Below the pieces are notes generated by a model. It was not told the DNA's origin and did not search any database. It worked only from the letters and a program-made list of their open reading frames with translations. 64,000 nucleotides of DNA from Bacteroidota bacterium (GTDB taxonomy: Bacteria > Bacteroidota > Bacteroidia > UKL13-3): the NCBI GenBank assembly GCA_040388375.1, contig JAZKBU010000007.1, positions 150,403 through 214,402 on the forward strand, given 5' to 3'. Every line of letters starts with the position of its first letter. The stretch's first letter is position 1. Shown here in pieces: positions 1 through 64,000 of the stretch. The translations under genes were made by a program, and so were the position numbers.

Positions 1-92
1 TATTTGGTAGAGTAGTCATTTAAACAAATATCGCTTCTCCCTTAACGGTATAGAATACATATTTGCAATGCACATTTTCCAAAACCATAACT

Positions 93-446
93 ATCTGGTA
101 ACTCCTTTATGGGCATTTTGAAAAAATTATAGGCATAAAGGAACTCCTTTATTGACATTTCAGAAAAATTATGGGCATCGGGACTCCATTTTTGACATTT
201 AGGCAGCAAAAAAGGTATATTTATACTCCTATATACCCTTAAAAAGTGAATGAATGCCTATAAAGGAACTCCTTTATAGGTATTTCAACATGAAAATAGC
301 AATAAAGGAGTTCCTTTATGCCTTGGGAACGTGATTCCCAGGGTACATAGGAGTTCCTTTCCTGACATTTTAACACGAAAATAGGGGTGTAGTAACTCCT
401 TTATACCTTGGGAACGTGAATACATGCCTATATAGGAGTTGTTTTG
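93..446. repeat. Array of nine imperfect palindromes at ~42 bp period
   Basis: Nine copies of a palindrome with core GGAACTCC or its complement GGAGTTCC are centred at about 101.5, 143.5, 183.5, 225.5, 268.5, 310.5, 353.5, 395.5 and 438.5. Intervals are 40-43 bp, i.e. four helical turns. Best copies are ATAAAGGAACTCCTTTAT (135-152), the 24-bp palindrome at 257-280 (11-bp arms, AC centre) and 302-319. The third and fourth copies are degenerate. The stretches between copies also resemble each other (TGACATTT at 152-159, 193-200 and 363-370; CCTTGGGAACGTGA at 321-334 and 406-419), so this is a degenerate tandem repeat with a palindromic core. It lies beyond the 3' end of the gene at 504-833. Function unknown. 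Confidence 0.85.
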
Positions 447-503
447 TTAAACTTATAATGTATGAAAAAGTAATGAGTAGGTTGTAGCCAGCAGCACTGC
501 TTA

Positions 504-833
504 CTAAATTTGAGTTGCCAATGCCCAGGTTGTGAATAAAACGGAAAGAATTATAATAAAAAGAAATTCTAAACGATTGATTCTTTTAATTTTTGTCTTG
601 TCGTAAAAGGCTGAATTTTTAAAAAAGAAATCTAAAACTTTTGAGATAAGGAAAACCAATAAACCAAGTATTAAACAAAAGCTTAAACGATATAAATAAA
701 CCTCCCAAAAATTTTCTTTTAACATTAATTCCTGTTGTTCCTTTCCACCTAAAGAAAAAACAGAAGCCCAGAAAATAATGGCAACTTCAGCAAGCAAGAA
801 AATAATTCTTAATAGGTAATAGAGGCTTTTCAA
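504..833 (-). CDS. Small three-helix membrane protein, unknown
   Basis: A 109-residue protein that I do not recognise. Three hydrophobic segments are visible at about residues 5-27, 44-68 and 87-106. Between the second and third is a short basic stretch (KTKIKRINR), which by the positive-inside rule would face the cytoplasm. There is no enzymatic motif and no cleavable signal peptide. It follows the coiled-coil membrane protein at 917-1765 on the same strand with an 83-bp gap, so the two could be co-transcribed. Immediately downstream lies the palindrome array. A small membrane accessory protein is all that can be said; a chance ORF is unlikely given the coherent membrane topology. Confidence 0.55.
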   Translation of the reverse strand: MKSLYYLLRIIFLLAEVAIIFWASVFSLGGKEQQELMLKENFWEVYLYRLSFCLILGLLVFLISKVLDFFFKNSAFYDKTKIKRINRLEFLFIIILSVLFTTWALATQI

Positions 834-916
834 TAGTATTATAAAGTTTGTTTAGTGTTTTGTTGAATACACACGCCAAATGCGTGCGCTAGCTAGGTTC
901 AGTTATAGGTCTTGAA

Positions 917-1765
917 TTAAGATAAGCGTGTAGATCGTCTTCTAGTCACTTCATACTTATGCATATTCTTAAAAATATCAACTTCCAGTTCAGTGTATGG
1001 TACTCCATTGTCAGCATCTGTATAAATTCTATTTTTACCGTCAAATTCTTCAATTACGTGTAATCCATTTTCAAACTTAATAATAACTTTTTCATTCTCT
1101 TTCATATCCTTTTCCATCAATTCCCTTTGTAACTCTTGAATTTGTTTATCTTTATCAAATATCATATTATTAAGCTCTTTCATTTCCGCTCTTAATTCGC
1201 TATATCTCATTTCGAAAATTTTCTGTTCATCATTTGCCATTTCATCTCTATGATTAAGTCGAGACTTAAATTCGTCAATTAATAATCTATCTTGTTTTTT
1301 TTCATTTTCATAATCATCTTGTAATTGTTTATTTTTCTCTTGAAGTTCCTCAACAAGTTTATTATGTGTATTTTTTTCTCTATATTCTGTTTTAGCTTCT
1401 TCTCGTTTAATTTCTTCTATGGCAATTTGTGTTTCATTATCAATTTTTTGCTTTTGCTTTTCCATCTGAATGGCATTTCGTTTCACTAGCGGAAATTTCA
1501 ATAGTTCGTCAAATAGAAGATTTAAAAAAGGAAGAATTAAAACATAAAAGATAGCTGCTAATAATGGTAACAAAAGAACTAACACGATATTTGAAAACTC
1601 GGTTTCTATGTATTTAATTTTGTCCTCAATTATTTGTGAAGATAAAATGATAAATACAATTGGTTTCCAATTGAACAATACCCAAGAAGTTATAAAAGAG
1701 CCAATAAATGGATTCTTGACTCTATCTTCTGTTGTTTTAAAAATTGATTGTAAAAATTCTTTCAT
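917..1765 (-). CDS. Membrane-anchored coiled-coil protein, unknown
   Basis: A 282-residue protein of unknown function. The N-terminus is a short amphipathic segment ending in NPFIGSF, followed by two hydrophobic helices at about 24-44 and 57-88. Residues about 98-225 are a highly charged Lys/Glu/Gln-rich coiled coil. The last ~55 residues form a small separate region (VIIKFENGLHVIEEF then a basic RRRSTRLS end), possibly a ligand-binding or protein-binding tail. The layout suggests an inner-membrane anchor holding a long cytoplasmic rod. I recall the NPFIGSF-W-FNWKP membrane segment from uncharacterised bacterial proteins but cannot name a family. It may form a unit with the small membrane protein downstream. 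Confidence 0.65.
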   Translation of the reverse strand: MKEFLQSIFKTTEDRVKNPFIGSFITSWVLFNWKPIVFIILSSQIIEDKIKYIETEFSNIVLVLLLPLLAAIFYVLILPFLNLLFDELLKFPLVKRNAIQMEKQKQKIDNETQIAIEEIKREEAKTEYREKNTHNKLVEELQEKNKQLQDDYENEKKQDRLLIDEFKSRLNHRDEMANDEQKIFEMRYSELRAEMKELNNMIFDKDKQIQELQRELMEKDMKENEKVIIKFENGLHVIEEFDGKNRIYTDADNGVPYTELEVDIFKNMHKYEVTRRRSTRLS

Positions 1766-1888
1766 AGCTTAAATATTATTATATAATATCACCAGCAACA
1801 TACTTACCCTTTTCCATTCATACAAGAGTAGAAATACCTTTTTTTAGTAGTAGAAATACTCTTTTTGCAAATGACAAAAGGGCATCAA

Positions 1889-1933
1889 ACAAAAAAGGAT
1901 TGCCGTGGTATAAACCAGCAGCAATCCTTTTAT
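1889..1933 (-). terminator. Terminator of the nrdBA-thioesterase operon
   Basis: Arms AAAAGGATTGC (1893-1903) and GCAATCCTTTT (1921-1931) pair, with an inner TGGT/ACCA stem and an ATAA loop. Read on the minus strand the stem ends in a T6 run, just after the stop codon of the thioesterase gene. Confidence 0.85.
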
Positions 1934-1951
1934 AAGTGTAAAAATTAAATA

Positions 1952-2338
1952 TTATTTAATAATAAGGGTTGACTTCTTGTTGTCGTCTATGGCTACAAAG
2001 GTAAACTCACCGGTAACGGCTTTTTCGCGGCCCTCGGTATACATTTGTTCTATATATATTTCAACACGTACCTTTAAGCTCGTAGTACCAATATAGGTTA
2101 CTTTACCCACCAGCTCAATAATGGTTCCTGCAGGAATAGGCTTTTTAAAATCTATCCGGTCGCTGCTAACGGTTACCATTTTCTGGCGGCTGAAACGGGT
2201 GGCTGTTATAAAGGCCACTTCGTCCATCAGGTGCATGGCACTGCCTCCAAACAAGGTATCGTAATGGTTAGTGGTATTGGGAAATACCGCTTTAAATATA
2301 CGTGTTTCGGAGGCTTGTATTTTCTGTTCTAATGTCAT
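1952..2338 (-). CDS. Acyl-CoA thioesterase, hotdog fold, YciA-like
   Basis: A 128-residue single hotdog-domain protein that should hydrolyse acyl-CoA thioesters in the cytosol. The family signature is clear: N-H-x-x-x-x-LFGG near residue 30 is followed by a central helix (MHLMDEVAFITATRFS) and the conserved VTVSSDRIDFKKPI strand, as in the YciA / brown-fat-thioesterase group. Length is normal for one hotdog unit, and such proteins work as multimers. It begins 12 bp after nrdA and ends at a strong terminator, so it is the last gene of the ribonucleotide reductase operon. Substrate chain length cannot be read from sequence. The link to DNA precursor synthesis is not obvious and may be only positional. 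Confidence 0.85.
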   Translation of the reverse strand: MTLEQKIQASETRIFKAVFPNTTNHYDTLFGGSAMHLMDEVAFITATRFSRQKMVTVSSDRIDFKKPIPAGTIIELVGKVTYIGTTSLKVRVEIYIEQMYTEGREKAVTGEFTFVAIDDNKKSTLIIK

Positions 2339-2350
2339 GGTTGCTTTTGT

Positions 2351-4744
2351 TTATGAGCCACAGCTAATACAACCATCTTCCATGGTACACACAGGTCCGT
2401 CTATTTGCACAGGTTCTATGGTATCGGTATTGGCTTGTGGTTTGTTTTCGCTTACCGGAATAATAGGGTTTATTTCGTTGCTGCCTTGTTTCTCTACCGT
2501 AAACTGTACGGCTTGCGTAGCTGCCTGGCTGCGTAAATAATACATACCTGTTTTTAAGCCTTGTTTCCAGGCATGGAAATGCATAGAAGTGAGTTTAGAA
2601 GCGGTAGGATTATCTACAAATAGGTTTAACGATTGCGACTGGCAGATAAAGGCACCCCTGTCGGCAGCCATATCTATAATATTACGTTGTTTTATTTCCC
2701 AAACGGTTTTGTAAAGCTCTTTAATATCGGCAGGTATTTCTTCAATGTTTTGTATAGAACCATTGGCAGCCACAATTTTGTTTTTCATGCTGTTGTTCCA
2801 TAAGCCTAAATTAACCAGGTCTTTTAACAAGTGTTTGTTTACAATAATAAACTCCCCGCTTAACACGCGTCTGGTATATATATTGGAAGTATAAGGCTCA
2901 AAGCACTCGTTGTTACCAAATATTTGCGAGGTAGAAGCCGTAGGCATAGGTGCTACTAACAATGAATTGCGTACACCATATTGTTTTACCTCTGCTTTTA
3001 AAGCCGTCCAGTCCCAACGGTTGGTAGGGGTTACGCCCCACATATCGAACTGGAATATACCTTTCGATACCGGTGAGCCTTCATAGGTTTGGTAAGCTCC
3101 GTCTTTTTGCGCCAAATCTTTACTGGCGGTCATAGCAGCAAAGTAGATGGTTTCGAAAATGTTTTTGTTTAACATTTTTGCCAACTCGCTTTCAAAAGGT
3201 AAACGCAACAATATAAATACATCGGCTAAACCCTGTACACCTAAACCTATAGGGCGGTGTTTCATGTTAGAGGTACGGGCTTCTTCTACCGGGTAGTAGT
3301 TGTTGTCTATTATCTTGTTTAAGTTTTTGGTTATTTCATACGTTACCTCGTATAGTTTTTGGTGGTCAAACTGACCATTGATAACAAAACGAGGCAATGC
3401 TAATGAGGCTAAGTTACACACCGCTACTTCATCGGGGCTGGTGTATTCCATTATTTCGGTACACAGGTTACTGCTTTTTATAGTACCTAAGTTTTGCTGG
3501 TTGCTTTTGCCATTGGCGGCATCCTTATACAACATATAAGGTGTGCCTGTTTCTATCTGCGATTGCAAAATGGCAAACCATAGGTCTTGTGCTTTAACGG
3601 TTTTGCGGGCTCTGCCTTCGGCTTCGTATTTGGTATACAAGGTTTCAAACTCAGCTCCCCAACAGTCGCTTAAGCCCGGTGCTTCGTTAGGGCAGAATAA
3701 GCTCCACTCACCATTGGCTTCTACGCGTTTCATAAATAAATCGCATATCCATAAAGCAAAAAACAAATCCCTGGCTCTCATTTCTTCTTTACCGTGGTTT
3801 TTGCGTAAGTCTAAAAACTCAAACACATCGGCATGCCAAGGCTCTAAGTATATAGCAAAAGCGCCTTTGCGTTTTCCTCCCCCTTGGTCTACATAACGGG
3901 CTGTATCGTTGAATACGCGTAACATAGGTATAATACCATTGCTGGTACCGTTGGTACCGCCAATATAGCTGCCGGTGGCTCTTATATTGTGTATAGCTAA
4001 ACCTATACCTCCGGCACTTTGCGAAATTTTAGCCGTTTGCTTTAATGTATCGTAAATACCATCAATGCTATCGTCCTTCATGGTTAACAAAAAGCACGAG
4101 CTCATTTGTGGCTTAGGCGAACCTGCATTGAAAAGGGTAGGCGTGGCGTGGGTCATCCAACGCTCGCTCATTAAGTGGTAGGTTTTTATAGCCGATTCAA
4201 TATCTTCTTTATGAATACCCACGGCTACGCGCATATACATGTGTTGCGGACGTTCTGCTATTTTGCCATCTATCTTTAACAGGTACGATTTTTCTAAGGT
4301 TTTAAACCCAAAGTAATCAAACCCAAAATCGCGGTCGTATATAATGGTACTATCCAACAGCTCGGCATGCTCTTCAATAATAGCCATTACATCATCGGCT
4401 ATAAGCGGTAGCTTTTTACCCGAAGCTTTATCTATATAGTTATAAAGCTTGCCCATGGTTTCAGAAAAGCTCTTTACCGTGTTTTTATGTAAGTTACTTA
4501 CGGCTATACGCGATGCTAAAATAGCATAATCAGGATGCGTAATGGTAAGCGATGCAGCCGTTTCAGCCGCCAGGTTATCCAGCTCGGTAGTGGGTACTCC
4601 TTCGTAAATACCTTCGATGGTTTTTTTAGCCACATCAATAACATTGACCATGGGGCTTAAGCTGTAGCTTAGCTTCTCTATACGGGCAGTAACCTTATCA
4701 AATTTTACTGACTCCTTTTTACCGTTTCTTTTTATTACAAACAT
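2351..4744 (-). CDS. nrdA: Ribonucleoside-diphosphate reductase, large subunit (class I)
   Basis: The catalytic subunit of class I ribonucleotide reductase, 797 residues, which reduces ribonucleoside diphosphates to deoxyribonucleotides. Residues 1-90 are an ATP-cone (starts [11 protein letters not shown]), the allosteric activity site. Active-site residues are visible: redox cysteines at about C217 (QMSSCFLL) and C443 (AVCNLAS), and the N426-x-C428-x-E430 triad that carries the thiyl radical. A paired tyrosine ([10 protein letters not shown]) sits near the C-terminus for radical transfer. The tail ends in CISCGS, the swinging dithiol that is re-reduced by thioredoxin or glutaredoxin. Its partner nrdB lies upstream on the same strand but is separated by an inserted S23-type gene. 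Confidence 0.98.
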
Positions 4745-4786
4745 TGTTTACTATTTATGATTTGTGATTGATGATATATGATGTAT

Positions 4787-4806
4787 ATCCCGATAGTTAT
4801 CGGGAT
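4787..4806. repeat. Perfect 9-bp-arm palindrome in the nrdA leader
   Basis: ATCCCGATAGTTATCGGGAT: two 9-bp arms around GT, 43 bp before the nrdA start. It is absent from the matching position of the other direct-repeat copy. It looks like a short dispersed intergenic palindrome of the kind common in this phylum; it could also fold in the nrdA leader RNA. Confidence 0.6.
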
Positions 4807-4820
4807 TGATTTTTGATGTT

Positions 4821-4946
4821 TTTACTTAGTGCTTTTGTTATATTCTTTATTCCTTTTTGTGCTTCTTATATATTATTGATGTTATGTTGATGCGTGTTTA
4901 TTGAAATCATATATCCTAAATCACAATTCACAAATCCCTTCATATC
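4821..4946 (-). repeat. Direct repeat copy A flanking the S23 gene
   Basis: A ~105-bp block (4821-4926), plus a looser extension, repeats nearly identically at 5368-5485 in the same orientation. Shared landmarks are GCTTTTGTT, ATTCTTTATTCCTTTT, the run TATATTATTGATGTTATG and ATATCCTAAATCACAA. This copy lies between the S23 gene and nrdA. Confidence 0.9.
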
Positions 4947-4979
4947 CTAAATCACAATTCCAATATCCTACATCATACA

Positions 4980-5336
4980 TCATACATTCCGAGCTTTTGT
5001 TGTTTTAACCGTGGCTACAAAAATGCTTACCAACTCGTTTGCTTCTTTTAGTAATGGATTGGTTATGGTATCTGCTAACAGTTCTGCTTCTGTCATTATC
5101 TCCAACCAATACATACTTTCATCAGCTTCTTCTATAATTATTTCTATTTTATAAATAAAGTCCGCTGTCGATTTTGCCCTGCAAGCCGCCCTGTAATTAG
5201 CTCCAACCGACCCCGCTGACCTTATTAATTGTTTTGCCAATTCATATCCGGCAGTACTTTTAGGCAATTGGTCACAAACCTTTAGTATGGCTATATGAAA
5301 TGCTTTAGTCCGCTTCTTTAATTCATCCCGAGTCAT
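4980..5336 (-). CDS. Four-helix-bundle protein, S23 / 23S rRNA intervening-sequence family
   Basis: A 118-residue, all-helical protein of the S23 (IVP) family. Recognition motifs are the N-terminal Phe-His helix (KAFHIAILKVCDQL), GYELAKQLIRSAGSVGANYRAA, and the final helix pair containing EADESMYWLEIM. Family members are often encoded in 23S rRNA intervening sequences or scattered as solitary genes, and are thought to form pentameric helical bundles; their role is poorly known. Here the gene interrupts nrdB-nrdA and is bracketed by ~105-bp direct repeats and by runs of degenerate AATCATA/AATCACA heptamers, which suggests it arrived as a mobile cassette. It reads in the operon direction, so it should be co-transcribed with the reductase. 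Confidence 0.93.
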   Translation of the reverse strand: MTRDELKKRTKAFHIAILKVCDQLPKSTAGYELAKQLIRSAGSVGANYRAACRAKSTADFIYKIEIIIEEADESMYWLEIMTEAELLADTITNPLLKEANELVSIFVATVKTTKARNV

Positions 5337-5367
5337 TTATGATTTGTGATTTATGAATTATGATTTA

Positions 5368-5485
5368 TTTACTTGGTGCTTTTGTTGTATTCTTTATTCC
5401 TTTTGGAGTTTCTTATATATTATTGATGTTATGTTGATGAGTGCTTATTGAATCATATATCCTAAATCACAAATCCTTTCATATC
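5368..5485 (-). repeat. Direct repeat copy B flanking the S23 gene
   Basis: Counterpart of 4821-4946, between nrdB and the S23 gene. It differs by a handful of substitutions and short indels. TTTATGATTTGTGATT also occurs in front of both the S23 start (5337-5352) and the nrdA start (4755-4770), so the similarity continues toward both start codons. Confidence 0.9.
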
Positions 5486-5515
5486 ATAATTCATAAATCA
5501 AAAATCAGCAATCCG

Positions 5516-6490
5516 TTAAAAGTCCTCCTCGGTTGAAAATACCTGCGATTCCTTGTTACCCATTACACCTGCTTTTTGATAATCGCCTACGCGTTTTTCA
5601 AAAAAGTTGGTTTTACCTTGTAAGGAAATCATTTCCATAAAGTCAAAAGGATTGGTAGTATTGTATATTTTAGCACAGCCCAGTTCTGCTAACCAACGGT
5701 CGGCAACAAACTCTATGTACTGTTGCATCAGCTTGGCATTCATTCCAATCAGGTTTACCGGCAATGCTTCGGTTATAAATTCTTTTTCAATAGTTACCGC
5801 TTCTTCTATAATGGCACGTACCTGTTGTTCAGGTAATTTGTTTTGCAGCATGCTATAAAGCAAGCAGGCAAACTCACAATGCAATCCTTCATCGCGGCTT
5901 ATCAGCTCATTGCTAAAGGTAAGCCCGGGCATTAAGCCTCTTTTCTTCATCCAGAATATAGAGCAAAAACTACCACTAAAAAATATACCTTCTACTGCCG
6001 CAAATGCTACCAAACGTTCAGCAAACGAGCCATTGTCTATCCAACGCAAAGCCCACTCTGCTTTTTTCTTTACAGCAGGTACGGTATCTATGGCATGAAA
6101 TAGTTTGTGTTTTTCCTGTGGGTTTTTAATATAGGTATCAATCAGTAAAGCGTAGGTTTCGCTGTGTATGTTTTCCATCATTATCTGGAAACCATAAAAG
6201 CACCTGGCCTCAGGCAATTGTACCTCGCTCATAAAGTTAACGGCCAGGTTTTCGTTTACTATACCATCGCTGGCTGCAAAAAAGGCCAATACATGGCTTA
6301 TAAAATGACGTTCGCCATCGTTTAAACTTTCCCAGTCTTTGGTGTCGCCACTCAAATCAATTTCTTCGGCAGTCCAAAAGCTGGCTTCGTGCCTCTTGTA
6401 TTGCTCCCAAATTTTAGGGTAGTTAATAGGTAAAATAACAAAGCGGTCTTTGTTTTCTTTTAATAATATTTCTTCGCTATTGGCTTGCAT
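5516..6490 (-). CDS. nrdB: Ribonucleoside-diphosphate reductase, small subunit (class I)
   Basis: The radical-generating beta subunit of class I ribonucleotide reductase, 324 residues, normal length. The di-iron/tyrosyl-radical segment is intact: E106-x-x-H109 in [10 protein letters not shown], with Y113 as the expected radical tyrosine, so a conventional NrdB rather than a tyrosine-less variant is likely. The C-terminus (VFSTEEDF) is the acidic/aromatic tail that docks onto NrdA. It is the first gene of the operon, and the ATG at 6490 lies directly behind a cobalamin riboswitch and a start-proximal hairpin. Transcription should therefore drop when adenosylcobalamin is plentiful, which implies a B12-dependent class II reductase elsewhere in the genome. 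Confidence 0.97.
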
Positions 6491-6495
6491 AGTAT

Positions 6496-6540
6496 CGTTG
6501 TTTGGTATTTATTTTTTTCGCAAAAGGGAAATAAACAACG
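6496..6540 (-). promoter_or_regulatory. Hairpin next to the nrdB start, candidate expression platform
   Basis: On the minus strand CGTTGTTT (6540-6533) pairs with AAACAACG (6503-6496), an 8-bp stem ending five bases before the nrdB ATG. It follows the B12 aptamer and could mask the translation start. No U-run follows, so translational rather than transcriptional control is the better guess. Confidence 0.55.
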
Positions 6541-6614
6541 ACAATTTGCCCCTTATAATCGGGCTAATTATTGAGTATGCTTTTTGCCTTTGTTGCGAAG
6601 GCTCGGCACAAAAT

Positions 6615-6712
6615 TATTTTGTGAGGTAATCTGACTTATCCATTATTTTTAGGAATTACAGTTGCGGCACAGCCCACGATTCACACATGGTTCCCCTCTC
6701 TATTCACCTTAA
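6615..6712 (-). promoter_or_regulatory. Cobalamin (B12) riboswitch aptamer upstream of nrdB
   Basis: Read on the minus strand, the block contains the hallmark B12 box GCCGCAACTGTAA (6668-6656), preceded by GGGAACC and GTGTGAATC. It begins with AGGT (6709-6706) and closes with CAGATTACCT (6633-6624), so AGGT and ACCT can form the outer P1 stem. This order (AGGT ... GGGAA ... GTGAATC ... CGCAACTGTAA ... CAGATTACCT) is that of cobalamin riboswitches. It sits about 125 bp before the nrdB start, with a candidate promoter at 6720-6748 just upstream. B12 riboswitches are known on class I reductase operons of bacteria that also own the B12-dependent class II enzyme. Confidence 0.9.
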
Positions 6713-6719
6713 ATGAAAA

Positions 6720-6748
6720 CAAAATAATATTGTAAAGAACTAGCACAA
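6720..6748 (-). promoter_or_regulatory. Candidate promoter of the nrdB riboswitch transcript
   Basis: Minus-strand TTG (6748-6746) and TTATTTTG (6727-6720; one mismatch to TAnnTTTG) with an 18-bp spacer. Transcription would start around 6715, right at the 5' end of the aptamer, which supports both calls. Confidence 0.55.
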
Positions 6749-6957
6749 TTGTACCACTTAATTAAAAAATTAAAGCCATTTAATTATACCATTCATGTGG
6801 ATAAATTATAAAACAAAGCAGTGGTGCGGATTAACCTCATTTAAGTAATTATTTTAAGGTAAATGATGAAAAAATAATTTTGATATATGGAAGATTATAT
6901 AATCATTATTTAAAATAGGGTAGTGATTATAAAAGTGAATAGTTATACTTTTGCCTT

Positions 6958-9060
6958 GTGAAATTTTTAGCGCATATATTAGTAGGGCTCATTAGTTTAC
7001 AGTATGCCGTAGCAGGTACTATTGTAACCAGTGTAAGTACGCTTCCTTCTTTTGGAAACGTTTATCCGTATAACAGTTCAACCAGTTTAAAATATACCGT
7101 TTCGGGTACAAGCTTAACAGCTCCCTTAATTATAAGCAGCAGCCCTGCCTTTGAGGTTTCATTAACCTACGGGTATGGTTATACAGGTTCCATTACCATT
7201 AACCCAACTTCAGGTACGGTAAGCAGCACTGTTGTTTACGTAAGATTCAGTCCTTCTGTAGTAGCCACTTATGCCAGTGCTAGTAATAGTGTAACCAATG
7301 CAAGTGTAGGCTCTACAACCGTAAGTGTAACGGTAAGCGGTACCTGTATAGCTACCACTGTTCCCAGTGGTGCATCTGCTTATTACAATACAATTGGTAA
7401 CGTAAGAGGAGCAGGTTTAAAAACAGCTTTGTATGGTAAAGTATCGGTAGGTACTACAGCCGTTGGTTATACGCCCGGTGTATGGAATGCTTATGCCACT
7501 ACCGATGTGCAACCCAACGGAAAAGTATGGGATATATACAGCGCCCGTTTCGATGTGAACTCGCCCTATGAATATACCCTGAGCACCAACCAGTGTGGTA
7601 ATTATTCGCTTGAAGGCGATTGCTACAACAGGGAACATTCGTTTCCGCAGAGTTGGTTTAACTCAAGCACCCCAATGGTAAGCGAGTTAAACCATGTTTT
7701 TGCTTCGGACGGAAAAGTAAACGGTATGCGCAATAATTACCCTTATGGTAATGTAACTACTGCTACTTATACCAGCGCTTATGGAGGTAAATTAGGTACC
7801 AGCACTGCCAATAATTTTGGTTATACAGGTACTGTTTTTGAACCTATTGATGAATATAAAGGCGACTTAGCCCGTGGTTATTTTTTTATGGCTACCCGCT
7901 ACGAAAACTTAATTGCCGGCTGGAGCACCAATGGCAATGCAGGCGATATATTAGCAGGTAATAGTTTTCCGGCATTTTTACCGTGGCAGTTAAGCTTGCT
8001 TTTAAGCTGGAACAATTTAGACCCCGTAAGCGATAAAGAAATAAAACGCAACAATGCAGTAGCCGCATTACAAGGAAACAGAAACCCGTTTATTGATAGT
8101 CCGCAATACGTGCAAAGAATATGGGGTGGGAGCATAGCGCCTGAACCAACCATAAGCAGCAGTAATTTAACTTATACCCACAACGGAACCAATACTGCTA
8201 ATTTATATTGGAAAAGCGGTAATGGAAACAGACGTATAGTTATAGCCAAAGCAGGTAGTGCCGTTAATTCATTCCCTACCGATACCTTTGCTTATACCGC
8301 CAATGGTGCTTTTGCCAGTGGCACTAATTTAGGTAATAGCTGTTACGTGGTTTATAACGGAACAGGCAGTTCATGTACCATTACCGGGCTTAACAATATT
8401 ACCAATTATTATATGGCTGTTATTGAATACAATGGTATTTCCAATATTACAAACTATAATACCACCACCTTTTTAGCCAGTGCACAGGTTACCTTACCTG
8501 TTAAGTGGTTAGGCTTTCAGGCTAGTTTGTATACCGATGAATCAGTACTATTAAACTGGCAAACAGCTACCGAACAAAACAATGCTTGGTTTGAAACAGA
8601 ACGCAGTACAGATATGGTTAATTGGTTAAGCGTTGATAAACAAAAAGGAGCAGGCACCAGCAACCGCATTAATACTTACAATAGCATAGATAATATAGCA
8701 GCTTTAACCAATACCGAAAACATTTATTACCGCATTAAGCAAACAGATGTAAATGGTAATTACACCTATAGCGATGTAAAACAGGTTACTATTAACAACA
8801 ATCAAAATATAACAGTACAAGTTAGTCCTAATCCATTCCATAACACTCTTGGTTTAAACATAACATTGCCTACACCGCAAACCGTGAAAATTGCTATTAA
8901 AAACGGACTGGGTATAACCGTAGCTATATTTGAAAAAGAAGTAAACACCGACAACCAATACATTCAGATGGACGACTTACAAAGTTTACCAAGTGGTCTG
9001 TATATGGTACAAATTGAACATAGCTTTGGTACGCAAATAGTGAAATGCGTTAAAAATTAA
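6958..9060 (+). CDS. Secreted endonuclease I family nuclease with T9SS sorting domain
   Basis: A 700-residue exported nuclease. The GTG start gives a clean signal peptide (MKFLAHILVGLISLQYAVAG). Residues about 20-130 are a beta-sandwich, Ig-like region rich in Ser/Thr. The catalytic part (~130-395) is endonuclease I (EndA/BsnI type), with the NREHSFPQSWF and HVFASDGKVNGMRNNYPYG motifs holding the His and metal-binding residues. Further beta-rich regions follow, and the last ~80 residues are a type IX sorting domain (VSPNPF ... LPSGLYMVQI). It should degrade extracellular DNA or RNA. TACTTTTG, a good -7 element, lies at 6946-6953, only four bases before the GTG, so the message may be leaderless. 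Confidence 0.92.
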   Translation: MKFLAHILVGLISLQYAVAGTIVTSVSTLPSFGNVYPYNSSTSLKYTVSGTSLTAPLIISSSPAFEVSLTYGYGYTGSITINPTSGTVSSTVVYVRFSPSVVATYASASNSVTNASVGSTTVSVTVSGTCIATTVPSGASAYYNTIGNVRGAGLKTALYGKVSVGTTAVGYTPGVWNAYATTDVQPNGKVWDIYSARFDVNSPYEYTLSTNQCGNYSLEGDCYNREHSFPQSWFNSSTPMVSELNHVFASDGKVNGMRNNYPYGNVTTATYTSAYGGKLGTSTANNFGYTGTVFEPIDEYKGDLARGYFFMATRYENLIAGWSTNGNAGDILAGNSFPAFLPWQLSLLLSWNNLDPVSDKEIKRNNAVAALQGNRNPFIDSPQYVQRIWGGSIAPEPTISSSNLTYTHNGTNTANLYWKSGNGNRRIVIAKAGSAVNSFPTDTFAYTANGAFASGTNLGNSCYVVYNGTGSSCTITGLNNITNYYMAVIEYNGISNITNYNTTTFLASAQVTLPVKWLGFQASLYTDESVLLNWQTATEQNNAWFETERSTDMVNWLSVDKQKGAGTSNRINTYNSIDNIAALTNTENIYYRIKQTDVNGNYTYSDVKQVTINNNQNITVQVSPNPFHNTLGLNITLPTPQTVKIAIKNGLGITVAIFEKEVNTDNQYIQMDDLQSLPSGLYMVQIEHSFGTQIVKCVKN

Positions 9061-9070
9061 AGGCTAGGCA

Positions 9071-9125
9071 TGTTTCGACTACGCTCAACATCCCCAACGT
9101 GTAGAGACGTTGCATGCAACGTCTT
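9071..9125. repeat. REP-like intergenic element with 20-bp perfect palindrome
   Basis: Contains TTTCGACTACGCTCAAC followed by the perfect palindrome AGACGTTGCATGCAACGTCT (9105-9124) and a T-run. It may double as a terminator for the nuclease gene. The CGACTACGCTCAAC piece resembles repeats scattered in intergenic spaces of this phylum. Confidence 0.65.
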
Positions 9126-9234
9126 TTTACCAAAACCATACCAGTCATATCGAGCATAAATTCTTTCTTTTAGCAAACTTTGGATTTATTAATATGCGCT
9201 ATTTTTATAAATTGCACCCAAGCATATTATAACC

Positions 9235-10122
9235 ATGAAATTCGGACAAGTAACCAACCCAGAAGATATAGACTTTACCATTCCTGCTGACGATACAAAC
9301 AACCGTAACGTACTCAAAGGAAAAGAATCAACCGGCTTTAAAGCCTACGTTGGTTGTGCCAAATGGAATAAAACCGATTTAAAAAACTTTTATCCCCGTG
9401 GTACCAAAGATGAGTTGGCTTATTATGCTTCGCAGTTTAACAGCATAGAGTTAAATGCTACCTTTTACCGTTTGTTCCCGGCCGAACAGTTTGAAAAATG
9501 GCGCGATGCCGTACCCGAAGGATTTAAGTTCTTCCCTAAAATTGGGCAGGATATTTCCCATTTAAAACGCTTAAACAATACCGAAAAGTTAGTAGATGAA
9601 TACATACACAATGTATCGCATTTAAACGATAAGCTGGGTGTTCCATTCTTGCAAATGATAGAAAACTTTGCGCCTAAAGATTTTGAACGTGTAAAAGCAT
9701 TTATCAATCATTGGCCTGTTGATTTTCCTTTGTCCGTTGAGTTCAGGCATACCAATTGGTATAACGACAAAGCCGTAGCCGATGAATTATATGCCATATT
9801 AGAAAGCCGTAACATACTCAACGTATTGGTTGATACTGCGGGTAGGAGGGATTTAATGCACATGCGTTTAACCACACCCACCGCCTTTATACGTTACGTA
9901 GGCGCCAACCATGAGTCAGACTACAAACGTTTAGACGATTGGGTGGAACGTATTGCTGCCTGGAAAAAACAAGGATTACAAGAGTTATACTTCTTTGTTC
10001 ATCAAAATATAGAGAAAGAATCGCCATTGCTTTCCGCTTACTTTATTGAAAAACTCAATAAAAAAATAGGAACCGATATACCTATTCCAAAAACATTAGA
10101 CACTGCGGGTAAGTTGTTGTAA
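9235..10122 (+). CDS. DUF72 (YecE-type) protein
   Basis: A 295-residue cytosolic protein of the DUF72 family, an uncharacterised TIM-barrel group. The opening strand of the fold is visible (KAYVGCAKWNKTDLKNFYPRGTKDELAYYASQFNSIELNATFY), and GFKFFPKIGQDISHLKRL and LSVEFRHTNWY are typical downstream segments. The start has ~35 residues before the barrel, which is longer than many homologues. It stands alone, with no co-oriented neighbour closer than the subtilase gene 126 bp downstream. No enzymatic activity is established for the family, so no function is assigned. Confidence 0.88.
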   Translation: MKFGQVTNPEDIDFTIPADDTNNRNVLKGKESTGFKAYVGCAKWNKTDLKNFYPRGTKDELAYYASQFNSIELNATFYRLFPAEQFEKWRDAVPEGFKFFPKIGQDISHLKRLNNTEKLVDEYIHNVSHLNDKLGVPFLQMIENFAPKDFERVKAFINHWPVDFPLSVEFRHTNWYNDKAVADELYAILESRNILNVLVDTAGRRDLMHMRLTTPTAFIRYVGANHESDYKRLDDWVERIAAWKKQGLQELYFFVHQNIEKESPLLSAYFIEKLNKKIGTDIPIPKTLDTAGKLL

Positions 10123-10129
10123 CCATTGC

Positions 10130-10154
10130 ACTCGCTCGCGTCCCGCGAGTGAGT
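10130..10154. terminator. Hairpin after the DUF72 gene (terminator or REP-like)
   Basis: ACTCGCTCGCG (10130-10140) and CGCGAGTGAGT (10144-10154) pair with one wobble and a TCC loop, eight bases after the stop codon. No T-run follows. Its sequence resembles the hairpin at 14281-14317, so both may be copies of a dispersed element. Confidence 0.6.
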
Positions 10155-10200
10155 ATATTGCTTAGCCTTCGGCTACTTTTAAAATCATACACCTCAATAT

Positions 10201-10230
10201 TTTGATAAGAGAGGCTTATTATTATATTTG
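10201..10230 (+). promoter_or_regulatory. Bacteroidota-type promoter of the subtilase gene
   Basis: Exact -33 TTTG (10201-10204) and exact -7 TATATTTG (10223-10230) with an 18-bp spacer, 18 bp before the ATG at 10249. This is the clearest promoter in the window. Confidence 0.75.
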
Positions 10231-10248
10231 TTTTCCAAAAATAAACAA

Positions 10249-12513
10249 ATGAAAAAGTCATTCCTGTCAGCATTACTATTCCTTACCATTTTATATGCGT
10301 TTGCTCAAAACCAAGCCGCTGTAAAACCTAAGCTTTCGCCTTTTACCCGTAAGTTTATGTTAGAGCAGCAAAGCAAGTCGAAAGACCAAAAGCCAAACTA
10401 TTTATACAAAAAAGGAAACGATGGAAAACTATATGTTAGTGCCGTTATTAAAGTAACCGATGCCACTGTTGCACAAAATGGTTTAAATAAAATTGGTGCC
10501 CATGTAGGTACAAAAGCCGGAAAAGTTTGGACAGTAAAAGTGCCGGCCGATAAAGTGCAGGAGTTTGTGGAGTTAGCAGGCATTTTTTATATACAGATAG
10601 ACGAGCCTGTAAAGCCACATTTAAATATAGTGCGTGGTGTTACCCGTGTTGATTCCGTTCAAAAAGGCATTAACTTACCACTTGCTTATAGTGGTAAAAA
10701 CGTGGTAGTAGGCGTAATTGATTTTGGCTTTGATTATAAGCATCCAACCCTTTTTGATACACTTGGCACACGTTACAGAGTAAAACAAGTATGGGAACTA
10801 AACGGAACAGGAACACCACCGGCAGGCTATACTTATGGTCGTGAAATAAAAGACACCAACAGCATTAAAGCTGCCGATACCGATAACCCAAAACAAACAC
10901 ATGGTACCGGAGTTGCAGGTATTGCTGTAGGTTCAGGCTACGGAAGCCCAACACTGAATACACGTTACAGAGGTATTGCATACGATGCCGACATTGTATT
11001 TGTAGGCGTAAGACGCGATTCTATTGAACAACAATGGTTAGAAGGCGGGTTTTCCGATTTTATAGATGGTATCAGTTATATATTTGAGTATGCTAAATCC
11101 GTTCAAAAGCCAGCCGTTATTAATATCAGCTGGGGCTCACAATCAGGCCCGCACGATGGCAATACACTTTTCAACGAAGCCTGCGATAACCTGACAGGCA
11201 GCGGACGCATTATAGTAATGAGTGCCGGAAACGATGGCGAAGAAAAAATACATCTTTCCAAAACATTTACTCCTACCGATAGTTTGCTGAATACCTTTCT
11301 TACGTTTACCCCGGCTACCTATAAAAGAACCTGGGTTGATGTGTGGGGCGATACCAGCAAAACATTTTGTGGACAGGTAACATTATACAGCAACGGAGTT
11401 GCAGGCAGTACCACGGGTATGGTTTGTATTGACGATTTAATGCATCCGTTTACCTTAATTGGTGCCAATGGCGATACCTGTACTGTTGAAGTAATTACAT
11501 CAACATCAGAATTTAACGGTAAACCCCGTATGACATTGAGTATATTTAACAAAGCTGCTGATAATATATGCGTTACCTTAAAAGGAACCGATGGTGCTAT
11601 AGATGCATGGAATGAATATTACTATTATGGTTTTCCAAAAGGTTTTCAAAGTGAATTCAGCAATTTAAGTTATTCATGGGCAACAACAGGCAATACCAAT
11701 ACTACCGTAAGCGATATGGGTGCAGGAAGATCAATTGTATTGGTAGGAGCCTATGCTTCCAAAATTTCTTATACCGATATTAATTCAAATCCGTGGTCCT
11801 ATTCAAGTTATGTAACATCAGGTAAAGCTGTTCCATTTTCAAGCCATGGTCCTATGATAGATGGAAGGATTAAACCTGATATTTCAGCACCAGGTCTTAC
11901 CATTGGTACAGCTTATACTTCATACGATAGTGCTTATACAGCAACAGGTGCGAGCAGCAGGAGCATTGTAAGTGGGTTTACCCATCCTGTTAGCGGTAAA
12001 AGATATTACTATGGCGAGTTTACCGGAACATCAGCATCAGCACCCGTAGTTTCAGGTATAGTAGCCTTAATGTTGCAAGCCAATCCACATTTATTCCCTT
12101 CACATGTGCTTAACATTTTTGCCAAAACAGCCATTACCGATACCCATACAGGAACCCTTCCGGCAGAAGGCAATAACACCTGGGGACACGGAAAAGTAAA
12201 TGCTTATGGCGCATTGAAAGGTGCCATAGCCGTTTTAAGTGTATATAATTCAGCAGGTAAAAAGTTAGAGTGTGCATTGTATCCAAATCCTAACAAAGGC
12301 GACTTTACTTTGGATTACGCTTCAGCCGATAAGAATCCTTTGCATATAGAAATATTCAACAGCAGTGGCAGCAAAGTATTATCAAAAGACTGGATTCCGG
12401 AGATAGGTTTAAACAGCAATACCATTAACCTGTCAAATGAACCACAAGGTATTTATATCATCAGGCTTTCATCAGACGAAGGTTTTACTACCATGAAAAT
12501 GCTGATAGACTAA
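10249..12513 (+). CDS. Secreted subtilisin-like serine protease (S8) with T9SS sorting domain
   Basis: A 754-residue exported protease. I start it at the ATG 10249, which gives the signal peptide MKKSFLSALLFLTILYAFAQ and lies 18 bp after a perfect promoter; an earlier TTG would put charged residues in front. Residues ~20-140 look like a prodomain. The catalytic triad is complete: D158 (VVVGVIDFG), H218 (THGTGVAGIAVG) and S595 (GTSASAPVV). The long gap between His and Ser holds an inserted beta-rich domain (~340-500). The C-terminus (YPNPNKGDF ... QGIYIIRL) is a type IX sorting domain, so the enzyme is cell-surface bound or released. It probably digests external protein. A strong terminator follows. 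Confidence 0.93.
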   Translation: MKKSFLSALLFLTILYAFAQNQAAVKPKLSPFTRKFMLEQQSKSKDQKPNYLYKKGNDGKLYVSAVIKVTDATVAQNGLNKIGAHVGTKAGKVWTVKVPADKVQEFVELAGIFYIQIDEPVKPHLNIVRGVTRVDSVQKGINLPLAYSGKNVVVGVIDFGFDYKHPTLFDTLGTRYRVKQVWELNGTGTPPAGYTYGREIKDTNSIKAADTDNPKQTHGTGVAGIAVGSGYGSPTLNTRYRGIAYDADIVFVGVRRDSIEQQWLEGGFSDFIDGISYIFEYAKSVQKPAVINISWGSQSGPHDGNTLFNEACDNLTGSGRIIVMSAGNDGEEKIHLSKTFTPTDSLLNTFLTFTPATYKRTWVDVWGDTSKTFCGQVTLYSNGVAGSTTGMVCIDDLMHPFTLIGANGDTCTVEVITSTSEFNGKPRMTLSIFNKAADNICVTLKGTDGAIDAWNEYYYYGFPKGFQSEFSNLSYSWATTGNTNTTVSDMGAGRSIVLVGAYASKISYTDINSNPWSYSSYVTSGKAVPFSSHGPMIDGRIKPDISAPGLTIGTAYTSYDSAYTATGASSRSIVSGFTHPVSGKRYYYGEFTGTSASAPVVSGIVALMLQANPHLFPSHVLNIFAKTAITDTHTGTLPAEGNNTWGHGKVNAYGALKGAIAVLSVYNSAGKKLECALYPNPNKGDFTLDYASADKNPLHIEIFNSSGSKVLSKDWIPEIGLNSNTINLSNEPQGIYIIRLSSDEGFTTMKMLID

Positions 12514-12540
12514 TTCGATAAGACGTATTGCTTTTACATA

Positions 12541-12581
12541 AAAAAAACACTGGCTTACAAAAGGTAAGCCAGTGTTTTTTT
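12541..12581. terminator. Bidirectional terminator
   Basis: AACACTGGCTTAC and GTAAGCCAGTGTT pair around AAAAG, flanked by A and T runs on both sides. It separates the subtilase from the convergent gene at 12595. Confidence 0.95.
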
Positions 12582-12594
12582 TATGCAATAAAGA

Positions 12595-14193
12595 CTATTT
12601 AATAATGTTGATGATACCTGCGCTGTTAAATTTTTTATACTCATATTGGGTTAAAAAGCTACTATCTCCAAATTTTACCCAATTGTGGTTATAATCCATT
12701 TCATAGAACATTATAAAAGGCTCTTTCATTTTTTTACTGTCTAATGTTTTATCACTGCAAGCCAATTTACGAACAAAACTACCGTCATCATTAAAATTGA
12801 CCAAAGCCATTACTTTATCTGAACTACCAAACATAGTTTTTAGGTCTTTACCATAAGTATTTTTTAACAAACCGTTTAATTCATAATTTTTAGGGTTATC
12901 ATAAAATAAAATAGATAATTTATCATCAATTAGAATGTTCTTATAACCAAAGTGAATTTTACTAAGATTTTTGGTTTTCCAATCAATTACATGATACCAA
13001 TTTATTTTATTGTCAATATTGCTAAAACTTAGTATCCCAATACCTTTATATTTTCTCAAAGCATAGGCTTCTGTTATGTTCTGAGCTTGTAAAGCTTTAT
13101 CTTGAACGCCATAATTAGCATAGTCATCTCTATACATTTCAAAACTGATATAATGGTTTGTTTTACCAACAATACTTTTAAATTGAATATCATATTTTTG
13201 AAGAAAAGTTTCCTTGTACATATCTTTTGGAATTATGGTTTTTCCAATAGAGTCTAATTTATTGGTATTTAAATTATATTTCTCTGCATGTGCTATATAT
13301 TCAATCTCGTTGTTTGCAATTTTCTTGAAAATACTAAACAAAAAGCAAGTATTTGTATGGGGCTCATATTTAAAATCGTACCATAAATAAGTATCCAGAT
13401 AAAGATTAAATTTAACTTCTTCTACTTTATCTGTCATTAATTGGTGTTTCATAAGGTAAATATAACTTCCTCTGCGGTATTCATCTTTTTTCTGGTGGCT
13501 ACTGCTTCTAAATTTAAGAACAATCTCGTCTTTATCCATATTTAAAGTTTCAAACTCAGAACTAGCAAAAGCAGTGGCATTCATGAAAAAATTATTCTTG
13601 CCCATTAGCTTCAAACTTGTTGGATGATAGAGTTCATAATTAAATAGGGAAGTGGTATCATCCTTTGTTTTTTGAGAAGTAAAATAAAACATTACCTTAT
13701 CTTCTTTTTCAGCATAACATAAATTTAGATTATGAATATTACTTTTGTATATATCTTTCTTTATCAAATTCATCCAATCTGTTTGTTCACTCAAATCAAG
13801 TTTGATAGATTTTAAATAAATTGATATAGAATCTGTTGCACTTATATAGTCTTTTCGGTATAAAATCACTCTATCATGCGTAAAAACAAAATCAGAGATG
13901 GTTTTAGGCTCGTTTTGACCAAGATATCCTGTTTCAAAAACAATAGAACCTATTATTTCATTACTTTTATTATACCGTACTATTTTTTGAAAAAAATAGG
14001 ATCTAGGAAATTTAATATCCCATAGTTCTTCATAGCGATAATAAGAGTTTTCGTCAGTGCCAATAATTTTAAATCTATCCCACTGCATGCCTCTTTTTTT
14101 TACAGGCTCCCATTGGGCTGAGAATTGCTGACTGTAGAGTGATTGACTAAATAAACTTGTTAGTAAAAGTAGTAATAATAGGTTTTTCTTCAT
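12595..14193 (-). CDS. Secreted protein of unknown function
   Basis: A 532-residue protein that I do not recognise. The N-terminus is a signal peptide (MKKNLLLLLLLTSLFSQSLYSQ), followed by a mature region with alternating hydrophobic and polar residues and many Tyr/Lys/Asn, consistent with beta-propeller or other all-beta structure. There is no lipobox cysteine and no type IX sorting domain, so a periplasmic location is most likely. No catalytic motif is apparent. It is a single-gene unit, converging on the subtilase through a shared terminator. Codon use is more AT-rich and less repetitive than that of the adhesin-like neighbours. Confidence 0.7.
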   Translation of the reverse strand: MKKNLLLLLLLTSLFSQSLYSQQFSAQWEPVKKRGMQWDRFKIIGTDENSYYRYEELWDIKFPRSYFFQKIVRYNKSNEIIGSIVFETGYLGQNEPKTISDFVFTHDRVILYRKDYISATDSISIYLKSIKLDLSEQTDWMNLIKKDIYKSNIHNLNLCYAEKEDKVMFYFTSQKTKDDTTSLFNYELYHPTSLKLMGKNNFFMNATAFASSEFETLNMDKDEIVLKFRSSSHQKKDEYRRGSYIYLMKHQLMTDKVEEVKFNLYLDTYLWYDFKYEPHTNTCFLFSIFKKIANNEIEYIAHAEKYNLNTNKLDSIGKTIIPKDMYKETFLQKYDIQFKSIVGKTNHYISFEMYRDDYANYGVQDKALQAQNITEAYALRKYKGIGILSFSNIDNKINWYHVIDWKTKNLSKIHFGYKNILIDDKLSILFYDNPKNYELNGLLKNTYGKDLKTMFGSSDKVMALVNFNDDGSFVRKLACSDKTLDSKKMKEPFIMFYEMDYNHNWVKFGDSSFLTQYEYKKFNSAGIINIIK

Positions 14194-14280
14194 GGTTTAG
14201 TAAGGTATAAAAGGCGGCAAATAAAAGCTTATTCTATTAATATATTTACATTTAATTTCCTCTTAGTATTCACTTAAGTT

Positions 14281-14317
14281 CTTGGCACTTGCTTACTTTT
14301 CGCAAGTGAGTGCTAAG
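14281..14317. terminator. Hairpin after the repressor gene
   Basis: CTTGGCACTTGCTT (14281-14294) and AAGTGAGTGCTAAG (14304-14317) form a 14-bp stem with three G-T wobbles and a 9-base loop, seven bases beyond the stop of the minus-strand repressor. Resembles the hairpin at 10130-10154. Confidence 0.6.
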
Positions 14318-14323
14318 AATAAA

Positions 14324-15082
14324 CTAATTCTTTTTCAATCCCTCTATCTCAACCCGCATACTCCGCAGCATATTCATAATACTATCCAGGTTTAATTCAT
14401 CCTCCTTCGTATCCGACATATTCAGGTTACACACAAACTCCCATATTTCAATAACCGTAGCAGCATGTACAGCATAAGGTTCGTAGTTTTTATTATCAGA
14501 AACCAACTGTAAGTTGTTACCATCGCGAAATACCCGTTTATAAACAACTCCTTCATCTTTGGTAATTAATACATACGTGCTGCCATTGCGTATATCGTTA
14601 ATCGATTCCACATACTTACCAATTACAAAACAACCATCTTTAAGCGGAGGCATCGAGTCGCCTTTAATAGGGAAAGCACGGTGTTTGCCTATAACCCTAA
14701 ACGGCAAATTCATTACAGGTAAACTTTCAATATACTCAGGATCGGCATAACCATTTAAGTACCCTGCCGAGGCTTTTACCGTTACCACTTCCACCTGGTC
14801 GTTGTTATTTTTATCAACCACAATCGGAAACAGAATACGGTTATCACCCACCTTAATTAAAGAGTCTGTATCAACCGTTCGCAGGTCACATTTAACCAAT
14901 GCATCAATAGAAACATGAAACAGATTCGATATTTTAATTAAGGTCTCCACTGGCGGATCGCAACGTTCTTCCTCGTACGAGCCAATACGGGCGCGTGTAC
15001 TATCTAAGGCATTGGCCAACTGTTCCTGCGACCATTTTTTTAACTGCCTTAAATGCTTGATGTTACTTGAAATTTTACTCAT
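14324..15082 (-). CDS. XRE / S24 LexA-UmuD-like self-cleaving repressor
   Basis: A 252-residue regulator. Residues 1-60 are an XRE helix-turn-helix (LRQLKKWSQEQLANALDSTRARIGSYEEER). Residues ~100-220 are an S24 LexA-type peptidase: the nucleophile S143 is in KGDSMPPL, the general base K182 in VVYKRVF, and A106-G107 (ASAGY) is the expected self-cleavage bond. The last ~30 residues are an extra amphipathic tail. It faces a dinB-dnaE operon, so the likely job is a DNA-damage switch: RecA filaments stimulate cleavage and release the mutagenic polymerases. A perfect inverted repeat overlaps its own start codon, suggesting autoregulation. RecA dependence is inferred from the family, not seen here. 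Confidence 0.9.
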   Translation of the reverse strand: MSKISSNIKHLRQLKKWSQEQLANALDSTRARIGSYEEERCDPPVETLIKISNLFHVSIDALVKCDLRTVDTDSLIKVGDNRILFPIVVDKNNNDQVEVVTVKASAGYLNGYADPEYIESLPVMNLPFRVIGKHRAFPIKGDSMPPLKDGCFVIGKYVESINDIRNGSTYVLITKDEGVVYKRVFRDGNNLQLVSDNKNYEPYAVHAATVIEIWEFVCNLNMSDTKEDELNLDSIMNMLRSMRVEIEGLKKN

Positions 15083-15121
15083 GCTAAAATATTTAGCACA
15101 ATAATACTAAAAATATTGGTA
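15082..15121. promoter_or_regulatory. Candidate tandem operators for the S24 repressor
   Basis: TGCTAAAATATTTAGCA (15082-15098) is a perfect 7-bp inverted repeat with a 3-bp centre and touches the repressor start codon. TACTAAAAATATTGGTA (15105-15121) is a weaker copy with the same 17-bp length, 23 bp further on, i.e. about two helical turns. The second abuts the candidate dinB promoter. Confidence 0.6.
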
Positions 15122-15124
15122 ATA

Positions 15125-15153
15125 TTGCATACTGTTTTCAACAAACAATTTTG
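15125..15153 (+). promoter_or_regulatory. Candidate promoter of dinB-dnaE
   Basis: TTG (15125-15127) and CAATTTTG (15146-15153; one mismatch to TAnnTTTG) with an 18-bp spacer. It starts four bases after the second candidate operator, so a bound repressor would block it. Confidence 0.45.
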
Positions 15154-15241
15154 CATTGTAGTGCCAAGTGGAGGCGAGGTATTTATTTAATTGATTACAA
15201 CGTTTGAAAAATATACTCGTCTCCACTTTACAATAGCAAAA
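15149..15241. repeat. Long inverted repeat in the dinB leader
   Basis: The left arm (15149-15182) and right arm (15213-15241) are near-complements around a 30-base loop. AAGTGGAG, CGAG, ATTGTA and TTTTGC are shared in order; the left arm carries a 5-base insertion (GTGCC) and a single extra G. It would fold into a ~27-bp stem in the leader RNA of dinB, or it is a small MITE-like element. Confidence 0.8.
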
Positions 15242-15296
15242 TACAAAGACTTACAGGAAAAGAAATAGTTCATTAAACAATAACCACTACATCAAC

Positions 15297-16481
15297 ATGA
15301 ATAGGCAAATAGTACATATTGATTTAGATTCTTTTTTTGTTTCAGTCGAAAGATTGAGCAATCCTGCCTTATATGGAAAACCCGTATTGGTGGGTGGTAT
15401 GAGCGATAGAGGAGTGGTGGCTGCTTGCAGTTACGAAGCAAGGGCTTTTGGTATCCATTCTGCTATGCCCATGAAAATGGCGCGGCAGCTTTGTCCTGAA
15501 GCCATTTTAGTGCGTGGCGATACCAGCAGATACAGTTATTACTCCAACATAGTAACAGAAATTATTGCCAACGATGTTCCTTTATACGAAAAAACATCTA
15601 TTGATGAGTTTTATATTGATTTAACAGGCATGGATCGTTTTTTCGGTTGTTATAAATTAGCTACCGAGTTGCGGCAAAAAATTACCAGAGAAACCAACTT
15701 ACCTATTTCATTTGCACTGTCGGCCAACAAAACAGTATCCAAAGTAGGAACAGGTGAGGCCAAGCCCAACGGACAAAAAGAAATCCTGGTTGGTACCGAA
15801 AAAAACTTTTTAGCTCCTTTATCCATTCGTAAAATACCCATGGTAGGCGATAAAACCTATCAACTACTGCGCGATATGGGCGTAATGTATATTAATACCC
15901 TACAACAAATGCCCATTGTATTATTACAGCAAGTATTAGGCGATAATGGTGGGGTAATTTGGCGCAAAGCCAATGGTATTGACGATTCATTGGTTATTCC
16001 TTATACCGAACGCAAATCCATATCGACCGAGCAAACTTTTGATAAAGACACCATTGATGTAAAAGCACTCAAAGGCATACTCATTGGTATGACCGAAAAA
16101 TTAGCTTACCAATTGCGTAGCGAGCAAAAGCTAACCGCTTGCGTAACCGTTAAAATACGCTATTCCGATTTTAACACCTATACCATGCAATTACGCATTC
16201 CTTATACTTCCTTAGACCATATACTCATTGAAAAAGTAAACGAATTGTTTGACAAGCTATATCAAAAACGAATGCTGATCCGCTTAATTGGCGTACGGTT
16301 TAGTCATTTGGTACAAGGCGGCCACCAGTATAATTTATTTGAGCAAACACTTGAGCAAATACAGCTATACCAGGCTATGGATAAAATACGCAAACGTTAT
16401 GGCAAAGATGCAGTAAACCGTGCTGCAGGTATGGATTTTCAATCACACGATTTCAATCCGTTTAGCGGTAAAACAAAATAG
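15297..16481 (+). CDS. dinB: Y-family DNA polymerase IV (translesion)
   Basis: A 394-residue Y-family polymerase that copies past damaged bases. The palm catalytic acids are visible: D9 in IVHIDLDSF, and D103/E104 in SIDEFYIDLT. A helix-hairpin-helix thumb region follows (~175-205), then the little-finger domain. Q344-x-x-L347-F348 (HQYNLFEQ) is a good sliding-clamp-binding motif in a near-terminal position. It is translated in series with dnaE (three bases between stop and next ATG), and the LexA-like repressor gene is divergent, which makes this a damage-inducible mutasome unit. Whether it acts more like Pol IV or like UmuC/ImuB cannot be settled, but the intact active site argues against an inactive ImuB. 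Confidence 0.93.
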   Translation: MNRQIVHIDLDSFFVSVERLSNPALYGKPVLVGGMSDRGVVAACSYEARAFGIHSAMPMKMARQLCPEAILVRGDTSRYSYYSNIVTEIIANDVPLYEKTSIDEFYIDLTGMDRFFGCYKLATELRQKITRETNLPISFALSANKTVSKVGTGEAKPNGQKEILVGTEKNFLAPLSIRKIPMVGDKTYQLLRDMGVMYINTLQQMPIVLLQQVLGDNGGVIWRKANGIDDSLVIPYTERKSISTEQTFDKDTIDVKALKGILIGMTEKLAYQLRSEQKLTACVTVKIRYSDFNTYTMQLRIPYTSLDHILIEKVNELFDKLYQKRMLIRLIGVRFSHLVQGGHQYNLFEQTLEQIQLYQAMDKIRKRYGKDAVNRAAGMDFQSHDFNPFSGKTK

Positions 16482-16484
16482 CTC

Positions 16485-19430
16485 ATGTTACTCAACTGCC
16501 ATACCTATTATAGTTTTTGTTATGGTACCTATACCATTGAAAACCTACTGGACGAAGTAATACAAAAAGGTTACGACACTTTTGTATTAAGCGATATTAA
16601 CAATACATCCGCTTGTTTAGATACCATACGCTTAGCACAGGAAAAAAATATAAAACCCATTGTTGGTATAGATTTTAGAAACCAAACCCAACAACAATAT
16701 GTTGGTATAGCGGCCAATAATTTAGGTTTTAAAGAGTTAAATGAACATCTTTCCCTGCACCTGCATAGCAGCATTCCCTTTAACCAAACAGCTCCGGAGT
16801 TTAATAATGCCTATATTATTTACCCATTAAGCTACTATAAAGGTTGGCCTTTGCGCGATAATGAGTTTGTGGGTGTAAGCATAAAAGAATTAGCAAACTT
16901 GGCTTTTTTACCCGCTAAGCAACAAACCCATAAACTAGTAGCATTACAAACCGTTTCGTTTGCCAACAAACAAACGTTTAATGCACACCGCTTATTACGT
17001 GCCATTGATACCAATAACCTGCTTAGCAAACTACCATTAACACAACAAGCCAAAGGTACCGAGTTTATGTTAAGCAGGCAGGAAATGTATGCGACCTATG
17101 CTGCTTATCCCAATATTATAGCCAATACCGAGCACATATTGAATACCTGTAACATACATTTTGATTATGGTAAGCTAACCAATAAAAACTTAAAACATTA
17201 TACCCAAAGCATACCCGATGATATAGCCCTATTACGCAGTGAGTGCATGAAAGGCTTGGTCTATCGTTATCCCAATCCATCAACCGAAGTATTAAAGCGT
17301 ATAGAAAAAGAGTTGGATGTAATAGGGCAGCTTAATTTTGCTTCCTACTTTTTAATCAATTGGGATATTGTAAAATATGCGCGGCATAAAAACTATTATT
17401 ATGTAGGGCGGGGTAGTGGAGCCAATAGCATTGTAGCCTATTTATTAAATATTACCGATGTTGACCCTATTGAACTTGATTTATATTTTGAACGCTTTAT
17501 CAATATACACCGGAACAATGCACCCGATTTTGACATGGATTTTTCGTGGACAGACCGTGACGATATTACCAGATATATTTTTGATACATTCGGCTCACAC
17601 CGAACTGCATTACTCGCCACCTATAGCACCTTTCAGCACGATGCCGTTACACGCGAGTTAGGAAAAGTATTTGGCTTGCCACCTAATGAAATAGATAAAC
17701 TACAACGCAATAAAACAGGTGAAGGCTTGGATGATATAAGCAAATTAGTAATACGTTATAGCCATTTAATAAAAGGATTTCCTAGCCATTTAAGCATACA
17801 TGCCAGCGGTATTATTATTTCAGAAGAGCCCATTAGTTGCTATACCGCCACCAATTTACCACCCAAAGGTTATCCAACTACCCAGTTTAGTATGTTAGAA
17901 GCAGAGGATATAGGCTTGTATAAATTTGATATATTGAGCCAACGCGGATTAGGTAAAATAAAAGACACGCTGAGCATAGTAAAAGAAAACAAAGGAGTTG
18001 ATATAGACATACACAATATAGCAGCCTTTAAAACCGATGAACAAGTAAAAGCCTTATTACGTAAAGGCAATACCATAGGTTGTTTTTATGTAGAGTCGCC
18101 AGCCATGCGTATGTTATTAGCCAAGTTACAAGCCGATGATTATTTACGCTTGGTGGCAGCCAGCTCTATTATACGCCCCGGTGTAGCTAAAAGCGGTATG
18201 ATGCGCGAATATATTATTCGCTTTCGCGATGAGAGTTTAAGAGAAAAAGCCCGGGACAAACTACCCGAGTTATACAACCTGTTAGCCGAAACCTATGGCG
18301 TAATGGTATATCAGGAAGATGTAATAAAAATAGCCCATTTGTTTGCCGACCTAACACTTGCCGAAGCCGATTACCTGCGCAGAGGCATGAGTTGGAAATT
18401 TAAAAAGCGTAATGAGTTTGACCAGGTACGCGAAAACTTTTTTCGCAATTGTTTAAAAAAAGGACACGACATCAATACCATAAATGACATATGGAACCAA
18501 ATAGAAAGCTTTGCCAACTTTGCTTTTTCCAAAGGGCATTCAGCCAGTTATGCAGTGGAAAGTTATCAGGCATTATTTTTAAAAGCCTATTACCCCTTAG
18601 AATATATGGTAGCCACCTTAAACAATGGTGGAGGTTTTTATCGTACCGAGTTATATATACACGAAGCACGCATGCAAGGAGGTACTATTGAAAAGCCATG
18701 CGTTAATTATAGTCAGGCACATTGCGTAATAAAAAATACCACCATATACCTTGGCTTAAGTTTAATTGCCGAGTTAAGTGAACAAAACATAAAAACCATT
18801 ATAAACGAAAGAGACCACAATGGTCACTATAAAAACATACACGATTTTTTACAACGTGTGCCGATATCCATAGAACAAATGCGGTTATTGGTAAAAGCAG
18901 GTGCTTTTAACTTTACAGAGCGTAACAAAACAGAATTGTTGTGGGAAATACACAGCATTATATCGCCCAATACAAAAAAAACAAATACGCAGGAGTTGTT
19001 TCAAACAGCCACCCCACATTGGGAATTACCAGTTTTGAATTACTCTGCTATTGACGAAGCCTTTGATGAAATAGCCCTGTTTGGTTTTTCTTTATGCTCT
19101 CCATTCGAATTATTAAAAGAAACCATACCTACTAAAATAACAGCAGCGCAAATAAGCCGGTCCATAAATAAAACAGTAAGCATAGTGGGTTATTTAGTCA
19201 ATGTAAAAAATACTTATACAGGCAAAGGCGATAAAATGCACTTTGGTACTTTTCTAGATATAGCAGGCCATTGGATAGATACCGTTCATTTTCCACCAAG
19301 CTTAAAACAATATCCGTTTACCGGTAATGGTTGTTACCTTATTAAAGGCAAAGTAGTAAACGAATACGATTTTATAAGTATAGATGTAAGCGAACTAACC
19401 CGCTTACCGATGGTGGATAGGGAGTTGTAG
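16485..19430 (+). CDS. dnaE2: DnaE-type DNA polymerase III alpha subunit, probably error-prone
   Basis: A 981-residue C-family polymerase, shorter than replicative DnaE (~1150 or more). The N-terminal PHP domain (1-~200, starts NCHTYYSF) has SDINN where active PHP domains have a DH pair, so its metal site looks degraded. The polymerase core is intact: GRGSGANSIVAYLL, the catalytic PDFDMDF acids (~351-357) and the later KFDIL aspartate. A helix-hairpin-helix region and an OB-fold (~880-975) finish the protein. The tail of replicative DnaE is missing. Coupling to dinB with a three-base gap, and the facing S24 repressor, fit a translesion role like DnaE2 rather than chromosome replication. Confidence 0.9.
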   Translation: MLLNCHTYYSFCYGTYTIENLLDEVIQKGYDTFVLSDINNTSACLDTIRLAQEKNIKPIVGIDFRNQTQQQYVGIAANNLGFKELNEHLSLHLHSSIPFNQTAPEFNNAYIIYPLSYYKGWPLRDNEFVGVSIKELANLAFLPAKQQTHKLVALQTVSFANKQTFNAHRLLRAIDTNNLLSKLPLTQQAKGTEFMLSRQEMYATYAAYPNIIANTEHILNTCNIHFDYGKLTNKNLKHYTQSIPDDIALLRSECMKGLVYRYPNPSTEVLKRIEKELDVIGQLNFASYFLINWDIVKYARHKNYYYVGRGSGANSIVAYLLNITDVDPIELDLYFERFINIHRNNAPDFDMDFSWTDRDDITRYIFDTFGSHRTALLATYSTFQHDAVTRELGKVFGLPPNEIDKLQRNKTGEGLDDISKLVIRYSHLIKGFPSHLSIHASGIIISEEPISCYTATNLPPKGYPTTQFSMLEAEDIGLYKFDILSQRGLGKIKDTLSIVKENKGVDIDIHNIAAFKTDEQVKALLRKGNTIGCFYVESPAMRMLLAKLQADDYLRLVAASSIIRPGVAKSGMMREYIIRFRDESLREKARDKLPELYNLLAETYGVMVYQEDVIKIAHLFADLTLAEADYLRRGMSWKFKKRNEFDQVRENFFRNCLKKGHDINTINDIWNQIESFANFAFSKGHSASYAVESYQALFLKAYYPLEYMVATLNNGGGFYRTELYIHEARMQGGTIEKPCVNYSQAHCVIKNTTIYLGLSLIAELSEQNIKTIINERDHNGHYKNIHDFLQRVPISIEQMRLLVKAGAFNFTERNKTELLWEIHSIISPNTKKTNTQELFQTATPHWELPVLNYSAIDEAFDEIALFGFSLCSPFELLKETIPTKITAAQISRSINKTVSIVGYLVNVKNTYTGKGDKMHFGTFLDIAGHWIDTVHFPPSLKQYPFTGNGCYLIKGKVVNEYDFISIDVSELTRLPMVDREL

Positions 19431-19608
19431 AGAGCTTATAGTTACGCGAACTTTAGTAAAGTAATCTTAGTAAGTAATAGAAATTAAGTTACGTTGTACT
19501 TTGTCATGACGAATTAATACTTTAACAATATAACTATTGAATAGTACTAATTAAATCCCCATCAATTTAATAACCAATAGTAAAAACAATACTATCAATA
19601 CACTATCC

Positions 19609-20655
19609 CTAAACTTCTTTCTCATAATATATCTTGTAATACTTTCTACCATCATTTTCAACTCCATGCTCAATTAAGTCCTTATTGCCATGAATGTATA
19701 TGTGAAAGTTTTTATCCAACTTTAAAATACTTTTAAATACGCGGGCCTGTTTTTTTACCGCTTGCGATGAAATTTCAAAACTGCTTTCCATATCAATAGC
19801 ATGGTCAGCACGGTAAGTTTCATCAAACTTGCGGAACGAGTTAATTAAATCAGGGTCTTGAAAAACCTCTTGCTCAAACTCATCCTTTTCAAAATTATTA
19901 TGCGTTTTAAAATACTCCATCGACCTGTTTAATATGTCAATCTGGTCCGTTTTATTTACCGCAAAATCTTCAGGTAGCTGAGTGGTTACATAGTTTTTAG
20001 CTATGTTTAAAAAATCTTTCGTTTGGTGGTATTCATCGTTACAAGGAGTAAGTAATAAAAAAGTATCTTTCCAGTATTGAGCCTCAGTTGATTTATTAGA
20101 CTTATCAATGATACATACCTTAAAACCCTTATCCTGTTCTATATCAAAAACAATACAGCCCTTATCAAGCTTTTCAATGTTTATGCCGTCAAAGTATTGA
20201 AGGTTAAAACCGCTGCCGGCTGCATCCAGTTTTAAAAAATCCTGTCGGTTTTCCGACTTAAATATACCAATAGCCTGGATAGTTTTACCTTGCAAACCAA
20301 CATTGCTGAGAGCAGCCACAAATAAGTCGCCTGCTTTTATTTGTGGGTGGTTCGATACTTCAAATAATTGTTTGGCAATATTTACAGTGTTTAAATGAAA
20401 ACTACTGGCCCCGTCAAATAACTGGCTGGCATAATTGTATATTGGGTTTAACTTAAAATCGCCATTGCTAAAAGTAAAGTTGTAAAACTCATTACTAGTA
20501 AAAGGCGTTAAGAAAAACTTTTTAAGCAAATTTCTTAATTGTAAATCTTCTATATCAAGCTCCGTTTTGCTAATAGTTAAATCATCACCGTTGGTTTTAT
20601 TCCCCACCTGATGAACCGAAACCTGATCAATAGATACACTACTAAAATCAATCAT
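19609..20655 (-). CDS. Nucleoid-associated protein, NdpA/YejK family
   Basis: A 348-residue cytosolic protein of the 37-kDa nucleoid-associated family. The family's opening (hydrophobic strand with VHQVGNK), the central LFVAAL / IGIFKSE region and the C-terminal FKSILKLDKNFHIYIHG segment are recognisable. Homologues bind the nucleoid and in E. coli (YejK) interact with type II topoisomerases; whether that holds here is unknown. It converges on dnaE and is divergent from xseA, so it sits inside a run of DNA-transaction genes but in its own transcription unit. The spacer 19431-19608 to dnaE shows no clear terminator or other site. Confidence 0.85.
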   Translation of the reverse strand: MIDFSSVSIDQVSVHQVGNKTNGDDLTISKTELDIEDLQLRNLLKKFFLTPFTSNEFYNFTFSNGDFKLNPIYNYASQLFDGASSFHLNTVNIAKQLFEVSNHPQIKAGDLFVAALSNVGLQGKTIQAIGIFKSENRQDFLKLDAAGSGFNLQYFDGINIEKLDKGCIVFDIEQDKGFKVCIIDKSNKSTEAQYWKDTFLLLTPCNDEYHQTKDFLNIAKNYVTTQLPEDFAVNKTDQIDILNRSMEYFKTHNNFEKDEFEQEVFQDPDLINSFRKFDETYRADHAIDMESSFEISSQAVKKQARVFKSILKLDKNFHIYIHGNKDLIEHGVENDGRKYYKIYYEKEV

Positions 20656-20840
20656 GTAAAAAGTATAAGGCTATTTTGTTCGATGCAATTATAATATTAT
20701 GACCAATTAATAAAGAGACTCTTTAAAAGTTTTTACTCACCTTTTACTAAGATTTTAAGGTATAAACATTTGCAACAATGTTATTTATTTAATACGCCAA
20801 TTTTGTAACCTTGCAACAGCCCAATTAACAAACAGTAAAA

Positions 20841-21986
20841 ATGACCACACAAGCCATTAATCTATCACAGTTATTGTATAAAATAGATGAAACCCTGCAA
20901 ATGCAGTTTGGTTATCAAACATTTTGGATAAAGGCAGAAATTACTGATGTAAAGAAATACGAATCAAAACGCTGGTGCTTTTTAAAATTAATTGAAAAAA
21001 AAGACGAACAGATAAATGCCGAAATTAAAGCCACCGCATGGAGTCAGGGATATGCCTTTATAGAGCAATTTGAGCGTTTAACCCAACAGCATTTTGGCAA
21101 TGGCCTGCAAATTATTTGCAAAGTAAAAATTAAATATAGCATTAAATATGGCTTAAGTTTAGACCTGCTCGAAATAGACAATAGCTTTGCTTTAGGTCAG
21201 ATAGAATTACAAAAGCAAGCCACTTTAAAACGTTTGGTAGATGAAAGCAATGGACAAATAATTAAGGATACAGACGATAATTATATAACACCTAATAAGC
21301 GTTTAAAAATACCCATTGTTATGCAAAGAGTAGCTTTAATTACGGCACATAATTCAGATGGGCAGCGCGATTTTAAAAATGAACTTTTAAACAATACCTA
21401 TGGCTATGCTTTTCAGGTAGACGAATACCTGTGCCAGATTCAAGGTGACAATGCACACGAAAATATAATTAAGCAATTTGAGCAAATATTTGCCAGCAAT
21501 ATACCATACGATTGTGTGGCTATGGTAAGAGGAGGAGGGAGCGAAACTGATTTTAAACCATTTGAGCAATACGAATTAGCAAGGTTAGTAGCCTTTTATC
21601 ATATTCCGGTATTTACAGGCATTGGTCATGATAGAAATACATCTATTGTAGATTTAATGGCCAACCAGTTAAAAACACCAACCAAAGTGGCCGCTTACTT
21701 AGTAGAGCATAATTTTATATTCGAAAACAATTTGCTGTATCAATACAACCAAATAGAACAAAACATTCATTTAAAAATAGACAGAGCTAAGCAAAATATA
21801 GTAAACCTAAAACGCTTACTTCAAACCTTAGACCCTGAAAATGTATTGAAAAAAGGCTATGCTTTGGTTAAGTTAAACAATAAAATAGTGAGTAATCCCA
21901 GTCAGTTAAAAGCAGGCGATGAGGTAGAAACAGTTATTAAAAACACCAAAATTAAAAGCACCGTATCAGACGTAATCAATAATTAA
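20841..21986 (+). CDS. xseA: Exodeoxyribonuclease VII large subunit
   Basis: The catalytic subunit of exonuclease VII, 381 residues, which together with XseB digests single-stranded DNA from both ends. The N-terminal OB-fold (residues ~8-105; FWIKAEITDVKKYE) binds ssDNA. The nuclease domain carries VALITAHNSDGQRDF, DCVAMVRGGGSETDF and GIGHDRNTSIVDLMAN, the family's conserved blocks. The C-terminal coiled coil and the KGYALVKLNNKIV tail are present. It is shorter than the ~450-residue E. coli protein, mostly through a reduced coiled coil. The small subunit starts 11 bp downstream, so the pair is an operon. Confidence 0.95.
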   Translation: MTTQAINLSQLLYKIDETLQMQFGYQTFWIKAEITDVKKYESKRWCFLKLIEKKDEQINAEIKATAWSQGYAFIEQFERLTQQHFGNGLQIICKVKIKYSIKYGLSLDLLEIDNSFALGQIELQKQATLKRLVDESNGQIIKDTDDNYITPNKRLKIPIVMQRVALITAHNSDGQRDFKNELLNNTYGYAFQVDEYLCQIQGDNAHENIIKQFEQIFASNIPYDCVAMVRGGGSETDFKPFEQYELARLVAFYHIPVFTGIGHDRNTSIVDLMANQLKTPTKVAAYLVEHNFIFENNLLYQYNQIEQNIHLKIDRAKQNIVNLKRLLQTLDPENVLKKGYALVKLNNKIVSNPSQLKAGDEVETVIKNTKIKSTVSDVINN

Positions 21987-21997
21987 TTCCCTAAAAT

Positions 21998-22180
21998 ATG
22001 AGTAACAACAAATTAAGCTATAGTCAGGCACAACAAAAGCTGGAAGACATGGTAGCACAAATGGAAAATAATGAAATAGATTTAGAAACCCTGTCAGAAA
22101 AACTAATTGAGGCCAAAGCTCTTGTAAAATTATGCGAAACCAAACTTAGAAAAATAGAGCAAAGTATAAATCCGGAGTAA
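21998..22180 (+). CDS. xseB: Exodeoxyribonuclease VII small subunit
   Basis: A 60-residue, two-helix protein with the XseB pattern: YSQAQQKLEDMVAQME, then the acidic turn EIDLETLSEKL, then KLCETKLRKIEQ. Several copies bind the coiled coil of one XseA and keep it active. It lies 11 bp behind xseA. It is slightly shorter than E. coli XseB (80 residues), but all conserved blocks are present. Confidence 0.93.
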   Translation: MSNNKLSYSQAQQKLEDMVAQMENNEIDLETLSEKLIEAKALVKLCETKLRKIEQSINPE

Positions 22181-22277
22181 ATAACGTTTGACTTTTAATA
22201 TATGCAGTTAAACAATTTAACAGTTAGGCAATTAACCAACCGATTTTTTAATCTTTACAATCTTTCCCCTTATTAAA

Positions 22278-22309
22278 TTTGGCTATGTAAGCTTCTAAAT
22301 GTACTTTCG
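22278..22309 (+). promoter_or_regulatory. Candidate promoter of the arginase-family gene
   Basis: -33 TTTG (22278-22281) and -7 TACTTTCG (22302-22309; one mismatch) with a 20-bp spacer, 26 bp before the GTG start. Confidence 0.5.
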
Positions 22310-22335
22310 CCACCGTTCACCATACAAAAAACTTT

Positions 22336-23268
22336 GTGCGAAGTGTAGAAATAATATCCATAGAATCTGATTTTGGGGCAGGGAAAAAAGGAGCCAAGTT
22401 AGGCCCTCAGGCCCTTATAAGACTAATCAATAAAAACAACATACCACATATTGCTCACGCCCACAATTCCAGGATTGTAGCCGATGATTTAGAAGAAAAT
22501 ATAGAGCATCCGTTCAATAAAAATATTGAATCAATATATGAAGTACAGCAATTAGCTGTTGATGCCATAGAAAACACCTTGTCAAAAAATTTGTTTCCGT
22601 TTATTATCAGTGGCGATCATAGCAATGGTTGTGCTGGTATTTCAGCCGTAAAAAATTTTTATAGCGATAAACGAATTGGTATTGTTTGGATAGATGCACA
22701 TGCCGATTTACACAGTCCATATTCAACACCCAGCGGAAATATGCATGGTATGCCTTTAGCCGCAGCTTTGGCCGTAAACGATTTGGTAGAAGATGCAAAT
22801 GAAGTAGATGAAGAATCAATAAAATTGTGGCAAAGTCTGGTGCATTTAGGCAGTAAAAAAATTGCACCCAAAATACTTCCAAGCGATTTAATTTTTATTG
22901 ACTTACGCGATTTTGAAGAAGACGAACAAATACTATTAAATAATAAACATATTACCTATTTCACTCCGCAAATAAGAACAGAAATAGGTATTGAAACTAT
23001 TTTAAACAAAACATTAGACCAGCTAAGCGACTGCGATTTAATATATGTTTCGTTTGATGTAGATAGCTTAGACCCCAATATATCAATAGGCACAGGCACA
23101 CCCGTTCCAAATGGATTAAGTGAAGATGAAGCAGTTTTTTTATTAAAGAATTTAATTAATAACCCGAAAACAGTGGCTTTTGAAATTACTGAGATTAATC
23201 CTCTACTAGATAGGGAGCACCCTATGGAAGATGTGGCAACAAGAATTTTAGGAAGAATATTTGCCTAA
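22336..23268 (+). CDS. Arginase / agmatinase superfamily hydrolase
   Basis: A 310-residue ureohydrolase-fold enzyme that should split a guanidino compound into urea and an amine using two Mn ions. Metal ligands are all visible: H95 in SGDHS, D120/H122/D124 in WIDAHADLHS, and the later FDVDSLDP pair. GTPVPNGLS and the glutamate in FEITEINP are also typical. The GTG at 22336 is the only sensible start, because the protein begins directly at the first strand. The pattern resembles arginase more than agmatinase, but substrate choice is not certain. It has its own promoter and is followed by the separate rpsP unit. Confidence 0.88.
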   Translation: MRSVEIISIESDFGAGKKGAKLGPQALIRLINKNNIPHIAHAHNSRIVADDLEENIEHPFNKNIESIYEVQQLAVDAIENTLSKNLFPFIISGDHSNGCAGISAVKNFYSDKRIGIVWIDAHADLHSPYSTPSGNMHGMPLAAALAVNDLVEDANEVDEESIKLWQSLVHLGSKKIAPKILPSDLIFIDLRDFEEDEQILLNNKHITYFTPQIRTEIGIETILNKTLDQLSDCDLIYVSFDVDSLDPNISIGTGTPVPNGLSEDEAVFLLKNLINNPKTVAFEITEINPLLDREHPMEDVATRILGRIFA

Positions 23269-23292
23269 TTGGGCATAAATATTTCCTTTCCA

Positions 23293-23323
23293 TTTGTTTT
23301 CTATCTAAAAATCACGACATTTG
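23293..23323 (+). promoter_or_regulatory. Candidate promoter of rpsP-rimM
   Basis: -33 TTTG (23293-23296) and -7 GACATTTG (23316-23323; one mismatch) with a 19-bp spacer, giving a leader of roughly 45 bases. Confidence 0.5.
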
Positions 23324-23375
23324 CAGCCCGTTTAATTTTAAATGGTAAACACATAACTTTAATTTATTTAAAAAC

Positions 23376-23948
23376 ATGTCAGTAAAAATCAGATTACAGC
23401 GTCACGGACGCAAACAAGCACCTTACTACCACATAGTTGTGGCAGATTCTCGTGCACCCAGAGACGGTAAGTTTATTGAACTAATTGGTTCATACAAACC
23501 ACAAACCGTTCCTGCAACCATTGAATTAAACAACGAAAGAGCTGTTAAATGGCTTGAGAACGGAGCGCAACCAACAGATACTGTTCGTGCTATCCTTTCT
23601 TACAAAGGTGTTTTATTCCAACGCCACTTAGATGCTGGTGTTCGTAAAGGCGCTTTAACTCAAGAGCAAGCTGATGCTAAATTAGCTAAATGGCTTGATG
23701 AGAAAAATGCTAAAGTAGAAGCACACATTTCAAAAGAAAAATCAAAAGCAATAGATTCAAGTTCTGCTCGCTTAGCTGCTGAAACAAAAGCAAATGCTGC
23801 TCGTATTGCAAAACTTGCTGAAAAACAAGCTGCTTTAGATGCTGCTGCTAACCCAGTTGCTGAAGAAGAAGTAGTTGTAAGTGAAGAAGCTGCTCCTGCT
23901 GCCGAAGAAACAACAGAAGCAACTGAAACAGAAACTCCAGCAGAATAA
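23376..23948 (+). CDS. rpsP: 30S ribosomal protein S16 with long C-terminal extension
   Basis: Residues 1-~85 are the ribosomal protein S16 ([38 protein letters not shown] region), needed for 30S assembly. The protein is 190 residues, about twice the E. coli size: after the core there is a Lys/Ala-rich helix (~100-150) and then an Ala/Glu-rich acidic tail ending TETETPAE. Such tails are usual in this phylum, and their role is unknown. Codon use differs visibly from the neighbours (GCT-rich alanines, few rare codons), as expected for a highly expressed gene. rimM follows 8 bp later, forming the usual rpsP-rimM pair; trmD and rplS are not next to it. Confidence 0.97.
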
Positions 23949-23956
23949 TTCAATCA

Positions 23957-24463
23957 ATGAAGTCGTTACAATTAAAAGACTTCATTATTGTAGGTGCTGT
24001 TGCTAAAACGCATGGTACCGCAGGCGAATTAAAGCTTGATTCTAATCAAAAATTAAAACAAAAGGAATGGGTAATGATTGAATTCAATCAAAAGCCCGTT
24101 CCTTTTTTTATGGAACAATGTAAAGAAACAGTTCCCAATGAATACCTGGTAAAACTGCGCGATTACAATACCGTTGAACAGGCTCAACAATTAATAGGAA
24201 GAAGCATTTTTTATTATTCAACCAAAGCCGTTAAAAGCAAAAAACAAATTGATAAGAGTATAGTTGGCTATAAACTAATTGATTTAACCTTGGGCGAAAT
24301 AGGCGAGTTGCAAGACATGATAGAAATGCCCGGGCAATTATTGTTTCAAACCACCTATCAATACAAAGAAGTATTAATACCTGCTGTGGACGATTTTATT
24401 GATGAAATAGACCACGAGCAGCAAACTATATATTTAAAGCTTCCCGAAGGCTTAATAACATAA
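23957..24463 (+). CDS. rimM: Ribosome maturation factor RimM
   Basis: A 168-residue RNA-processing factor for 30S maturation, which binds S19 and the 16S 3' domain. The N-terminal RimM barrel begins IIVGAVAKTHGTAGELKL, the family signature. The second half is a PRC-barrel with VGYKLIDLTLGEIGEL and the ILPAVDDFI-like segment VLIPAVDDFIDEID. The gene lies 8 bp behind rpsP and ends at a terminator shared with the convergent queA. Length and domain order are normal. Confidence 0.96.
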   Translation: MKSLQLKDFIIVGAVAKTHGTAGELKLDSNQKLKQKEWVMIEFNQKPVPFFMEQCKETVPNEYLVKLRDYNTVEQAQQLIGRSIFYYSTKAVKSKKQIDKSIVGYKLIDLTLGEIGELQDMIEMPGQLLFQTTYQYKEVLIPAVDDFIDEIDHEQQTIYLKLPEGLIT

Positions 24464-24500
24464 AAAAGAGGAATTAACTTAAAGTCAATTCCTCTTTTTT
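24462..24500. terminator. Bidirectional terminator between rimM and queA
   Basis: AAAAAAGAGGAATT (24462-24475) pairs with AATTCCTCTTTTTT (24487-24500), with a short ACT/AGT extension inside the loop. Confidence 0.95.
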
Positions 24501-24520
24501 ATGAATACTCGTTAATAGGA

Positions 24521-25567
24521 TTATATAATTAACATAGCATCGCCATAAGCTAAAAACTTGTATTTGTTTTTAATAGCTTCGTTATACGCTTCCATTAAAA
24601 AATCAAAATCAGCAAAAGCTGCAGTAGCCATCATTAATGTACTTTCTGGTGGATGAAAATTAGTAATTAAACAATTGGCAATTCTAAAATCATGGAAAGG
24701 GAAAAGAAATTTATCAGTCCAACTTGTTTCAGGGTTTAACCTGTTTTTTGATGATACTGATGATTCAATAGCACGCATTACTGAATTACCAACGGCTACT
24801 ACTTTCTTTTTATTATCTAACGCTTTATTAACTGCAGAAGCAGTTTCAGGACTTATACTAAAGTATTCAGAGTCCATTTTATGTTTGGTTAAATCTTCCA
24901 CTTCAACCGCTCTGAATGCACCTAAACCATTGTGCAGCGTAATTTCATTAAACTGAGCGCCTTTTATTTCTAAACGCATCATTAACTCTTTAGTAAAATG
25001 TAATCCGGCAGTAGGAGGTATAACAGCACCAATATTTTTAGCAAATATGGTATTGAATCTTTCTTTGTCTAATTTTTCAACTGGGCGGTTTAAGTATTTT
25101 GGAATAGGCATTTCACCTAATTTTTCAATTAATTTCCAAAGTTCTTCATCAGTTCCATCGTGTAAAAAACGGATAGTACGTCCGCGCGAAGTGGTATTGT
25201 CAACTACTTCAGCTACTAAATCATCGTTACCAAAATAAAGTTTATTACCTACACGTATTTTACGGGCAGGGTCTACCAATACATCCCAAAGTTTTGATTC
25301 TTTATTTAACTCACGCAATAAAAAAACTTCAATTTGAGCGCCTGTTTTTTCTTTGCTTCCGTATAAACGGGCAGGGAAAACTTTGGTGTTATTTAAAATA
25401 AAGGTATCTCCGTCACCAAAATATTTTAAAATGTCTTTAAATGTTTTGTGTTCAATTTTTTGTTTTTTTCTGTCCAACACCATTAATTTTGCTTCGTCAC
25501 GGTTTTCTGCCGGGTATTTAGCAATCATTGAATCAGTAATGTTGAACTTAAATTGTGATAATTTCAT
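24521..25567 (-). CDS. queA: tRNA preQ1(34) S-adenosylmethionine ribosyltransferase-isomerase
   Basis: A 348-residue enzyme of queuosine synthesis that transfers and isomerises the ribosyl part of SAM onto preQ1 in tRNA. Conserved blocks are [49 protein letters not shown] and [18 protein letters not shown]. Length is normal for QueA. It is a single-gene unit with its own promoter and a shared terminator. tgt, which inserts the preQ1 base, is at 41200-42318 in this window, so two of the queuosine steps are encoded here but not in one operon. Confidence 0.97.
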
Positions 25568-25646
25568 TATTTACAAGAAGTTAATCCTCTATTTTGGCTT
25601 TGTTTAAGCAGTAATAAGGCTAATTAAGCTAAAATTTTCAGGACTG

Positions 25647-25676
25647 CAAAAGTAAGCCTATATTAAAAAAAGTCAA
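25647..25676 (-). promoter_or_regulatory. Candidate promoter of queA
   Basis: Minus-strand TTG (25676-25674) and an exact -7 TACTTTTG (25654-25647) with a 19-bp spacer, about 80 bp before the queA start. Confidence 0.6.
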
Positions 25677-25825
25677 GTAATTTATTTGGGAAGTTCAAAT
25701 TGATTCTTTTTCTATAAAAATGAATTTAATTACAGTTAAAAATAATCATATTTAAAATAGTTTTTATCAATTAGCATTTATTTGATTAAATTTTATATTC
25801 GCAGCATTAATCAATAAAATTTAGA

Positions 25826-26062
25826 ATGAAAAAATTGTCAATAGTATTAGCACTGGTTGCAGGTCTTAGTTTAACTGCTTGTCATTATGGTCAAGAAGAG
25901 GCTGATAAAACACTTAAAGCAAATGATTTATACAAAGGCGATAAAAAAGACTATTCAACCAATCGTGGTAACGATGGTGTAAGACCAAGTGAAGAAACCA
26001 ATAAAGTGGATGGTGCAGCAGCAGAAGTAAGTACTCAGGTTGCTGATACTACCAAAAAATAG
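25826..26062 (+). CDS. Small lipoprotein, unknown
   Basis: A 78-residue protein with a textbook lipoprotein signal (MKKLSIVLALVAGLSLTAC, lipid attachment at C19). The mature part is ~59 residues, very polar, rich in Lys/Asp/Glu/Thr and without predicted regular fold. I do not recognise a family. It precedes the methionine sulfoxide reductase gene with essentially no gap, so the two probably share a transcript. A lipid-anchored, intrinsically disordered envelope peptide is the most that can be said. Confidence 0.7.
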   Translation: MKKLSIVLALVAGLSLTACHYGQEEADKTLKANDLYKGDKKDYSTNRGNDGVRPSEETNKVDGAAAEVSTQVADTTKK

Positions 26063-26063
26063 T

Positions 26064-26546
26064 TTGTCAGAAAACATAATTATATCAGATAGGAGCAATA
26101 AAAAACAAATGTATGAGGAGTTGATTCCTCAATTAAAACATTTGCTTTTACCTACTGATGATTTAATAGCCAATCTTGCCAATTGTTCAGCCGCTTTAAA
26201 AGAGGTTTTTAACTTTTGGTGGGTTGGCTTTTATATTGTTAAAAATAACCAACTTTCCCTCGGTCCTTTTCAAGGGCCAATTGCCTGCACATCTATTCAG
26301 TTAGGAAAAGGTGTTTGCGGCACAGCCTGGCAAAATAAAGCAACTATTATTGTACCCAATGTACATGAATTCCCCGGCCATATTGCTTGCAGCGGAGCCA
26401 GTAATTCCGAAATTGTTATACCCATTATAAAAGCAAATGAAGTACTGGCTGTTTTAGATGTTGATAGCGAGTTTCTTGCACATTTTGATGAAACAGATAA
26501 AAAACACTTAGAAGAAGTGTGTACATTTTTAGCTAAGTTATTTTAA
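26064..26546 (+). CDS. msrC: Free methionine-(R)-sulfoxide reductase, GAF domain
   Basis: A 160-residue GAF-domain enzyme that repairs free methionine-R-sulfoxide. The three family cysteines are visible: PIACTSIQLG, GVCGTAW and HIACSGASNSE, with the SE-IVIP segment following. The start is uncertain. TTG 26064, one base after the stop of the lipoprotein gene, gives MSENIIISDRSNKKQMYEEL, which has the usual length before the first helix; I prefer it. TTG 26040 would overlap the upstream gene, and ATG 26109 would cut off the first ~15 residues. Tight packing suggests translational coupling to the lipoprotein. Confidence 0.88.
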   Translation: MSENIIISDRSNKKQMYEELIPQLKHLLLPTDDLIANLANCSAALKEVFNFWWVGFYIVKNNQLSLGPFQGPIACTSIQLGKGVCGTAWQNKATIIVPNVHEFPGHIACSGASNSEIVIPIIKANEVLAVLDVDSEFLAHFDETDKKHLEEVCTFLAKLF

Positions 26547-26638
26547 GAAATTGTTAATAAAATATGACAATTATAGGGTCATAAAATTTGGTAATTCCTA
26601 GCAAATAGTTAATATTGGGCTTTAATTAATAAAAAATT

Positions 26639-28669
26639 ATGAAAAAAATATTACTATTAAGCTCTTTGTTGTGCAGTCTAAATGCTTTTAGTCAGTACTG
26701 GAGCTACAAAACAATTGGCTCAACTGATGCATATGCTCAGTTTATTGCCACAGGTTCAACCTCTGTTATTTTAAACAAGCCGGCAAACGATGTACTTTCT
26801 GGTGCAAACACAATTCCATTTCCTTACTCTTTTAACGGTACTTCTTATACCTCATACAAAGTAAGTGATAATGGTTACTTAACTTTTGATGGTACTGCAA
26901 CAACAGCTCAAAACACACCGGTTGCTTTACCTTCGGCATCAGCCCCTAAAAGCGCAATTTTTGCTTTATGGAGTGATATGGAATGTATTGGTAATACCCA
27001 ATATACTGCAGAGCGTTCTCAGGTTTTTAGTTATACTTACGGTAGCTCTCCTAACCGTGTACATGTAGTACAATGGTACGGAATGGCTAAAAAAGGTACA
27101 GCACCTGATGGTAACAATATTCTATTTACTGCTGTTAAATTATATGAAGCAGGTGGATTTGATATTGTCTATGGTGGTAAAGCCGGTTCTATATCAGGTG
27201 TTGCAGGTTACCAAAATGCTGACGGAACTCAAGGTGCTATGATAGGTAATACTGCTGCATTCGCTTACCCTATTACTGCAACTACATTAACAATACTTGC
27301 TGAAAAAGATATGATTGTTTACAAATTTGTAGAAGGTACTCAACCTATGTACGATGCAGGTTTAACTAAATTATCTATTCCTGTTTATGTTGGAAAAGGA
27401 GTTGATAATACTTTAAAAGGAACTTTAATTAACTACGGTACTGAAGATCTTTCATCAATTAAAGTATATTACTCAGTAAACGGTGATACTAAAGTTGCAG
27501 GTACTTTACCTAGCTTAAATACTACTAATTCAGGTGGTGTTGAAACTTTTGAATTTCCTTCACCTTTAAATTTTGCTACTACAGGTGCTAAATCAATCAA
27601 AGTTTGGATTGATAATCCTAATAACAGTGTTGATCAAAACAGAAAAAACGATACATTGACTATTTCAACAGAGGCATTTAATTCAGTAATACCTCGTAAA
27701 GTATTACATGAGGTATTTACTTCGTCAACTTGCCCTCCTTGTAACCCAGGTAACATTAATTTAGATAAAGTAATAGCTCCTAATACTGATAAATGGAATG
27801 TAATTAAATACCAAGTTAATTTCCCTGGTACCGGTGATCCATATTATACATCAGAAACTGCTACAAGATTCTCGTACTATGGCGCTTCTTTTGCTCCTTG
27901 GTTAACAATTGACGGTTCATTTAACGATAATGCTAATAACTATACACAAACAATTTTTGATTCTTACGCTATAAAGCCATCATTAGTTGCTATTACAGCT
28001 ACACAAACTATAGTTGGTAAAACTATTACTGTTTCAGGAACAGTTACTCCTGTACAATCATTTACAACTACAAACTTAAAATTAAGAATAGCTGTAATTG
28101 AAACAAAAACAGTACAAAACATGAAAACCAATGGTGAAACAGAGTTTTATAATGTAATGAAAAAAATGTTACCAAATGCAGCAGGTACAGCTATTAGCTT
28201 TACTGCAGGCACAGCAGTTCCATTTACTCAAAGTTTTACATTCCCAGGAAGCTACCGTTTACCTCTTGATGGTCAATCAGCAAATATTATTAATTTAACT
28301 ACTGAAAATTCGGTAGAAGAATTTGGTAATTTACAAGCTGTTGTTTTTGTTGAAGATGATACTAAAAAAGAAATCTGGCAATCACAATCTACAGCTGCTG
28401 TATTTCCTTTAGCAGTTAAAAAGGTTAATGCAAACAACCAATTTAACGTTTATCCGAACCCTGCAGAAAATAATTTCAGCATTGAATTCAAAACAGCTAC
28501 TGTTGGTTCAATCAGAATTATTGATATTAACGGTAAAGAAGTATATAACACCACTATTAATTCAATGAATCAATCAGTTGATTGCTCTTCATTAAACAAT
28601 GGCTTATATATTGTTCAAATTGAAGCTAACGGTTCAATCTCTAGCCAAAAATTAAACATTGCTAAATAA
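26639..28669 (+). CDS. Secreted Omp28-like protein with CPPC motif and T9SS sorting domain
   Basis: A 676-residue exported protein. The signal peptide is MKKILLLSSLLCSLNAFSQ. Residues ~20-240 are a beta-sandwich of surface-protein type (DNGYLTFDG). Residues ~350-470 match the Omp28 family, a thioredoxin-like fold: VFTSSTCPPCNPGN gives a CxxC pair, and APWLTIDG resembles the cis-Pro loop. The C-terminus (YPNPAENNF ... NGLYIVQIEANG) is a type IX sorting domain. Function is unknown; the CPPC pair suggests thiol-disulfide chemistry outside the cell, or a structural remnant. Its codon use is T-rich, like rpsP and unlike the two other large secreted proteins, hinting at high expression. Confidence 0.85.
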   Translation: MKKILLLSSLLCSLNAFSQYWSYKTIGSTDAYAQFIATGSTSVILNKPANDVLSGANTIPFPYSFNGTSYTSYKVSDNGYLTFDGTATTAQNTPVALPSASAPKSAIFALWSDMECIGNTQYTAERSQVFSYTYGSSPNRVHVVQWYGMAKKGTAPDGNNILFTAVKLYEAGGFDIVYGGKAGSISGVAGYQNADGTQGAMIGNTAAFAYPITATTLTILAEKDMIVYKFVEGTQPMYDAGLTKLSIPVYVGKGVDNTLKGTLINYGTEDLSSIKVYYSVNGDTKVAGTLPSLNTTNSGGVETFEFPSPLNFATTGAKSIKVWIDNPNNSVDQNRKNDTLTISTEAFNSVIPRKVLHEVFTSSTCPPCNPGNINLDKVIAPNTDKWNVIKYQVNFPGTGDPYYTSETATRFSYYGASFAPWLTIDGSFNDNANNYTQTIFDSYAIKPSLVAITATQTIVGKTITVSGTVTPVQSFTTTNLKLRIAVIETKTVQNMKTNGETEFYNVMKKMLPNAAGTAISFTAGTAVPFTQSFTFPGSYRLPLDGQSANIINLTTENSVEEFGNLQAVVFVEDDTKKEIWQSQSTAAVFPLAVKKVNANNQFNVYPNPAENNFSIEFKTATVGSIRIIDINGKEVYNTTINSMNQSVDCSSLNNGLYIVQIEANGSISSQKLNIAK

Positions 28670-28691
28670 TACCTTAGCATTTATATTATTT

Positions 28692-28725
28692 AAAAAAACC
28701 TGCTCAAAATTGAGCAGGTTTTTTT
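28692..28725. terminator. Terminator after the Omp28-like gene
   Basis: AAAAACCTGCTCAA and TTGAGCAGGTTTTT pair tightly with A and T runs at the ends. The spacer from here to 28890 holds only the perfect palindrome ACAATAATTATTGT (28803-28816), of unknown use. Confidence 0.95.
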
Positions 28726-28890
28726 ATGCCAGTATATTAAACATTTAAGTATACCTAATACTGATTACTTTTATAGCATGTAAGAACTATTAATAACTAG
28801 TTACAATAATTATTGTGATATGTATTGTAAGCTTATTTACAATTAAAACTGAAACTTAAATAAAGGAGTAAATGAGGGAAGAGGCTATTT

Positions 28891-30315
28891 TTATTTACCG
28901 CGTCCTTGTAAAATAATCAATGCAGTGTAAATAATAATGCGAAAGTCAATAGCAATAGACCGATTTTCGATATACAAAATATCAAATTGTAAGCGTTCCA
29001 CCATTTGGTCAATATTTTCAGCATAACCGTATTTAACCATACCCCAGCTGGTAATACCAGGCTTTACACGTTGTAAGTGTTTGTAATGCGGGGCTACTTT
29101 TATTATCTGATCAATAAAAAACTTGCGTTCTGGTCTTGGGCCCACCAAACTCATTTCGCCAATTAATACATTATAAAATTGTGGCAATTCATCAAACCTG
29201 TACTTTCTAATAAATACACCAAAAGTGGTTCTTCTGCTATCGTTGGTACTTGATAAAGCTGGCCCTGCTTGTTCGGCATTTACATACATACTTCTAAATT
29301 TAAGTATGTTAAAAGGTTTACCTTTATAACCAATTCTAATTTGTTTAAATAGGATAGAGCCCGGACTGCTTAGTCTAACACCAATTGCGACAGACAGGAA
29401 AACAGGTGATAAAACAATTAAAACAAATAGTGAAATAACAATGTCAATACCTCTTTTAACTACTTTTTGCCACTGAGGCATTTTATCTTGATTGATTTCT
29501 ATTAAGGCAGTACCAACTACATTTTCTAAACGAACAGAGCCACTTCGTAAATCATACACATCAGGAATGATTTTTAAAGTAACGTTTTGGTCTTCTAAAA
29601 TATTGGTGATTTCATTTAGTTCAATATGGTTGGTACTTTCCACACCAATAATAATTTCTTCTATTTCATATTTTTTTATAATCTCAGGTAAATCATTATA
29701 AGTACCTAAAGCTTGAAACATGTTTGACAACCGATGTTCAATATTTTTGTGATTATTACCGCTAACAAATCCTTTTATAATAAATCCCTGTGCATTGTAC
29801 TTTTGTGTTATTTCTTTTATTAAGCCAAAGGTTTTATCGTTATTACCAATTACAATGGTGTTGAATCCAAGTTCTTTAGCACGTAGCTTTTTAATAATAT
29901 AAGTAGTAAAAAGAAGCCTAAAAAATACTGTTATACTAAAGTGTAATATAAAAAGGGTTATAGTGGTTCTGTAATAGGCTTGATAATTATAAACAGCATC
30001 ATCTAATAAAAGCGTAAAGAATAACAGCATTACACCAATAACAGTAACGCTAAATGTTTTTGAAAGCTCTTTTATTCGCGATTTTCTCCAAACATCTTTA
30101 TAATTACCTGCTAAGTAATAAAGGACAACCCAAAATAAAGGAACATAAAAAAGACCCAGAAAGAAATTCTTATCCAGTACAATTTCCATCTCTCCATAAA
30201 GAGTAGGTTCAATAAATACTTTCCTGTATGCAAAAAAGGTTGACCATGCAGTTGCTGCTGTCAATGCATCAATGATAATAGAAAGTAATGTATGTAAATT
30301 TCTTTTGCGTATCAA
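28891..30315 (-). CDS. Polyprenyl-phosphate sugar-1-phosphate transferase (WcaJ/WbaP type)
   Basis: A 474-residue membrane enzyme that starts exopolysaccharide or O-antigen repeat units by moving a sugar-1-phosphate onto undecaprenyl phosphate. Four hydrophobic helices lie in residues ~10-135, followed by a CoA-binding-like Rossmann region (~150-250; FNTIVIGNND). The catalytic sugar-transferase domain (~270-474) has KRGIDIVIS, FKFRSM-type LKFRSMYVNAE, RKYRFDELPQFYNVL and GEMSLVGPRPER, the family's signature blocks. It is the last gene of a three-gene operon and overlaps the lipoprotein gene by four bases. Substrate sugar cannot be told. Confidence 0.95.
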   Translation of the reverse strand: MIRKRNLHTLLSIIIDALTAATAWSTFFAYRKVFIEPTLYGEMEIVLDKNFFLGLFYVPLFWVVLYYLAGNYKDVWRKSRIKELSKTFSVTVIGVMLLFFTLLLDDAVYNYQAYYRTTITLFILHFSITVFFRLLFTTYIIKKLRAKELGFNTIVIGNNDKTFGLIKEITQKYNAQGFIIKGFVSGNNHKNIEHRLSNMFQALGTYNDLPEIIKKYEIEEIIIGVESTNHIELNEITNILEDQNVTLKIIPDVYDLRSGSVRLENVVGTALIEINQDKMPQWQKVVKRGIDIVISLFVLIVLSPVFLSVAIGVRLSSPGSILFKQIRIGYKGKPFNILKFRSMYVNAEQAGPALSSTNDSRRTTFGVFIRKYRFDELPQFYNVLIGEMSLVGPRPERKFFIDQIIKVAPHYKHLQRVKPGITSWGMVKYGYAENIDQMVERLQFDILYIENRSIAIDFRIIIYTALIILQGRGK

Positions 30316-31199
30316 AGATGAATAAGTTTAATATTATCTAATAAAAGTTGAGTATCGTCAAGCCCGGTTTGTACGTTTCTTTGTACCCTGAAAAATATTT
30401 GAAATTTTGTTCCGGTTCCTCTTTGGGCTATTTCTGAGCCCACTTCTGTAGCCAAATCTACATAAACTTTTTTCCATTTACCTCCGGTAGAATTGGGGCT
30501 ATAAACACTGTAAGCGCGGCTTTCTCCATTTGGATATATTACGTTAAGACCAATATCAAAAATATTAGTAGCGTTATAATCAACTTCTAAAAACAAAGGA
30601 ACAGCGTTGGCCGGTAAATTAGATAGCTCTTTTGATATATAGTTAACTTCTGAAGTGGAATCAGATAAATTTATTTTAGCTGAATTATTGCCTAATTTCC
30701 AGGCTTTGTTATCATTAACAAAAGTAACAGTATCGCCAGGTTTTGCTTTATAAATGCTGAAAAAGCTTAAGCTGCCATCAAAATCCTGAACAATGGGAAA
30801 CTTACAATAAGTTAAGTATTTCACAACGGGTTTAATAGTGTCGTTAGCAAGGTCCTTAAGTTCAACGGTTGTGTTAAAATCATCATAAAGTTGATATTGT
30901 AAACGTTGATCGTCCTGGCCTGACCTTTTAACACCACCTCTTAAGGTTAAGTTCTTTTTGTTTTTATCAATAATGGGAATATAAGTGGGTAACCCGTATG
31001 AACCTATAAATTCGCCATTTTGGTATAGCCAAACATCAAGTATATCGCTACTGGTATCACCTTGAAAGGTAGGAGTATTAACAGTTTCTAATTTAAATTT
31101 GCTTATATACAGGTAAGAGGGAATGGTTGCCTTCTCTACAGAACAGGATATAACAATAAATAGAAATAATAAAATAGATATGCCTTTGCGAGTTATCAT
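30312..31199 (-). CDS. Putative lipoprotein in an exopolysaccharide operon
   Basis: A 295-residue protein, started at the ATG at 31199 because this gives a clean lipoprotein signal (MITRKGISILLFLFIVISC, lipidation at C19); a longer reading frame adds 14 residues with no such logic. The rest is beta-rich with Asn/Thr/Tyr, and the last third (VNYISKELSNLPANAVPLFLEVDYN ... DNIKLIHL, read as separate strands) resembles a jelly-roll carbohydrate-binding fold. I do not know a family. It overlaps the sugar-transferase gene by four bases (ATGA), so translation is coupled, and it probably works in the same surface polysaccharide process. Confidence 0.75.
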   Translation of the reverse strand: MITRKGISILLFLFIVISCSVEKATIPSYLYISKFKLETVNTPTFQGDTSSDILDVWLYQNGEFIGSYGLPTYIPIIDKNKKNLTLRGGVKRSGQDDQRLQYQLYDDFNTTVELKDLANDTIKPVVKYLTYCKFPIVQDFDGSLSFFSIYKAKPGDTVTFVNDNKAWKLGNNSAKINLSDSTSEVNYISKELSNLPANAVPLFLEVDYNATNIFDIGLNVIYPNGESRAYSVYSPNSTGGKWKKVYVDLATEVGSEIAQRGTGTKFQIFFRVQRNVQTGLDDTQLLLDNIKLIHL

Positions 31200-31313
31200 A
31201 AACGAATGCCAAAGGTAAGAGAATTGCCTAAAAAGAAACATAGATAATAGTATTTTGACCTTATTTTTATATAAGACAAATAATATTATACTTAGGTTGT
31301 AGTTTTTCTATTA

Positions 31314-32249
31314 TTAAAGTTGGTGTTTTTTTAAGTCTTCAATTATTTTGTGCGCTACCTCAATAGCCTGATAATTGTCGTAATAGCTACGCAACCTCAA
31401 TGATTGTTGACTGATGTTCTGTGCAAAGTGCTCTAACTCACGTTTAATCATTTCTGTTTGGTTTTTTCCTGTGTTTTTTAAAATCTGCTCACTGTGGTTT
31501 TCGTCCAAGGCATCGCTTGAGTTTAAAAGAGTTATTTTAAAATTATTTAAATCAAATCCGTAGGTTTTATTTTTCTGAAAGAACCTAATTTTATTGCGTT
31601 GTTCTGATTTAAAATTCCCTCCAACCATATTATAAACACATCCATTATCAAATTCTAAGCGTACGTTAATAAAGTCAATTCTGTCGCTATGCATACATGC
31701 TCCTGTTGCTCTTACTTTTAATACGTTTGCTTTTACAATATTTAAAACCAATTCCAGTTCATTCAGTAATAAGTCAAAAACCAAATCTTCGCTTGAAAGG
31801 TTAATAATGTGCGGGTCAAATTTGGAAGATTCAATATATAAAGGGTTGTTAAGTAGTTTTTTGAGTAATTGAAAGTTTGGATGGAATCTTTCATATCTAC
31901 TTACATATAATTGAATATTGGCTTCGTGTGCAAGATTGGCTAACTCTTTAGCTTCATCTAAGTTTTCACTTAATACTTTGTCTACAAATACATGTCTGCA
32001 TTTTTTGATGGCTTTGGATACATAATTATAATGTGTTCCCACAGGCGATAATATATCTATGGCATCAGTGTGCTTAATCAAATCATTATAAGAGTCGAAC
32101 CTAGTAAGCCCATAGCTGTTAGCAATTAAATTGCTGCTTTGTTCATCATGGTCGTAAAATCCAACTAACCTAAAGTCTTTTATCTCTAAAATCTTTTCGA
32201 TGTGTTTTTTACTAAGTTCATTAGCACCTGCAATACCAATTTGAATCAT
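31314..32249 (-). CDS. Gfo/Idh/MocA family oxidoreductase
   Basis: A 311-residue NAD(P)-binding sugar oxidoreductase-like protein. The chosen ATG (32249) puts the Rossmann strand at the very start (MIQIGIAGANELSKKHIEKIL); the upstream alternative adds 15 residues that are not part of the fold. DAIDILSPVGTHYNYVSKAIKKCRHVFVDKVLSENL is the expected second half of the nucleotide domain (the VDKVLSENL segment stands in for the usual EKP). Residues ~130-300 are the alpha/beta dimerisation domain. The usual catalytic EKP lysine is retained as DKV. Together with the sugar transferase it likely serves nucleotide-sugar or polysaccharide metabolism. Confidence 0.85.
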   Translation of the reverse strand: MIQIGIAGANELSKKHIEKILEIKDFRLVGFYDHDEQSSNLIANSYGLTRFDSYNDLIKHTDAIDILSPVGTHYNYVSKAIKKCRHVFVDKVLSENLDEAKELANLAHEANIQLYVSRYERFHPNFQLLKKLLNNPLYIESSKFDPHIINLSSEDLVFDLLLNELELVLNIVKANVLKVRATGACMHSDRIDFINVRLEFDNGCVYNMVGGNFKSEQRNKIRFFQKNKTYGFDLNNFKITLLNSSDALDENHSEQILKNTGKNQTEMIKRELEHFAQNISQQSLRLRSYYDNYQAIEVAHKIIEDLKKHQL

Positions 32250-32475
32250 GTGAGTGTTTCGTTGTTTAATTAACAAAAACAAATCTATTGGCAAATACTA
32301 TTACTTAATCATTGACATGTTTTAAACTGTAAACAGCGACATTTTTTTTAACCTATAAAATATACACTTTACCATATTTTATAGCAATGTGTATAGGCTA
32401 ATAAAATATTAACAAGGCAAATGTTTCTAACAAAAAAAATAATTAATTAGTTTGAACATGCTTGCGTAATTTGCC

Positions 32476-33126
32476 ATGCCAATGATTGATACATATAAAG
32501 ACAAAGGTGCAAGAAAGAGACTGATTGGAGAATTGCGTGCAAAAGGCATTGTTGATGAAAAGGTATTAGCAGCCATGCTGAAAATTCCGCGACATTTTTT
32601 TATACAACCAGAGTTTAAATCGCATGCTTATTTAGATAAAGCTTTTAAAATAGATGCAGGACAAACAATTAGTCAGCCATATACTGTAGCGTACCAAACA
32701 CAATTATTGCAAATAGAAAAAGACGATAAAGTACTGGAGGTAGGGACTGGTTCAGCTTATCAATCAATTATACTATTAGAACTAGGCGTTCATTTATATA
32801 CTATAGAAAGACAAGAGGCTTTGTTTAATAAAGCACATAAACGTATTGCCGATTTTGGTTATACTGCTACTTGTATATTTGGCGATGGGAGTAAAGGTTA
32901 TGCGCAAGGTGCTCCTTACGATAAAATAATTGTAACAGCCGGTGCACCTGTTTTACCTCAGGCGCTTATTGATCAATTAAAGATTGGCGGCATTTTGATT
33001 ATTCCTATTGGAGATAGCAATACGCAAAAAATGCATAGCATTATAAAAACTTCAGCTACCGGCTTCGAGGAGATAACATTGGAAAATTTTAGGTTTGTGC
33101 CACTTATTGGTGAGCAAGCCTGGTAG
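32476..33126 (+). CDS. pcm: Protein-L-isoaspartate O-methyltransferase
   Basis: A 216-residue SAM-dependent methyltransferase that repairs isoaspartate in aged proteins. Conserved features: GQTISQPYTVAYQTQLL (substrate region), LEVGTGSAYQSIILLEL (motif I, with Ala-Tyr after GTGS), IERQEAL (motif post-I) and FGDGSKGYAQGAPYDKIIVTAGAP (motifs II/III). Length is normal. It is a single gene, divergent from the oxidoreductase gene and convergent with the amidohydrolase, from which it is separated by two bases. Confidence 0.96.
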   Translation: MPMIDTYKDKGARKRLIGELRAKGIVDEKVLAAMLKIPRHFFIQPEFKSHAYLDKAFKIDAGQTISQPYTVAYQTQLLQIEKDDKVLEVGTGSAYQSIILLELGVHLYTIERQEALFNKAHKRIADFGYTATCIFGDGSKGYAQGAPYDKIIVTAGAPVLPQALIDQLKIGGILIIPIGDSNTQKMHSIIKTSATGFEEITLENFRFVPLIGEQAW

Positions 33127-33128
33127 TT

Positions 33129-34325
33129 TTAGTTGCTTAAGTCGTTAAAGGCTATATAAGCCATTAAGCCGCTTCCTATAGCTAAAGCCTCTTCATCTAT
33201 ATCAAAAGTAGGAGTGTGAACAGAAGATGTTATTCCTCTTTTTTCATTTCTTGTACCTAAGCGGTAAAAGCAGGCAGGAATAACCTGGCTATAGTATGCA
33301 AAATCTTCTGCTGCCATCCAGGTATCTAAGTCAACCACATTCTCAGCACCCAGATAATTTTGTGCAGCCAGTTTAGTTTGTTCTGTTAACTCTTCATTAT
33401 TTTTTAAAAATGGATAGCCTTTTCGCACTTCAAATTCACATTTTCCGCCCATTCCTTCAGCTATTGAAGTAGCCATATGAACCATTTTTTCGTGTGCTTT
33501 AAGTCGCCAGTCTTCGTCCAGCGTTCTGAAAGTACCTTCTATATGCACTTCATCAGGAATTACATTGGTAGCTCCGTTGGCAATTACTTTACCAAACGAA
33601 AGTACTGTAGGTATAATGGGTTGAGCAGTACGGCTGACAATTTGTTGCAGTGAAACTATAATTTGAGCGGCAATAGCAACAGGGTCTATATTTAAATGAG
33701 GCATAGCAGCATGACCGCCTTTACCAATTACTTTTATAAAAAGTTCATCGCTGCTGGCCATATATAAGCCACTTTTAAAACCTACTTTTCCTACAGGAAT
33801 TAAAGGCATAACATGTTGTCCGAATATATGGCCGGCATCAGGGTTCAGTAACGCGCCTTCTTTTATCATTAAACTGGCTCCGCCCGGTAGTTTTTCTTCT
33901 CCCGGTTGAAAAATAAGTTTAATAGTACCTTCAAATTCATCTTTTAGCTGGAACAAAATTTTGGCTGCTCCCAATAAACAAGTTGTATGCACATCATGTC
34001 CGCAAGCATGCATTACTCCGCTGTTTATTGATTTATAAGGAACATCATTTTGCTCTACAATAGGTAAAGCATCTAAATCTGCTCGTAAAGCAATTGTTTT
34101 TTTTGATGGATTTTTACCTTCAATTAAAGCAACTAAGCCTGTATTTGCTTTAATATCAATTTTAGTAATACCAATTCTCTCAAGCGCTTCCTTTACAAAG
34201 GCAGAAGTTTTATATTCTTCAAATGAAAGTTCAGGATGTTTATGTAAATGCCTTCTTATGGCAATATGCTCATCATGAAGTTGATTGGCTAAACTTTTTA
34301 TTTTTTGAATAATTGAAGTACTCAT
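33129..34325 (-). CDS. M20-family amidohydrolase (N-acyl amino acid / hippurate hydrolase type)
   Basis: A 398-residue metallopeptidase-fold amidohydrolase that releases amino acids from N-acyl conjugates. The metal and catalytic residues of the M20D group are visible: ACGHDVHTT (~104-112), FQPGEEKLPGGASLM (~140-155), GQHVMP and the C-terminal AEDFAYY. A dimerisation lid domain lies at ~185-300 (GGHAAMPHLNIDPV). No signal peptide, so it is cytosolic. Substrate is uncertain: hippurate, IAA-amino-acid and N-acetyl-L,L-diaminopimelate hydrolases all look like this. Confidence 0.93.
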   Translation of the reverse strand: MSTSIIQKIKSLANQLHDEHIAIRRHLHKHPELSFEEYKTSAFVKEALERIGITKIDIKANTGLVALIEGKNPSKKTIALRADLDALPIVEQNDVPYKSINSGVMHACGHDVHTTCLLGAAKILFQLKDEFEGTIKLIFQPGEEKLPGGASLMIKEGALLNPDAGHIFGQHVMPLIPVGKVGFKSGLYMASSDELFIKVIGKGGHAAMPHLNIDPVAIAAQIIVSLQQIVSRTAQPIIPTVLSFGKVIANGATNVIPDEVHIEGTFRTLDEDWRLKAHEKMVHMATSIAEGMGGKCEFEVRKGYPFLKNNEELTEQTKLAAQNYLGAENVVDLDTWMAAEDFAYYSQVIPACFYRLGTRNEKRGITSSVHTPTFDIDEEALAIGSGLMAYIAFNDLSN

Positions 34326-34343
34326 GTTGTATAGATTTTCTAT

Positions 34344-34382
34344 AAAAAATGGGCATCTAAACGTTGTTAAATGCCCATTTTT
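34344..34382 (-). terminator. Terminator of the tRNA-Leu transcript
   Basis: AAAAAATGGGCAT (34344-34356) and ATGCCCATTTTT (34371-34382) pair. It lies just downstream (minus strand) of the tRNA and ahead of the amidohydrolase gene. Confidence 0.85.
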
Positions 34383-34428
34383 AAATAAGTTTTAAGGTGT
34401 CTTTTCTTAATTTAGTTTTGTTTTCTTG

Positions 34429-34512
34429 TACTCCGAAAGAGATTCGAACTCTCACGCCTTTGCAAGCACCACCCCCTCAAGGTGGCGTGTCTACCAATTC
34501 CACCACCGAAGT
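34429..34512 (-). tRNA. tRNA-Leu, anticodon GAG
   Basis: An 84-base class II tRNA. The acceptor arms ACTTCGG and TCGGAGT pair, with discriminator A. The anticodon stem is CCACC/GGTGG with loop TTGAGGG, giving GAG (leucine CUC/CUU). The long variable arm GTGCTTGCAAAGGCGT and the T-loop TTCGAAT are typical. CCA is not encoded. Confidence 0.96.
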
Positions 34513-34523
34513 ATAGCATAAGC

Positions 34524-34640
34524 TTAAGCGGCCTTTGTATGAATTCTGTTTTTAGCTGATAAAGCTCTTTTGCTTCTTACTTTGCCAAAGCTTTTATTTT
34601 TCATTTTACCTTTTTTTGATCTTAAATCGCCTTTTCCCAT
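34524..34640 (-). CDS. 30S ribosomal protein THX
   Basis: A 38-residue, very basic protein: starts MGKGDLRSKKGKMKNKSFG and ends in HTKAA, with 13 Lys/Arg. The MGKGD-x-x-x-x-KGK pattern is that of the small THX protein, which fills a cavity in the head of the 30S subunit in Thermus and is widespread in this phylum. Translation was read directly from the minus strand: ATG at 34640, stop at 34524-34526. It lies 11 bp before tRNA-Leu on the same strand, so the two may share a transcript that ends at 34344-34382. Confidence 0.9.
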   Translation of the reverse strand: MGKGDLRSKKGKMKNKSFGKVRSKRALSAKNRIHTKAA

Positions 34641-34704
34641 TGTTTTAGTATTTTATGTTTATTGGACAAATGTAATAAAATTATCAACCAATCAAAGTAA
34701 ATCT

Positions 34705-34848
34705 TTAAAATTTAGGGGCACTAAATAACCATGAAACACTACCTGTAACCGCGCCTAGTCCATCAGTCACATTTTCAAACCTTACTACCAAGTAGGTAAA
34801 TGCACAAGTTAAAACCAACACAAATATAAATCGAAGCACATTAGCCAT
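34705..34848 (-). CDS. 47-residue single-span membrane protein, unknown
   Basis: A small ORF read from the minus strand: ATG at 34848, TAA at 34705-34707. It begins MANVLRFIFVLVLTCAFTYL, a single membrane helix (~5-22), followed by VVRFENVTDGLGAVTG and a short aromatic end SWLFSAPKF. The mix of one strong helix and a conserved-looking polar middle argues for a real gene. It lies 64 bp upstream of THX in the same direction, so the order is small membrane protein, THX, tRNA-Leu. Function unknown. Confidence 0.6.
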   Translation of the reverse strand: MANVLRFIFVLVLTCAFTYLVVRFENVTDGLGAVTGSVSWLFSAPKF

Positions 34849-34989
34849 AGAATACAGTACATTAATTATTTAGCTTCAAAAGTAATTATTAATGTAATCA
34901 AAGTAATAGTTGTTATTAACACTAAATTTTATTTGTATTTTTTTATTGGCGTAATAATTAGTTTTAATTGCAGTTATTATTTTAAACCA

Positions 34990-35868
34990 ATGGCTTTTAA
35001 TTTTAATATTACCAATGGCTGTTTGGAGCTTACTGCAAATAGCAAAGGAGCGGAGTTAAGTTCCGTTAAAAACAGGAAGCATAATTATGAATTTATTTGG
35101 CAAGCCAATGCTGATGTTTGGAACAGGCATGCACCTATTTTATTTCCTATTGTTGGTAAGCTAAACAATGACCAAACGGAGATTGATGGTAATTGTTACC
35201 ACATGTCACAACATGGTTTTGCAAGGGATTGCAATTTTGAAATGATTGACCAATCTGCCAATGGACTACGTTTTAAACTGTTGGCAACACCAGAAACAAT
35301 GGTTTTGTATCCTTTCAATTTTGAATTGATAGTAACTTATTCGTTTACAGATGTTGCTAATCAAATAAAGGTTACCTATCATGTCAATAATTTATCAGAT
35401 AAAGCAATGCCTTTTAGCATTGGTGCTCACCCGGGCTTTCAGTTACCTGTTAAAGATTTAAGCGAGTATGAAATTGATTTTTATACCATTGATTCGTTTC
35501 AAAAAGAATTATTGAGCAATGGTTTATTTGCAGAAAAAGCTGAAGAGGTAAAGCTAAAGAACTCTAAATTAACGTTACAGGAAGATAGTTTCAGTAAAGA
35601 TGCCATCGTTATCAAAGACATTGTTGCTAAAAAAATAAAACTAAATCATTTGCATTCTGACTTTGCTATTGAAATGGCATTTAATGATTTTACAGATTTG
35701 GGTATTTGGAGCAAAACGAATTGTCAGGAGTTTATTTGCCTGGAGCCTTGGTTGGGTTATGCTGATAATGTTGGTTATACAGGAAATATGTATAATAAAA
35801 AAGGGATTGTATTGTTAGAGTCAAGCCAAAGCTATACTGCTTCTTATTTCATGTCATTTAGTATTTAA
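34990..35868 (+). CDS. Aldose 1-epimerase-like (galactose mutarotase fold)
   Basis: A 292-residue cytosolic protein of the LacX / YihR-like mutarotase group. I start at ATG 34990 (MAFNFNITNGCLELTANSKGAE, beginning at the first strand); a longer frame would add a hydrophobic stretch unrelated to the family. HAPILFPIVGKL, HGFARDCNF (with the family His) and SIGAHPGFQLPV (second His) are recognisable, and ICLEPWLGYAD carries the catalytic Glu. Length is normal. It is separated from dprA by one base, so the two are co-transcribed. Confidence 0.9.
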   Translation: MAFNFNITNGCLELTANSKGAELSSVKNRKHNYEFIWQANADVWNRHAPILFPIVGKLNNDQTEIDGNCYHMSQHGFARDCNFEMIDQSANGLRFKLLATPETMVLYPFNFELIVTYSFTDVANQIKVTYHVNNLSDKAMPFSIGAHPGFQLPVKDLSEYEIDFYTIDSFQKELLSNGLFAEKAEEVKLKNSKLTLQEDSFSKDAIVIKDIVAKKIKLNHLHSDFAIEMAFNDFTDLGIWSKTNCQEFICLEPWLGYADNVGYTGNMYNKKGIVLLESSQSYTASYFMSFSI

Positions 35869-35869
35869 A

Positions 35870-36979
35870 ATGGGTATTGGTAACGATTTATTTTATCAAA
35901 TGGCTGTTAAACAAATTCCTAATGTTGGAAATGTTACGGCTAAGTTACTGATTAGTTATTGTGGTGGCGTTGAAAATATATTTAAACAATCAAAATCGAA
36001 ACTATTAAAAATACCAGGTATTGGCGAAGTAACAGCTGAAAGTATTATTGGGTTTAAAGATTTTAGTAGGATAGAGCAGGAACTAGTGTTTATTGATAAA
36101 AACGATATCAAGCCACTTTTTTATCTTGAAAATGAATACCCTAAAAGACTTAAGGATATTGACGATGCGCCCATATTATTATTTTATAAAGGCAATGCAA
36201 ACTTAAATGCCACTAAGATTGTTTCTATTATAGGTACCAGAAATGCTACGGAATATGGAAAAGCATTTACAGATAAACTAGTTGAAGCATTGAAACCTAC
36301 GGAAGCTTTAATATTAAGTGGTTTGGCTTACGGAATAGATTACCATAGCCATAAAGCAGCAATGAATAATAACTTACCAACTGTTGGGGTTGTTGCACAT
36401 GGCTTGGATGAAGTATATCCGAGAGATCATAAGAAGGCAGCTTATTCAATGATGGAAAACGGGGGTTTGTTAACAGAATACTTAAGCAAAACAAAACCTG
36501 ATGCGGCTAACTTTCCGGCTCGTAACAGAATTGTAGCAGGCATGTGCGATGTATTGGTGGTAGTAGAAACAGCTATTAAAGGTGGCTCTATGATTACAGC
36601 TGAAATTGCCAATTCATACAATAAAGATATTATGGCACTACCCGGCCGTGTTAGCGATGAGTATTCGCAAGGCTGTAACTATTTAATTAAACAAAATAAA
36701 GCAAGTATATTAAGTAAACCTGACGACCTGTTTGAATTAATGAATTGGGATATGAAAAATACCGCCACTAAAAAACCTAAGCAGCAATTGCTGTTGCTTG
36801 ATTTAGATGAGGAGGATGCTAAGATTATCAATTATATTAAACAAAAGACAAAAATAGGTTTAGACGAAATAAGCTTCGATTTGCAAATAGATTTAGGTTT
36901 ATTATCTCTTAAGCTGCTTGATTTAGAATTTAAAAGTATTATCCGTTCATTGCCGGGCAAGGTATATGAAATGGCTTAA
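35870..36979 (+). CDS. dprA: DNA processing protein DprA
   Basis: A 369-residue protein that loads RecA onto incoming single-stranded DNA in natural transformation. N-terminal helix-hairpin-helix (~10-60; IPGIGEVTAESI), then the Rossmann DprA core: SIIGTRNATEYG, ILSGLAYGIDYHSHKAA, GVVAHGLDEVYP, FPARNRIVAGMCDVLVVVE and KGGSMITAEIAN, ending in the usual C-terminal winged helix (~290-369). Its presence does not by itself show that the cell is competent. It follows the mutarotase gene with no gap and precedes folC by 28 bp. Confidence 0.96.
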   Translation: MGIGNDLFYQMAVKQIPNVGNVTAKLLISYCGGVENIFKQSKSKLLKIPGIGEVTAESIIGFKDFSRIEQELVFIDKNDIKPLFYLENEYPKRLKDIDDAPILLFYKGNANLNATKIVSIIGTRNATEYGKAFTDKLVEALKPTEALILSGLAYGIDYHSHKAAMNNNLPTVGVVAHGLDEVYPRDHKKAAYSMMENGGLLTEYLSKTKPDAANFPARNRIVAGMCDVLVVVETAIKGGSMITAEIANSYNKDIMALPGRVSDEYSQGCNYLIKQNKASILSKPDDLFELMNWDMKNTATKKPKQQLLLLDLDEEDAKIINYIKQKTKIGLDEISFDLQIDLGLLSLKLLDLEFKSIIRSLPGKVYEMA

Positions 36980-37007
36980 TGCTTTTGGTTAATAAAATAT
37001 AAAAGAA

Positions 37008-38306
37008 ATGAATTACCAGGAAACACTTCATTATTTATACGGACAGTTACCCATGTTTACGCGTGTTGGGGCTTCTGCCTATAAAGCAGATTTAGACAAT
37101 ACAATAGCTTTGTGTTTGGCTTTGGATAATCCGGAAAGAAAGTTTAAATCCATACATGTGGCTGGAACCAATGGAAAAGGCTCTACCAGTCATATGTTAG
37201 CTTCTGTTTTACAAGAACAAGGTTTAAAAGTAGGTTTGTATACTTCGCCTCATTTAAAAGATTTTAGGGAGCGTATAAAAATAAATGGTGTTATGATAGC
37301 AGAGCAAGAGGTGGTTGATTTTGTGAATATGCATAAACCTTTATTCGATAAAATTATGCCTTCCTTTTTTGAATGGACCGTTGCTTTGTGCTTTAACTAT
37401 TTTGCAGCACAAAAAGTTGATATAGCCATTATAGAAACGGGTTTAGGTGGAAGGCTTGATTCTACTAATGTAATAACACCGGAACTTTCCATTATAACCA
37501 ATATAGGTTGGGACCATACGGATTTGTTAGGCGATACTTTAGAGAAAATTGCCATAGAAAAAGCAGGCATTATAAAACCAAATATTTCTTGTGTAATAGG
37601 TGAAGTATTGCCTGAAACGGCTGTTATTTTTGGGGAGAAAAGCCAAAAAGAAAATGCCCCCATTTTATTTGCACCGCAAGAATCGCAGTTAAATAATTTT
37701 ACTTTAACAGACGAGGGTGTGAAATTTATACCGCAAATAAAAAACAATAAATTACCTATAAATACTGATGATTACATGCATTGCGACTTAGGCGGAATTT
37801 ACCAGCAGTTTAATATCAATACTGTGTTAGTGGCTTTAAATGAATTGCAAAACTTAGCTTATAATTTAAGTGAATCAGCCATAGTGAATGGCTTAAACAA
37901 TGTAAAACAAAATACGGGCTTAATGGGTAGGTGGCAGGTATTATCTAACAGCCCAAAAGTAATTTGTGATACCGGCCATAATGTAAATGGAATATACCAG
38001 GTGGCGAAACAGATTGCTTTGCAACAGTTTGATAAATTACATATGGTGATAGGAATGGTAAAAGACAAAGACATTAGCAAAGTGTTGGCAGAGTTACCTG
38101 CTAATGCAACGTACTATTTTTGTAAGGCTCAATTGCCAAGGGCTTTAAATGAAGTTGATTTGCAACTTACAGCCCAACAATTTAACCTTGTTGGAGAAGC
38201 TTATGAAACAGTGGCTTTGGCTTTACAGGCAGCTAAAAAAAATGCAGCGCAAAACGATTTAATTTTTGTAGGAGGCAGTACTTTTGTAGTGGCTGAGATT
38301 ATTTAG
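37008..38306 (+). CDS. folC: Folylpolyglutamate synthase / dihydrofolate synthase
   Basis: A 432-residue Mur-ligase-fold enzyme that adds glutamates to folates and can also make dihydrofolate from dihydropteroate. VAGTNGKGSTSHMLAS (~52-67) is the P-loop. YTSPHLKDFRERIKINGVMI, IIETGLGGRLDSTNVI and TNIGWDHTDLLGDTLEKIAIEKAGIIKP are the conserved metal/ATP blocks; CDTGHNVNG marks the C-terminal domain. Its last four bases overlap the end of the convergent pabC-like gene, another folate gene. Normal length. Confidence 0.96.
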   Translation: MNYQETLHYLYGQLPMFTRVGASAYKADLDNTIALCLALDNPERKFKSIHVAGTNGKGSTSHMLASVLQEQGLKVGLYTSPHLKDFRERIKINGVMIAEQEVVDFVNMHKPLFDKIMPSFFEWTVALCFNYFAAQKVDIAIIETGLGGRLDSTNVITPELSIITNIGWDHTDLLGDTLEKIAIEKAGIIKPNISCVIGEVLPETAVIFGEKSQKENAPILFAPQESQLNNFTLTDEGVKFIPQIKNNKLPINTDDYMHCDLGGIYQQFNINTVLVALNELQNLAYNLSESAIVNGLNNVKQNTGLMGRWQVLSNSPKVICDTGHNVNGIYQVAKQIALQQFDKLHMVIGMVKDKDISKVLAELPANATYYFCKAQLPRALNEVDLQLTAQQFNLVGEAYETVALALQAAKKNAAQNDLIFVGGSTFVVAEII

Positions 38307-39028
38307 CAAACCAACACAATAGGACTTATTCCATTAGCAGCATTGCTCATAAAAATTTCATCCGCTTGCTGTAAAGTTTGTAAAGTGCAAACCTGCTCAA
38401 TGATTGGTGTATTTTTATTGATTTGCTCTTCCATAAATGTTTCTCGTGCAACACCTGCAATACAACCCTCACTTAAAGGTACAGTATATATTTGATTGTT
38501 TTTTTTCCAAAAAATATTGGAGTTGGCAGCTTCAATAATATTTCCCTCTTCATTTATAATCAAAGCTTCGTCAAGATTATTTTCTTGTGCCCACAATTTG
38601 GCTAATACATAAATCAAAGCATTACCCGATTTTAAATTAGCCAATGGGCCTTTTGCTTTGTGTTGTTGCGTATATATTCCGGCTCTTTTAGGTTTCGCAG
38701 CTATTTCTTTCCAATTGTTACTTAATTCAAATACCTCAATTATAAAATTTACTTTATTTGAATCAGGTAAATAAAAGCCACTGCTGTTTCTGTATAAAAT
38801 AAACCGTACACGGCAATTTTGCTTATTAGCTAATTCGGAAAGAGTAATTTGTTTTTGTATTTCATCGGTAAAAAATGCTAATGTGAAGCTGTCAGTAAGT
38901 TGCATTTTAAGTGTAGTCGCACTCTTGCAAAGCCTTTTATAGTGCTTGCTTACGTTTTGAATTTCATTATTTAAAACAAGCATACTTTCAAAAAGCAAAT
39001 CACCATATACAAACGCGCGTTCTATCAT
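38303..39028 (-). CDS. Class IV aminotransferase, probable aminodeoxychorismate lyase
   Basis: A 241-residue PLP fold-type IV enzyme. The conserved catalytic lysine is in PLANLKSGNALIYVLAK, and the C-terminal EEQINKN / IFMSNAANGISPIV segment matches the phosphate-binding end. EGNIIEAANSNIFW is the family's E-x-x-x-SN-F block. 4-amino-4-deoxychorismate lyase (PabC) is the best guess because the gene faces folC, the later folate enzyme; branched-chain or D-amino acid aminotransferase is the alternative. The start at 39028 is an ATG, shortly before the thioredoxin gene on the other strand. Confidence 0.8.
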   Translation of the reverse strand: MIERAFVYGDLLFESMLVLNNEIQNVSKHYKRLCKSATTLKMQLTDSFTLAFFTDEIQKQITLSELANKQNCRVRFILYRNSSGFYLPDSNKVNFIIEVFELSNNWKEIAAKPKRAGIYTQQHKAKGPLANLKSGNALIYVLAKLWAQENNLDEALIINEEGNIIEAANSNIFWKKNNQIYTVPLSEGCIAGVARETFMEEQINKNTPIIEQVCTLQTLQQADEIFMSNAANGISPIVLVC

Positions 39029-39139
39029 GTTTCAAGTTTAAAAAAAATAAAACTAAATATGCACTGTTATGTTCTATTGGATAGAATAAAATTTGAATTA
39101 ATAAAATATCAAGTCATCTTTGCAAACAAATTAATCATA

Positions 39140-39454
39140 ATGGTAACTAAAGTAACAGATTCGGAATTTAAAAACTTAATTGATAGCAATGAAAAAATAG
39201 TAGTAAAATACTTTGCTAACTGGTGCGGAACATGCAGGCTGTTTGCGCCAAAATTCAATAAGATTTCCAATAAAGAGGAATATAAAGATACTTTGTTTTT
39301 AGATATTAATGCAGAAGAGAATCCTGAAGCAAGAAAATTTGGGGGCGTAAGCAATCTACCTTATTTTGTAGTAGTTAAAAACGGGCAGGTTTTAGCCAGC
39401 GATACAACTGCCAAAGAAGAAGGTCTTGAAAAAATGATTGGTTTACTTTACTAA
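39140..39454 (+). CDS. Thioredoxin-family protein
   Basis: A 104-residue cytosolic thioredoxin-fold protein. The active site is FANWCGTCRLFAP (CGTC instead of the usual CGPC), and the cis-proline is in VSNLPYFVV. I chose ATG 39140 because it starts at the first helix; a longer frame adds 27 unusual residues. It is followed 9 bp later by a small conserved protein, and then ubiE, all on one strand. The CGTC site should still be redox active. Partner reductase unknown. Confidence 0.88.
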   Translation: MVTKVTDSEFKNLIDSNEKIVVKYFANWCGTCRLFAPKFNKISNKEEYKDTLFLDINAEENPEARKFGGVSNLPYFVVVKNGQVLASDTTAKEEGLEKMIGLLY

Positions 39455-39463
39455 TTAACACAG

Positions 39464-39706
39464 ATGAAATTACCAGCCATAAAACAATTAGTTGAAAATT
39501 ATACGCTTGATCAACTTCAGTTAGCGGAAGAAAACATGATGGAGGAAAGGCCTGCCGGAATAGAAGTGGATGGCGATGATGAAGGTGAGCAGCTAACGCA
39601 TATTTTAGGAGCAATAGATGTTTTAGAACGGGTTAGAATAGAAAACAAAGATAAATCAACTGCCTTGCGCGAATTTTTTCAACGTGTTCGCAATTCAATA
39701 AGTTAA
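39464..39706 (+). CDS. Small acidic protein, DUF6952-like
   Basis: An 80-residue cytosolic protein. It begins MKLPAIKQLVENYTLDQLQLAEEN, a helix pair, and has a short acidic turn EVDGDDEGEQLTH, then a second helix and a basic C-terminus REFFQRVRNSIS. From memory this pattern matches a small domain of unknown function (DUF6952) found next to thioredoxins in this phylum; I could not check. It lies between the thioredoxin and ubiE in the same direction with short gaps, so it is likely co-expressed and may partner the thioredoxin. Confidence 0.75.
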   Translation: MKLPAIKQLVENYTLDQLQLAEENMMEERPAGIEVDGDDEGEQLTHILGAIDVLERVRIENKDKSTALREFFQRVRNSIS

Positions 39707-39729
39707 TATTGCAACCTGATTATTAGCGC

Positions 39730-40461
39730 ATGAAAATTGTAAAACCCGATTATAACTCTGACAAATCAAAAAAAGAACAAGTAGAGGAAATGTTTGATAG
39801 TGTGGCGAAACGCTACGATTTCCTCAACAGGTTTTTATCGTTAGGGATTGATATTTATTGGCGCAAAAAAGCAATTGCATATTTAAAAAAAGACAGTACT
39901 TCTATTATTTTAGATGTTGCCACAGGAACAGGCGATTTAGCTATAGAAATTAACAAACAAATAAATCCTGCAAAAATAATCGGGCTTGACTTGTCGGAAC
40001 AAATGCTTCAGTTTGGCCGACAAAAAATAGAAGCTAACGGACTGTCTCATAAAATAGAAATGATTAAAGGCGATAGTGAAGCGCTTCCTTTTCAAGACAA
40101 TTACTTTGATGCCGTTACCGTTAGTTTTGGTGTACGGAATTTTGAAAACTTAGACAAAGGCTTATCACAAATAAACAGGGTTTTAAAAACAGGCGCAAAG
40201 TTGGTGGTTTTGGAGTTTTCAAACCCTAAAGCATTTCCTTTTAAACAAATATTTGGTGCCTATTTTAAATTTGTTTTACCCATGTGGGCTAAACTAATTA
40301 ATAAAGAAAGCGGCAATGCATACAAATATTTACCTGAGAGCGTTAAGTATTTCCCAGAAGGCGAAGCGTTTGCAGAACACTTGCGCAATTGTGGATTTAA
40401 CAATATTATTGTAAAACCTTTAACATTCGGAACTTGCACCATTTACGTAGCTCAAAAATAA
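39730..40461 (+). CDS. ubiE: Demethylmenaquinone methyltransferase
   Basis: A 243-residue SAM-dependent methyltransferase (UbiE/MenG) performing the last step of menaquinone synthesis. VKPDYNSDKSKKEQVEEMFDSVAKRYDFLNRFLSLGID is the expected N-terminus, LDVATGTGDLAIE is motif I, DLSEQML and GDSEALPF motifs II/III, and FGVRNFENLDKGL and VLEFSNP are family-specific. The organism therefore probably uses menaquinone. The next gene, porT, overlaps its 3' end by 28 bases, the usual neighbour order in this phylum. Confidence 0.96.
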   Translation: MKIVKPDYNSDKSKKEQVEEMFDSVAKRYDFLNRFLSLGIDIYWRKKAIAYLKKDSTSIILDVATGTGDLAIEINKQINPAKIIGLDLSEQMLQFGRQKIEANGLSHKIEMIKGDSEALPFQDNYFDAVTVSFGVRNFENLDKGLSQINRVLKTGAKLVVLEFSNPKAFPFKQIFGAYFKFVLPMWAKLINKESGNAYKYLPESVKYFPEGEAFAEHLRNCGFNNIIVKPLTFGTCTIYVAQK

Positions 40462-41162
40462 ATCAGTTTAACTCAAACACTATTCAGTTTTTGGGCACAC
40501 TTATATTGCTTATCGTTTTTAAGTTAGGTGCTATTGCTCAGCCTAATTTAGGCCAGTACGACAATAAAAAATTACATTTCGGTTTTACCCTGGCAGGTAA
40601 TTTAGGGCGTATGCAGGTAGAGACAAAGCCGGGTTATTTTGCAACCGATACCATGAAAAACTTAACAGTAGCCAATTTCCCTGGTATTGGACTGGGTGCT
40701 ATAGTTAATTTAAAATTAGGCAAATACTGGGATTTACGTTTAATGGCTCCTGTTATTTCATTTGTGCAACGTAATTTGGTTTATGAGTTTCAAAACTCTG
40801 AAAAAATAGTGAAAATAGAATCGGCTTATTGCGATGCTTCTTTACTTATAAAATTCAAATCGGAAAGAAGAAAAAATACAAGAGTATATGTTGTTGCCGG
40901 CCCCCGTTTCAGTTACGATTTTGGTAGTACTGTTACCCGTACACGCGGCTTGCAAAATCCGGTAGTTTCATTAATACCATTTACTTACGGATGGGAGGCA
41001 GGTATTGGTTTAGATATTTACTTTGAATATTTTAAATTTTCACCTGAAATAAAAACAGGACAAACCACTTCAAATGCACTTTATCGCGATATTTATCCCT
41101 ATACACAAGCAATAGAAGGGCTTTACCCGCAACTTATTCAGTTTAGCCTACATTTTGAATAA
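40434..41162 (+). CDS. porT: Type IX secretion system protein PorT (beta-barrel)
   Basis: A 242-residue outer membrane beta-barrel protein of the PorT family, needed for type IX secretion. A signal-like hydrophobic segment (FLGTLILLIVFKLGAIAQ) precedes amphipathic strands, HFGFTLAGNLG, FPGIGLGAIVNLKLG and YVVAGPRFSYDFGSTV among them. There is no in-frame ATG near the start: TTG 40434 (overlapping ubiE by 28 bases) or TTG 40491 must be used. Position next to ubiE and length close to PorT of Porphyromonas (~240) support the call. It ties in with the five sorting-domain proteins encoded in this window. Confidence 0.85.
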   Translation: MHHLRSSKINQFNSNTIQFLGTLILLIVFKLGAIAQPNLGQYDNKKLHFGFTLAGNLGRMQVETKPGYFATDTMKNLTVANFPGIGLGAIVNLKLGKYWDLRLMAPVISFVQRNLVYEFQNSEKIVKIESAYCDASLLIKFKSERRKNTRVYVVAGPRFSYDFGSTVTRTRGLQNPVVSLIPFTYGWEAGIGLDIYFEYFKFSPEIKTGQTTSNALYRDIYPYTQAIEGLYPQLIQFSLHFE

Positions 41163-41199
41163 TAGCTAAATAGACTTTTAGCCATTACATTTTTTATTT

Positions 41200-42318
41200 A
41201 TGAAATTTACAATTACCCAAACAGATAATAATTCAAAGGCGCGTGCTGGTGTTATTGAAACAGATAGAGGTCAAATACAAACGCCAATTTTTATGCCTGT
41301 TGGTACACAAGGTACCGTTAAAGGAGTAAACCAAACAGAATTAGCGGAGCGCGTTAAAGCGCAAATTATTTTAGCCAATACTTACCATATATATTTAAGG
41401 CCAGGACCTGAAGTTATTAATAATGCAGGCGGAATTCACCAGTTTATCAATTGGGATAAACCCATGCTTACTGATAGTGGAGGTTTTCAGGTTTTTAGTT
41501 TAAATGAAATAAGAAAAATAAATGAAAACGGTGTTGAATTTCGTTCTTATTTAGATGGCAGTAAGCACTTTTTTTCACCGGAAAGTGTAATGGATATTCA
41601 AAGAAAAATAGGTGCTGATATTATAATGGCATTTGATGAATGTACACCATATCCATGTGACTATGACTATGCTAAAAAATCGTTAGGACTTACACACCGT
41701 TGGTTGAAAAGATGTATTGATAGGTTTGATTCAACGGAGGATTTATATGGCAAATCGCAAACACTGTTTCCCATTGTACAAGGTTCTACGTACAAAGATT
41801 TGCGTATAGAAAGTGCTAAATTTATTGCCGATCAAGGTAGAGAAGGAAATGCCATAGGCGGATTATCAGTAGGTGAGCCTGCTGAAATGATGTATGAAAT
41901 GACCGATTTGGTTTGCGATATTTTACCCAAAGATAAACCGCGTTATTTAATGGGTGTTGGTACGCCTGAAAATATTTTAGAGTGTATTGCCTTAGGTATT
42001 GATATGTTTGATTGTGTAATGCCAACCAGAAATGCACGACATGGTTTTATTTTTACCAGTCAGGGAATTATTAATATTAAAAACGAAAAATGGAAGAATG
42101 ATTTTTCGCCACTGGATGAGGTTTTTACTCCGCAATACTCAAAGGCTTATTTAAAGCATTTAATTAAGTGTAATGAGTTTTTAGGAGCCAGTATTGCCAG
42201 TATTCAAAACCTGTCGTTTTATTTATGGTTGGTAGGAGAGGCCAGGGCCCATATTTTAGCAGGCGATTTTACAAGCTGGAAAAAAAGCACGCTTGATATT
42301 GTGAACAGAAGACTATAA
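41200..42318 (+). CDS. tgt: tRNA-guanine transglycosylase, zinc cysteines missing
   Basis: A 372-residue enzyme that exchanges guanine-34 for preQ1 in queuosine tRNAs. The TIM-barrel is clear: LANTYHIYLRPG, LTDSGGFQVFSL with catalytic D92, VQGSTYKDLR, GGLSVGEP and MFDCVMPTRNARHG with the nucleophile Asp. The odd point is the zinc site: the usual Cys-x-Cys-x-x-Cys just before the Y-S/T-x-A-Y-L-x-H-L block is replaced by LDEVFTPQ, so all three cysteines are gone while the His of YLKHL is kept. I recall similar loss in other Tgt of this phylum. It ends at a strong terminator. Confidence 0.95.
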   Translation: MKFTITQTDNNSKARAGVIETDRGQIQTPIFMPVGTQGTVKGVNQTELAERVKAQIILANTYHIYLRPGPEVINNAGGIHQFINWDKPMLTDSGGFQVFSLNEIRKINENGVEFRSYLDGSKHFFSPESVMDIQRKIGADIIMAFDECTPYPCDYDYAKKSLGLTHRWLKRCIDRFDSTEDLYGKSQTLFPIVQGSTYKDLRIESAKFIADQGREGNAIGGLSVGEPAEMMYEMTDLVCDILPKDKPRYLMGVGTPENILECIALGIDMFDCVMPTRNARHGFIFTSQGIINIKNEKWKNDFSPLDEVFTPQYSKAYLKHLIKCNEFLGASIASIQNLSFYLWLVGEARAHILAGDFTSWKKSTLDIVNRRL

Positions 42319-42351
42319 GAAAGAGTTGTAATTTCACAAAGTACTATAAAT

Positions 42352-42385
42352 AAAAAAGCCACTTGAGTAATCAAGTGGCTTTTTT
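42352..42385. terminator. Bidirectional terminator after tgt
   Basis: AAAAAAGCCACTTGA and TCAAGTGGCTTTTTT pair around GTAA; it serves tgt and the convergent glucan-binding gene. Confidence 0.96.
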
Positions 42386-42402
42386 GTATCATGTGTTATT
42401 GA

Positions 42403-44100
42403 TTATTCTTGAATCATTAACTTAACAGTTGTTTTTTCGTTGTTTTCGTTAGAAATATTAACAAAATACAATCCGGCTTTTAACTCAGCTTTTTCTATTT
42501 TTAAAGTAGCTAAGCCATAGTTTTCAAATGTTCTAACAGTTTTACCTGTAATATCAACTACAGCTACATTGTGTAATTTGGCGTTATCGTTAAATGCAAC
42601 TACGGTAAAGTCGTTAGTTGGATTTGGAAATAATTTAACTGCTGATGAAGTTAAACCAATTTCGTTAGTTGATAAGTTACTTGTTTTGCAAGAAGCCCAT
42701 TTAAAGAATAAAGTTTGGTCACCTGCTGTTCTAACTAACTCACGGTTAAATCCACCTACACCGTTTGGTTTTGTGCAAGCACGGTCTGTTGAATCAGTAA
42801 AGTTTTCATAAATAGCATCGCTTGTACTATCAGCACCATTACCAAAGCGGTAAGCCACTGTTCCTGGGCAAATATTGTTTAAAGTAGTTGTGTAAGCACC
42901 TGGTACGCCTGATACAGGAGTCATACGCACAGCACCGTTTTTCCAGTCTTTATAATCACATATTAAATATACAATTTGTGGAGTTTGGCTTGTTAAATCA
43001 ACTTTAAAAGTAACGTTTGATGGAGCTGGAAGTGGATTACATGGAGCAAATGAAGAAAAGCAATTTGCAGGTAAAACAGTATCTGATTTTAAATCTAACT
43101 CACGGTTACCTGAACCTGTTACAACACTTTCCCAAGTTCTTTGACCGGCACTATAGTAACGGAACTTATAAGCAATACCACTTGCGGAATCTAATGGGAA
43201 TGTAACAGTATAAACTTTACTTCCTGATGATACTGGGGTCATTTTGCTTCCAGCATCCCATCCGCCCGGTACTAATCCACCAGCCACGTCAACTGAGTCA
43301 ACATTACAGCTAGAAGACATATCAATTCTTAAAGTCACTTGGTAGCTAGGTATTGGTGCTGTTGGGCAAGCTGAACATGAACCAAAACAAACTTTATCAA
43401 CTACCATGTCAGCAGCTACTGTTACACCTCTGTTGCCATTAGTAGCGCAAGTGCTTGGAACGCTTTCAGGAACACTAGGAGAATTCCAATCGTTACCATT
43501 CACAAATTTATATTCATATGCACCTGCATCTAATAACAATATAATTTCATATACCTTATTAGCTGTAGGGAACAAATTAGTCATTGCGGTTTTAGCCGGA
43601 TCCCAGCCTTGTAGTGAGCCTGCTATATGCACGCCATCCGCACTTACTGCTGTAACTTTATCCATATCAACAGCAAAACGCACAGCATTTTTACCTGTAG
43701 GAGCTGCTGAACTAAATTTTGCAGTAATTAAAGTAGTGTCGTTAGCCATAGAATCAACGTACATCCAACGATTTCCATTACTTTGTCCATTTAAAGCATG
43801 TCCTTTTTGTACCAAAGCGGGTATACTTTCTTCTCCTGAACCCCATGAGTTACCATTGATAAATTTGAATTCAATAACTTGTTTGGCATCAATATTTAAA
43901 ATGGTTCCATATGCATTAGGTATTCCAGGTACAGGTAACAATGTTGTACCCGCTGGATCCCAATTTTGAAAACTACCGGCCACATGTACACCATTTGGAC
44001 TTACGGTTTGCCCTGTCATATCGACAACAAAGGCTACTTTTTTAGCAAATACACCACTAAACGTGGCTAAAGCTGCTGTTAATAGTAAAAACTTTTTCAT
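42403..44100 (-). CDS. Secreted four-module CBM48-like / glycan-binding protein with T9SS sorting domain
   Basis: A 565-residue exported protein without a catalytic domain. After the signal peptide (MKKFLLLTAALATFSGVFA) come four tandem beta-sandwich modules of ~100-115 residues. Three share GVHVAGSFQNWDPA-like openings and a YEYKFVNGNDW-type end, the hallmark of glycogen/starch-binding (CBM48/AMPK-beta-like) domains; the third and fourth are more divergent (VAGGLVPGGWDAG, LICDYKDWKNGA). The C-terminus (FPNPTNDFTVVAF ... KAGLYFVNISNE) is a type IX sorting domain. It is divergent from the GH13 amylase, with a 118-bp spacer, so the pair likely shares control. The role is probably to hold starch-like glucan at the surface. 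Confidence 0.88.
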   Translation of the reverse strand: MKKFLLLTAALATFSGVFAKKVAFVVDMTGQTVSPNGVHVAGSFQNWDPAGTTLLPVPGIPNAYGTILNIDAKQVIEFKFINGNSWGSGEESIPALVQKGHALNGQSNGNRWMYVDSMANDTTLITAKFSSAAPTGKNAVRFAVDMDKVTAVSADGVHIAGSLQGWDPAKTAMTNLFPTANKVYEIILLLDAGAYEYKFVNGNDWNSPSVPESVPSTCATNGNRGVTVAADMVVDKVCFGSCSACPTAPIPSYQVTLRIDMSSSCNVDSVDVAGGLVPGGWDAGSKMTPVSSGSKVYTVTFPLDSASGIAYKFRYYSAGQRTWESVVTGSGNRELDLKSDTVLPANCFSSFAPCNPLPAPSNVTFKVDLTSQTPQIVYLICDYKDWKNGAVRMTPVSGVPGAYTTTLNNICPGTVAYRFGNGADSTSDAIYENFTDSTDRACTKPNGVGGFNRELVRTAGDQTLFFKWASCKTSNLSTNEIGLTSSAVKLFPNPTNDFTVVAFNDNAKLHNVAVVDITGKTVRTFENYGLATLKIEKAELKAGLYFVNISNENNEKTTVKLMIQE

Positions 44101-44218
44101 TATTTATATATTTTTTTAGTGAAAGCAATTTATATTATTTTATTGTTAATTTGCAATACATTTCAAATTTTTCTACTAATTATTTAAATTTCCATATATA
44201 AATTAAGGAGTTATATTC

Positions 44219-47050
44219 ATGTATAAACAATTACTAAAAAACGCATTACAAATTGTATTCATTGTTATTTTTTGTACAAAATTTAGTACTGCCCAGGTGG
44301 TTACTATATCGCCCGCTTTTGCAACGGCTGATGATAATAATGTTGTGATTACTTTTGATGCTTCATTGGGTAATGCAGGCTTGTTAGGTGAGTCAAATAT
44401 ATATGCACATACGGGAGTTATAACGGATAAAAGCACATCGGGAAGCGACTGGAAATATGTATTAACGGACTGGTCTACCAATTTACCAAAAGCATTATTA
44501 ACACGTGTAGGTTCCAGTTCTGTTTATAATTTAACCATTGGGAATATCAGAACTTTTTATGGCGTTCCTGCTACTGAAAAGGTATTGAAAATAGCCTTGG
44601 TTTTCAGAAATGCCAATGGCTCTAAAACAGGTAAAACAGTTTCGGGTGGCGATATTTTTATAGACATCAGCCAAGGTTCTTATCAGGTAAAATTAAACAA
44701 CCCTATAAAAGCTTCTTTCTTCAATGCCGGTGATAGTATCAGTATTAGCTGTTCTGCCTCACGACAAAGTAACTTAGAGTTGTATGCCAATGGTGTTTTA
44801 TTGCGTTCTGTCGCAAATGACTCTGCTTTACTTTATAAAAACACAATAGATAGTATAGGTACTGATAGAATTGATTTGGTTTTGAAAGGTGATTATAATG
44901 GAGATATAGTTTACGACTCGTCTTATGTTATTATTAAATCAGGGAGTAATGTGCAAATTCCTCCTGCAGGTACGGTAGATGGTATTAATTATATCAATGA
45001 TTCAACCGTTACTTTACAAATTTTTGCTCCTCTTAAAACATTTATTTATGTGATTGGCGATTTTAATAATTGGGAATTAAAACCCCAATATAAAATGAGC
45101 AGAACGCCCGGAGCGGAAAGATTTTGGATAACAATTACCGGGTTGAAGAAAGGTGTTGAATATGGATTTCAATATGCCATTGATGAAGTTCAAATGCGTG
45201 TGGCGGATGTTTATGCGGAAAAGATTTTAGACCCTAATAATGATGTATGGATACCTGAAATAACGTACCCTAATTTGAAAAAATACCCGGTAGGTAAAAC
45301 AACCGAAATTATTTCGGTATTACAAACCGGGCAAGCACCATTTGTGTGGCAAACAACTAATTTTGTGAAGCCGCCAAAAGAAAAGTTAGTAATATATGAG
45401 TTGCTGTTAAGAGATTTTATAGGCAGACACGATTTCCAAACTTTAAAAGATACGCTTGATTACTTACAACGATTGGGTGTAAACTGTATCGAGCTAATGC
45501 CTATTACAGAGTTTGAAGGCAATGAAAGCTGGGGTTATAATCCAATGTTTCATTTTGCTATTGATAAGTATTATGGCACCAAACAGGCTTTTAAAGAGTT
45601 TGTTGATGAGTGCCACAAGCGTAAAATGGCTGTGGTTTTAGATATGGTATTGAATCATTCATTTGGGCAAAATCCCCAAGTAAGAATGTACTTTGATCCT
45701 AGTGCGGGTCAATTTGGACAACCTACGGCAAACAATCCATGGTTTAACCAAACAGACAAACACCCATATGGAGTTGGATATGATTACAACCATGAAGCCC
45801 AACCGACTATTGATTTTGTAAACAGGGTAAATCATTTTTGGCTTACTGAATATCATCTTGATGGTTATCGTTTTGATTTATCTAAAGGGTTTACACAAAA
45901 AAATACTTTTGGGAATGAGGCTGCCTGGAATGCTTACGATCAATCAAGAGTAAATATCTGGAAAAAGATTCGTTCTGAAATAATTAAACACTCACCCGAT
46001 GCATACTTAATATTAGAACACTTAGCTGATAATGATGAGGAGAAAGTATTGGCCAACGAAGGTTTTATGATGTGGGGTAAAATGACAAGTAATTATGCGG
46101 AAGCAGTTATGGGTTACGATAATTCAAAGGCCAATTTAAGCTGGGGCGATTACAAAAGCCGTCAGTATAACTCGCCTAACTTGGTTACTTATGCAGAAAG
46201 CCATGATGAAGAAAGAGTAGTAGCAACTTCGCTCCAATATGGAAGGGTTCAAGGAACCTATAGTACAAAAGATTTAAATACTGTTTTAAAAAGGGTAGAT
46301 GCTTACCATGCATTGCTTTTACCTTTAATAGGACCAAAAATGATCTGGCAGGGTGGTGAGTTGGGTTACGAAGTTTCTATCAACACAAACGGTCGTACCG
46401 GAAATAAACCTTTTAACTGGAGCTCTTTAACCAACAGCATTAGGAAAAAAGCATACGAAAATATCAGTAAGCTCAATAAACTAAAACAACATGTAAGCTT
46501 CTCATCAAATAACTATACTTATAGTACCAGTTCGGTTATTAAAACATTGAAAGTAAACCATGACAGCATGAATACGATTATAACCGGTAATTTTGATGTA
46601 ATAACTATCAATGCAGCATTTGCATTTCAGCATACAGGTTGGTGGTATAACTATATAACAGGCGACTCTGTTAATATTACAGATGTTAATACTTCATTTT
46701 TACTACAAGCAGGGGAATACAGAGTATTTACCGATAAAAACATTTATGAACAGCTAAATACAACTGGGATTAAAAATGTAAAAGAAGACCTGTCAGAAAA
46801 GTGGAATTTATATCCAAACCCAAGCAATGGAAAAGTAAATATTATAGTTGATTTTGAAAACTATTCTAACTTAGAATTAGGCATTTATGATATTGTTGGA
46901 AAAAAAGTTTATAATATTCAAACCAAAAACCAATACATTTATGGTGCGCAAGAATTTGAATTAGATATAACCCATTTACCTAAAGGTTTATATTTAGTAA
47001 AAGCAAAAACCGACACTAGCGAGTCCATTAAGAAATTGATTGTTAATTAA
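44219..47050 (+). CDS. Secreted GH13 alpha-amylase-family enzyme with T9SS sorting domain
   Basis: A 943-residue exported alpha-glucan hydrolase. After the signal segment (to about residue 26) come a beta-sandwich (~30-260) and a CBM48-type module (VIGDFNNWELKP, ~275-285). The GH13 barrel (~385-760) contains MAVVLDMVLNHSFGQ and the catalytic triad: nucleophile D553 in YRFDLSKGF, acid E600 in LILEHLAD, and D663 in YAESHDEERV. A beta-domain and a type IX sorting domain (YPNPSNGKVNI ... PKGLYLVKAK) close the protein. AAGGAG lies 8 bp before the ATG, an unusually good Shine-Dalgarno site for this phylum. The SusC gene begins 107 bp downstream on the same strand. Confidence 0.93.
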   Translation: MYKQLLKNALQIVFIVIFCTKFSTAQVVTISPAFATADDNNVVITFDASLGNAGLLGESNIYAHTGVITDKSTSGSDWKYVLTDWSTNLPKALLTRVGSSSVYNLTIGNIRTFYGVPATEKVLKIALVFRNANGSKTGKTVSGGDIFIDISQGSYQVKLNNPIKASFFNAGDSISISCSASRQSNLELYANGVLLRSVANDSALLYKNTIDSIGTDRIDLVLKGDYNGDIVYDSSYVIIKSGSNVQIPPAGTVDGINYINDSTVTLQIFAPLKTFIYVIGDFNNWELKPQYKMSRTPGAERFWITITGLKKGVEYGFQYAIDEVQMRVADVYAEKILDPNNDVWIPEITYPNLKKYPVGKTTEIISVLQTGQAPFVWQTTNFVKPPKEKLVIYELLLRDFIGRHDFQTLKDTLDYLQRLGVNCIELMPITEFEGNESWGYNPMFHFAIDKYYGTKQAFKEFVDECHKRKMAVVLDMVLNHSFGQNPQVRMYFDPSAGQFGQPTANNPWFNQTDKHPYGVGYDYNHEAQPTIDFVNRVNHFWLTEYHLDGYRFDLSKGFTQKNTFGNEAAWNAYDQSRVNIWKKIRSEIIKHSPDAYLILEHLADNDEEKVLANEGFMMWGKMTSNYAEAVMGYDNSKANLSWGDYKSRQYNSPNLVTYAESHDEERVVATSLQYGRVQGTYSTKDLNTVLKRVDAYHALLLPLIGPKMIWQGGELGYEVSINTNGRTGNKPFNWSSLTNSIRKKAYENISKLNKLKQHVSFSSNNYTYSTSSVIKTLKVNHDSMNTIITGNFDVITINAAFAFQHTGWWYNYITGDSVNITDVNTSFLLQAGEYRVFTDKNIYEQLNTTGIKNVKEDLSEKWNLYPNPSNGKVNIIVDFENYSNLELGIYDIVGKKVYNIQTKNQYIYGAQEFELDITHLPKGLYLVKAKTDTSESIKKLIVN

Positions 47051-47157
47051 ATATATACTTTATTGAATAAAATTTGAAAATGTAGTTTTTGTCAGATTTT
47101 ACGTTTTAAGTCCAGCTATATTTAATTACCAGTTTATTGAAATTAAAATATATCCAT

Positions 47158-50100
47158 ATGAAGAGAAAATTACTAGTATTATTTGTAGGTATTTTTATTG
47201 TTTCTGTATCCTTTGCGCAGAGTATTAAAGGAAAAATAGAAGATGAAAAAAAACAACCGGTAGTTGGAGCTACAGCTATTATTGATGGCACAAAAAAGGG
47301 TGGGTACACTGATGCCGAGGGTCTTTTTGAAATTAAAGATGTGCTGCCCGGGACTTACAAATTAAAAATTTCAAGTTTAGGCTTTAATACCATTTACAAA
47401 GATGTAGAAGTTACCGCAACAGGTGCTTTTGTTGCTTTATCGATGAAGGAAGACCAAAAGAAACTGGATGAGGTGGTAGTAGTTGGTTATGGTGTACAAA
47501 GAAAGCGTGAAGTAACAGGCTCCATAGCAAAAATTAGCGGAAGAGAATTAAATGACATGCCTGTACCTAGTTTCGAATCAGCATTACAAGGAAAACTAGC
47601 CGGTGTAAATGTAACTACGGGAAGTGGTTTAGCCGGTTCTGGAGCTGTAGTTAGGATTAGAGGTATAGCTTCCATTGGTGCTGGTGGCGATCCTTTATAT
47701 GTTGTTGATGGAATTCCGATTACACAAGATTACTTTTTAAATGGCAATAGTGGGGGAATGAATAACAATCCTTTGGCTTCTATAAATCCGAACGATATAG
47801 AAAGTATCGATGTTTTGAAAGATGCGGGAGCAAGTGCTATTTATGGTTCGAGGGGAGCTAATGGCGTTATATTAATTACTACCAAACGCGGTAGAAAAGG
47901 TAGTAAAAAAGGACCGAGTGTTAATTTTACAGCTACCATGGGAACATCGCAACCAACAGCTTTGCCTAATATGTTAAATACACAACAATATTTACAATTA
48001 CGTCAGGAAGCTTGGGAAAACGATGGCGGAACAGGCAGAGTTTGGTTACCGGGTTATTCATCAGCTCAGTCAACAGCAGCAGCACGAGAAGCAGCCTATT
48101 TAAAAGCAAGTCAATACAATACTGATTGGGTAAAATTAACTACACGCGTTGGCTTTAAACAAAACTATGATTTATCGGTAAGTGATGTGTTTAAAAAAGT
48201 AAGTTATTATGCCGGAGTTTCTTACAGCAACAACGAAAGTTTTTTAGTAGGTAATAGTTACAATAGGCTTGCCGGCCGATTAAATTTGGATTTTAAAGTT
48301 AGTAAGAAAATAAAAGTTTCGACCAATTCAAGCTTGGCACAAGGTAATAATTTCCGTGTTAACAGCGGTTGGGCCGGAGGTTTGGGGGCTGCTATGAGTG
48401 AGGCATTGCCTATTTATCCGGTAAAATTTGGCGGACCTAATGGAGATAGTGCTTATTTCAGGGGTGGCGTAAACCCTATAATAGCGCAAGAACAAAAAAC
48501 ATGGAGAGTGGGTGAAACCAGGACCATTAACAATATAGCTGTTGATTACAACCCAATAAAAAATTTATACTTTAGAGCGCAGGGTGGTTATGATTACATG
48601 CAATTGTTAGATGACCAATACGATAGCCCGCAATTATTAAACATTGCCGATTCCGCAGGAGGTAATGCTAACAGAACGGCTACTTTCACTAATAATTTAA
48701 ATTACTTTATTACCGGAACTTATAATTACAACCCAACGGACAATCATAAGTTTAGTTTTATGTTGGGTAATGAGTTTCAGAAATCAACCGCTTCAACCAG
48801 AACACAAAGAACAGAACATACATCAGGTCCTTTTTACGAAAAAGAACCTGATTCGTTATATGCTAACCAAACAGCTCCCGGTAATGCATGGGCTTTTTTA
48901 AGCTACTTTAGCCGTATTAATTACTCATATAAAGACAAGTATTTTGCACAGGTAATTTTACGTGCAGACTGGTCATCACGTTTTGGCGAAAACTACCGCG
49001 TTGCATTTATGCCGGCTGTTTCGGCCAGTTGGGTTTTAAGTGAAGAAAAGTTCTTACGCACCAATAAGACCATTTCATTTTTAAAATTACGTGCCAGTGC
49101 CGGAAGAAGCGGTAACTCCAATATAAATGGAAATGCTCGTTTCTTAACATTCAGAACAGATGGTTTGTATAACCAACAAGCCATTACTTATCCAACGCAA
49201 GCACCTAATGAAAATTTACGTTGGGAAACATCGTTAATTTGGGATGCGGGCGTAGAGTTGGGTTTATTTAACGATAGAATTTTTACTACTGTTGATTATT
49301 TTGATAGAAGAGTAACCGATGCTATTATTGAAAATTTAGCTATCTCTCCTTCAACAGGTATGGATCAATACACAGCCAACGTAGGTAAAATAACCAACAG
49401 AGGGTTAGAGTTTGGAATTAAAACAAGAAACCTGGTTGGTAAATTCAGATGGAGTACAGACTTTAACATTACCAAAATATGGAATTCAATTGATGATATA
49501 GGTGCTTACTCGCAAGATGCTGTTAGTGGAGGAACCAACGATACACGCCCAATTATTGGAAGCCCGATTGGTACTAATTATTTAGTAAGATTTAGCCATA
49601 TAGATAAAGCTACGGGATTACCAGTATATTTAGACGTAAATGGTAACCAAACAAGTACCTGGGATATTAATAACAGGGTAGGCGTTGGGAGTGTTTTACC
49701 GGATGCTTCAGGTGGTATGACCAATACCTTTTCGTACAAAGGTTTTGATTTAAGCGTATTGATAAACTTTGTTATTGGTGGTAATATATATGAATCGTCA
49801 GCTAAACGACAATTAGGAGTAGTTTCTAACTGGAATATGAGAACAGATTTATTTGACAGATGGCAAAAACCTGGCGATGATGCCCAGTTTGCCAGATTAA
49901 CTTTAAACGAAGCCAATTATGGGTCAAATACAGTATGGATTAATACTGACCAGTTTTTATACAGTGCTTCATTTGCCAGGTTACGTAACGTAACATTGGC
50001 TTATAATTTACAACCCAAAGCTATTAAAAAATTAAAATACTGCCGCTCTGTTCGTATGGCAATTATTGCAACTAATATTTTAACCATTACCAAATATCCG

Positions 50101-50229
50101 GGCTTAGATCCTGAGATAGCGCGTGATTTCGAAAATGCGACAGATAGAAATATGAGTCCGAATATTACTTATTTAACTCCGCCACAAGAGCGTACTTATT
50201 CATTTCAAATAAATATTGGATTTAACTAG
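47158..50229 (+). CDS. SusC/RagA-type TonB-linked outer membrane transporter
   Basis: A 1023-residue TonB-dependent porin that imports oligosaccharides. I start at ATG 47158, giving the signal peptide MKRKLLVLFVGIFIVSVSFAQ; a seven-residue longer frame is less likely. Residues ~22-105 are a carboxypeptidase-D regulatory-like domain (IKGKIEDEKKQPVVGATAI), then the plug (VVVVGYGVQRKREVTGSI ... GSRGANGVILITTKRG) with the SusC signature, then a long beta-barrel ending in NIGFN. The gene is 15 bp upstream of susD. With the amylase in front it should take up amylase products, presumably maltodextrins; substrate is inferred from context. Confidence 0.95.
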   Translation: MKRKLLVLFVGIFIVSVSFAQSIKGKIEDEKKQPVVGATAIIDGTKKGGYTDAEGLFEIKDVLPGTYKLKISSLGFNTIYKDVEVTATGAFVALSMKEDQKKLDEVVVVGYGVQRKREVTGSIAKISGRELNDMPVPSFESALQGKLAGVNVTTGSGLAGSGAVVRIRGIASIGAGGDPLYVVDGIPITQDYFLNGNSGGMNNNPLASINPNDIESIDVLKDAGASAIYGSRGANGVILITTKRGRKGSKKGPSVNFTATMGTSQPTALPNMLNTQQYLQLRQEAWENDGGTGRVWLPGYSSAQSTAAAREAAYLKASQYNTDWVKLTTRVGFKQNYDLSVSDVFKKVSYYAGVSYSNNESFLVGNSYNRLAGRLNLDFKVSKKIKVSTNSSLAQGNNFRVNSGWAGGLGAAMSEALPIYPVKFGGPNGDSAYFRGGVNPIIAQEQKTWRVGETRTINNIAVDYNPIKNLYFRAQGGYDYMQLLDDQYDSPQLLNIADSAGGNANRTATFTNNLNYFITGTYNYNPTDNHKFSFMLGNEFQKSTASTRTQRTEHTSGPFYEKEPDSLYANQTAPGNAWAFLSYFSRINYSYKDKYFAQVILRADWSSRFGENYRVAFMPAVSASWVLSEEKFLRTNKTISFLKLRASAGRSGNSNINGNARFLTFRTDGLYNQQAITYPTQAPNENLRWETSLIWDAGVELGLFNDRIFTTVDYFDRRVTDAIIENLAISPSTGMDQYTANVGKITNRGLEFGIKTRNLVGKFRWSTDFNITKIWNSIDDIGAYSQDAVSGGTNDTRPIIGSPIGTNYLVRFSHIDKATGLPVYLDVNGNQTSTWDINNRVGVGSVLPDASGGMTNTFSYKGFDLSVLINFVIGGNIYESSAKRQLGVVSNWNMRTDLFDRWQKPGDDAQFARLTLNEANYGSNTVWINTDQFLYSASFARLRNVTLAYNLQPKAIKKLKYCRSVRMAIIATNILTITKYPGLDPEIARDFENATDRNMSPNITYLTPPQERTYSFQINIGFN

Positions 50230-50243
50230 GGAGGAAGCAGAAG

Positions 50244-51668
50244 ATGAAAAACAGAAATAAAATAACAATTATATTTAGCATACTATTAATAGGTTTAGGC
50301 TCTTGTACCAAATGGACAGAAATAAAACCGGAAGGATTTTTATTAGAAGGTGAGGCAGTTAAAAGCGGTCAAGATGTAATAAAAATAGTAAACTCAACTT
50401 ACGATGCTTTAGCCAACAGGTTAAATGGTAATGCGCAAATTTATAGCGATTTGTTAGGTGATGAATTAGCAGATTATAATATTAATGGCGACAGAAGAGA
50501 AATGTACACAAGAGGTGTAATAGCCTTTAATGCTACAGCAACCGATAATTACAGGGGAATTTACCGCTGTGTGTTCCGTGCCAATACTTGCCTGGATTAT
50601 ATTCAAAAGTTTAACGACTTAACTGAAACTCAAAAAAGCACTTTAGAAGGAGAGTTAAAATTTATCCGGGCTTTATCGCATTTTGAAATAGCTAAATTAT
50701 ATGCGCATCCAAAAGGTTCGTCACCATTAATTGATGGTAATAAAACCCAATCAGGTATTCCGTTACGTAAAAAAGTATCTATCGATCCTGTATTGAGAAG
50801 CACCATTAACGAAATGTACAGCTATATTGAAGAAGATTTATTAGCAGCTATATCATTATTGCCAAACAGCAACCCGGCTAATACTACCCGAAAAGTGTAT
50901 GCTGATAAAATTGCAGCTAAAGCATTATTGGCCAAAGTATATTTTCAAAGCAATCAATACCAAAAAGCCATTGATATACTAAACGATGTATTAAGCGATA
51001 ATGCTTATCAATTAAGCGATAGTTTAAATCACTTTGACAATGCAAGCTTTAGTAAAGAATATTTGTTTCAATTTGTAAGTACCGGAACTGGCGATAACAG
51101 AGCAGCAGGATATACAGGAAATTACAGAAGCGATAATGTAGCCGTACCTAATATGCAAATTTCAAAACTGGCATACGACTACATGAATCAAGATACTACT
51201 GACAAAAGATTGGGTTTAATTAAAGTAATAAACAAAGGAAAGCCTGAAGAAGTATATGGCTCTAAAAAGTTTGATTACGACTTTTTTGATGTACCTTATT
51301 TATTGTTAACCGATATGTATTTAATGCGCGCTGAAGCTTTGGCTATTACCAACCAAAACTTAACAACTGCTGCAACCGATGTGAACAAAATTATATCAAG
51401 GTCATATATAACACCTGCACCTAAATTATTGACAGGAGCAGAATTACCGGATGTGATAAAAGCAAAAGTAAGAGATGAAAGACGCAGGGAGTTTTTATTA
51501 GAAGGCGATAGAATTCAAAGCTTTAAAAGAATAGGAGCTAATGGAGAAACACAGACACCAAATACAATCAGAAATGCTGAATTTAACTGCAATGGTCTTG
51601 TTTTTGCTTTTCCACAAACAGAGGTAACTATTGGGTTTACTCAGAACCCAACACAAGCATGTAACTAG
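50244..51668 (+). CDS. SusD/RagB-type surface glycan-binding lipoprotein
   Basis: A 474-residue outer-surface lipoprotein that closes over its SusC partner. The signal is lipoprotein type (LIGLGSC, C21). Family marks are VNSTYDALANRL, the tetratricopeptide-like helices containing GELKFIRALSHFEIAKLYA, ISLLPNSNPAN, and a C-terminal RDERRREFLLEGDRIQSFKRIG block. It is somewhat short, since SusD proteins often exceed 500 residues. GGGAGG lies 14 bp before its ATG. Transcribed directly after susC; two small accessory genes follow. Confidence 0.94.
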   Translation: MKNRNKITIIFSILLIGLGSCTKWTEIKPEGFLLEGEAVKSGQDVIKIVNSTYDALANRLNGNAQIYSDLLGDELADYNINGDRREMYTRGVIAFNATATDNYRGIYRCVFRANTCLDYIQKFNDLTETQKSTLEGELKFIRALSHFEIAKLYAHPKGSSPLIDGNKTQSGIPLRKKVSIDPVLRSTINEMYSYIEEDLLAAISLLPNSNPANTTRKVYADKIAAKALLAKVYFQSNQYQKAIDILNDVLSDNAYQLSDSLNHFDNASFSKEYLFQFVSTGTGDNRAAGYTGNYRSDNVAVPNMQISKLAYDYMNQDTTDKRLGLIKVINKGKPEEVYGSKKFDYDFFDVPYLLLTDMYLMRAEALAITNQNLTTAATDVNKIISRSYITPAPKLLTGAELPDVIKAKVRDERRREFLLEGDRIQSFKRIGANGETQTPNTIRNAEFNCNGLVFAFPQTEVTIGFTQNPTQACN

Positions 51669-51685
51669 TTAAAAAGGGAACGAAT

Positions 51686-52177
51686 ATGAAAAAAGCGATA
51701 ATAATAGCAAGTATATTTTTAGGCATAATAGCTTGCAAAAAAGATATAAAAGACCTTGGCACACCATCGAGTAAAGTTGACGGATTGCAAGCCAAATGGG
51801 TGTTAAAAAGATGTTCAATGGTGGATGAAGTTTCGTTAACCAAAGAAACCATAAAAATGGGCGATTACTTTACCGTAAAAAACATTGCCTACACACAGCC
51901 CAATATTAAGTTTGAAACACTTAACGGAAGCAGAGTGTATACAGTTGATACTACTAACGTATTGGTTAATTTTTTCCAGACACCAACAGGCGCATGGAAT
52001 TTTGACAGCGATGAATTTCCAACAGAAATAGTATTTACACCAACAGGCGGCACTGCATTTACATTGCCACTTGGAGGGTCAATAAGAACGGTAGACCAGG
52101 TTTTAAAACTACGTAAACCCGTTTATTGTGGTGGAGAGTTAAAGTTTTCTTATGTTTTAGAGTTTGAAAGAAATTAA
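51686..52177 (+). CDS. Small lipoprotein of the glucan locus, lipocalin-like
   Basis: A 163-residue lipoprotein (MKKAIIIASIFLGIIAC, lipidation at C17). The mature part is beta-rich and starts with LQAKWVLKRCSMVDE, the W-x-L-x pattern that opens lipocalin-like or DUF5004-type small domains in this phylum, and ends KFSYVLEFERN. I cannot assign a family firmly. It lies 17 bp behind susD and 21 bp before the next gene, so it is a member of the sus-type operon and probably sits on the cell surface with SusD. Confidence 0.75.
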   Translation: MKKAIIIASIFLGIIACKKDIKDLGTPSSKVDGLQAKWVLKRCSMVDEVSLTKETIKMGDYFTVKNIAYTQPNIKFETLNGSRVYTVDTTNVLVNFFQTPTGAWNFDSDEFPTEIVFTPTGGTAFTLPLGGSIRTVDQVLKLRKPVYCGGELKFSYVLEFERN

Positions 52178-52198
52178 GAGAAAGAAGAGGACACTAAT

Positions 52199-53062
52199 AT
52201 GAAAAAGATAATAGCCATAACCGTACTGTTTTTAAGTTTGTATAGCAATAAACTAGCTGCTCAAGCCTATTGGATTGAACCGGAAAATCCGGATGTTACC
52301 AAACCAATAAAAATATATGTTGATGTGAGTAAAACGACCAATACAAGTTGTAAGGACAATCCCGGACCATTTTATATATGGACTTGGAAGCCAAAAGAGC
52401 ACCCCGTTGGGCACCCACTAAGAAATGGTCTTGGTGAACAAGAATGGAAAAACTCAAACGAAGCATTGAAAATGACTAACGATGCGACAAAGGGGCCATT
52501 TGTTTGGTATTACGAAATGACACCAACCGAATTTTACGAAACAAACGCGGCCGATGTTTATAAAAACGGAATCTCTTTATTAGTAAAACCAAAAGATGGT
52601 GGAGGATTTGGTGACCCTGATATAAAAACAGAAGATTTAAATTTCACTATAGAAGCTCCAAAAACAGACAGAGGCTCATTTTATACGGTTCCTGCCTTTG
52701 CTTTCCCAACCGAAATTGTAAATTTTGTTTACGATAACAAAGTAGAAACAAAAGCTACCATGAAAAATCTAGGTGCTGATTCTGTATATATATTACTAAA
52801 AGCCAATACTATTGATACCGTAACAGCAGTTACCAAATCATACCAAGTAAAAACAATTTTTACTATTTCAGATAATGACCAGTTAAAAATGCTTTACGAA
52901 GGAGATGGCGTATTTAAGTATTCCATATTACCATACCAATTTTTCTCTATGCCTAAAAACTTAAAAATTATTGATGTGGAAGTGTTTATTGTAAAACTAG
53001 GCTGGACAGGTATTGACGACCAAAGTGATATGATAAAAGTGAAATTTGGCGTTTGTAATTAA
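52199..53062 (+). CDS. Secreted accessory protein of the glucan locus, unknown
   Basis: A 287-residue exported protein with signal peptide MKKIIAITVLFLSLYSNKLAAQ and no lipobox cysteine. The mature protein opens AYWIEPENPDVTKPIKIYVDVSKT, a beta-sandwich strand pattern of the type that starts starch-binding or E-set domains, and contains a second beta domain from ~165. There is no type IX sorting domain. As the last gene of the sus-type operon it fills the place that SusE/SusF-like glycan-binding proteins occupy elsewhere. That role is inferred from position and fold pattern only. Confidence 0.7.
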   Translation: MKKIIAITVLFLSLYSNKLAAQAYWIEPENPDVTKPIKIYVDVSKTTNTSCKDNPGPFYIWTWKPKEHPVGHPLRNGLGEQEWKNSNEALKMTNDATKGPFVWYYEMTPTEFYETNAADVYKNGISLLVKPKDGGGFGDPDIKTEDLNFTIEAPKTDRGSFYTVPAFAFPTEIVNFVYDNKVETKATMKNLGADSVYILLKANTIDTVTAVTKSYQVKTIFTISDNDQLKMLYEGDGVFKYSILPYQFFSMPKNLKIIDVEVFIVKLGWTGIDDQSDMIKVKFGVCN

Positions 53063-53085
53063 AATATAAAAAGAATTATACAAAC

Positions 53086-53120
53086 AAAAATGCAACTTCT
53101 CGAAAAGAAGTTGCATTTTT
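53086..53120 (+). terminator. Terminator of the sus-type operon
   Basis: AAAAATGCAACTTCT (53086-53100) and AGAAGTTGCATTTTT (53106-53120) pair with a 5-base loop, 24 bp after the stop. Its ATG at 53090 opens a reading frame into the PAP2 gene, which I regard as spurious. Confidence 0.93.
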
Positions 53121-53146
53121 GCGTTTTAAACATAAGCATTTCATCA

Positions 53147-53779
53147 TTGAACGCATATATTCACAAAAACAGGGTATTCATTTCTTTATACTTTTTTGTT
53201 TTACTCATATTTACCTTGTTGCTCATATTGAGCAGCAGTGAAAATATAAGTTTGCTAATTAACAGTAAGCACAATCCCTTACTTGATTTGCTTATGAAAT
53301 ATATTACCCACTTAGGTGAGGGTTGGTTAGCTGTTCCGGTTTGTTTGTTTATACTTTATAAGGATAGGAATTTAGGCATAGCCATTTCATTAATTTGTAT
53401 TTCCAGTGCACTTATCACCCAGTTTAACAAACATTTTGTTTTTGACAATGCTTTGCGCCCCTCACTTTTATTGAAAGAGTTTAACCTGCATTTTGTAGAA
53501 GGTGTTGAAGTATTAGAGTATCATAGTTTTCCTTCGGGGCATACCACAGCTGCATTTGCTGTATTCTCCACATTGGCTTTTATTTATACCAAACCCAAAT
53601 TTCAAATTGCTTTTTTAGCACTCGCTATTATCATTGCCTTTTCGCGCATTTATTTATTACAACATTTTTTACGCGATACCATTGTAGGATCCTTAATTGG
53701 TTTTTTAACAGCATTTATTTTATTTTGGATATTGGTAGAAAAAAAAGAAGTGCTTAAAAGCAACAGTAGCAATGTATAA
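53147..53779 (+). CDS. PAP2-family membrane phosphatase
   Basis: A 210-residue integral membrane phosphatase of the PAP2/LpxE type, acting on lipid phosphates. I start at TTG 53147 (MNAYIHKNRVFISL...): the earlier ATG at 53090 lies inside the terminator hairpin. Six hydrophobic segments are visible. The phosphatase motifs are present: HSFPSGHTT (motif 2, general acid His) and SRIYLLQHFLRDTIVGS (motif 3, nucleophile His and Asp); motif 1 is weaker. It overlaps the ArnT-like gene by eight bases. The pairing suggests removal of phosphate from lipid A or undecaprenyl-PP followed by sugar addition. Confidence 0.85.
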   Translation: MNAYIHKNRVFISLYFFVLLIFTLLLILSSSENISLLINSKHNPLLDLLMKYITHLGEGWLAVPVCLFILYKDRNLGIAISLICISSALITQFNKHFVFDNALRPSLLLKEFNLHFVEGVEVLEYHSFPSGHTTAAFAVFSTLAFIYTKPKFQIAFLALAIIIAFSRIYLLQHFLRDTIVGSLIGFLTAFILFWILVEKKEVLKSNSSNV

Positions 53780-55415
53780 AGTTATAGCAAAGCATCCTTA
53801 TTTTTATGTAGCAATTTGGGGTCTTTTATTATTTATCCCTTTTTTAGGCAATGTACATTTGTTTGATTGGGACGAAATAAATTTTGCTGAAAACTCACGC
53901 GAAATGTTGCTTACAGGAAACTACCAGCAAGTGCAAATTAATTTCCAGCCCTTTTGGGAGAAACCACCTTTATTCTTTTGGCTGCAAACCATATGTTATC
54001 ATATATTTGGTGTGAATGAATTTGCCGCAAGACTACCGAACGCGCTGGTTGGTATAACCGCTTTATTAGCGGTTTTTTATGTTGGTAAAAAGTATTTCAA
54101 CAGTCAGTTTGCCTGGATTTGGGTTTTATGTATTACCGGTAGTTTTACACCACATTTATACTATAAAAGCGGAATCATTGACCCCATTTACAATCTGTTT
54201 ATAGCGGCAAGCATATTCCAGTTTTTTTTAATTGCAAAAAGTAACTCCTTTAAACAAAAAAACATCCATTCGTTATATGCCGGTTTATTAATTGGAGCCG
54301 CTATTATTACCAAAGGGCCGGCTGCTTTGCTTATATGTATTCTATCCATAATAGTATATGTTGCTATCAATAAGTTTAAATTCTTTTTTGGCTTAATACA
54401 AGTATTTATTTGTGCTTTAGCAGCGTTTGCGGTAAGTGCAACATGGTTTGGCTGGGAGTTAATGCAACACGGAAGTGTATTTTTAAAAGAGTTTATTTTA
54501 TACCAGATAGATTTATTTAGAAACCCCGTAGCAGGACATGGACAACCTTTTTGGTACCACCCTTTAGTAGTTTTATTAGGTTGTTTTCCTATTTCCATTT
54601 TAGCTATCAATTTATTGTTTAAAAGAAAACTAAACGATTTAAATCCGCCTCAGGCAGCCATTTTCAGATGGAGTCAGGTTTTATTTTGGGTAGTACTTAT
54701 TTTATTCAGTATAGTTAAAACAAAAATTGTTCATTACTCATCAGCTTGTTATTTGCCTTTAAGTTTTTTAGCTGCTTATGCCATTAGTCAGAGCTTAATT
54801 AACAAAGAAACAGTAGCACCCTGGAAACGTTATTTTATATTGATAGCAGGTGTATTATTAGGCATATTGCTTTCATTGATTACGTTAATAGATTTATTTA
54901 AGGGTAGCCTATTACCTTATATTGATGATGATTTTGCAAAAGCATCATTAAGCATAGATGCCAACTGGAGCGGTTTTGAAGTGCTATTTGGTTTTGTATT
55001 TATTGCCATTATTACGGTGAGTGTATTTTATTTAAAAAGAGTAGAATTAACAAAAGCATATTACGGCTTACTCGTTATGATTTCACTTTTCTTACCGCTT
55101 TACATGGCTTTTGTAGTACCTAAAATAGAGCAATATTCGCAGGGGCCGGCTATTACCATGTTGCAAAAAATAGCCGATGAAAATTGTTATGTAACTACCT
55201 TGGGCTATAAAAGTTATGCGCATTACTTTTATGGCAATGTAAAACCCTATAAAAACGATTCGGCCAGGAGCAACAATTGGTTACTCACCGGTAAAATAGA
55301 TAAACCCGTTTATTTTCTTTTACATGTAAACGATACGCAAAACCATACCAACGAGTACATGCATATAGTTGACCAAGAAGGTGGTTTTTTAATGATGCAA
55401 AGAAACCCTCAATAA
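53772..55415 (+). CDS. ArnT-like membrane glycosyltransferase (GT39/GT83)
   Basis: A 547-residue integral membrane transferase that moves sugars from polyprenyl-phosphate carriers to lipid or protein acceptors outside the inner membrane. FDWDEINFAENSREML near the N-terminus carries the catalytic acidic residues typical for this superfamily, and FWEKPPLFFWLQ and AARLPNALVGI follow in the usual order. About 11-12 hydrophobic helices are visible, plus a soluble C-terminal region (~440-547). It overlaps the PAP2 phosphatase gene by eight bases and is followed by uvrA in its own unit. Lipid A modification is the likely pathway, but acceptor and sugar are not known. Confidence 0.88.
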   Translation: MYKVIAKHPYFYVAIWGLLLFIPFLGNVHLFDWDEINFAENSREMLLTGNYQQVQINFQPFWEKPPLFFWLQTICYHIFGVNEFAARLPNALVGITALLAVFYVGKKYFNSQFAWIWVLCITGSFTPHLYYKSGIIDPIYNLFIAASIFQFFLIAKSNSFKQKNIHSLYAGLLIGAAIITKGPAALLICILSIIVYVAINKFKFFFGLIQVFICALAAFAVSATWFGWELMQHGSVFLKEFILYQIDLFRNPVAGHGQPFWYHPLVVLLGCFPISILAINLLFKRKLNDLNPPQAAIFRWSQVLFWVVLILFSIVKTKIVHYSSACYLPLSFLAAYAISQSLINKETVAPWKRYFILIAGVLLGILLSLITLIDLFKGSLLPYIDDDFAKASLSIDANWSGFEVLFGFVFIAIITVSVFYLKRVELTKAYYGLLVMISLFLPLYMAFVVPKIEQYSQGPAITMLQKIADENCYVTTLGYKSYAHYFYGNVKPYKNDSARSNNWLLTGKIDKPVYFLLHVNDTQNHTNEYMHIVDQEGGFLMMQRNPQ

Positions 55416-55440
55416 ATTTCAATTTACCCAATTAAAAATA

Positions 55441-55483
55441 GCAACATAAATTCCTTTACAAGGAACTTTTTAAGTAATGTTGC
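55441..55483 (+). other. Nested hairpin in front of uvrA
   Basis: Outer arms GCAACAT (55441-55447) and ATGTTGC (55477-55483) enclose TTCCTT-TAC-AAGGAA (55451-55465). It begins 25 bp after the ArnT-like stop and ends 13 bp before the uvrA ATG. It could be a terminator or a leader structure. Confidence 0.5.
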
Positions 55484-55496
55484 GTTTAGTATATAA

Positions 55497-58382
55497 ATGA
55501 GTCAGTCAAACAATAAAAACATAGTTATTAAGGGCGCTCGCGTTCATAATTTAAAAAATATAGATGTTAACATTAAACGAAATGCTATAACCGTTGTTAC
55601 CGGTGTTTCGGGTTCAGGCAAATCAAGTCTGGTATTTGATACCCTATATGCCGAGGGACAAAGAAGGTATGTAGAAAGTCTTTCCGCTTATGCACGCCAG
55701 TTTTTAGGTAAAATGAATAAGCCTGATGTTGACTATATTCATGGCATTTCACCATCTATAGCTATAGAACAAAAAGTAAATACACGCAATCCGCGTTCTA
55801 CCGTAGCAACCTCTACCGAAATATACGATTATTTAAAGCTGTTATTTGCCCGTATTGGTGTAACTTTTTCACCTATAAGCGGTCAGGTGGTAAAACGCCA
55901 TACCATTGAAGATGTAGTTCATCATATTTTATCGTTACCCGATTCCACCAAAGCTTATTTGTTAGTGGAGATAAAAACAGAAGCTTCCGAGTTAAAGAAA
56001 AAATTAGAAGTTTATCTGCAAACAGGTTTTAACAGGTTATGGGTAAACGAAGAAGTAATTGATATTGAAGATTATATTGCTGGTCAAAATAAAATAGTCA
56101 CACCAAAAACAAAAAAAGGTAAAGCTCAAGATGGTGAGATAGTATCAACCGCTCCATTGTTTTTATTGATAGATCGTTTTGCAGTTGTGCAGGATGATGA
56201 AGATTTTTTAAACCGTATTTCAGATTCCATACAAACTGCATTTTTTGAAGGGGAGGGCGAATGTGTTTTAAATGTATTGACAGAAAACAATACCTACGAA
56301 AGCACCATTTTTAACAATAAATTTGAGCTGGACGGAATAAAATTTGAAGAACCAAGTGCTAATTTCTTTAGCTTTAACAATCCTTATGGTGCCTGTAAAA
56401 CATGCGAAGGTTTTGGTAATGTAATTGGTATTGATGAAGATTTAGTTGTTCCGGATAAAGGCTTATCAATTTTTGAAGATGCTATTGTGCCCTGGAAAGG
56501 TGAAAAAATGCAAGAGTGGAAACAATCGTTTTTACAATACGTGCGTAAAAATGATTTCCCTATTCATAAGCCTTACTTTCAATTAACCCAAAAACAAAAA
56601 GATTTTTTATGGCGGGGAGAAAAAGCCTGGGCCGGTATAGATGGATTTTTTAAAGAGCTAGAAAAACAAACCTATAAAATTCAATACCGTGTTATGTTGG
56701 CTAGGTATAGAGGTAAAACAACTTGCTACGATTGCAGAGGAACACGCTTACGTAATGACGCCAACAATGTAAGGTTAATTTCAGCAACAGATTATGCCCA
56801 ATTAAATCAGTTAAAAGTAACGGACGAACACATGTCGCTATCTGTTTTAATGCTTATGAGTATTGACGATTGCGTAGCATACTTCAAACAGTTAACTTTA
56901 TCAGAAACACATTCCAAAATAGCACAACGCATACTAACAGAAATAACAAGCAGGCTTAACTTTTTACAAAATGTAGGCTTAGGCTATTTGTCGTTAAACC
57001 GCTTGTCCAATACATTAAGTGGGGGCGAAACCCAGCGTATTAATTTAGCTACCTCACTAGGCTCAAGCTTAGTTGGTTCCTTATATATTTTAGATGAGCC
57101 AAGTATAGGTTTACACCCGCGCGATACAGAAAACTTAATTAAAGTACTGCATACACTTTGCAATATTGGTAACACCGTAGTGGTAGTTGAGCACGATGAA
57201 GAAATTATGCAAACCGCTGACGAGATAATTGACATAGGCCCCTTAGCAGGTATTCATGGTGGGCATAAAGTTTCGCAAGGCAATATTGATTTTATTAAAA
57301 ACGATAAAAATAGCTTAACAGGAAAATACCTTTCCAATGTAGAAAGAATAGAAGTACCGGGTAAGCGGAGAAAGTGGAAAGATGCCATTGAAATAAAAGG
57401 AGCAAGGCAACATAACCTGAAGGGTTTCGATGTAAAGTTTCCATTGCATACTTTTACTGTTGTAACAGGTGTTTCAGGTAGCGGTAAAACCACTTTAATC
57501 AAAAAAATACTATATCCTGCGGTTCAAAAGCATTTAGGTAATTACAGTGGCGAAAAAACCGGAGCTCATGAAAGTATAACAGGTAGCATCAAATCAATTA
57601 CACAAGTTGAAATGATTGACCAAAACCCGATTGGAAAATCGAGCAGGAGTAACCCGATTACTTATATTAAAGCCTACGATGCCATCAGGGATTTATATGC
57701 ACAATTGCCTATTTCAAAAGCACGCGGATTTAAACCACAACACTTTAGTTTTAATGTAGAAGGAGGTCGTTGCGAAACTTGTCAGGGCGAGGGGGAAGTA
57801 ACTATCGAAATGCAATTTATGGCCGACATACACTTAACATGTGAGGAATGTAAAGGCCAGCGTTTTAAAGAAGAAGTATTAGATGCCAAACACAATGGCA
57901 AAAGCATTAGCGATTTATTGAGCTTAAGTGTTGATGAAGCATTGGAATTCTTTCATGATGAAACAAGCATAGCCAATAAAATAAAACCACTGAGCGATGT
58001 CGGCTTGGGTTATATAAAATTAGGTCAGTCAAGCAATACATTAAGTGGAGGAGAAGCGCAAAGAGTTAAGCTGGCATCGTTTTTAGGCAAAAGAAATAGC
58101 ACCGAGCATATCCTGTTTATTTTTGATGAACCAACCACAGGATTGCATTTTAACGATATCAAAAAACTATTGGCCTCATTCAATGCATTAATTGATCAAG
58201 GGCATTCCATTATAGTGATAGAGCACAATATGGATGTGGCTAAATGTGCAGATTGGATTATTGATTTAGGTCCACAAGCAGGCGAAAATGGTGGCAATTT
58301 GGTTTTTGCCGGTTTACCGGAAGACTTAATTAATAATACAGAAAGCTATACTGCTCAATACCTAAAAACGAAATTGGTATAA
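55497..58382 (+). CDS. uvrA: Excinuclease ABC subunit A
   Basis: The damage-recognition ATPase of nucleotide excision repair, 961 residues, normal length. Two ABC modules: the first Walker A GVSGSGKSS lies at 36-44; the second is GVSGSGKTT in the C-terminal half. The two ABC signatures are LSGGETQRINLA and LSGGEAQRVKLA. Zinc modules are CKTCEGFGN with CYDCRGTR, and CETCQGEGE with CEECKGQRF. DEPSIGLHPRD and DEPTTGLHFND are the Walker B motifs. It works with UvrB and UvrC, which are not in this window. It appears to be a single-gene unit. Confidence 0.97.
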   Translation: MSQSNNKNIVIKGARVHNLKNIDVNIKRNAITVVTGVSGSGKSSLVFDTLYAEGQRRYVESLSAYARQFLGKMNKPDVDYIHGISPSIAIEQKVNTRNPRSTVATSTEIYDYLKLLFARIGVTFSPISGQVVKRHTIEDVVHHILSLPDSTKAYLLVEIKTEASELKKKLEVYLQTGFNRLWVNEEVIDIEDYIAGQNKIVTPKTKKGKAQDGEIVSTAPLFLLIDRFAVVQDDEDFLNRISDSIQTAFFEGEGECVLNVLTENNTYESTIFNNKFELDGIKFEEPSANFFSFNNPYGACKTCEGFGNVIGIDEDLVVPDKGLSIFEDAIVPWKGEKMQEWKQSFLQYVRKNDFPIHKPYFQLTQKQKDFLWRGEKAWAGIDGFFKELEKQTYKIQYRVMLARYRGKTTCYDCRGTRLRNDANNVRLISATDYAQLNQLKVTDEHMSLSVLMLMSIDDCVAYFKQLTLSETHSKIAQRILTEITSRLNFLQNVGLGYLSLNRLSNTLSGGETQRINLATSLGSSLVGSLYILDEPSIGLHPRDTENLIKVLHTLCNIGNTVVVVEHDEEIMQTADEIIDIGPLAGIHGGHKVSQGNIDFIKNDKNSLTGKYLSNVERIEVPGKRRKWKDAIEIKGARQHNLKGFDVKFPLHTFTVVTGVSGSGKTTLIKKILYPAVQKHLGNYSGEKTGAHESITGSIKSITQVEMIDQNPIGKSSRSNPITYIKAYDAIRDLYAQLPISKARGFKPQHFSFNVEGGRCETCQGEGEVTIEMQFMADIHLTCEECKGQRFKEEVLDAKHNGKSISDLLSLSVDEALEFFHDETSIANKIKPLSDVGLGYIKLGQSSNTLSGGEAQRVKLASFLGKRNSTEHILFIFDEPTTGLHFNDIKKLLASFNALIDQGHSIIVIEHNMDVAKCADWIIDLGPQAGENGGNLVFAGLPEDLINNTESYTAQYLKTKLV

Positions 58383-58383
58383 A

Positions 58384-58773
58384 TTATAAGCTGCTAAACA
58401 AAGCATCAAGCTTATGTTTTTGTATTATTTTTTGTCCTTGTTCCCCTTCAGCAATGAGTCGGTCGCCAACTTTGGCCGTATAGGTGCAGATAATTTCGTT
58501 TTTAATAACGCTTTTTACAACGGCTGTAAACTCAACTGTAGAACCAATCAGTGCGGGGCTTTTATGCTGAATAGTTAAGAATGTGCCAATACCTTCCTCA
58601 TTCGTTTCTTTCATATCCAAAACAAACAAACGGCAGCACCATTCCGCATCGCGGCCCAATGCAAATGTGGCATATACCGGATGTACTTCACCCGTGTCAA
58701 ATGTGGCGGTATCGTTTTCTTTAACAATTTTGGTAAATTGTTTAGTATCCCCAACTTTAAAAGGATTATTCAT
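58384..58773 (-). CDS. Hotdog-fold thioesterase, FlK-like
   Basis: A 129-residue single hotdog domain. Features such as DTGEVHPVYATFALGRDAEWCCRLFV and EGIGTFLTIQHKSPALIGSTVEFTAVV (read as successive strands and helix) resemble the fluoroacetyl-CoA-thioesterase-like group, in which a Thr/Glu/His set is catalytic; here T/E/H candidates are present in the first half. The start codon overlaps the end of the upstream YihY gene by eight bases, so the two are translated in series. It converges on uvrA with one base between. Substrate unknown; a house-cleaning role on acyl-CoAs is possible. Confidence 0.8.
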   Translation of the reverse strand: MNNPFKVGDTKQFTKIVKENDTATFDTGEVHPVYATFALGRDAEWCCRLFVLDMKETNEEGIGTFLTIQHKSPALIGSTVEFTAVVKSVIKNEIICTYTAKVGDRLIAEGEQGQKIIQKHKLDALFSSL

Positions 58774-59752
58774 CGTCCTTGACAGTATCTTCTAAATAAA
58801 TAATAAAATTACTTTTTTCACGATGCGCTTTAGATTTAGCAGATTGGGATTTAGCTGAATCCAAAGCGACATTAAGCTCATAGCCAAGCAATAAAATAAA
58901 CGTATTGATATAGATTAACATCATGATAACAATAAGTACACCAATAGAGCCATATACCTTGTTATACGTGTTAAAGTGGTTTACATAAAACGAAAAGCCT
59001 GTAGTAGTTATTAATATAATGATACAACTAAAAATAGAGCCGGTTGACACAAAACGCCATTTTCTTACTTTAGCAGGTGCATAATAAAATATAGCCGAAA
59101 CAATACTTAAGCAAATACCCGCAGCTACCACATAGTTTAATGATTGTAGCCCGAATTTAGCAATAGACTGTGTAATTAAATTCTGCTTATCTAGCCACTT
59201 AATAGCAAAACTGGCACTGGTAATTAAAACGACCGAAATAAGAATCAAAAAAGAAACAAAAACTGCCAAACCAATAGCCACCACTCTTTGTTTCCAAAAA
59301 GGCCTGTTTTCGGTTGTATGTCCGTATTTGTTAAGTGAATCCATTAGCGAATGGAATCCGTTAGTCGAAAAGTAAATAGCCGATAAAAAACCAAACGATA
59401 ATAAGTCGCCACGCTGATGTTTTAAAATATCCTCTAAGGTTTCCCTCAGGGTATCGTAAGCGCTTTTAGGAATGAGTGTTGAAATAAAAAATAATATCTT
59501 ATCGTGATCCTGTTTTACAGGTAAATAAGCGATTACAGTAAAAAAGAAAATAACGGTTGGAAATAGGGCCAGAAAAAAAGTAAACGCAAGGGCGGAGCTG
59601 CGCAATTGAATATCTTTTTTGCTGACAGAACGTACAAAAAACTCCAGTACAGCGTAAAGCGATACATTTTTATTGCCCGGAAATGAAACACGTTGTGTTA
59701 CTTTATAAAGCCATTTAACAGGTTTCGTATGTAACAGATTGTTCTTTTTCAT
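58766..59752 (-). CDS. YihY/BrkB-family membrane protein
   Basis: A 328-residue protein with six hydrophobic helices in the pattern of the YihY/BrkB family (former 'ribonuclease BN', later shown not to be a nuclease). LRSSALAFTFFLALFPTVIFFFTVI is the first conserved helix pair, and the YGSIGVLIVIMMLIYINTFILLLGYELN segment the last. I start at ATG 59752 (MKKNNLLHTKPVKW); an earlier ATG adds three residues. A possible transporter or envelope role has been proposed for the family but is not established. Overlaps the downstream thioesterase gene by eight bases. Confidence 0.9.
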   Translation of the reverse strand: MKKNNLLHTKPVKWLYKVTQRVSFPGNKNVSLYAVLEFFVRSVSKKDIQLRSSALAFTFFLALFPTVIFFFTVIAYLPVKQDHDKILFFISTLIPKSAYDTLRETLEDILKHQRGDLLSFGFLSAIYFSTNGFHSLMDSLNKYGHTTENRPFWKQRVVAIGLAVFVSFLILISVVLITSASFAIKWLDKQNLITQSIAKFGLQSLNYVVAAGICLSIVSAIFYYAPAKVRKWRFVSTGSIFSCIIILITTTGFSFYVNHFNTYNKVYGSIGVLIVIMMLIYINTFILLLGYELNVALDSAKSQSAKSKAHREKSNFIIYLEDTVKDDE

Positions 59753-59990
59753 GTAGCGCAATATAATTTTAAGCGACTAAAAAACGATATTAATCGCTAC
59801 TTTTTAAAACAAATGCTTCAGAAATGAGCCAATTAAAAATACAATATAAAACTCCCACACTCAATTCGGTTAAAAAAGCGGGTAAAATGTGGAAAAACAG
59901 TGGTGCTAAAGCGAAGTATTGTTTAGGTAGATAAGGGCATTTGCAGTATATTTACAGCCTATTTAAACTAATAAATTTTAAATACAATAA

Positions 59991-61931
<1,941 letters not shown>

Positions 61932-61955
61932 TAGATTATAATTTATTTGTATAAA

Positions 61956-61986
61956 ACAAAGGCTGCCTCAAAAGGGTAGCCTTTGT
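61956..61986. terminator. Terminator between gyrB and the methyltransferase gene
   Basis: ACAAAGGCT (61956-61964) pairs with AGCCTTTGT (61978-61986), with a further CC/GG pair across a bulged G. The T-tail is better on the minus strand; it probably serves both convergent units. Confidence 0.75.
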
Positions 61987-62018
61987 CTTTACTCATGGTT
62001 ATAATAAGTAAAATAACA

Positions 62019-62813
62019 TTAAACTATTTCATACTCCAGCCTGGGTTTATTGCTTATTTGGTACCTGCTGTTAATCGTTAATTTTCTTTTGTCTGAAGGC
62101 GCTAGATTCAATATGTTTCTGGGTAATGTCAGGCCGCTTTCTGCAATTTCTATAATTTCATTACTATACACCTGAATATCGGTCAAAAGCAGAAGAGAGT
62201 TGCTATTGGCTTGCTGTTCCATTTCTATAACAGTCTGATCTGCTCCAAATGCTTGTCCATATTGCCATTCTTCAGGTTTTTGAATAAAAGGCTTCATGCT
62301 TTCTTTACTAATTTCCAAAATCTTTTTTAGTCTTTGGTAGTGCTTATTTTCTAATTCAGTATCGTTAATACCTTTTTGTTTTAAACCTAATTGAATGCTT
62401 ATTTTTTCGGGTATGAAAATAGTATCAGGTTTTGCCTGATTCATCAGGTGTAAAAAAATGGGTACTTGTTGCTCCTTATCCAATACATTTTGCATTGTTT
62501 CACTAACAATAACATCGGGTATGTGTTTTTTGTCTATGGTATAGGCAGAAGCATCTGTTAGTAACAAATTGATGGGATAAGAAGTAAAATCAATGGCATC
62601 AATTAAACTTTTTAACCAGTCCAAACTAATTGGATTTATTTCCAGGAAAGTATAGTTAATACGGTTTTTGGGGTATTTAAATATAAGTGGTAATAGTATA
62701 GTGGCAAAAGGCCCGGTTCCTGCATACAATATGTTTATGGTATCATTGGTTTGTTGAGCCAATTTATCAGATATAGCTTTATGAGTACCTCTTATAAACT
62801 GGCGTGTTCTCAT
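62019..62813 (-). CDS. SAM-dependent methyltransferase-like protein, C-terminal part
   Basis: A 264-residue protein with a class I methyltransferase fold: INILYAGTGPFATILLPLIF is a motif I variant, TFLEINPISLDWL the motif post-I acid, and DVIVSETMQNVL the E-loop-like segment seen in protein arginine methyltransferase relatives. It begins MRTRQFIRGTHKAISDKL, which reads like an internal helix rather than an N-terminus. The 75-residue frame just upstream ends IGPFWAALCLDD, the kind of helix that normally precedes it. The two reading frames overlap by one base (TAATG). They may be a naturally split, coupled pair or one gene with a frameshift. Substrate unknown. Confidence 0.7.
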   Translation of the reverse strand: MRTRQFIRGTHKAISDKLAQQTNDTINILYAGTGPFATILLPLIFKYPKNRINYTFLEINPISLDWLKSLIDAIDFTSYPINLLLTDASAYTIDKKHIPDVIVSETMQNVLDKEQQVPIFLHLMNQAKPDTIFIPEKISIQLGLKQKGINDTELENKHYQRLKKILEISKESMKPFIQKPEEWQYGQAFGADQTVIEMEQQANSNSLLLLTDIQVYSNEIIEIAESGLTLPRNILNLAPSDKRKLTINSRYQISNKPRLEYEIV

Positions 62814-63040
62814 TAATCATCCAAGCATAAAGCAGCCCAAAACGGACCTATGGCAAGCCCATTATTCATATAAATATGTTGGCGCCCTTCACGGGTATTT
62901 AAGTCGTTAGCGTTTAAGCTTTGTAAAAGGGCCTTGTAGTCTGTTGTTATTTGGCTTAGTTTTTTATAATCAATGGTATCTTCTAAATATACAGAAGCAA
63001 TGCGTAGTAATTCTTCTTTTATAGTTGTTTGCTCTATCAT
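62813..63040 (-). CDS. Small protein preceding the methyltransferase, probable N-terminal part
   Basis: A 75-residue helical protein (MIEQTTIKEELLRIASVYLEDTI...) ending YMNNGLAIGPFWAALCLDD. It has no membrane segment. The end, LAIGPFWAALCLDD, fits directly onto the start of the downstream protein as one helix-rich N-terminal region, and the combined length (339 residues) is plausible for a single methyltransferase. In the downstream frame a TGA lies two codons before its ATG, so no simple read-through joins them. A hairpin CAGGTAA/TTACCTG (63043-63065) sits directly before the start codon. Confidence 0.6.
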   Translation of the reverse strand: MIEQTTIKEELLRIASVYLEDTIDYKKLSQITTDYKALLQSLNANDLNTREGRQHIYMNNGLAIGPFWAALCLDD

Positions 63041-63042
63041 AA

Positions 63043-63065
63043 CAGGTAATCATATAGGTTACCTG
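63043..63065 (-). promoter_or_regulatory. Hairpin abutting the start codon of the 75-residue gene
   Basis: CAGGTAA and TTACCTG pair around a 9-base loop, ending two bases before the start codon at 63040. Possibly an operator or a translation-masking stem. Confidence 0.35.
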
Positions 63066-63172
63066 CAACATATAATTTATCCAAAAGAATAACCAATGCT
63101 TTTTTTGTTATTTAAAGGTTTTGTAAATTAACTAAGCCCAGTTATTTTTGAAGGGGGAAGCACTTTAAACAA

Positions 63173-63469
63173 ATGTTAATGCATATTTTCGCACTATTTT
63201 TCTTTTCAGGATGGACTTTACGTGTCATATTTATCTTATTCTCTGGTTACATTGAATTAAAGTATTCGTTTAATTATCCCAAGAATAAATATAACCGTAT
63301 TAGTATTCGCAAACTGAAGGCTCTAATTAAAAGCAACAAAATAGAAGATAATGGACTTTTGAAATTACTTAATTGGCTTATTTATATTTATTATGCAATG
63401 ATGAGTTTACTCCTATGTTCTTTTATACTAATTATTGGATTTATAGTTTTATGTATAATTATCAGCTAA
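63173..63469 (+). CDS. Two-helix membrane protein, unknown
   Basis: A 98-residue protein with hydrophobic segments at about 3-25 and 66-97 and a basic middle (YPKNKYNRISIRKLKALIKSNK). No family recognised. It is alone on its strand, between a minus-strand methyltransferase unit and a minus-strand outer membrane gene. The charged loop between two helices is coherent with a small inner-membrane protein. Confidence 0.5.
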   Translation: MLMHIFALFFFSGWTLRVIFILFSGYIELKYSFNYPKNKYNRISIRKLKALIKSNKIEDNGLLKLLNWLIYIYYAMMSLLLCSFILIIGFIVLCIIIS

Positions 63470-63504
63470 TATAAAGGAATAAAAATATTTGGTTTGTTTA
63501 CCAC

Positions 63505-64000
63505 TTAATACTTACTAAAGTAGTAGTACAAGCCAATGGTTGGCACTAAGTTTAACCCAACAGTGAACCCGCCACTGGTTGCCTCTAATTTTGGGCTGCT
63601 GTTTCCAATAGGTTCTTGGTTTGCTCTGATAAATGAATAGCTGATCACTTTATTAAATGAAAAATCGAAACCCAATTTAGGGATAATAAAAAAGGTAATG
63701 CCGGGATTTAAACTTGCTTCAAAAACCGAGTTGGTTACTTTAATACTGTCTTTTAGTTGCGATTGTCCAAAAGTTTGTTTGTCATTATAAGTTCCCGAAT
63801 TAAAGTCAAGGTTAAACTGGCTATGAAAATAAATACTTCGCCATATTTCAATGTAATGGCGTACATATAACTTACCTCCGTAATTAAACGCATTGATGTT
63901 TTCAATGGTGTTACCATCAAGGCTTGCGCGTTGTGTTACAAAGCTACTGCCTAAATTTACAGCCACACCGCAAGCCAGTTTATCGTTAATGAAATATGCC
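63505..64000 (-). CDS. Outer membrane beta-barrel protein, C-terminal part (5' end outside window)
   Basis: The reading frame stays open to the right edge of the window (it reads AYFINDKLACGVAVNLGSSF across the edge side), so only the C-terminal ~165 residues are seen. Alternating hydrophobic residues, repeated turns with Asn/Gly/Asp, and the aromatic end LVPTIGLYYYFSKY are typical of the last strands of an eight-to-ten-stranded outer membrane barrel (OmpA/porin-family type). No further function can be read from this part. Confidence 0.75.
   Translation of the reverse strand, partial: AYFINDKLACGVAVNLGSSFVTQRASLDGNTIENINAFNYGGKLYVRHYIEIWRSIYFHSQFNLDFNSGTYNDKQTFGQSQLKDSIKVTNSVFEASLNPGITFFIIPKLGFDFSFNKVISYSFIRANQEPIGNSSPKLEATSGGFTVGLNLVPTIGLYYYFSKY

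Follow-up and report, generated by a model that had tools for sequence, protein, structure and literature searches.

A nine-unit array of dyads phased at ~42 bp is an orphan member of an array family associated with genes for an uncharacterised basic protein

The locus and its array

The window, meaning the whole 64-kb stretch of DNA analysed here (C7:150403-214402), belongs to a Bacteroidota-type genome of 3.97 Mb in 34 contigs. Close to its start, two convergent genes are separated by an intergenic gap. The upstream gene encodes a 258-aa protein and ends at window position 10, and the gene on the other side encodes a 109-aa protein that has no relation to the array-linked protein described below. 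Array A sits between them (Table 1). The initial annotation had placed nine units here, at steps of 42, 40, 42, 43, 42, 43, 42 and 43 bp, and both the nine centres and the steps are borne out. The tandem structure is well above chance. Identity at a lag of 85 bp, 0.67 over 126 bp, is the highest of all lags in the 64-kb window, and AAAGGARYTCCTTT at 0-1 mismatch has four matches within 137-360 and one more in the rest of the 64 kb. The phase of the units fits 10.5 bp per helical turn (vector length 0.85), with 10.6 nearly as good (0.81). A lag-42 signal at window position 23800 was rejected, as it lies within coding sequence.

Table 1. Coordinates of the arrays, their units and neighbouring features. 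Positions written with two dots are those of the window; C and L denote contigs and extracted loci.
Feature	Location	Strand	Description
Array A	92..448	.	contig C7; orphan; nine 40-43 bp units, intergenic, in non-coding gap 11-503
Unit 1 dyad, centre 101.5	92..111	+	half site GGTAACTCC; outer boundary common to array B
Unit 2 dyad, centre 143.5	134..153	+	strong, AAAGGA-AC-TCCTTT
Unit 3, centre 183.5	174..193	+	decayed; 2-bp deletion, 40-bp step from unit 2
Unit 4, centre 225.5	216..235	+	outer arms GGTATAT/ATATACC pair; core lost
Unit 5 dyad, centre 268.5	258..279	+	perfect 11-bp arms, CCTATAAAGGA-AC-TCCTTTATAGG
Unit 6 dyad, centre 310.5	301..320	+	strong, ATAAAGGA-GT-TCCTTTAT
Second palindrome type, centre 332	322..342	+	GGGAACGTGATTCCC core 325-339; half period between units 6 and 7
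Unit 7 dyad, centre 353.5	344..363	+	ATAGGA-GT-TCCTTT
Unit 8, centre 395.5	386..405	+	half site
Unit 9, centre 438.5	429..448	+	half site
Flanking gene, 109-aa membrane-type protein	504..833	-	convergent with upstream 258-aa gene
Array B	C4:429958-430200		directly upstream of linked-gene paralogue
Array C	C5:346440-346800		orphan
Array D	C3:45900-46120		directly upstream of second linked-gene paralogue
Array at L111 (Chloroflexi)	637-825		gene 838/889-1251
Array at L173 (Nostoc sp. UHCC 0926 plasmid NZ_CP117772.1)	2025-2170		gene 2252-2653
GTTGTTGGTGTTCTTCACCAACAAC repeat	L010:5690-5735		
GTTGTTGGTGTTCTTCACCAACAAC repeat	L058 ~2007-2037, 2125-2158, 7666-7711, 8439-8471, 9022-9048, 9150-9180		

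The units are less uniform than had been described. A GGA-AC/GT-TCC core was said to be common to all nine, but both halves are found only in the units centred at 143.5, 268.5, 310.5 and 353.5, and the remaining units have one half or less. Near-perfect dyads with arms of 8-11 bp do number three, as claimed (units 2, 5 and 6). The proposed flip of the centre in later copies holds for the dyad centre itself, which is AC or GT, but whole units are not inverted and the orientation of the spacer is constant. The single 40-bp step reflects a 2-bp deletion. The alternation of 42 and 43 bp is not noise: the 43-bp units hold a second, palindrome-type spacer, to which their length is due, and one such spacer (centre 332) falls at the midpoint of units 6 and 7. 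The second half of the array accordingly reads as 85-bp double units.

Related arrays in the same genome

Array A, array C and a 27-unit model, each used to search the genome, recovered three further arrays and no others, so that it contains four arrays of one family: A, B, C and D. Nine genomes of the same genus gave no BLAST counterpart of array A. When 40 relatives, phages and plasmids were searched by BLAST with array A, nothing real appeared outside its own genome; one match, in G023, is a chance AT-rich match. Applied to 395 genomes of the class, the 27-unit sequence-only model (R1) gave three weak matches elsewhere, none of them in an array, and Rfam returned nothing above threshold. 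Scans for exact patterns in genome and viral contigs yielded chance or coding matches; the exceptions were two unrelated arrays with 21/42-bp units, one in Treponema (L107) and one in Chloroflexi (L111).

Two kinds of unit make up the family. The B-type unit consists of ATAAAGGA-GT-TCCTTTAT and an AT-rich spacer, and the D-type unit resembles TAGGTAA-GT-TTACCTA with a GGGAAGC/GCTTCCC spacer. Array A is mostly B-type, although its later part has the second of these spacers, and array C contains B-type and D-type units together. Arrays B and D have no significant mutual similarity by blastn, and both have periods of 42-42.5 bp; their 800-bp flanks are 80% identical, and this identity ends at the array boundary. 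The genes linked to B and D are paralogues encoding proteins of 238 and 241 aa that are 82% identical. Neither a linked gene nor a degenerate copy of one was found beside arrays A and C in the window or in L009 and L011. Array A belongs to the phased-array family as an orphan, with no array-linked gene nearby.

Two further observations concern this genome. Array C lies directly 5' of a gene for an MqsR-like toxin and a gene for an MqsA-like antitoxin with a SocA/Panacea domain (L011:5916-7274). A perfect hairpin repeat, GTTGTTGGTGTTCTTCACCAACAAC, which looks like a REP or terminator element, occurs in several places in 20 kb of the genome and is absent from the 64-kb window.

The array-linked protein and the arrays of its homologues

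The array-linked protein is uncharacterised, basic (pI 7.8-9.4 in the nine proteins checked) and about 230-240 aa long. It has no match in Pfam, NCBIfam, PADLOC, PHROGs or the PDB, and neither a recognisable DNA-binding domain nor a transposase or nuclease signature was detected in it. Homologues, about 30-38% identical, are sporadic, occurring in 6 of 396 genomes across the phylum (this genome included) and in 15 of 400 genomes of one large genus, presumably Flavobacterium. None was found in phages, plasmids or viral contigs.

At the homologue loci, a tandem array lies at approximately -550 to -80 of the gene, with a period of 42 bp, less often 41 or 43, or of 85 bp per two units. Gene-linked arrays comprise 3-7 units and lie 75-250 bp upstream of the gene. 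An array was scored wherever identity reached at least 0.60 over 84 bp at a period of 41-43 bp or double that. By this test, 23 of 26 loci (the two from this genome included) have an upstream array; the corresponding counts are 0 of 26 for the stretches downstream and 1 of 31 for control loci. Two of the failures have a period of 42, namely L146 (0.54) and L166 (0.51; a copy with an internal stop), and the third, L165 (G1361:C6), is a truncated homologue with a different repeat of period ~74-75 (and 87). When the 22 near-complete proteins are grouped into clusters at 70% identity, 12 of the 14 clusters have a passing array. In the gene-linked arrays, most or all of the six reading frames are closed by stops, and no consistent Bacteroidota-type promoter site was found in the gap between array and gene.

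How are the arrays of different loci related? For each pair of loci, the consensus units were matched circularly and the best match was taken as unit similarity. It ranges from 0.74 to 0.98 for protein pairs that are 84-98% identical; for pairs below 70% identity it is 0.43 versus 0.42 for shuffled units, meaning that the units are unrelated. The spacing of 41-43 bp is conserved and the letters of the array are not. Such a fall in unit similarity with protein identity is expected if the sites track a binding protein. The constraint on spacing, and with it the phased nucleoprotein array that had been suggested from array A, gains support well outside the window, where 41-43 bp is kept while the sequences become unrelated.

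Dyad symmetry

The initial annotation held that the palindrome had been preserved as the array grew. Between the two sub-families of this genome the arms do covary (own pairing 106 versus 90.6 permuted, P=0.005), and 15 non-redundant gene-linked arrays together show an excess of dyads over column-shuffled units (Fisher P=1.7e-5). However, the excess is not significant in each array, with weak dyads at L141, L145, L154 and L161, and covariation is absent within either sub-family (78 versus 78.6; 28 versus 26.0). This last result indicates that individual dyads in array A are decaying without compensation. Two properties had been proposed to betray a decaying minisatellite, arm changes without compensation and spacing that is not kept in close relatives; the former is seen within the sub-families, but even distant relatives retain the spacing.

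The same annotation had considered that the array might act as RNA, in the form of a string of hairpins. The folding data do not favour this alternative. Most arrays fold above column-shuffled units, on both strands and with no G-U preference, and fold z-scores are alike on the two strands. Whichever strand is considered, the dyads contain fewer mismatches of the G-U type than expected (GT 10 versus 27, AC 22 versus 39). Equal folding of the strands and the lack of G-U enrichment are expected of a two-fold symmetric DNA site over an RNA hairpin. These arguments are indirect, and an RNA reading therefore retains a substantial share.

Discussion

Why is an array found where there is no gene for it to serve? 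We propose, tentatively and with slightly less than even confidence, that the home of this array family is just upstream of the uncharacterised basic-protein gene, and that the cognate protein binds the phased dyads cooperatively and controls that gene. Dyad-symmetric sites would recur every four turns of the helix (42 bp), one to a unit, and in many cases another dyad would lie at the midpoint (~21 bp). Dimers of the cognate array-linked protein would bind these dyads and, being placed on one face of the DNA, could assemble into a cooperative nucleoprotein structure that controls the linked gene, a form of autoregulation. Arrays A and C, which have neither gene nor remnant beside them, may be extra binding sites acting in trans or relics of loci that have lost the gene. 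Orphans of one array type (L163) number zero in four other genomes, which slightly favours a relic or a genome-specific spread for array A; what support there is for action in trans by orphan arrays comes from their own genome. A search of the open-access literature on 42-bp arrays in Bacteroidota returned nothing relevant. Taken together, the results suggest that a protein and its DNA array form a system not described before, and speak against a stray minisatellite.

Could the arrays instead function as RNA in a type III toxin-antitoxin-like system? The array would then be transcribed into a tandem 42-nt repeat RNA that inhibits the downstream toxin, in the manner of ToxI/ToxN, and the orphans would be solitary antitoxin RNAs. 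The layout of 3-7 tandem repeats upstream of a single small gene matches such a system, as do the sporadic distribution, the two paralogues per genome with different arrays, the joint change of array and protein, and the basic character of the proteins. Set against this, a simple scan for a terminator-like hairpin with a T-run between array and gene found none at any of 19 loci, folding shows neither a G-U preference nor a strand bias, no toxin family in Pfam, NCBIfam or PADLOC matches the protein, and periods of 41, 42 and 43 bp together with 85-bp doubles resemble helical phasing. We regard this explanation as unlikely, though it deserves serious attention.

It is improbable that the arrays are REP-like dispersed repeats, copied or moved by the linked protein or by another enzyme, with A and C as products of dispersal. 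The presence of four related arrays in one genome, two of them without a gene, would fit dispersal, as would the outer boundary common to A and B and the mixture of B-type and D-type units in C. Yet the genome holds just four arrays, the L163 type lacks orphans in four other genomes, the protein carries no transposase or nuclease signature, and gene-linked arrays are tandem and lie upstream only rather than flanking the gene. An ordinary minisatellite, a functionless repeat grown by slippage and decaying in place, has a poorer prospect still. Partly decayed units in array A, one with a 2-bp deletion, and uncompensated arm changes within sub-families are what it would leave, and for orphan A alone this reading is possible. 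For the gene-linked arrays it is strongly disfavoured: neutral slippage gives no shared period with unrelated sequences in 12 of 14 protein clusters, and downstream arrays are absent. Finally, a coding repeat, in which 42 bp represents 14 codons of a repeated peptide with two heptads per unit, suits array B, in which one frame runs without a stop through six units (89 aa), but is rejected as very improbable indeed, because the frame is broken in A, C and D by 40-/43-bp units and stops, most or all frames of the other arrays are interrupted by stops, and some arrays have a period of 41 or 43.

A similar arrangement was encountered outside the phylum. In a Chloroflexi MAG (L111), the scan for half sites spaced at 42 bp matched a small-protein gene apparently unrelated to the array-linked one. 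Its product belongs to a second small protein family, present in Chloroflexi and Cyanobacteria, with the C-terminus LGLKKKSxRKRP and no Pfam match. In this family, palindromic tandem arrays with units of 21 bp (and 42 bp) end ~65-80 bp 5' of the start codon; the homologue on the Nostoc plasmid NZ_CP117772.1 is preceded by a palindromic array of 21-bp units that ends ~80 bp before the start. A shared design at two helical turns in this second family is suggestive, two loci being too few for a claim. In a Treponema MAG (L107:7495-7840), 21/42-bp units with GAGCTC-type cores form an intergenic array 3' of a gene for a transporter permease, and the apparent heptad frame contains stops.

There may be an undescribed class of two-part modules, each a small basic protein gene and a preceding dyad array, in which only the four- or two-turn spacing is kept and the letters turn over with the protein. 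Such a class, perhaps general across bacteria, is a conjecture that we put at somewhat below even. A period fixed at four helical turns throughout the phylum, with the sequence left free, is direct comparative evidence for selection on the geometry of the DNA and not on its letters. The tie between the arrays and an unannotated protein family also supplies a test case, with one gene, one array and many natural pairs. The system could prove to be a centromere-like site, a self-regulating nucleoprotein of a new kind or a fourth family of toxin-antitoxin systems resembling type III. Arrays of this kind are easily overlooked as minisatellites.

Comparison with known systems

Two classes of tandem repeat were considered and rejected. 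In the present arrays the whole 42-bp unit repeats, spacer included, and there are no unique spacers as in a CRISPR array. A neutral minisatellite (VNTR) does not describe repeats whose context and fixed period are conserved with one protein family at 23 of 26 loci. REP/RAYT systems combine palindromic repeats linked to a single-copy gene with orphan copies. Unlike these, the arrays described here are tandem, phased and upstream only, and the linked protein has no transposase-family match, including to the Y1 (HUH) transposases linked to REP/RAYT repeats.

TAACTGA heptamer repeats are intergenic repeats of Beggiatoaceae and of some Bacteroidetes and Cyanobacteria, and they resemble our arrays in being intergenic direct repeats 5' of start codons in overlapping phyla (PMC4679880). 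They have a fixed 7-nt unit and are associated with many genes, whereas the 42-bp units here are variable and tied to one protein family. Type III toxin-antitoxin loci (ToxIN, CptIN, TenpIN) have tandem repeats 5' of one small gene, a layout that is found here, and a terminator between array and gene is a criterion for them (PMC8860590). Our arrays differ from these in that they lack the terminator and have a DNA-like symmetry of both strands; the linked protein has no match to the ToxN, CptN or TenpN families in Pfam, NCBIfam or PADLOC.

The sopC site of the F plasmid (parS-F) consists of twelve repeats of 43 bp, of which most contain a dyad of 16 bp; bound by ParB/SopB, it is an established precedent for the binding proposed here (PMC6238139, PMC9178275). 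The likeness lies in tandem repeats of ~43 bp (~four helical turns), in a short dyad that forms one DNA site per unit, and in a multi-site nucleoprotein complex (PMC6238139, PMC9178275), binding being a proposal in the present case. Tandem dyad repeats of this length are found here, with a period of 41-43 bp and a dyad excess overall, not at every locus. However, sopC lies downstream of sopAB, binds ParB/SopB and has a ParA partner, whereas the arrays described here stand upstream of a lone gene, are chromosomal and vary freely in sequence between loci. The linked protein does not match ParB, the loci read showed no NTPase partner, and the neighbouring genes differ between loci. The arrays are not members of the sopC family; they are structurally reminiscent of it.
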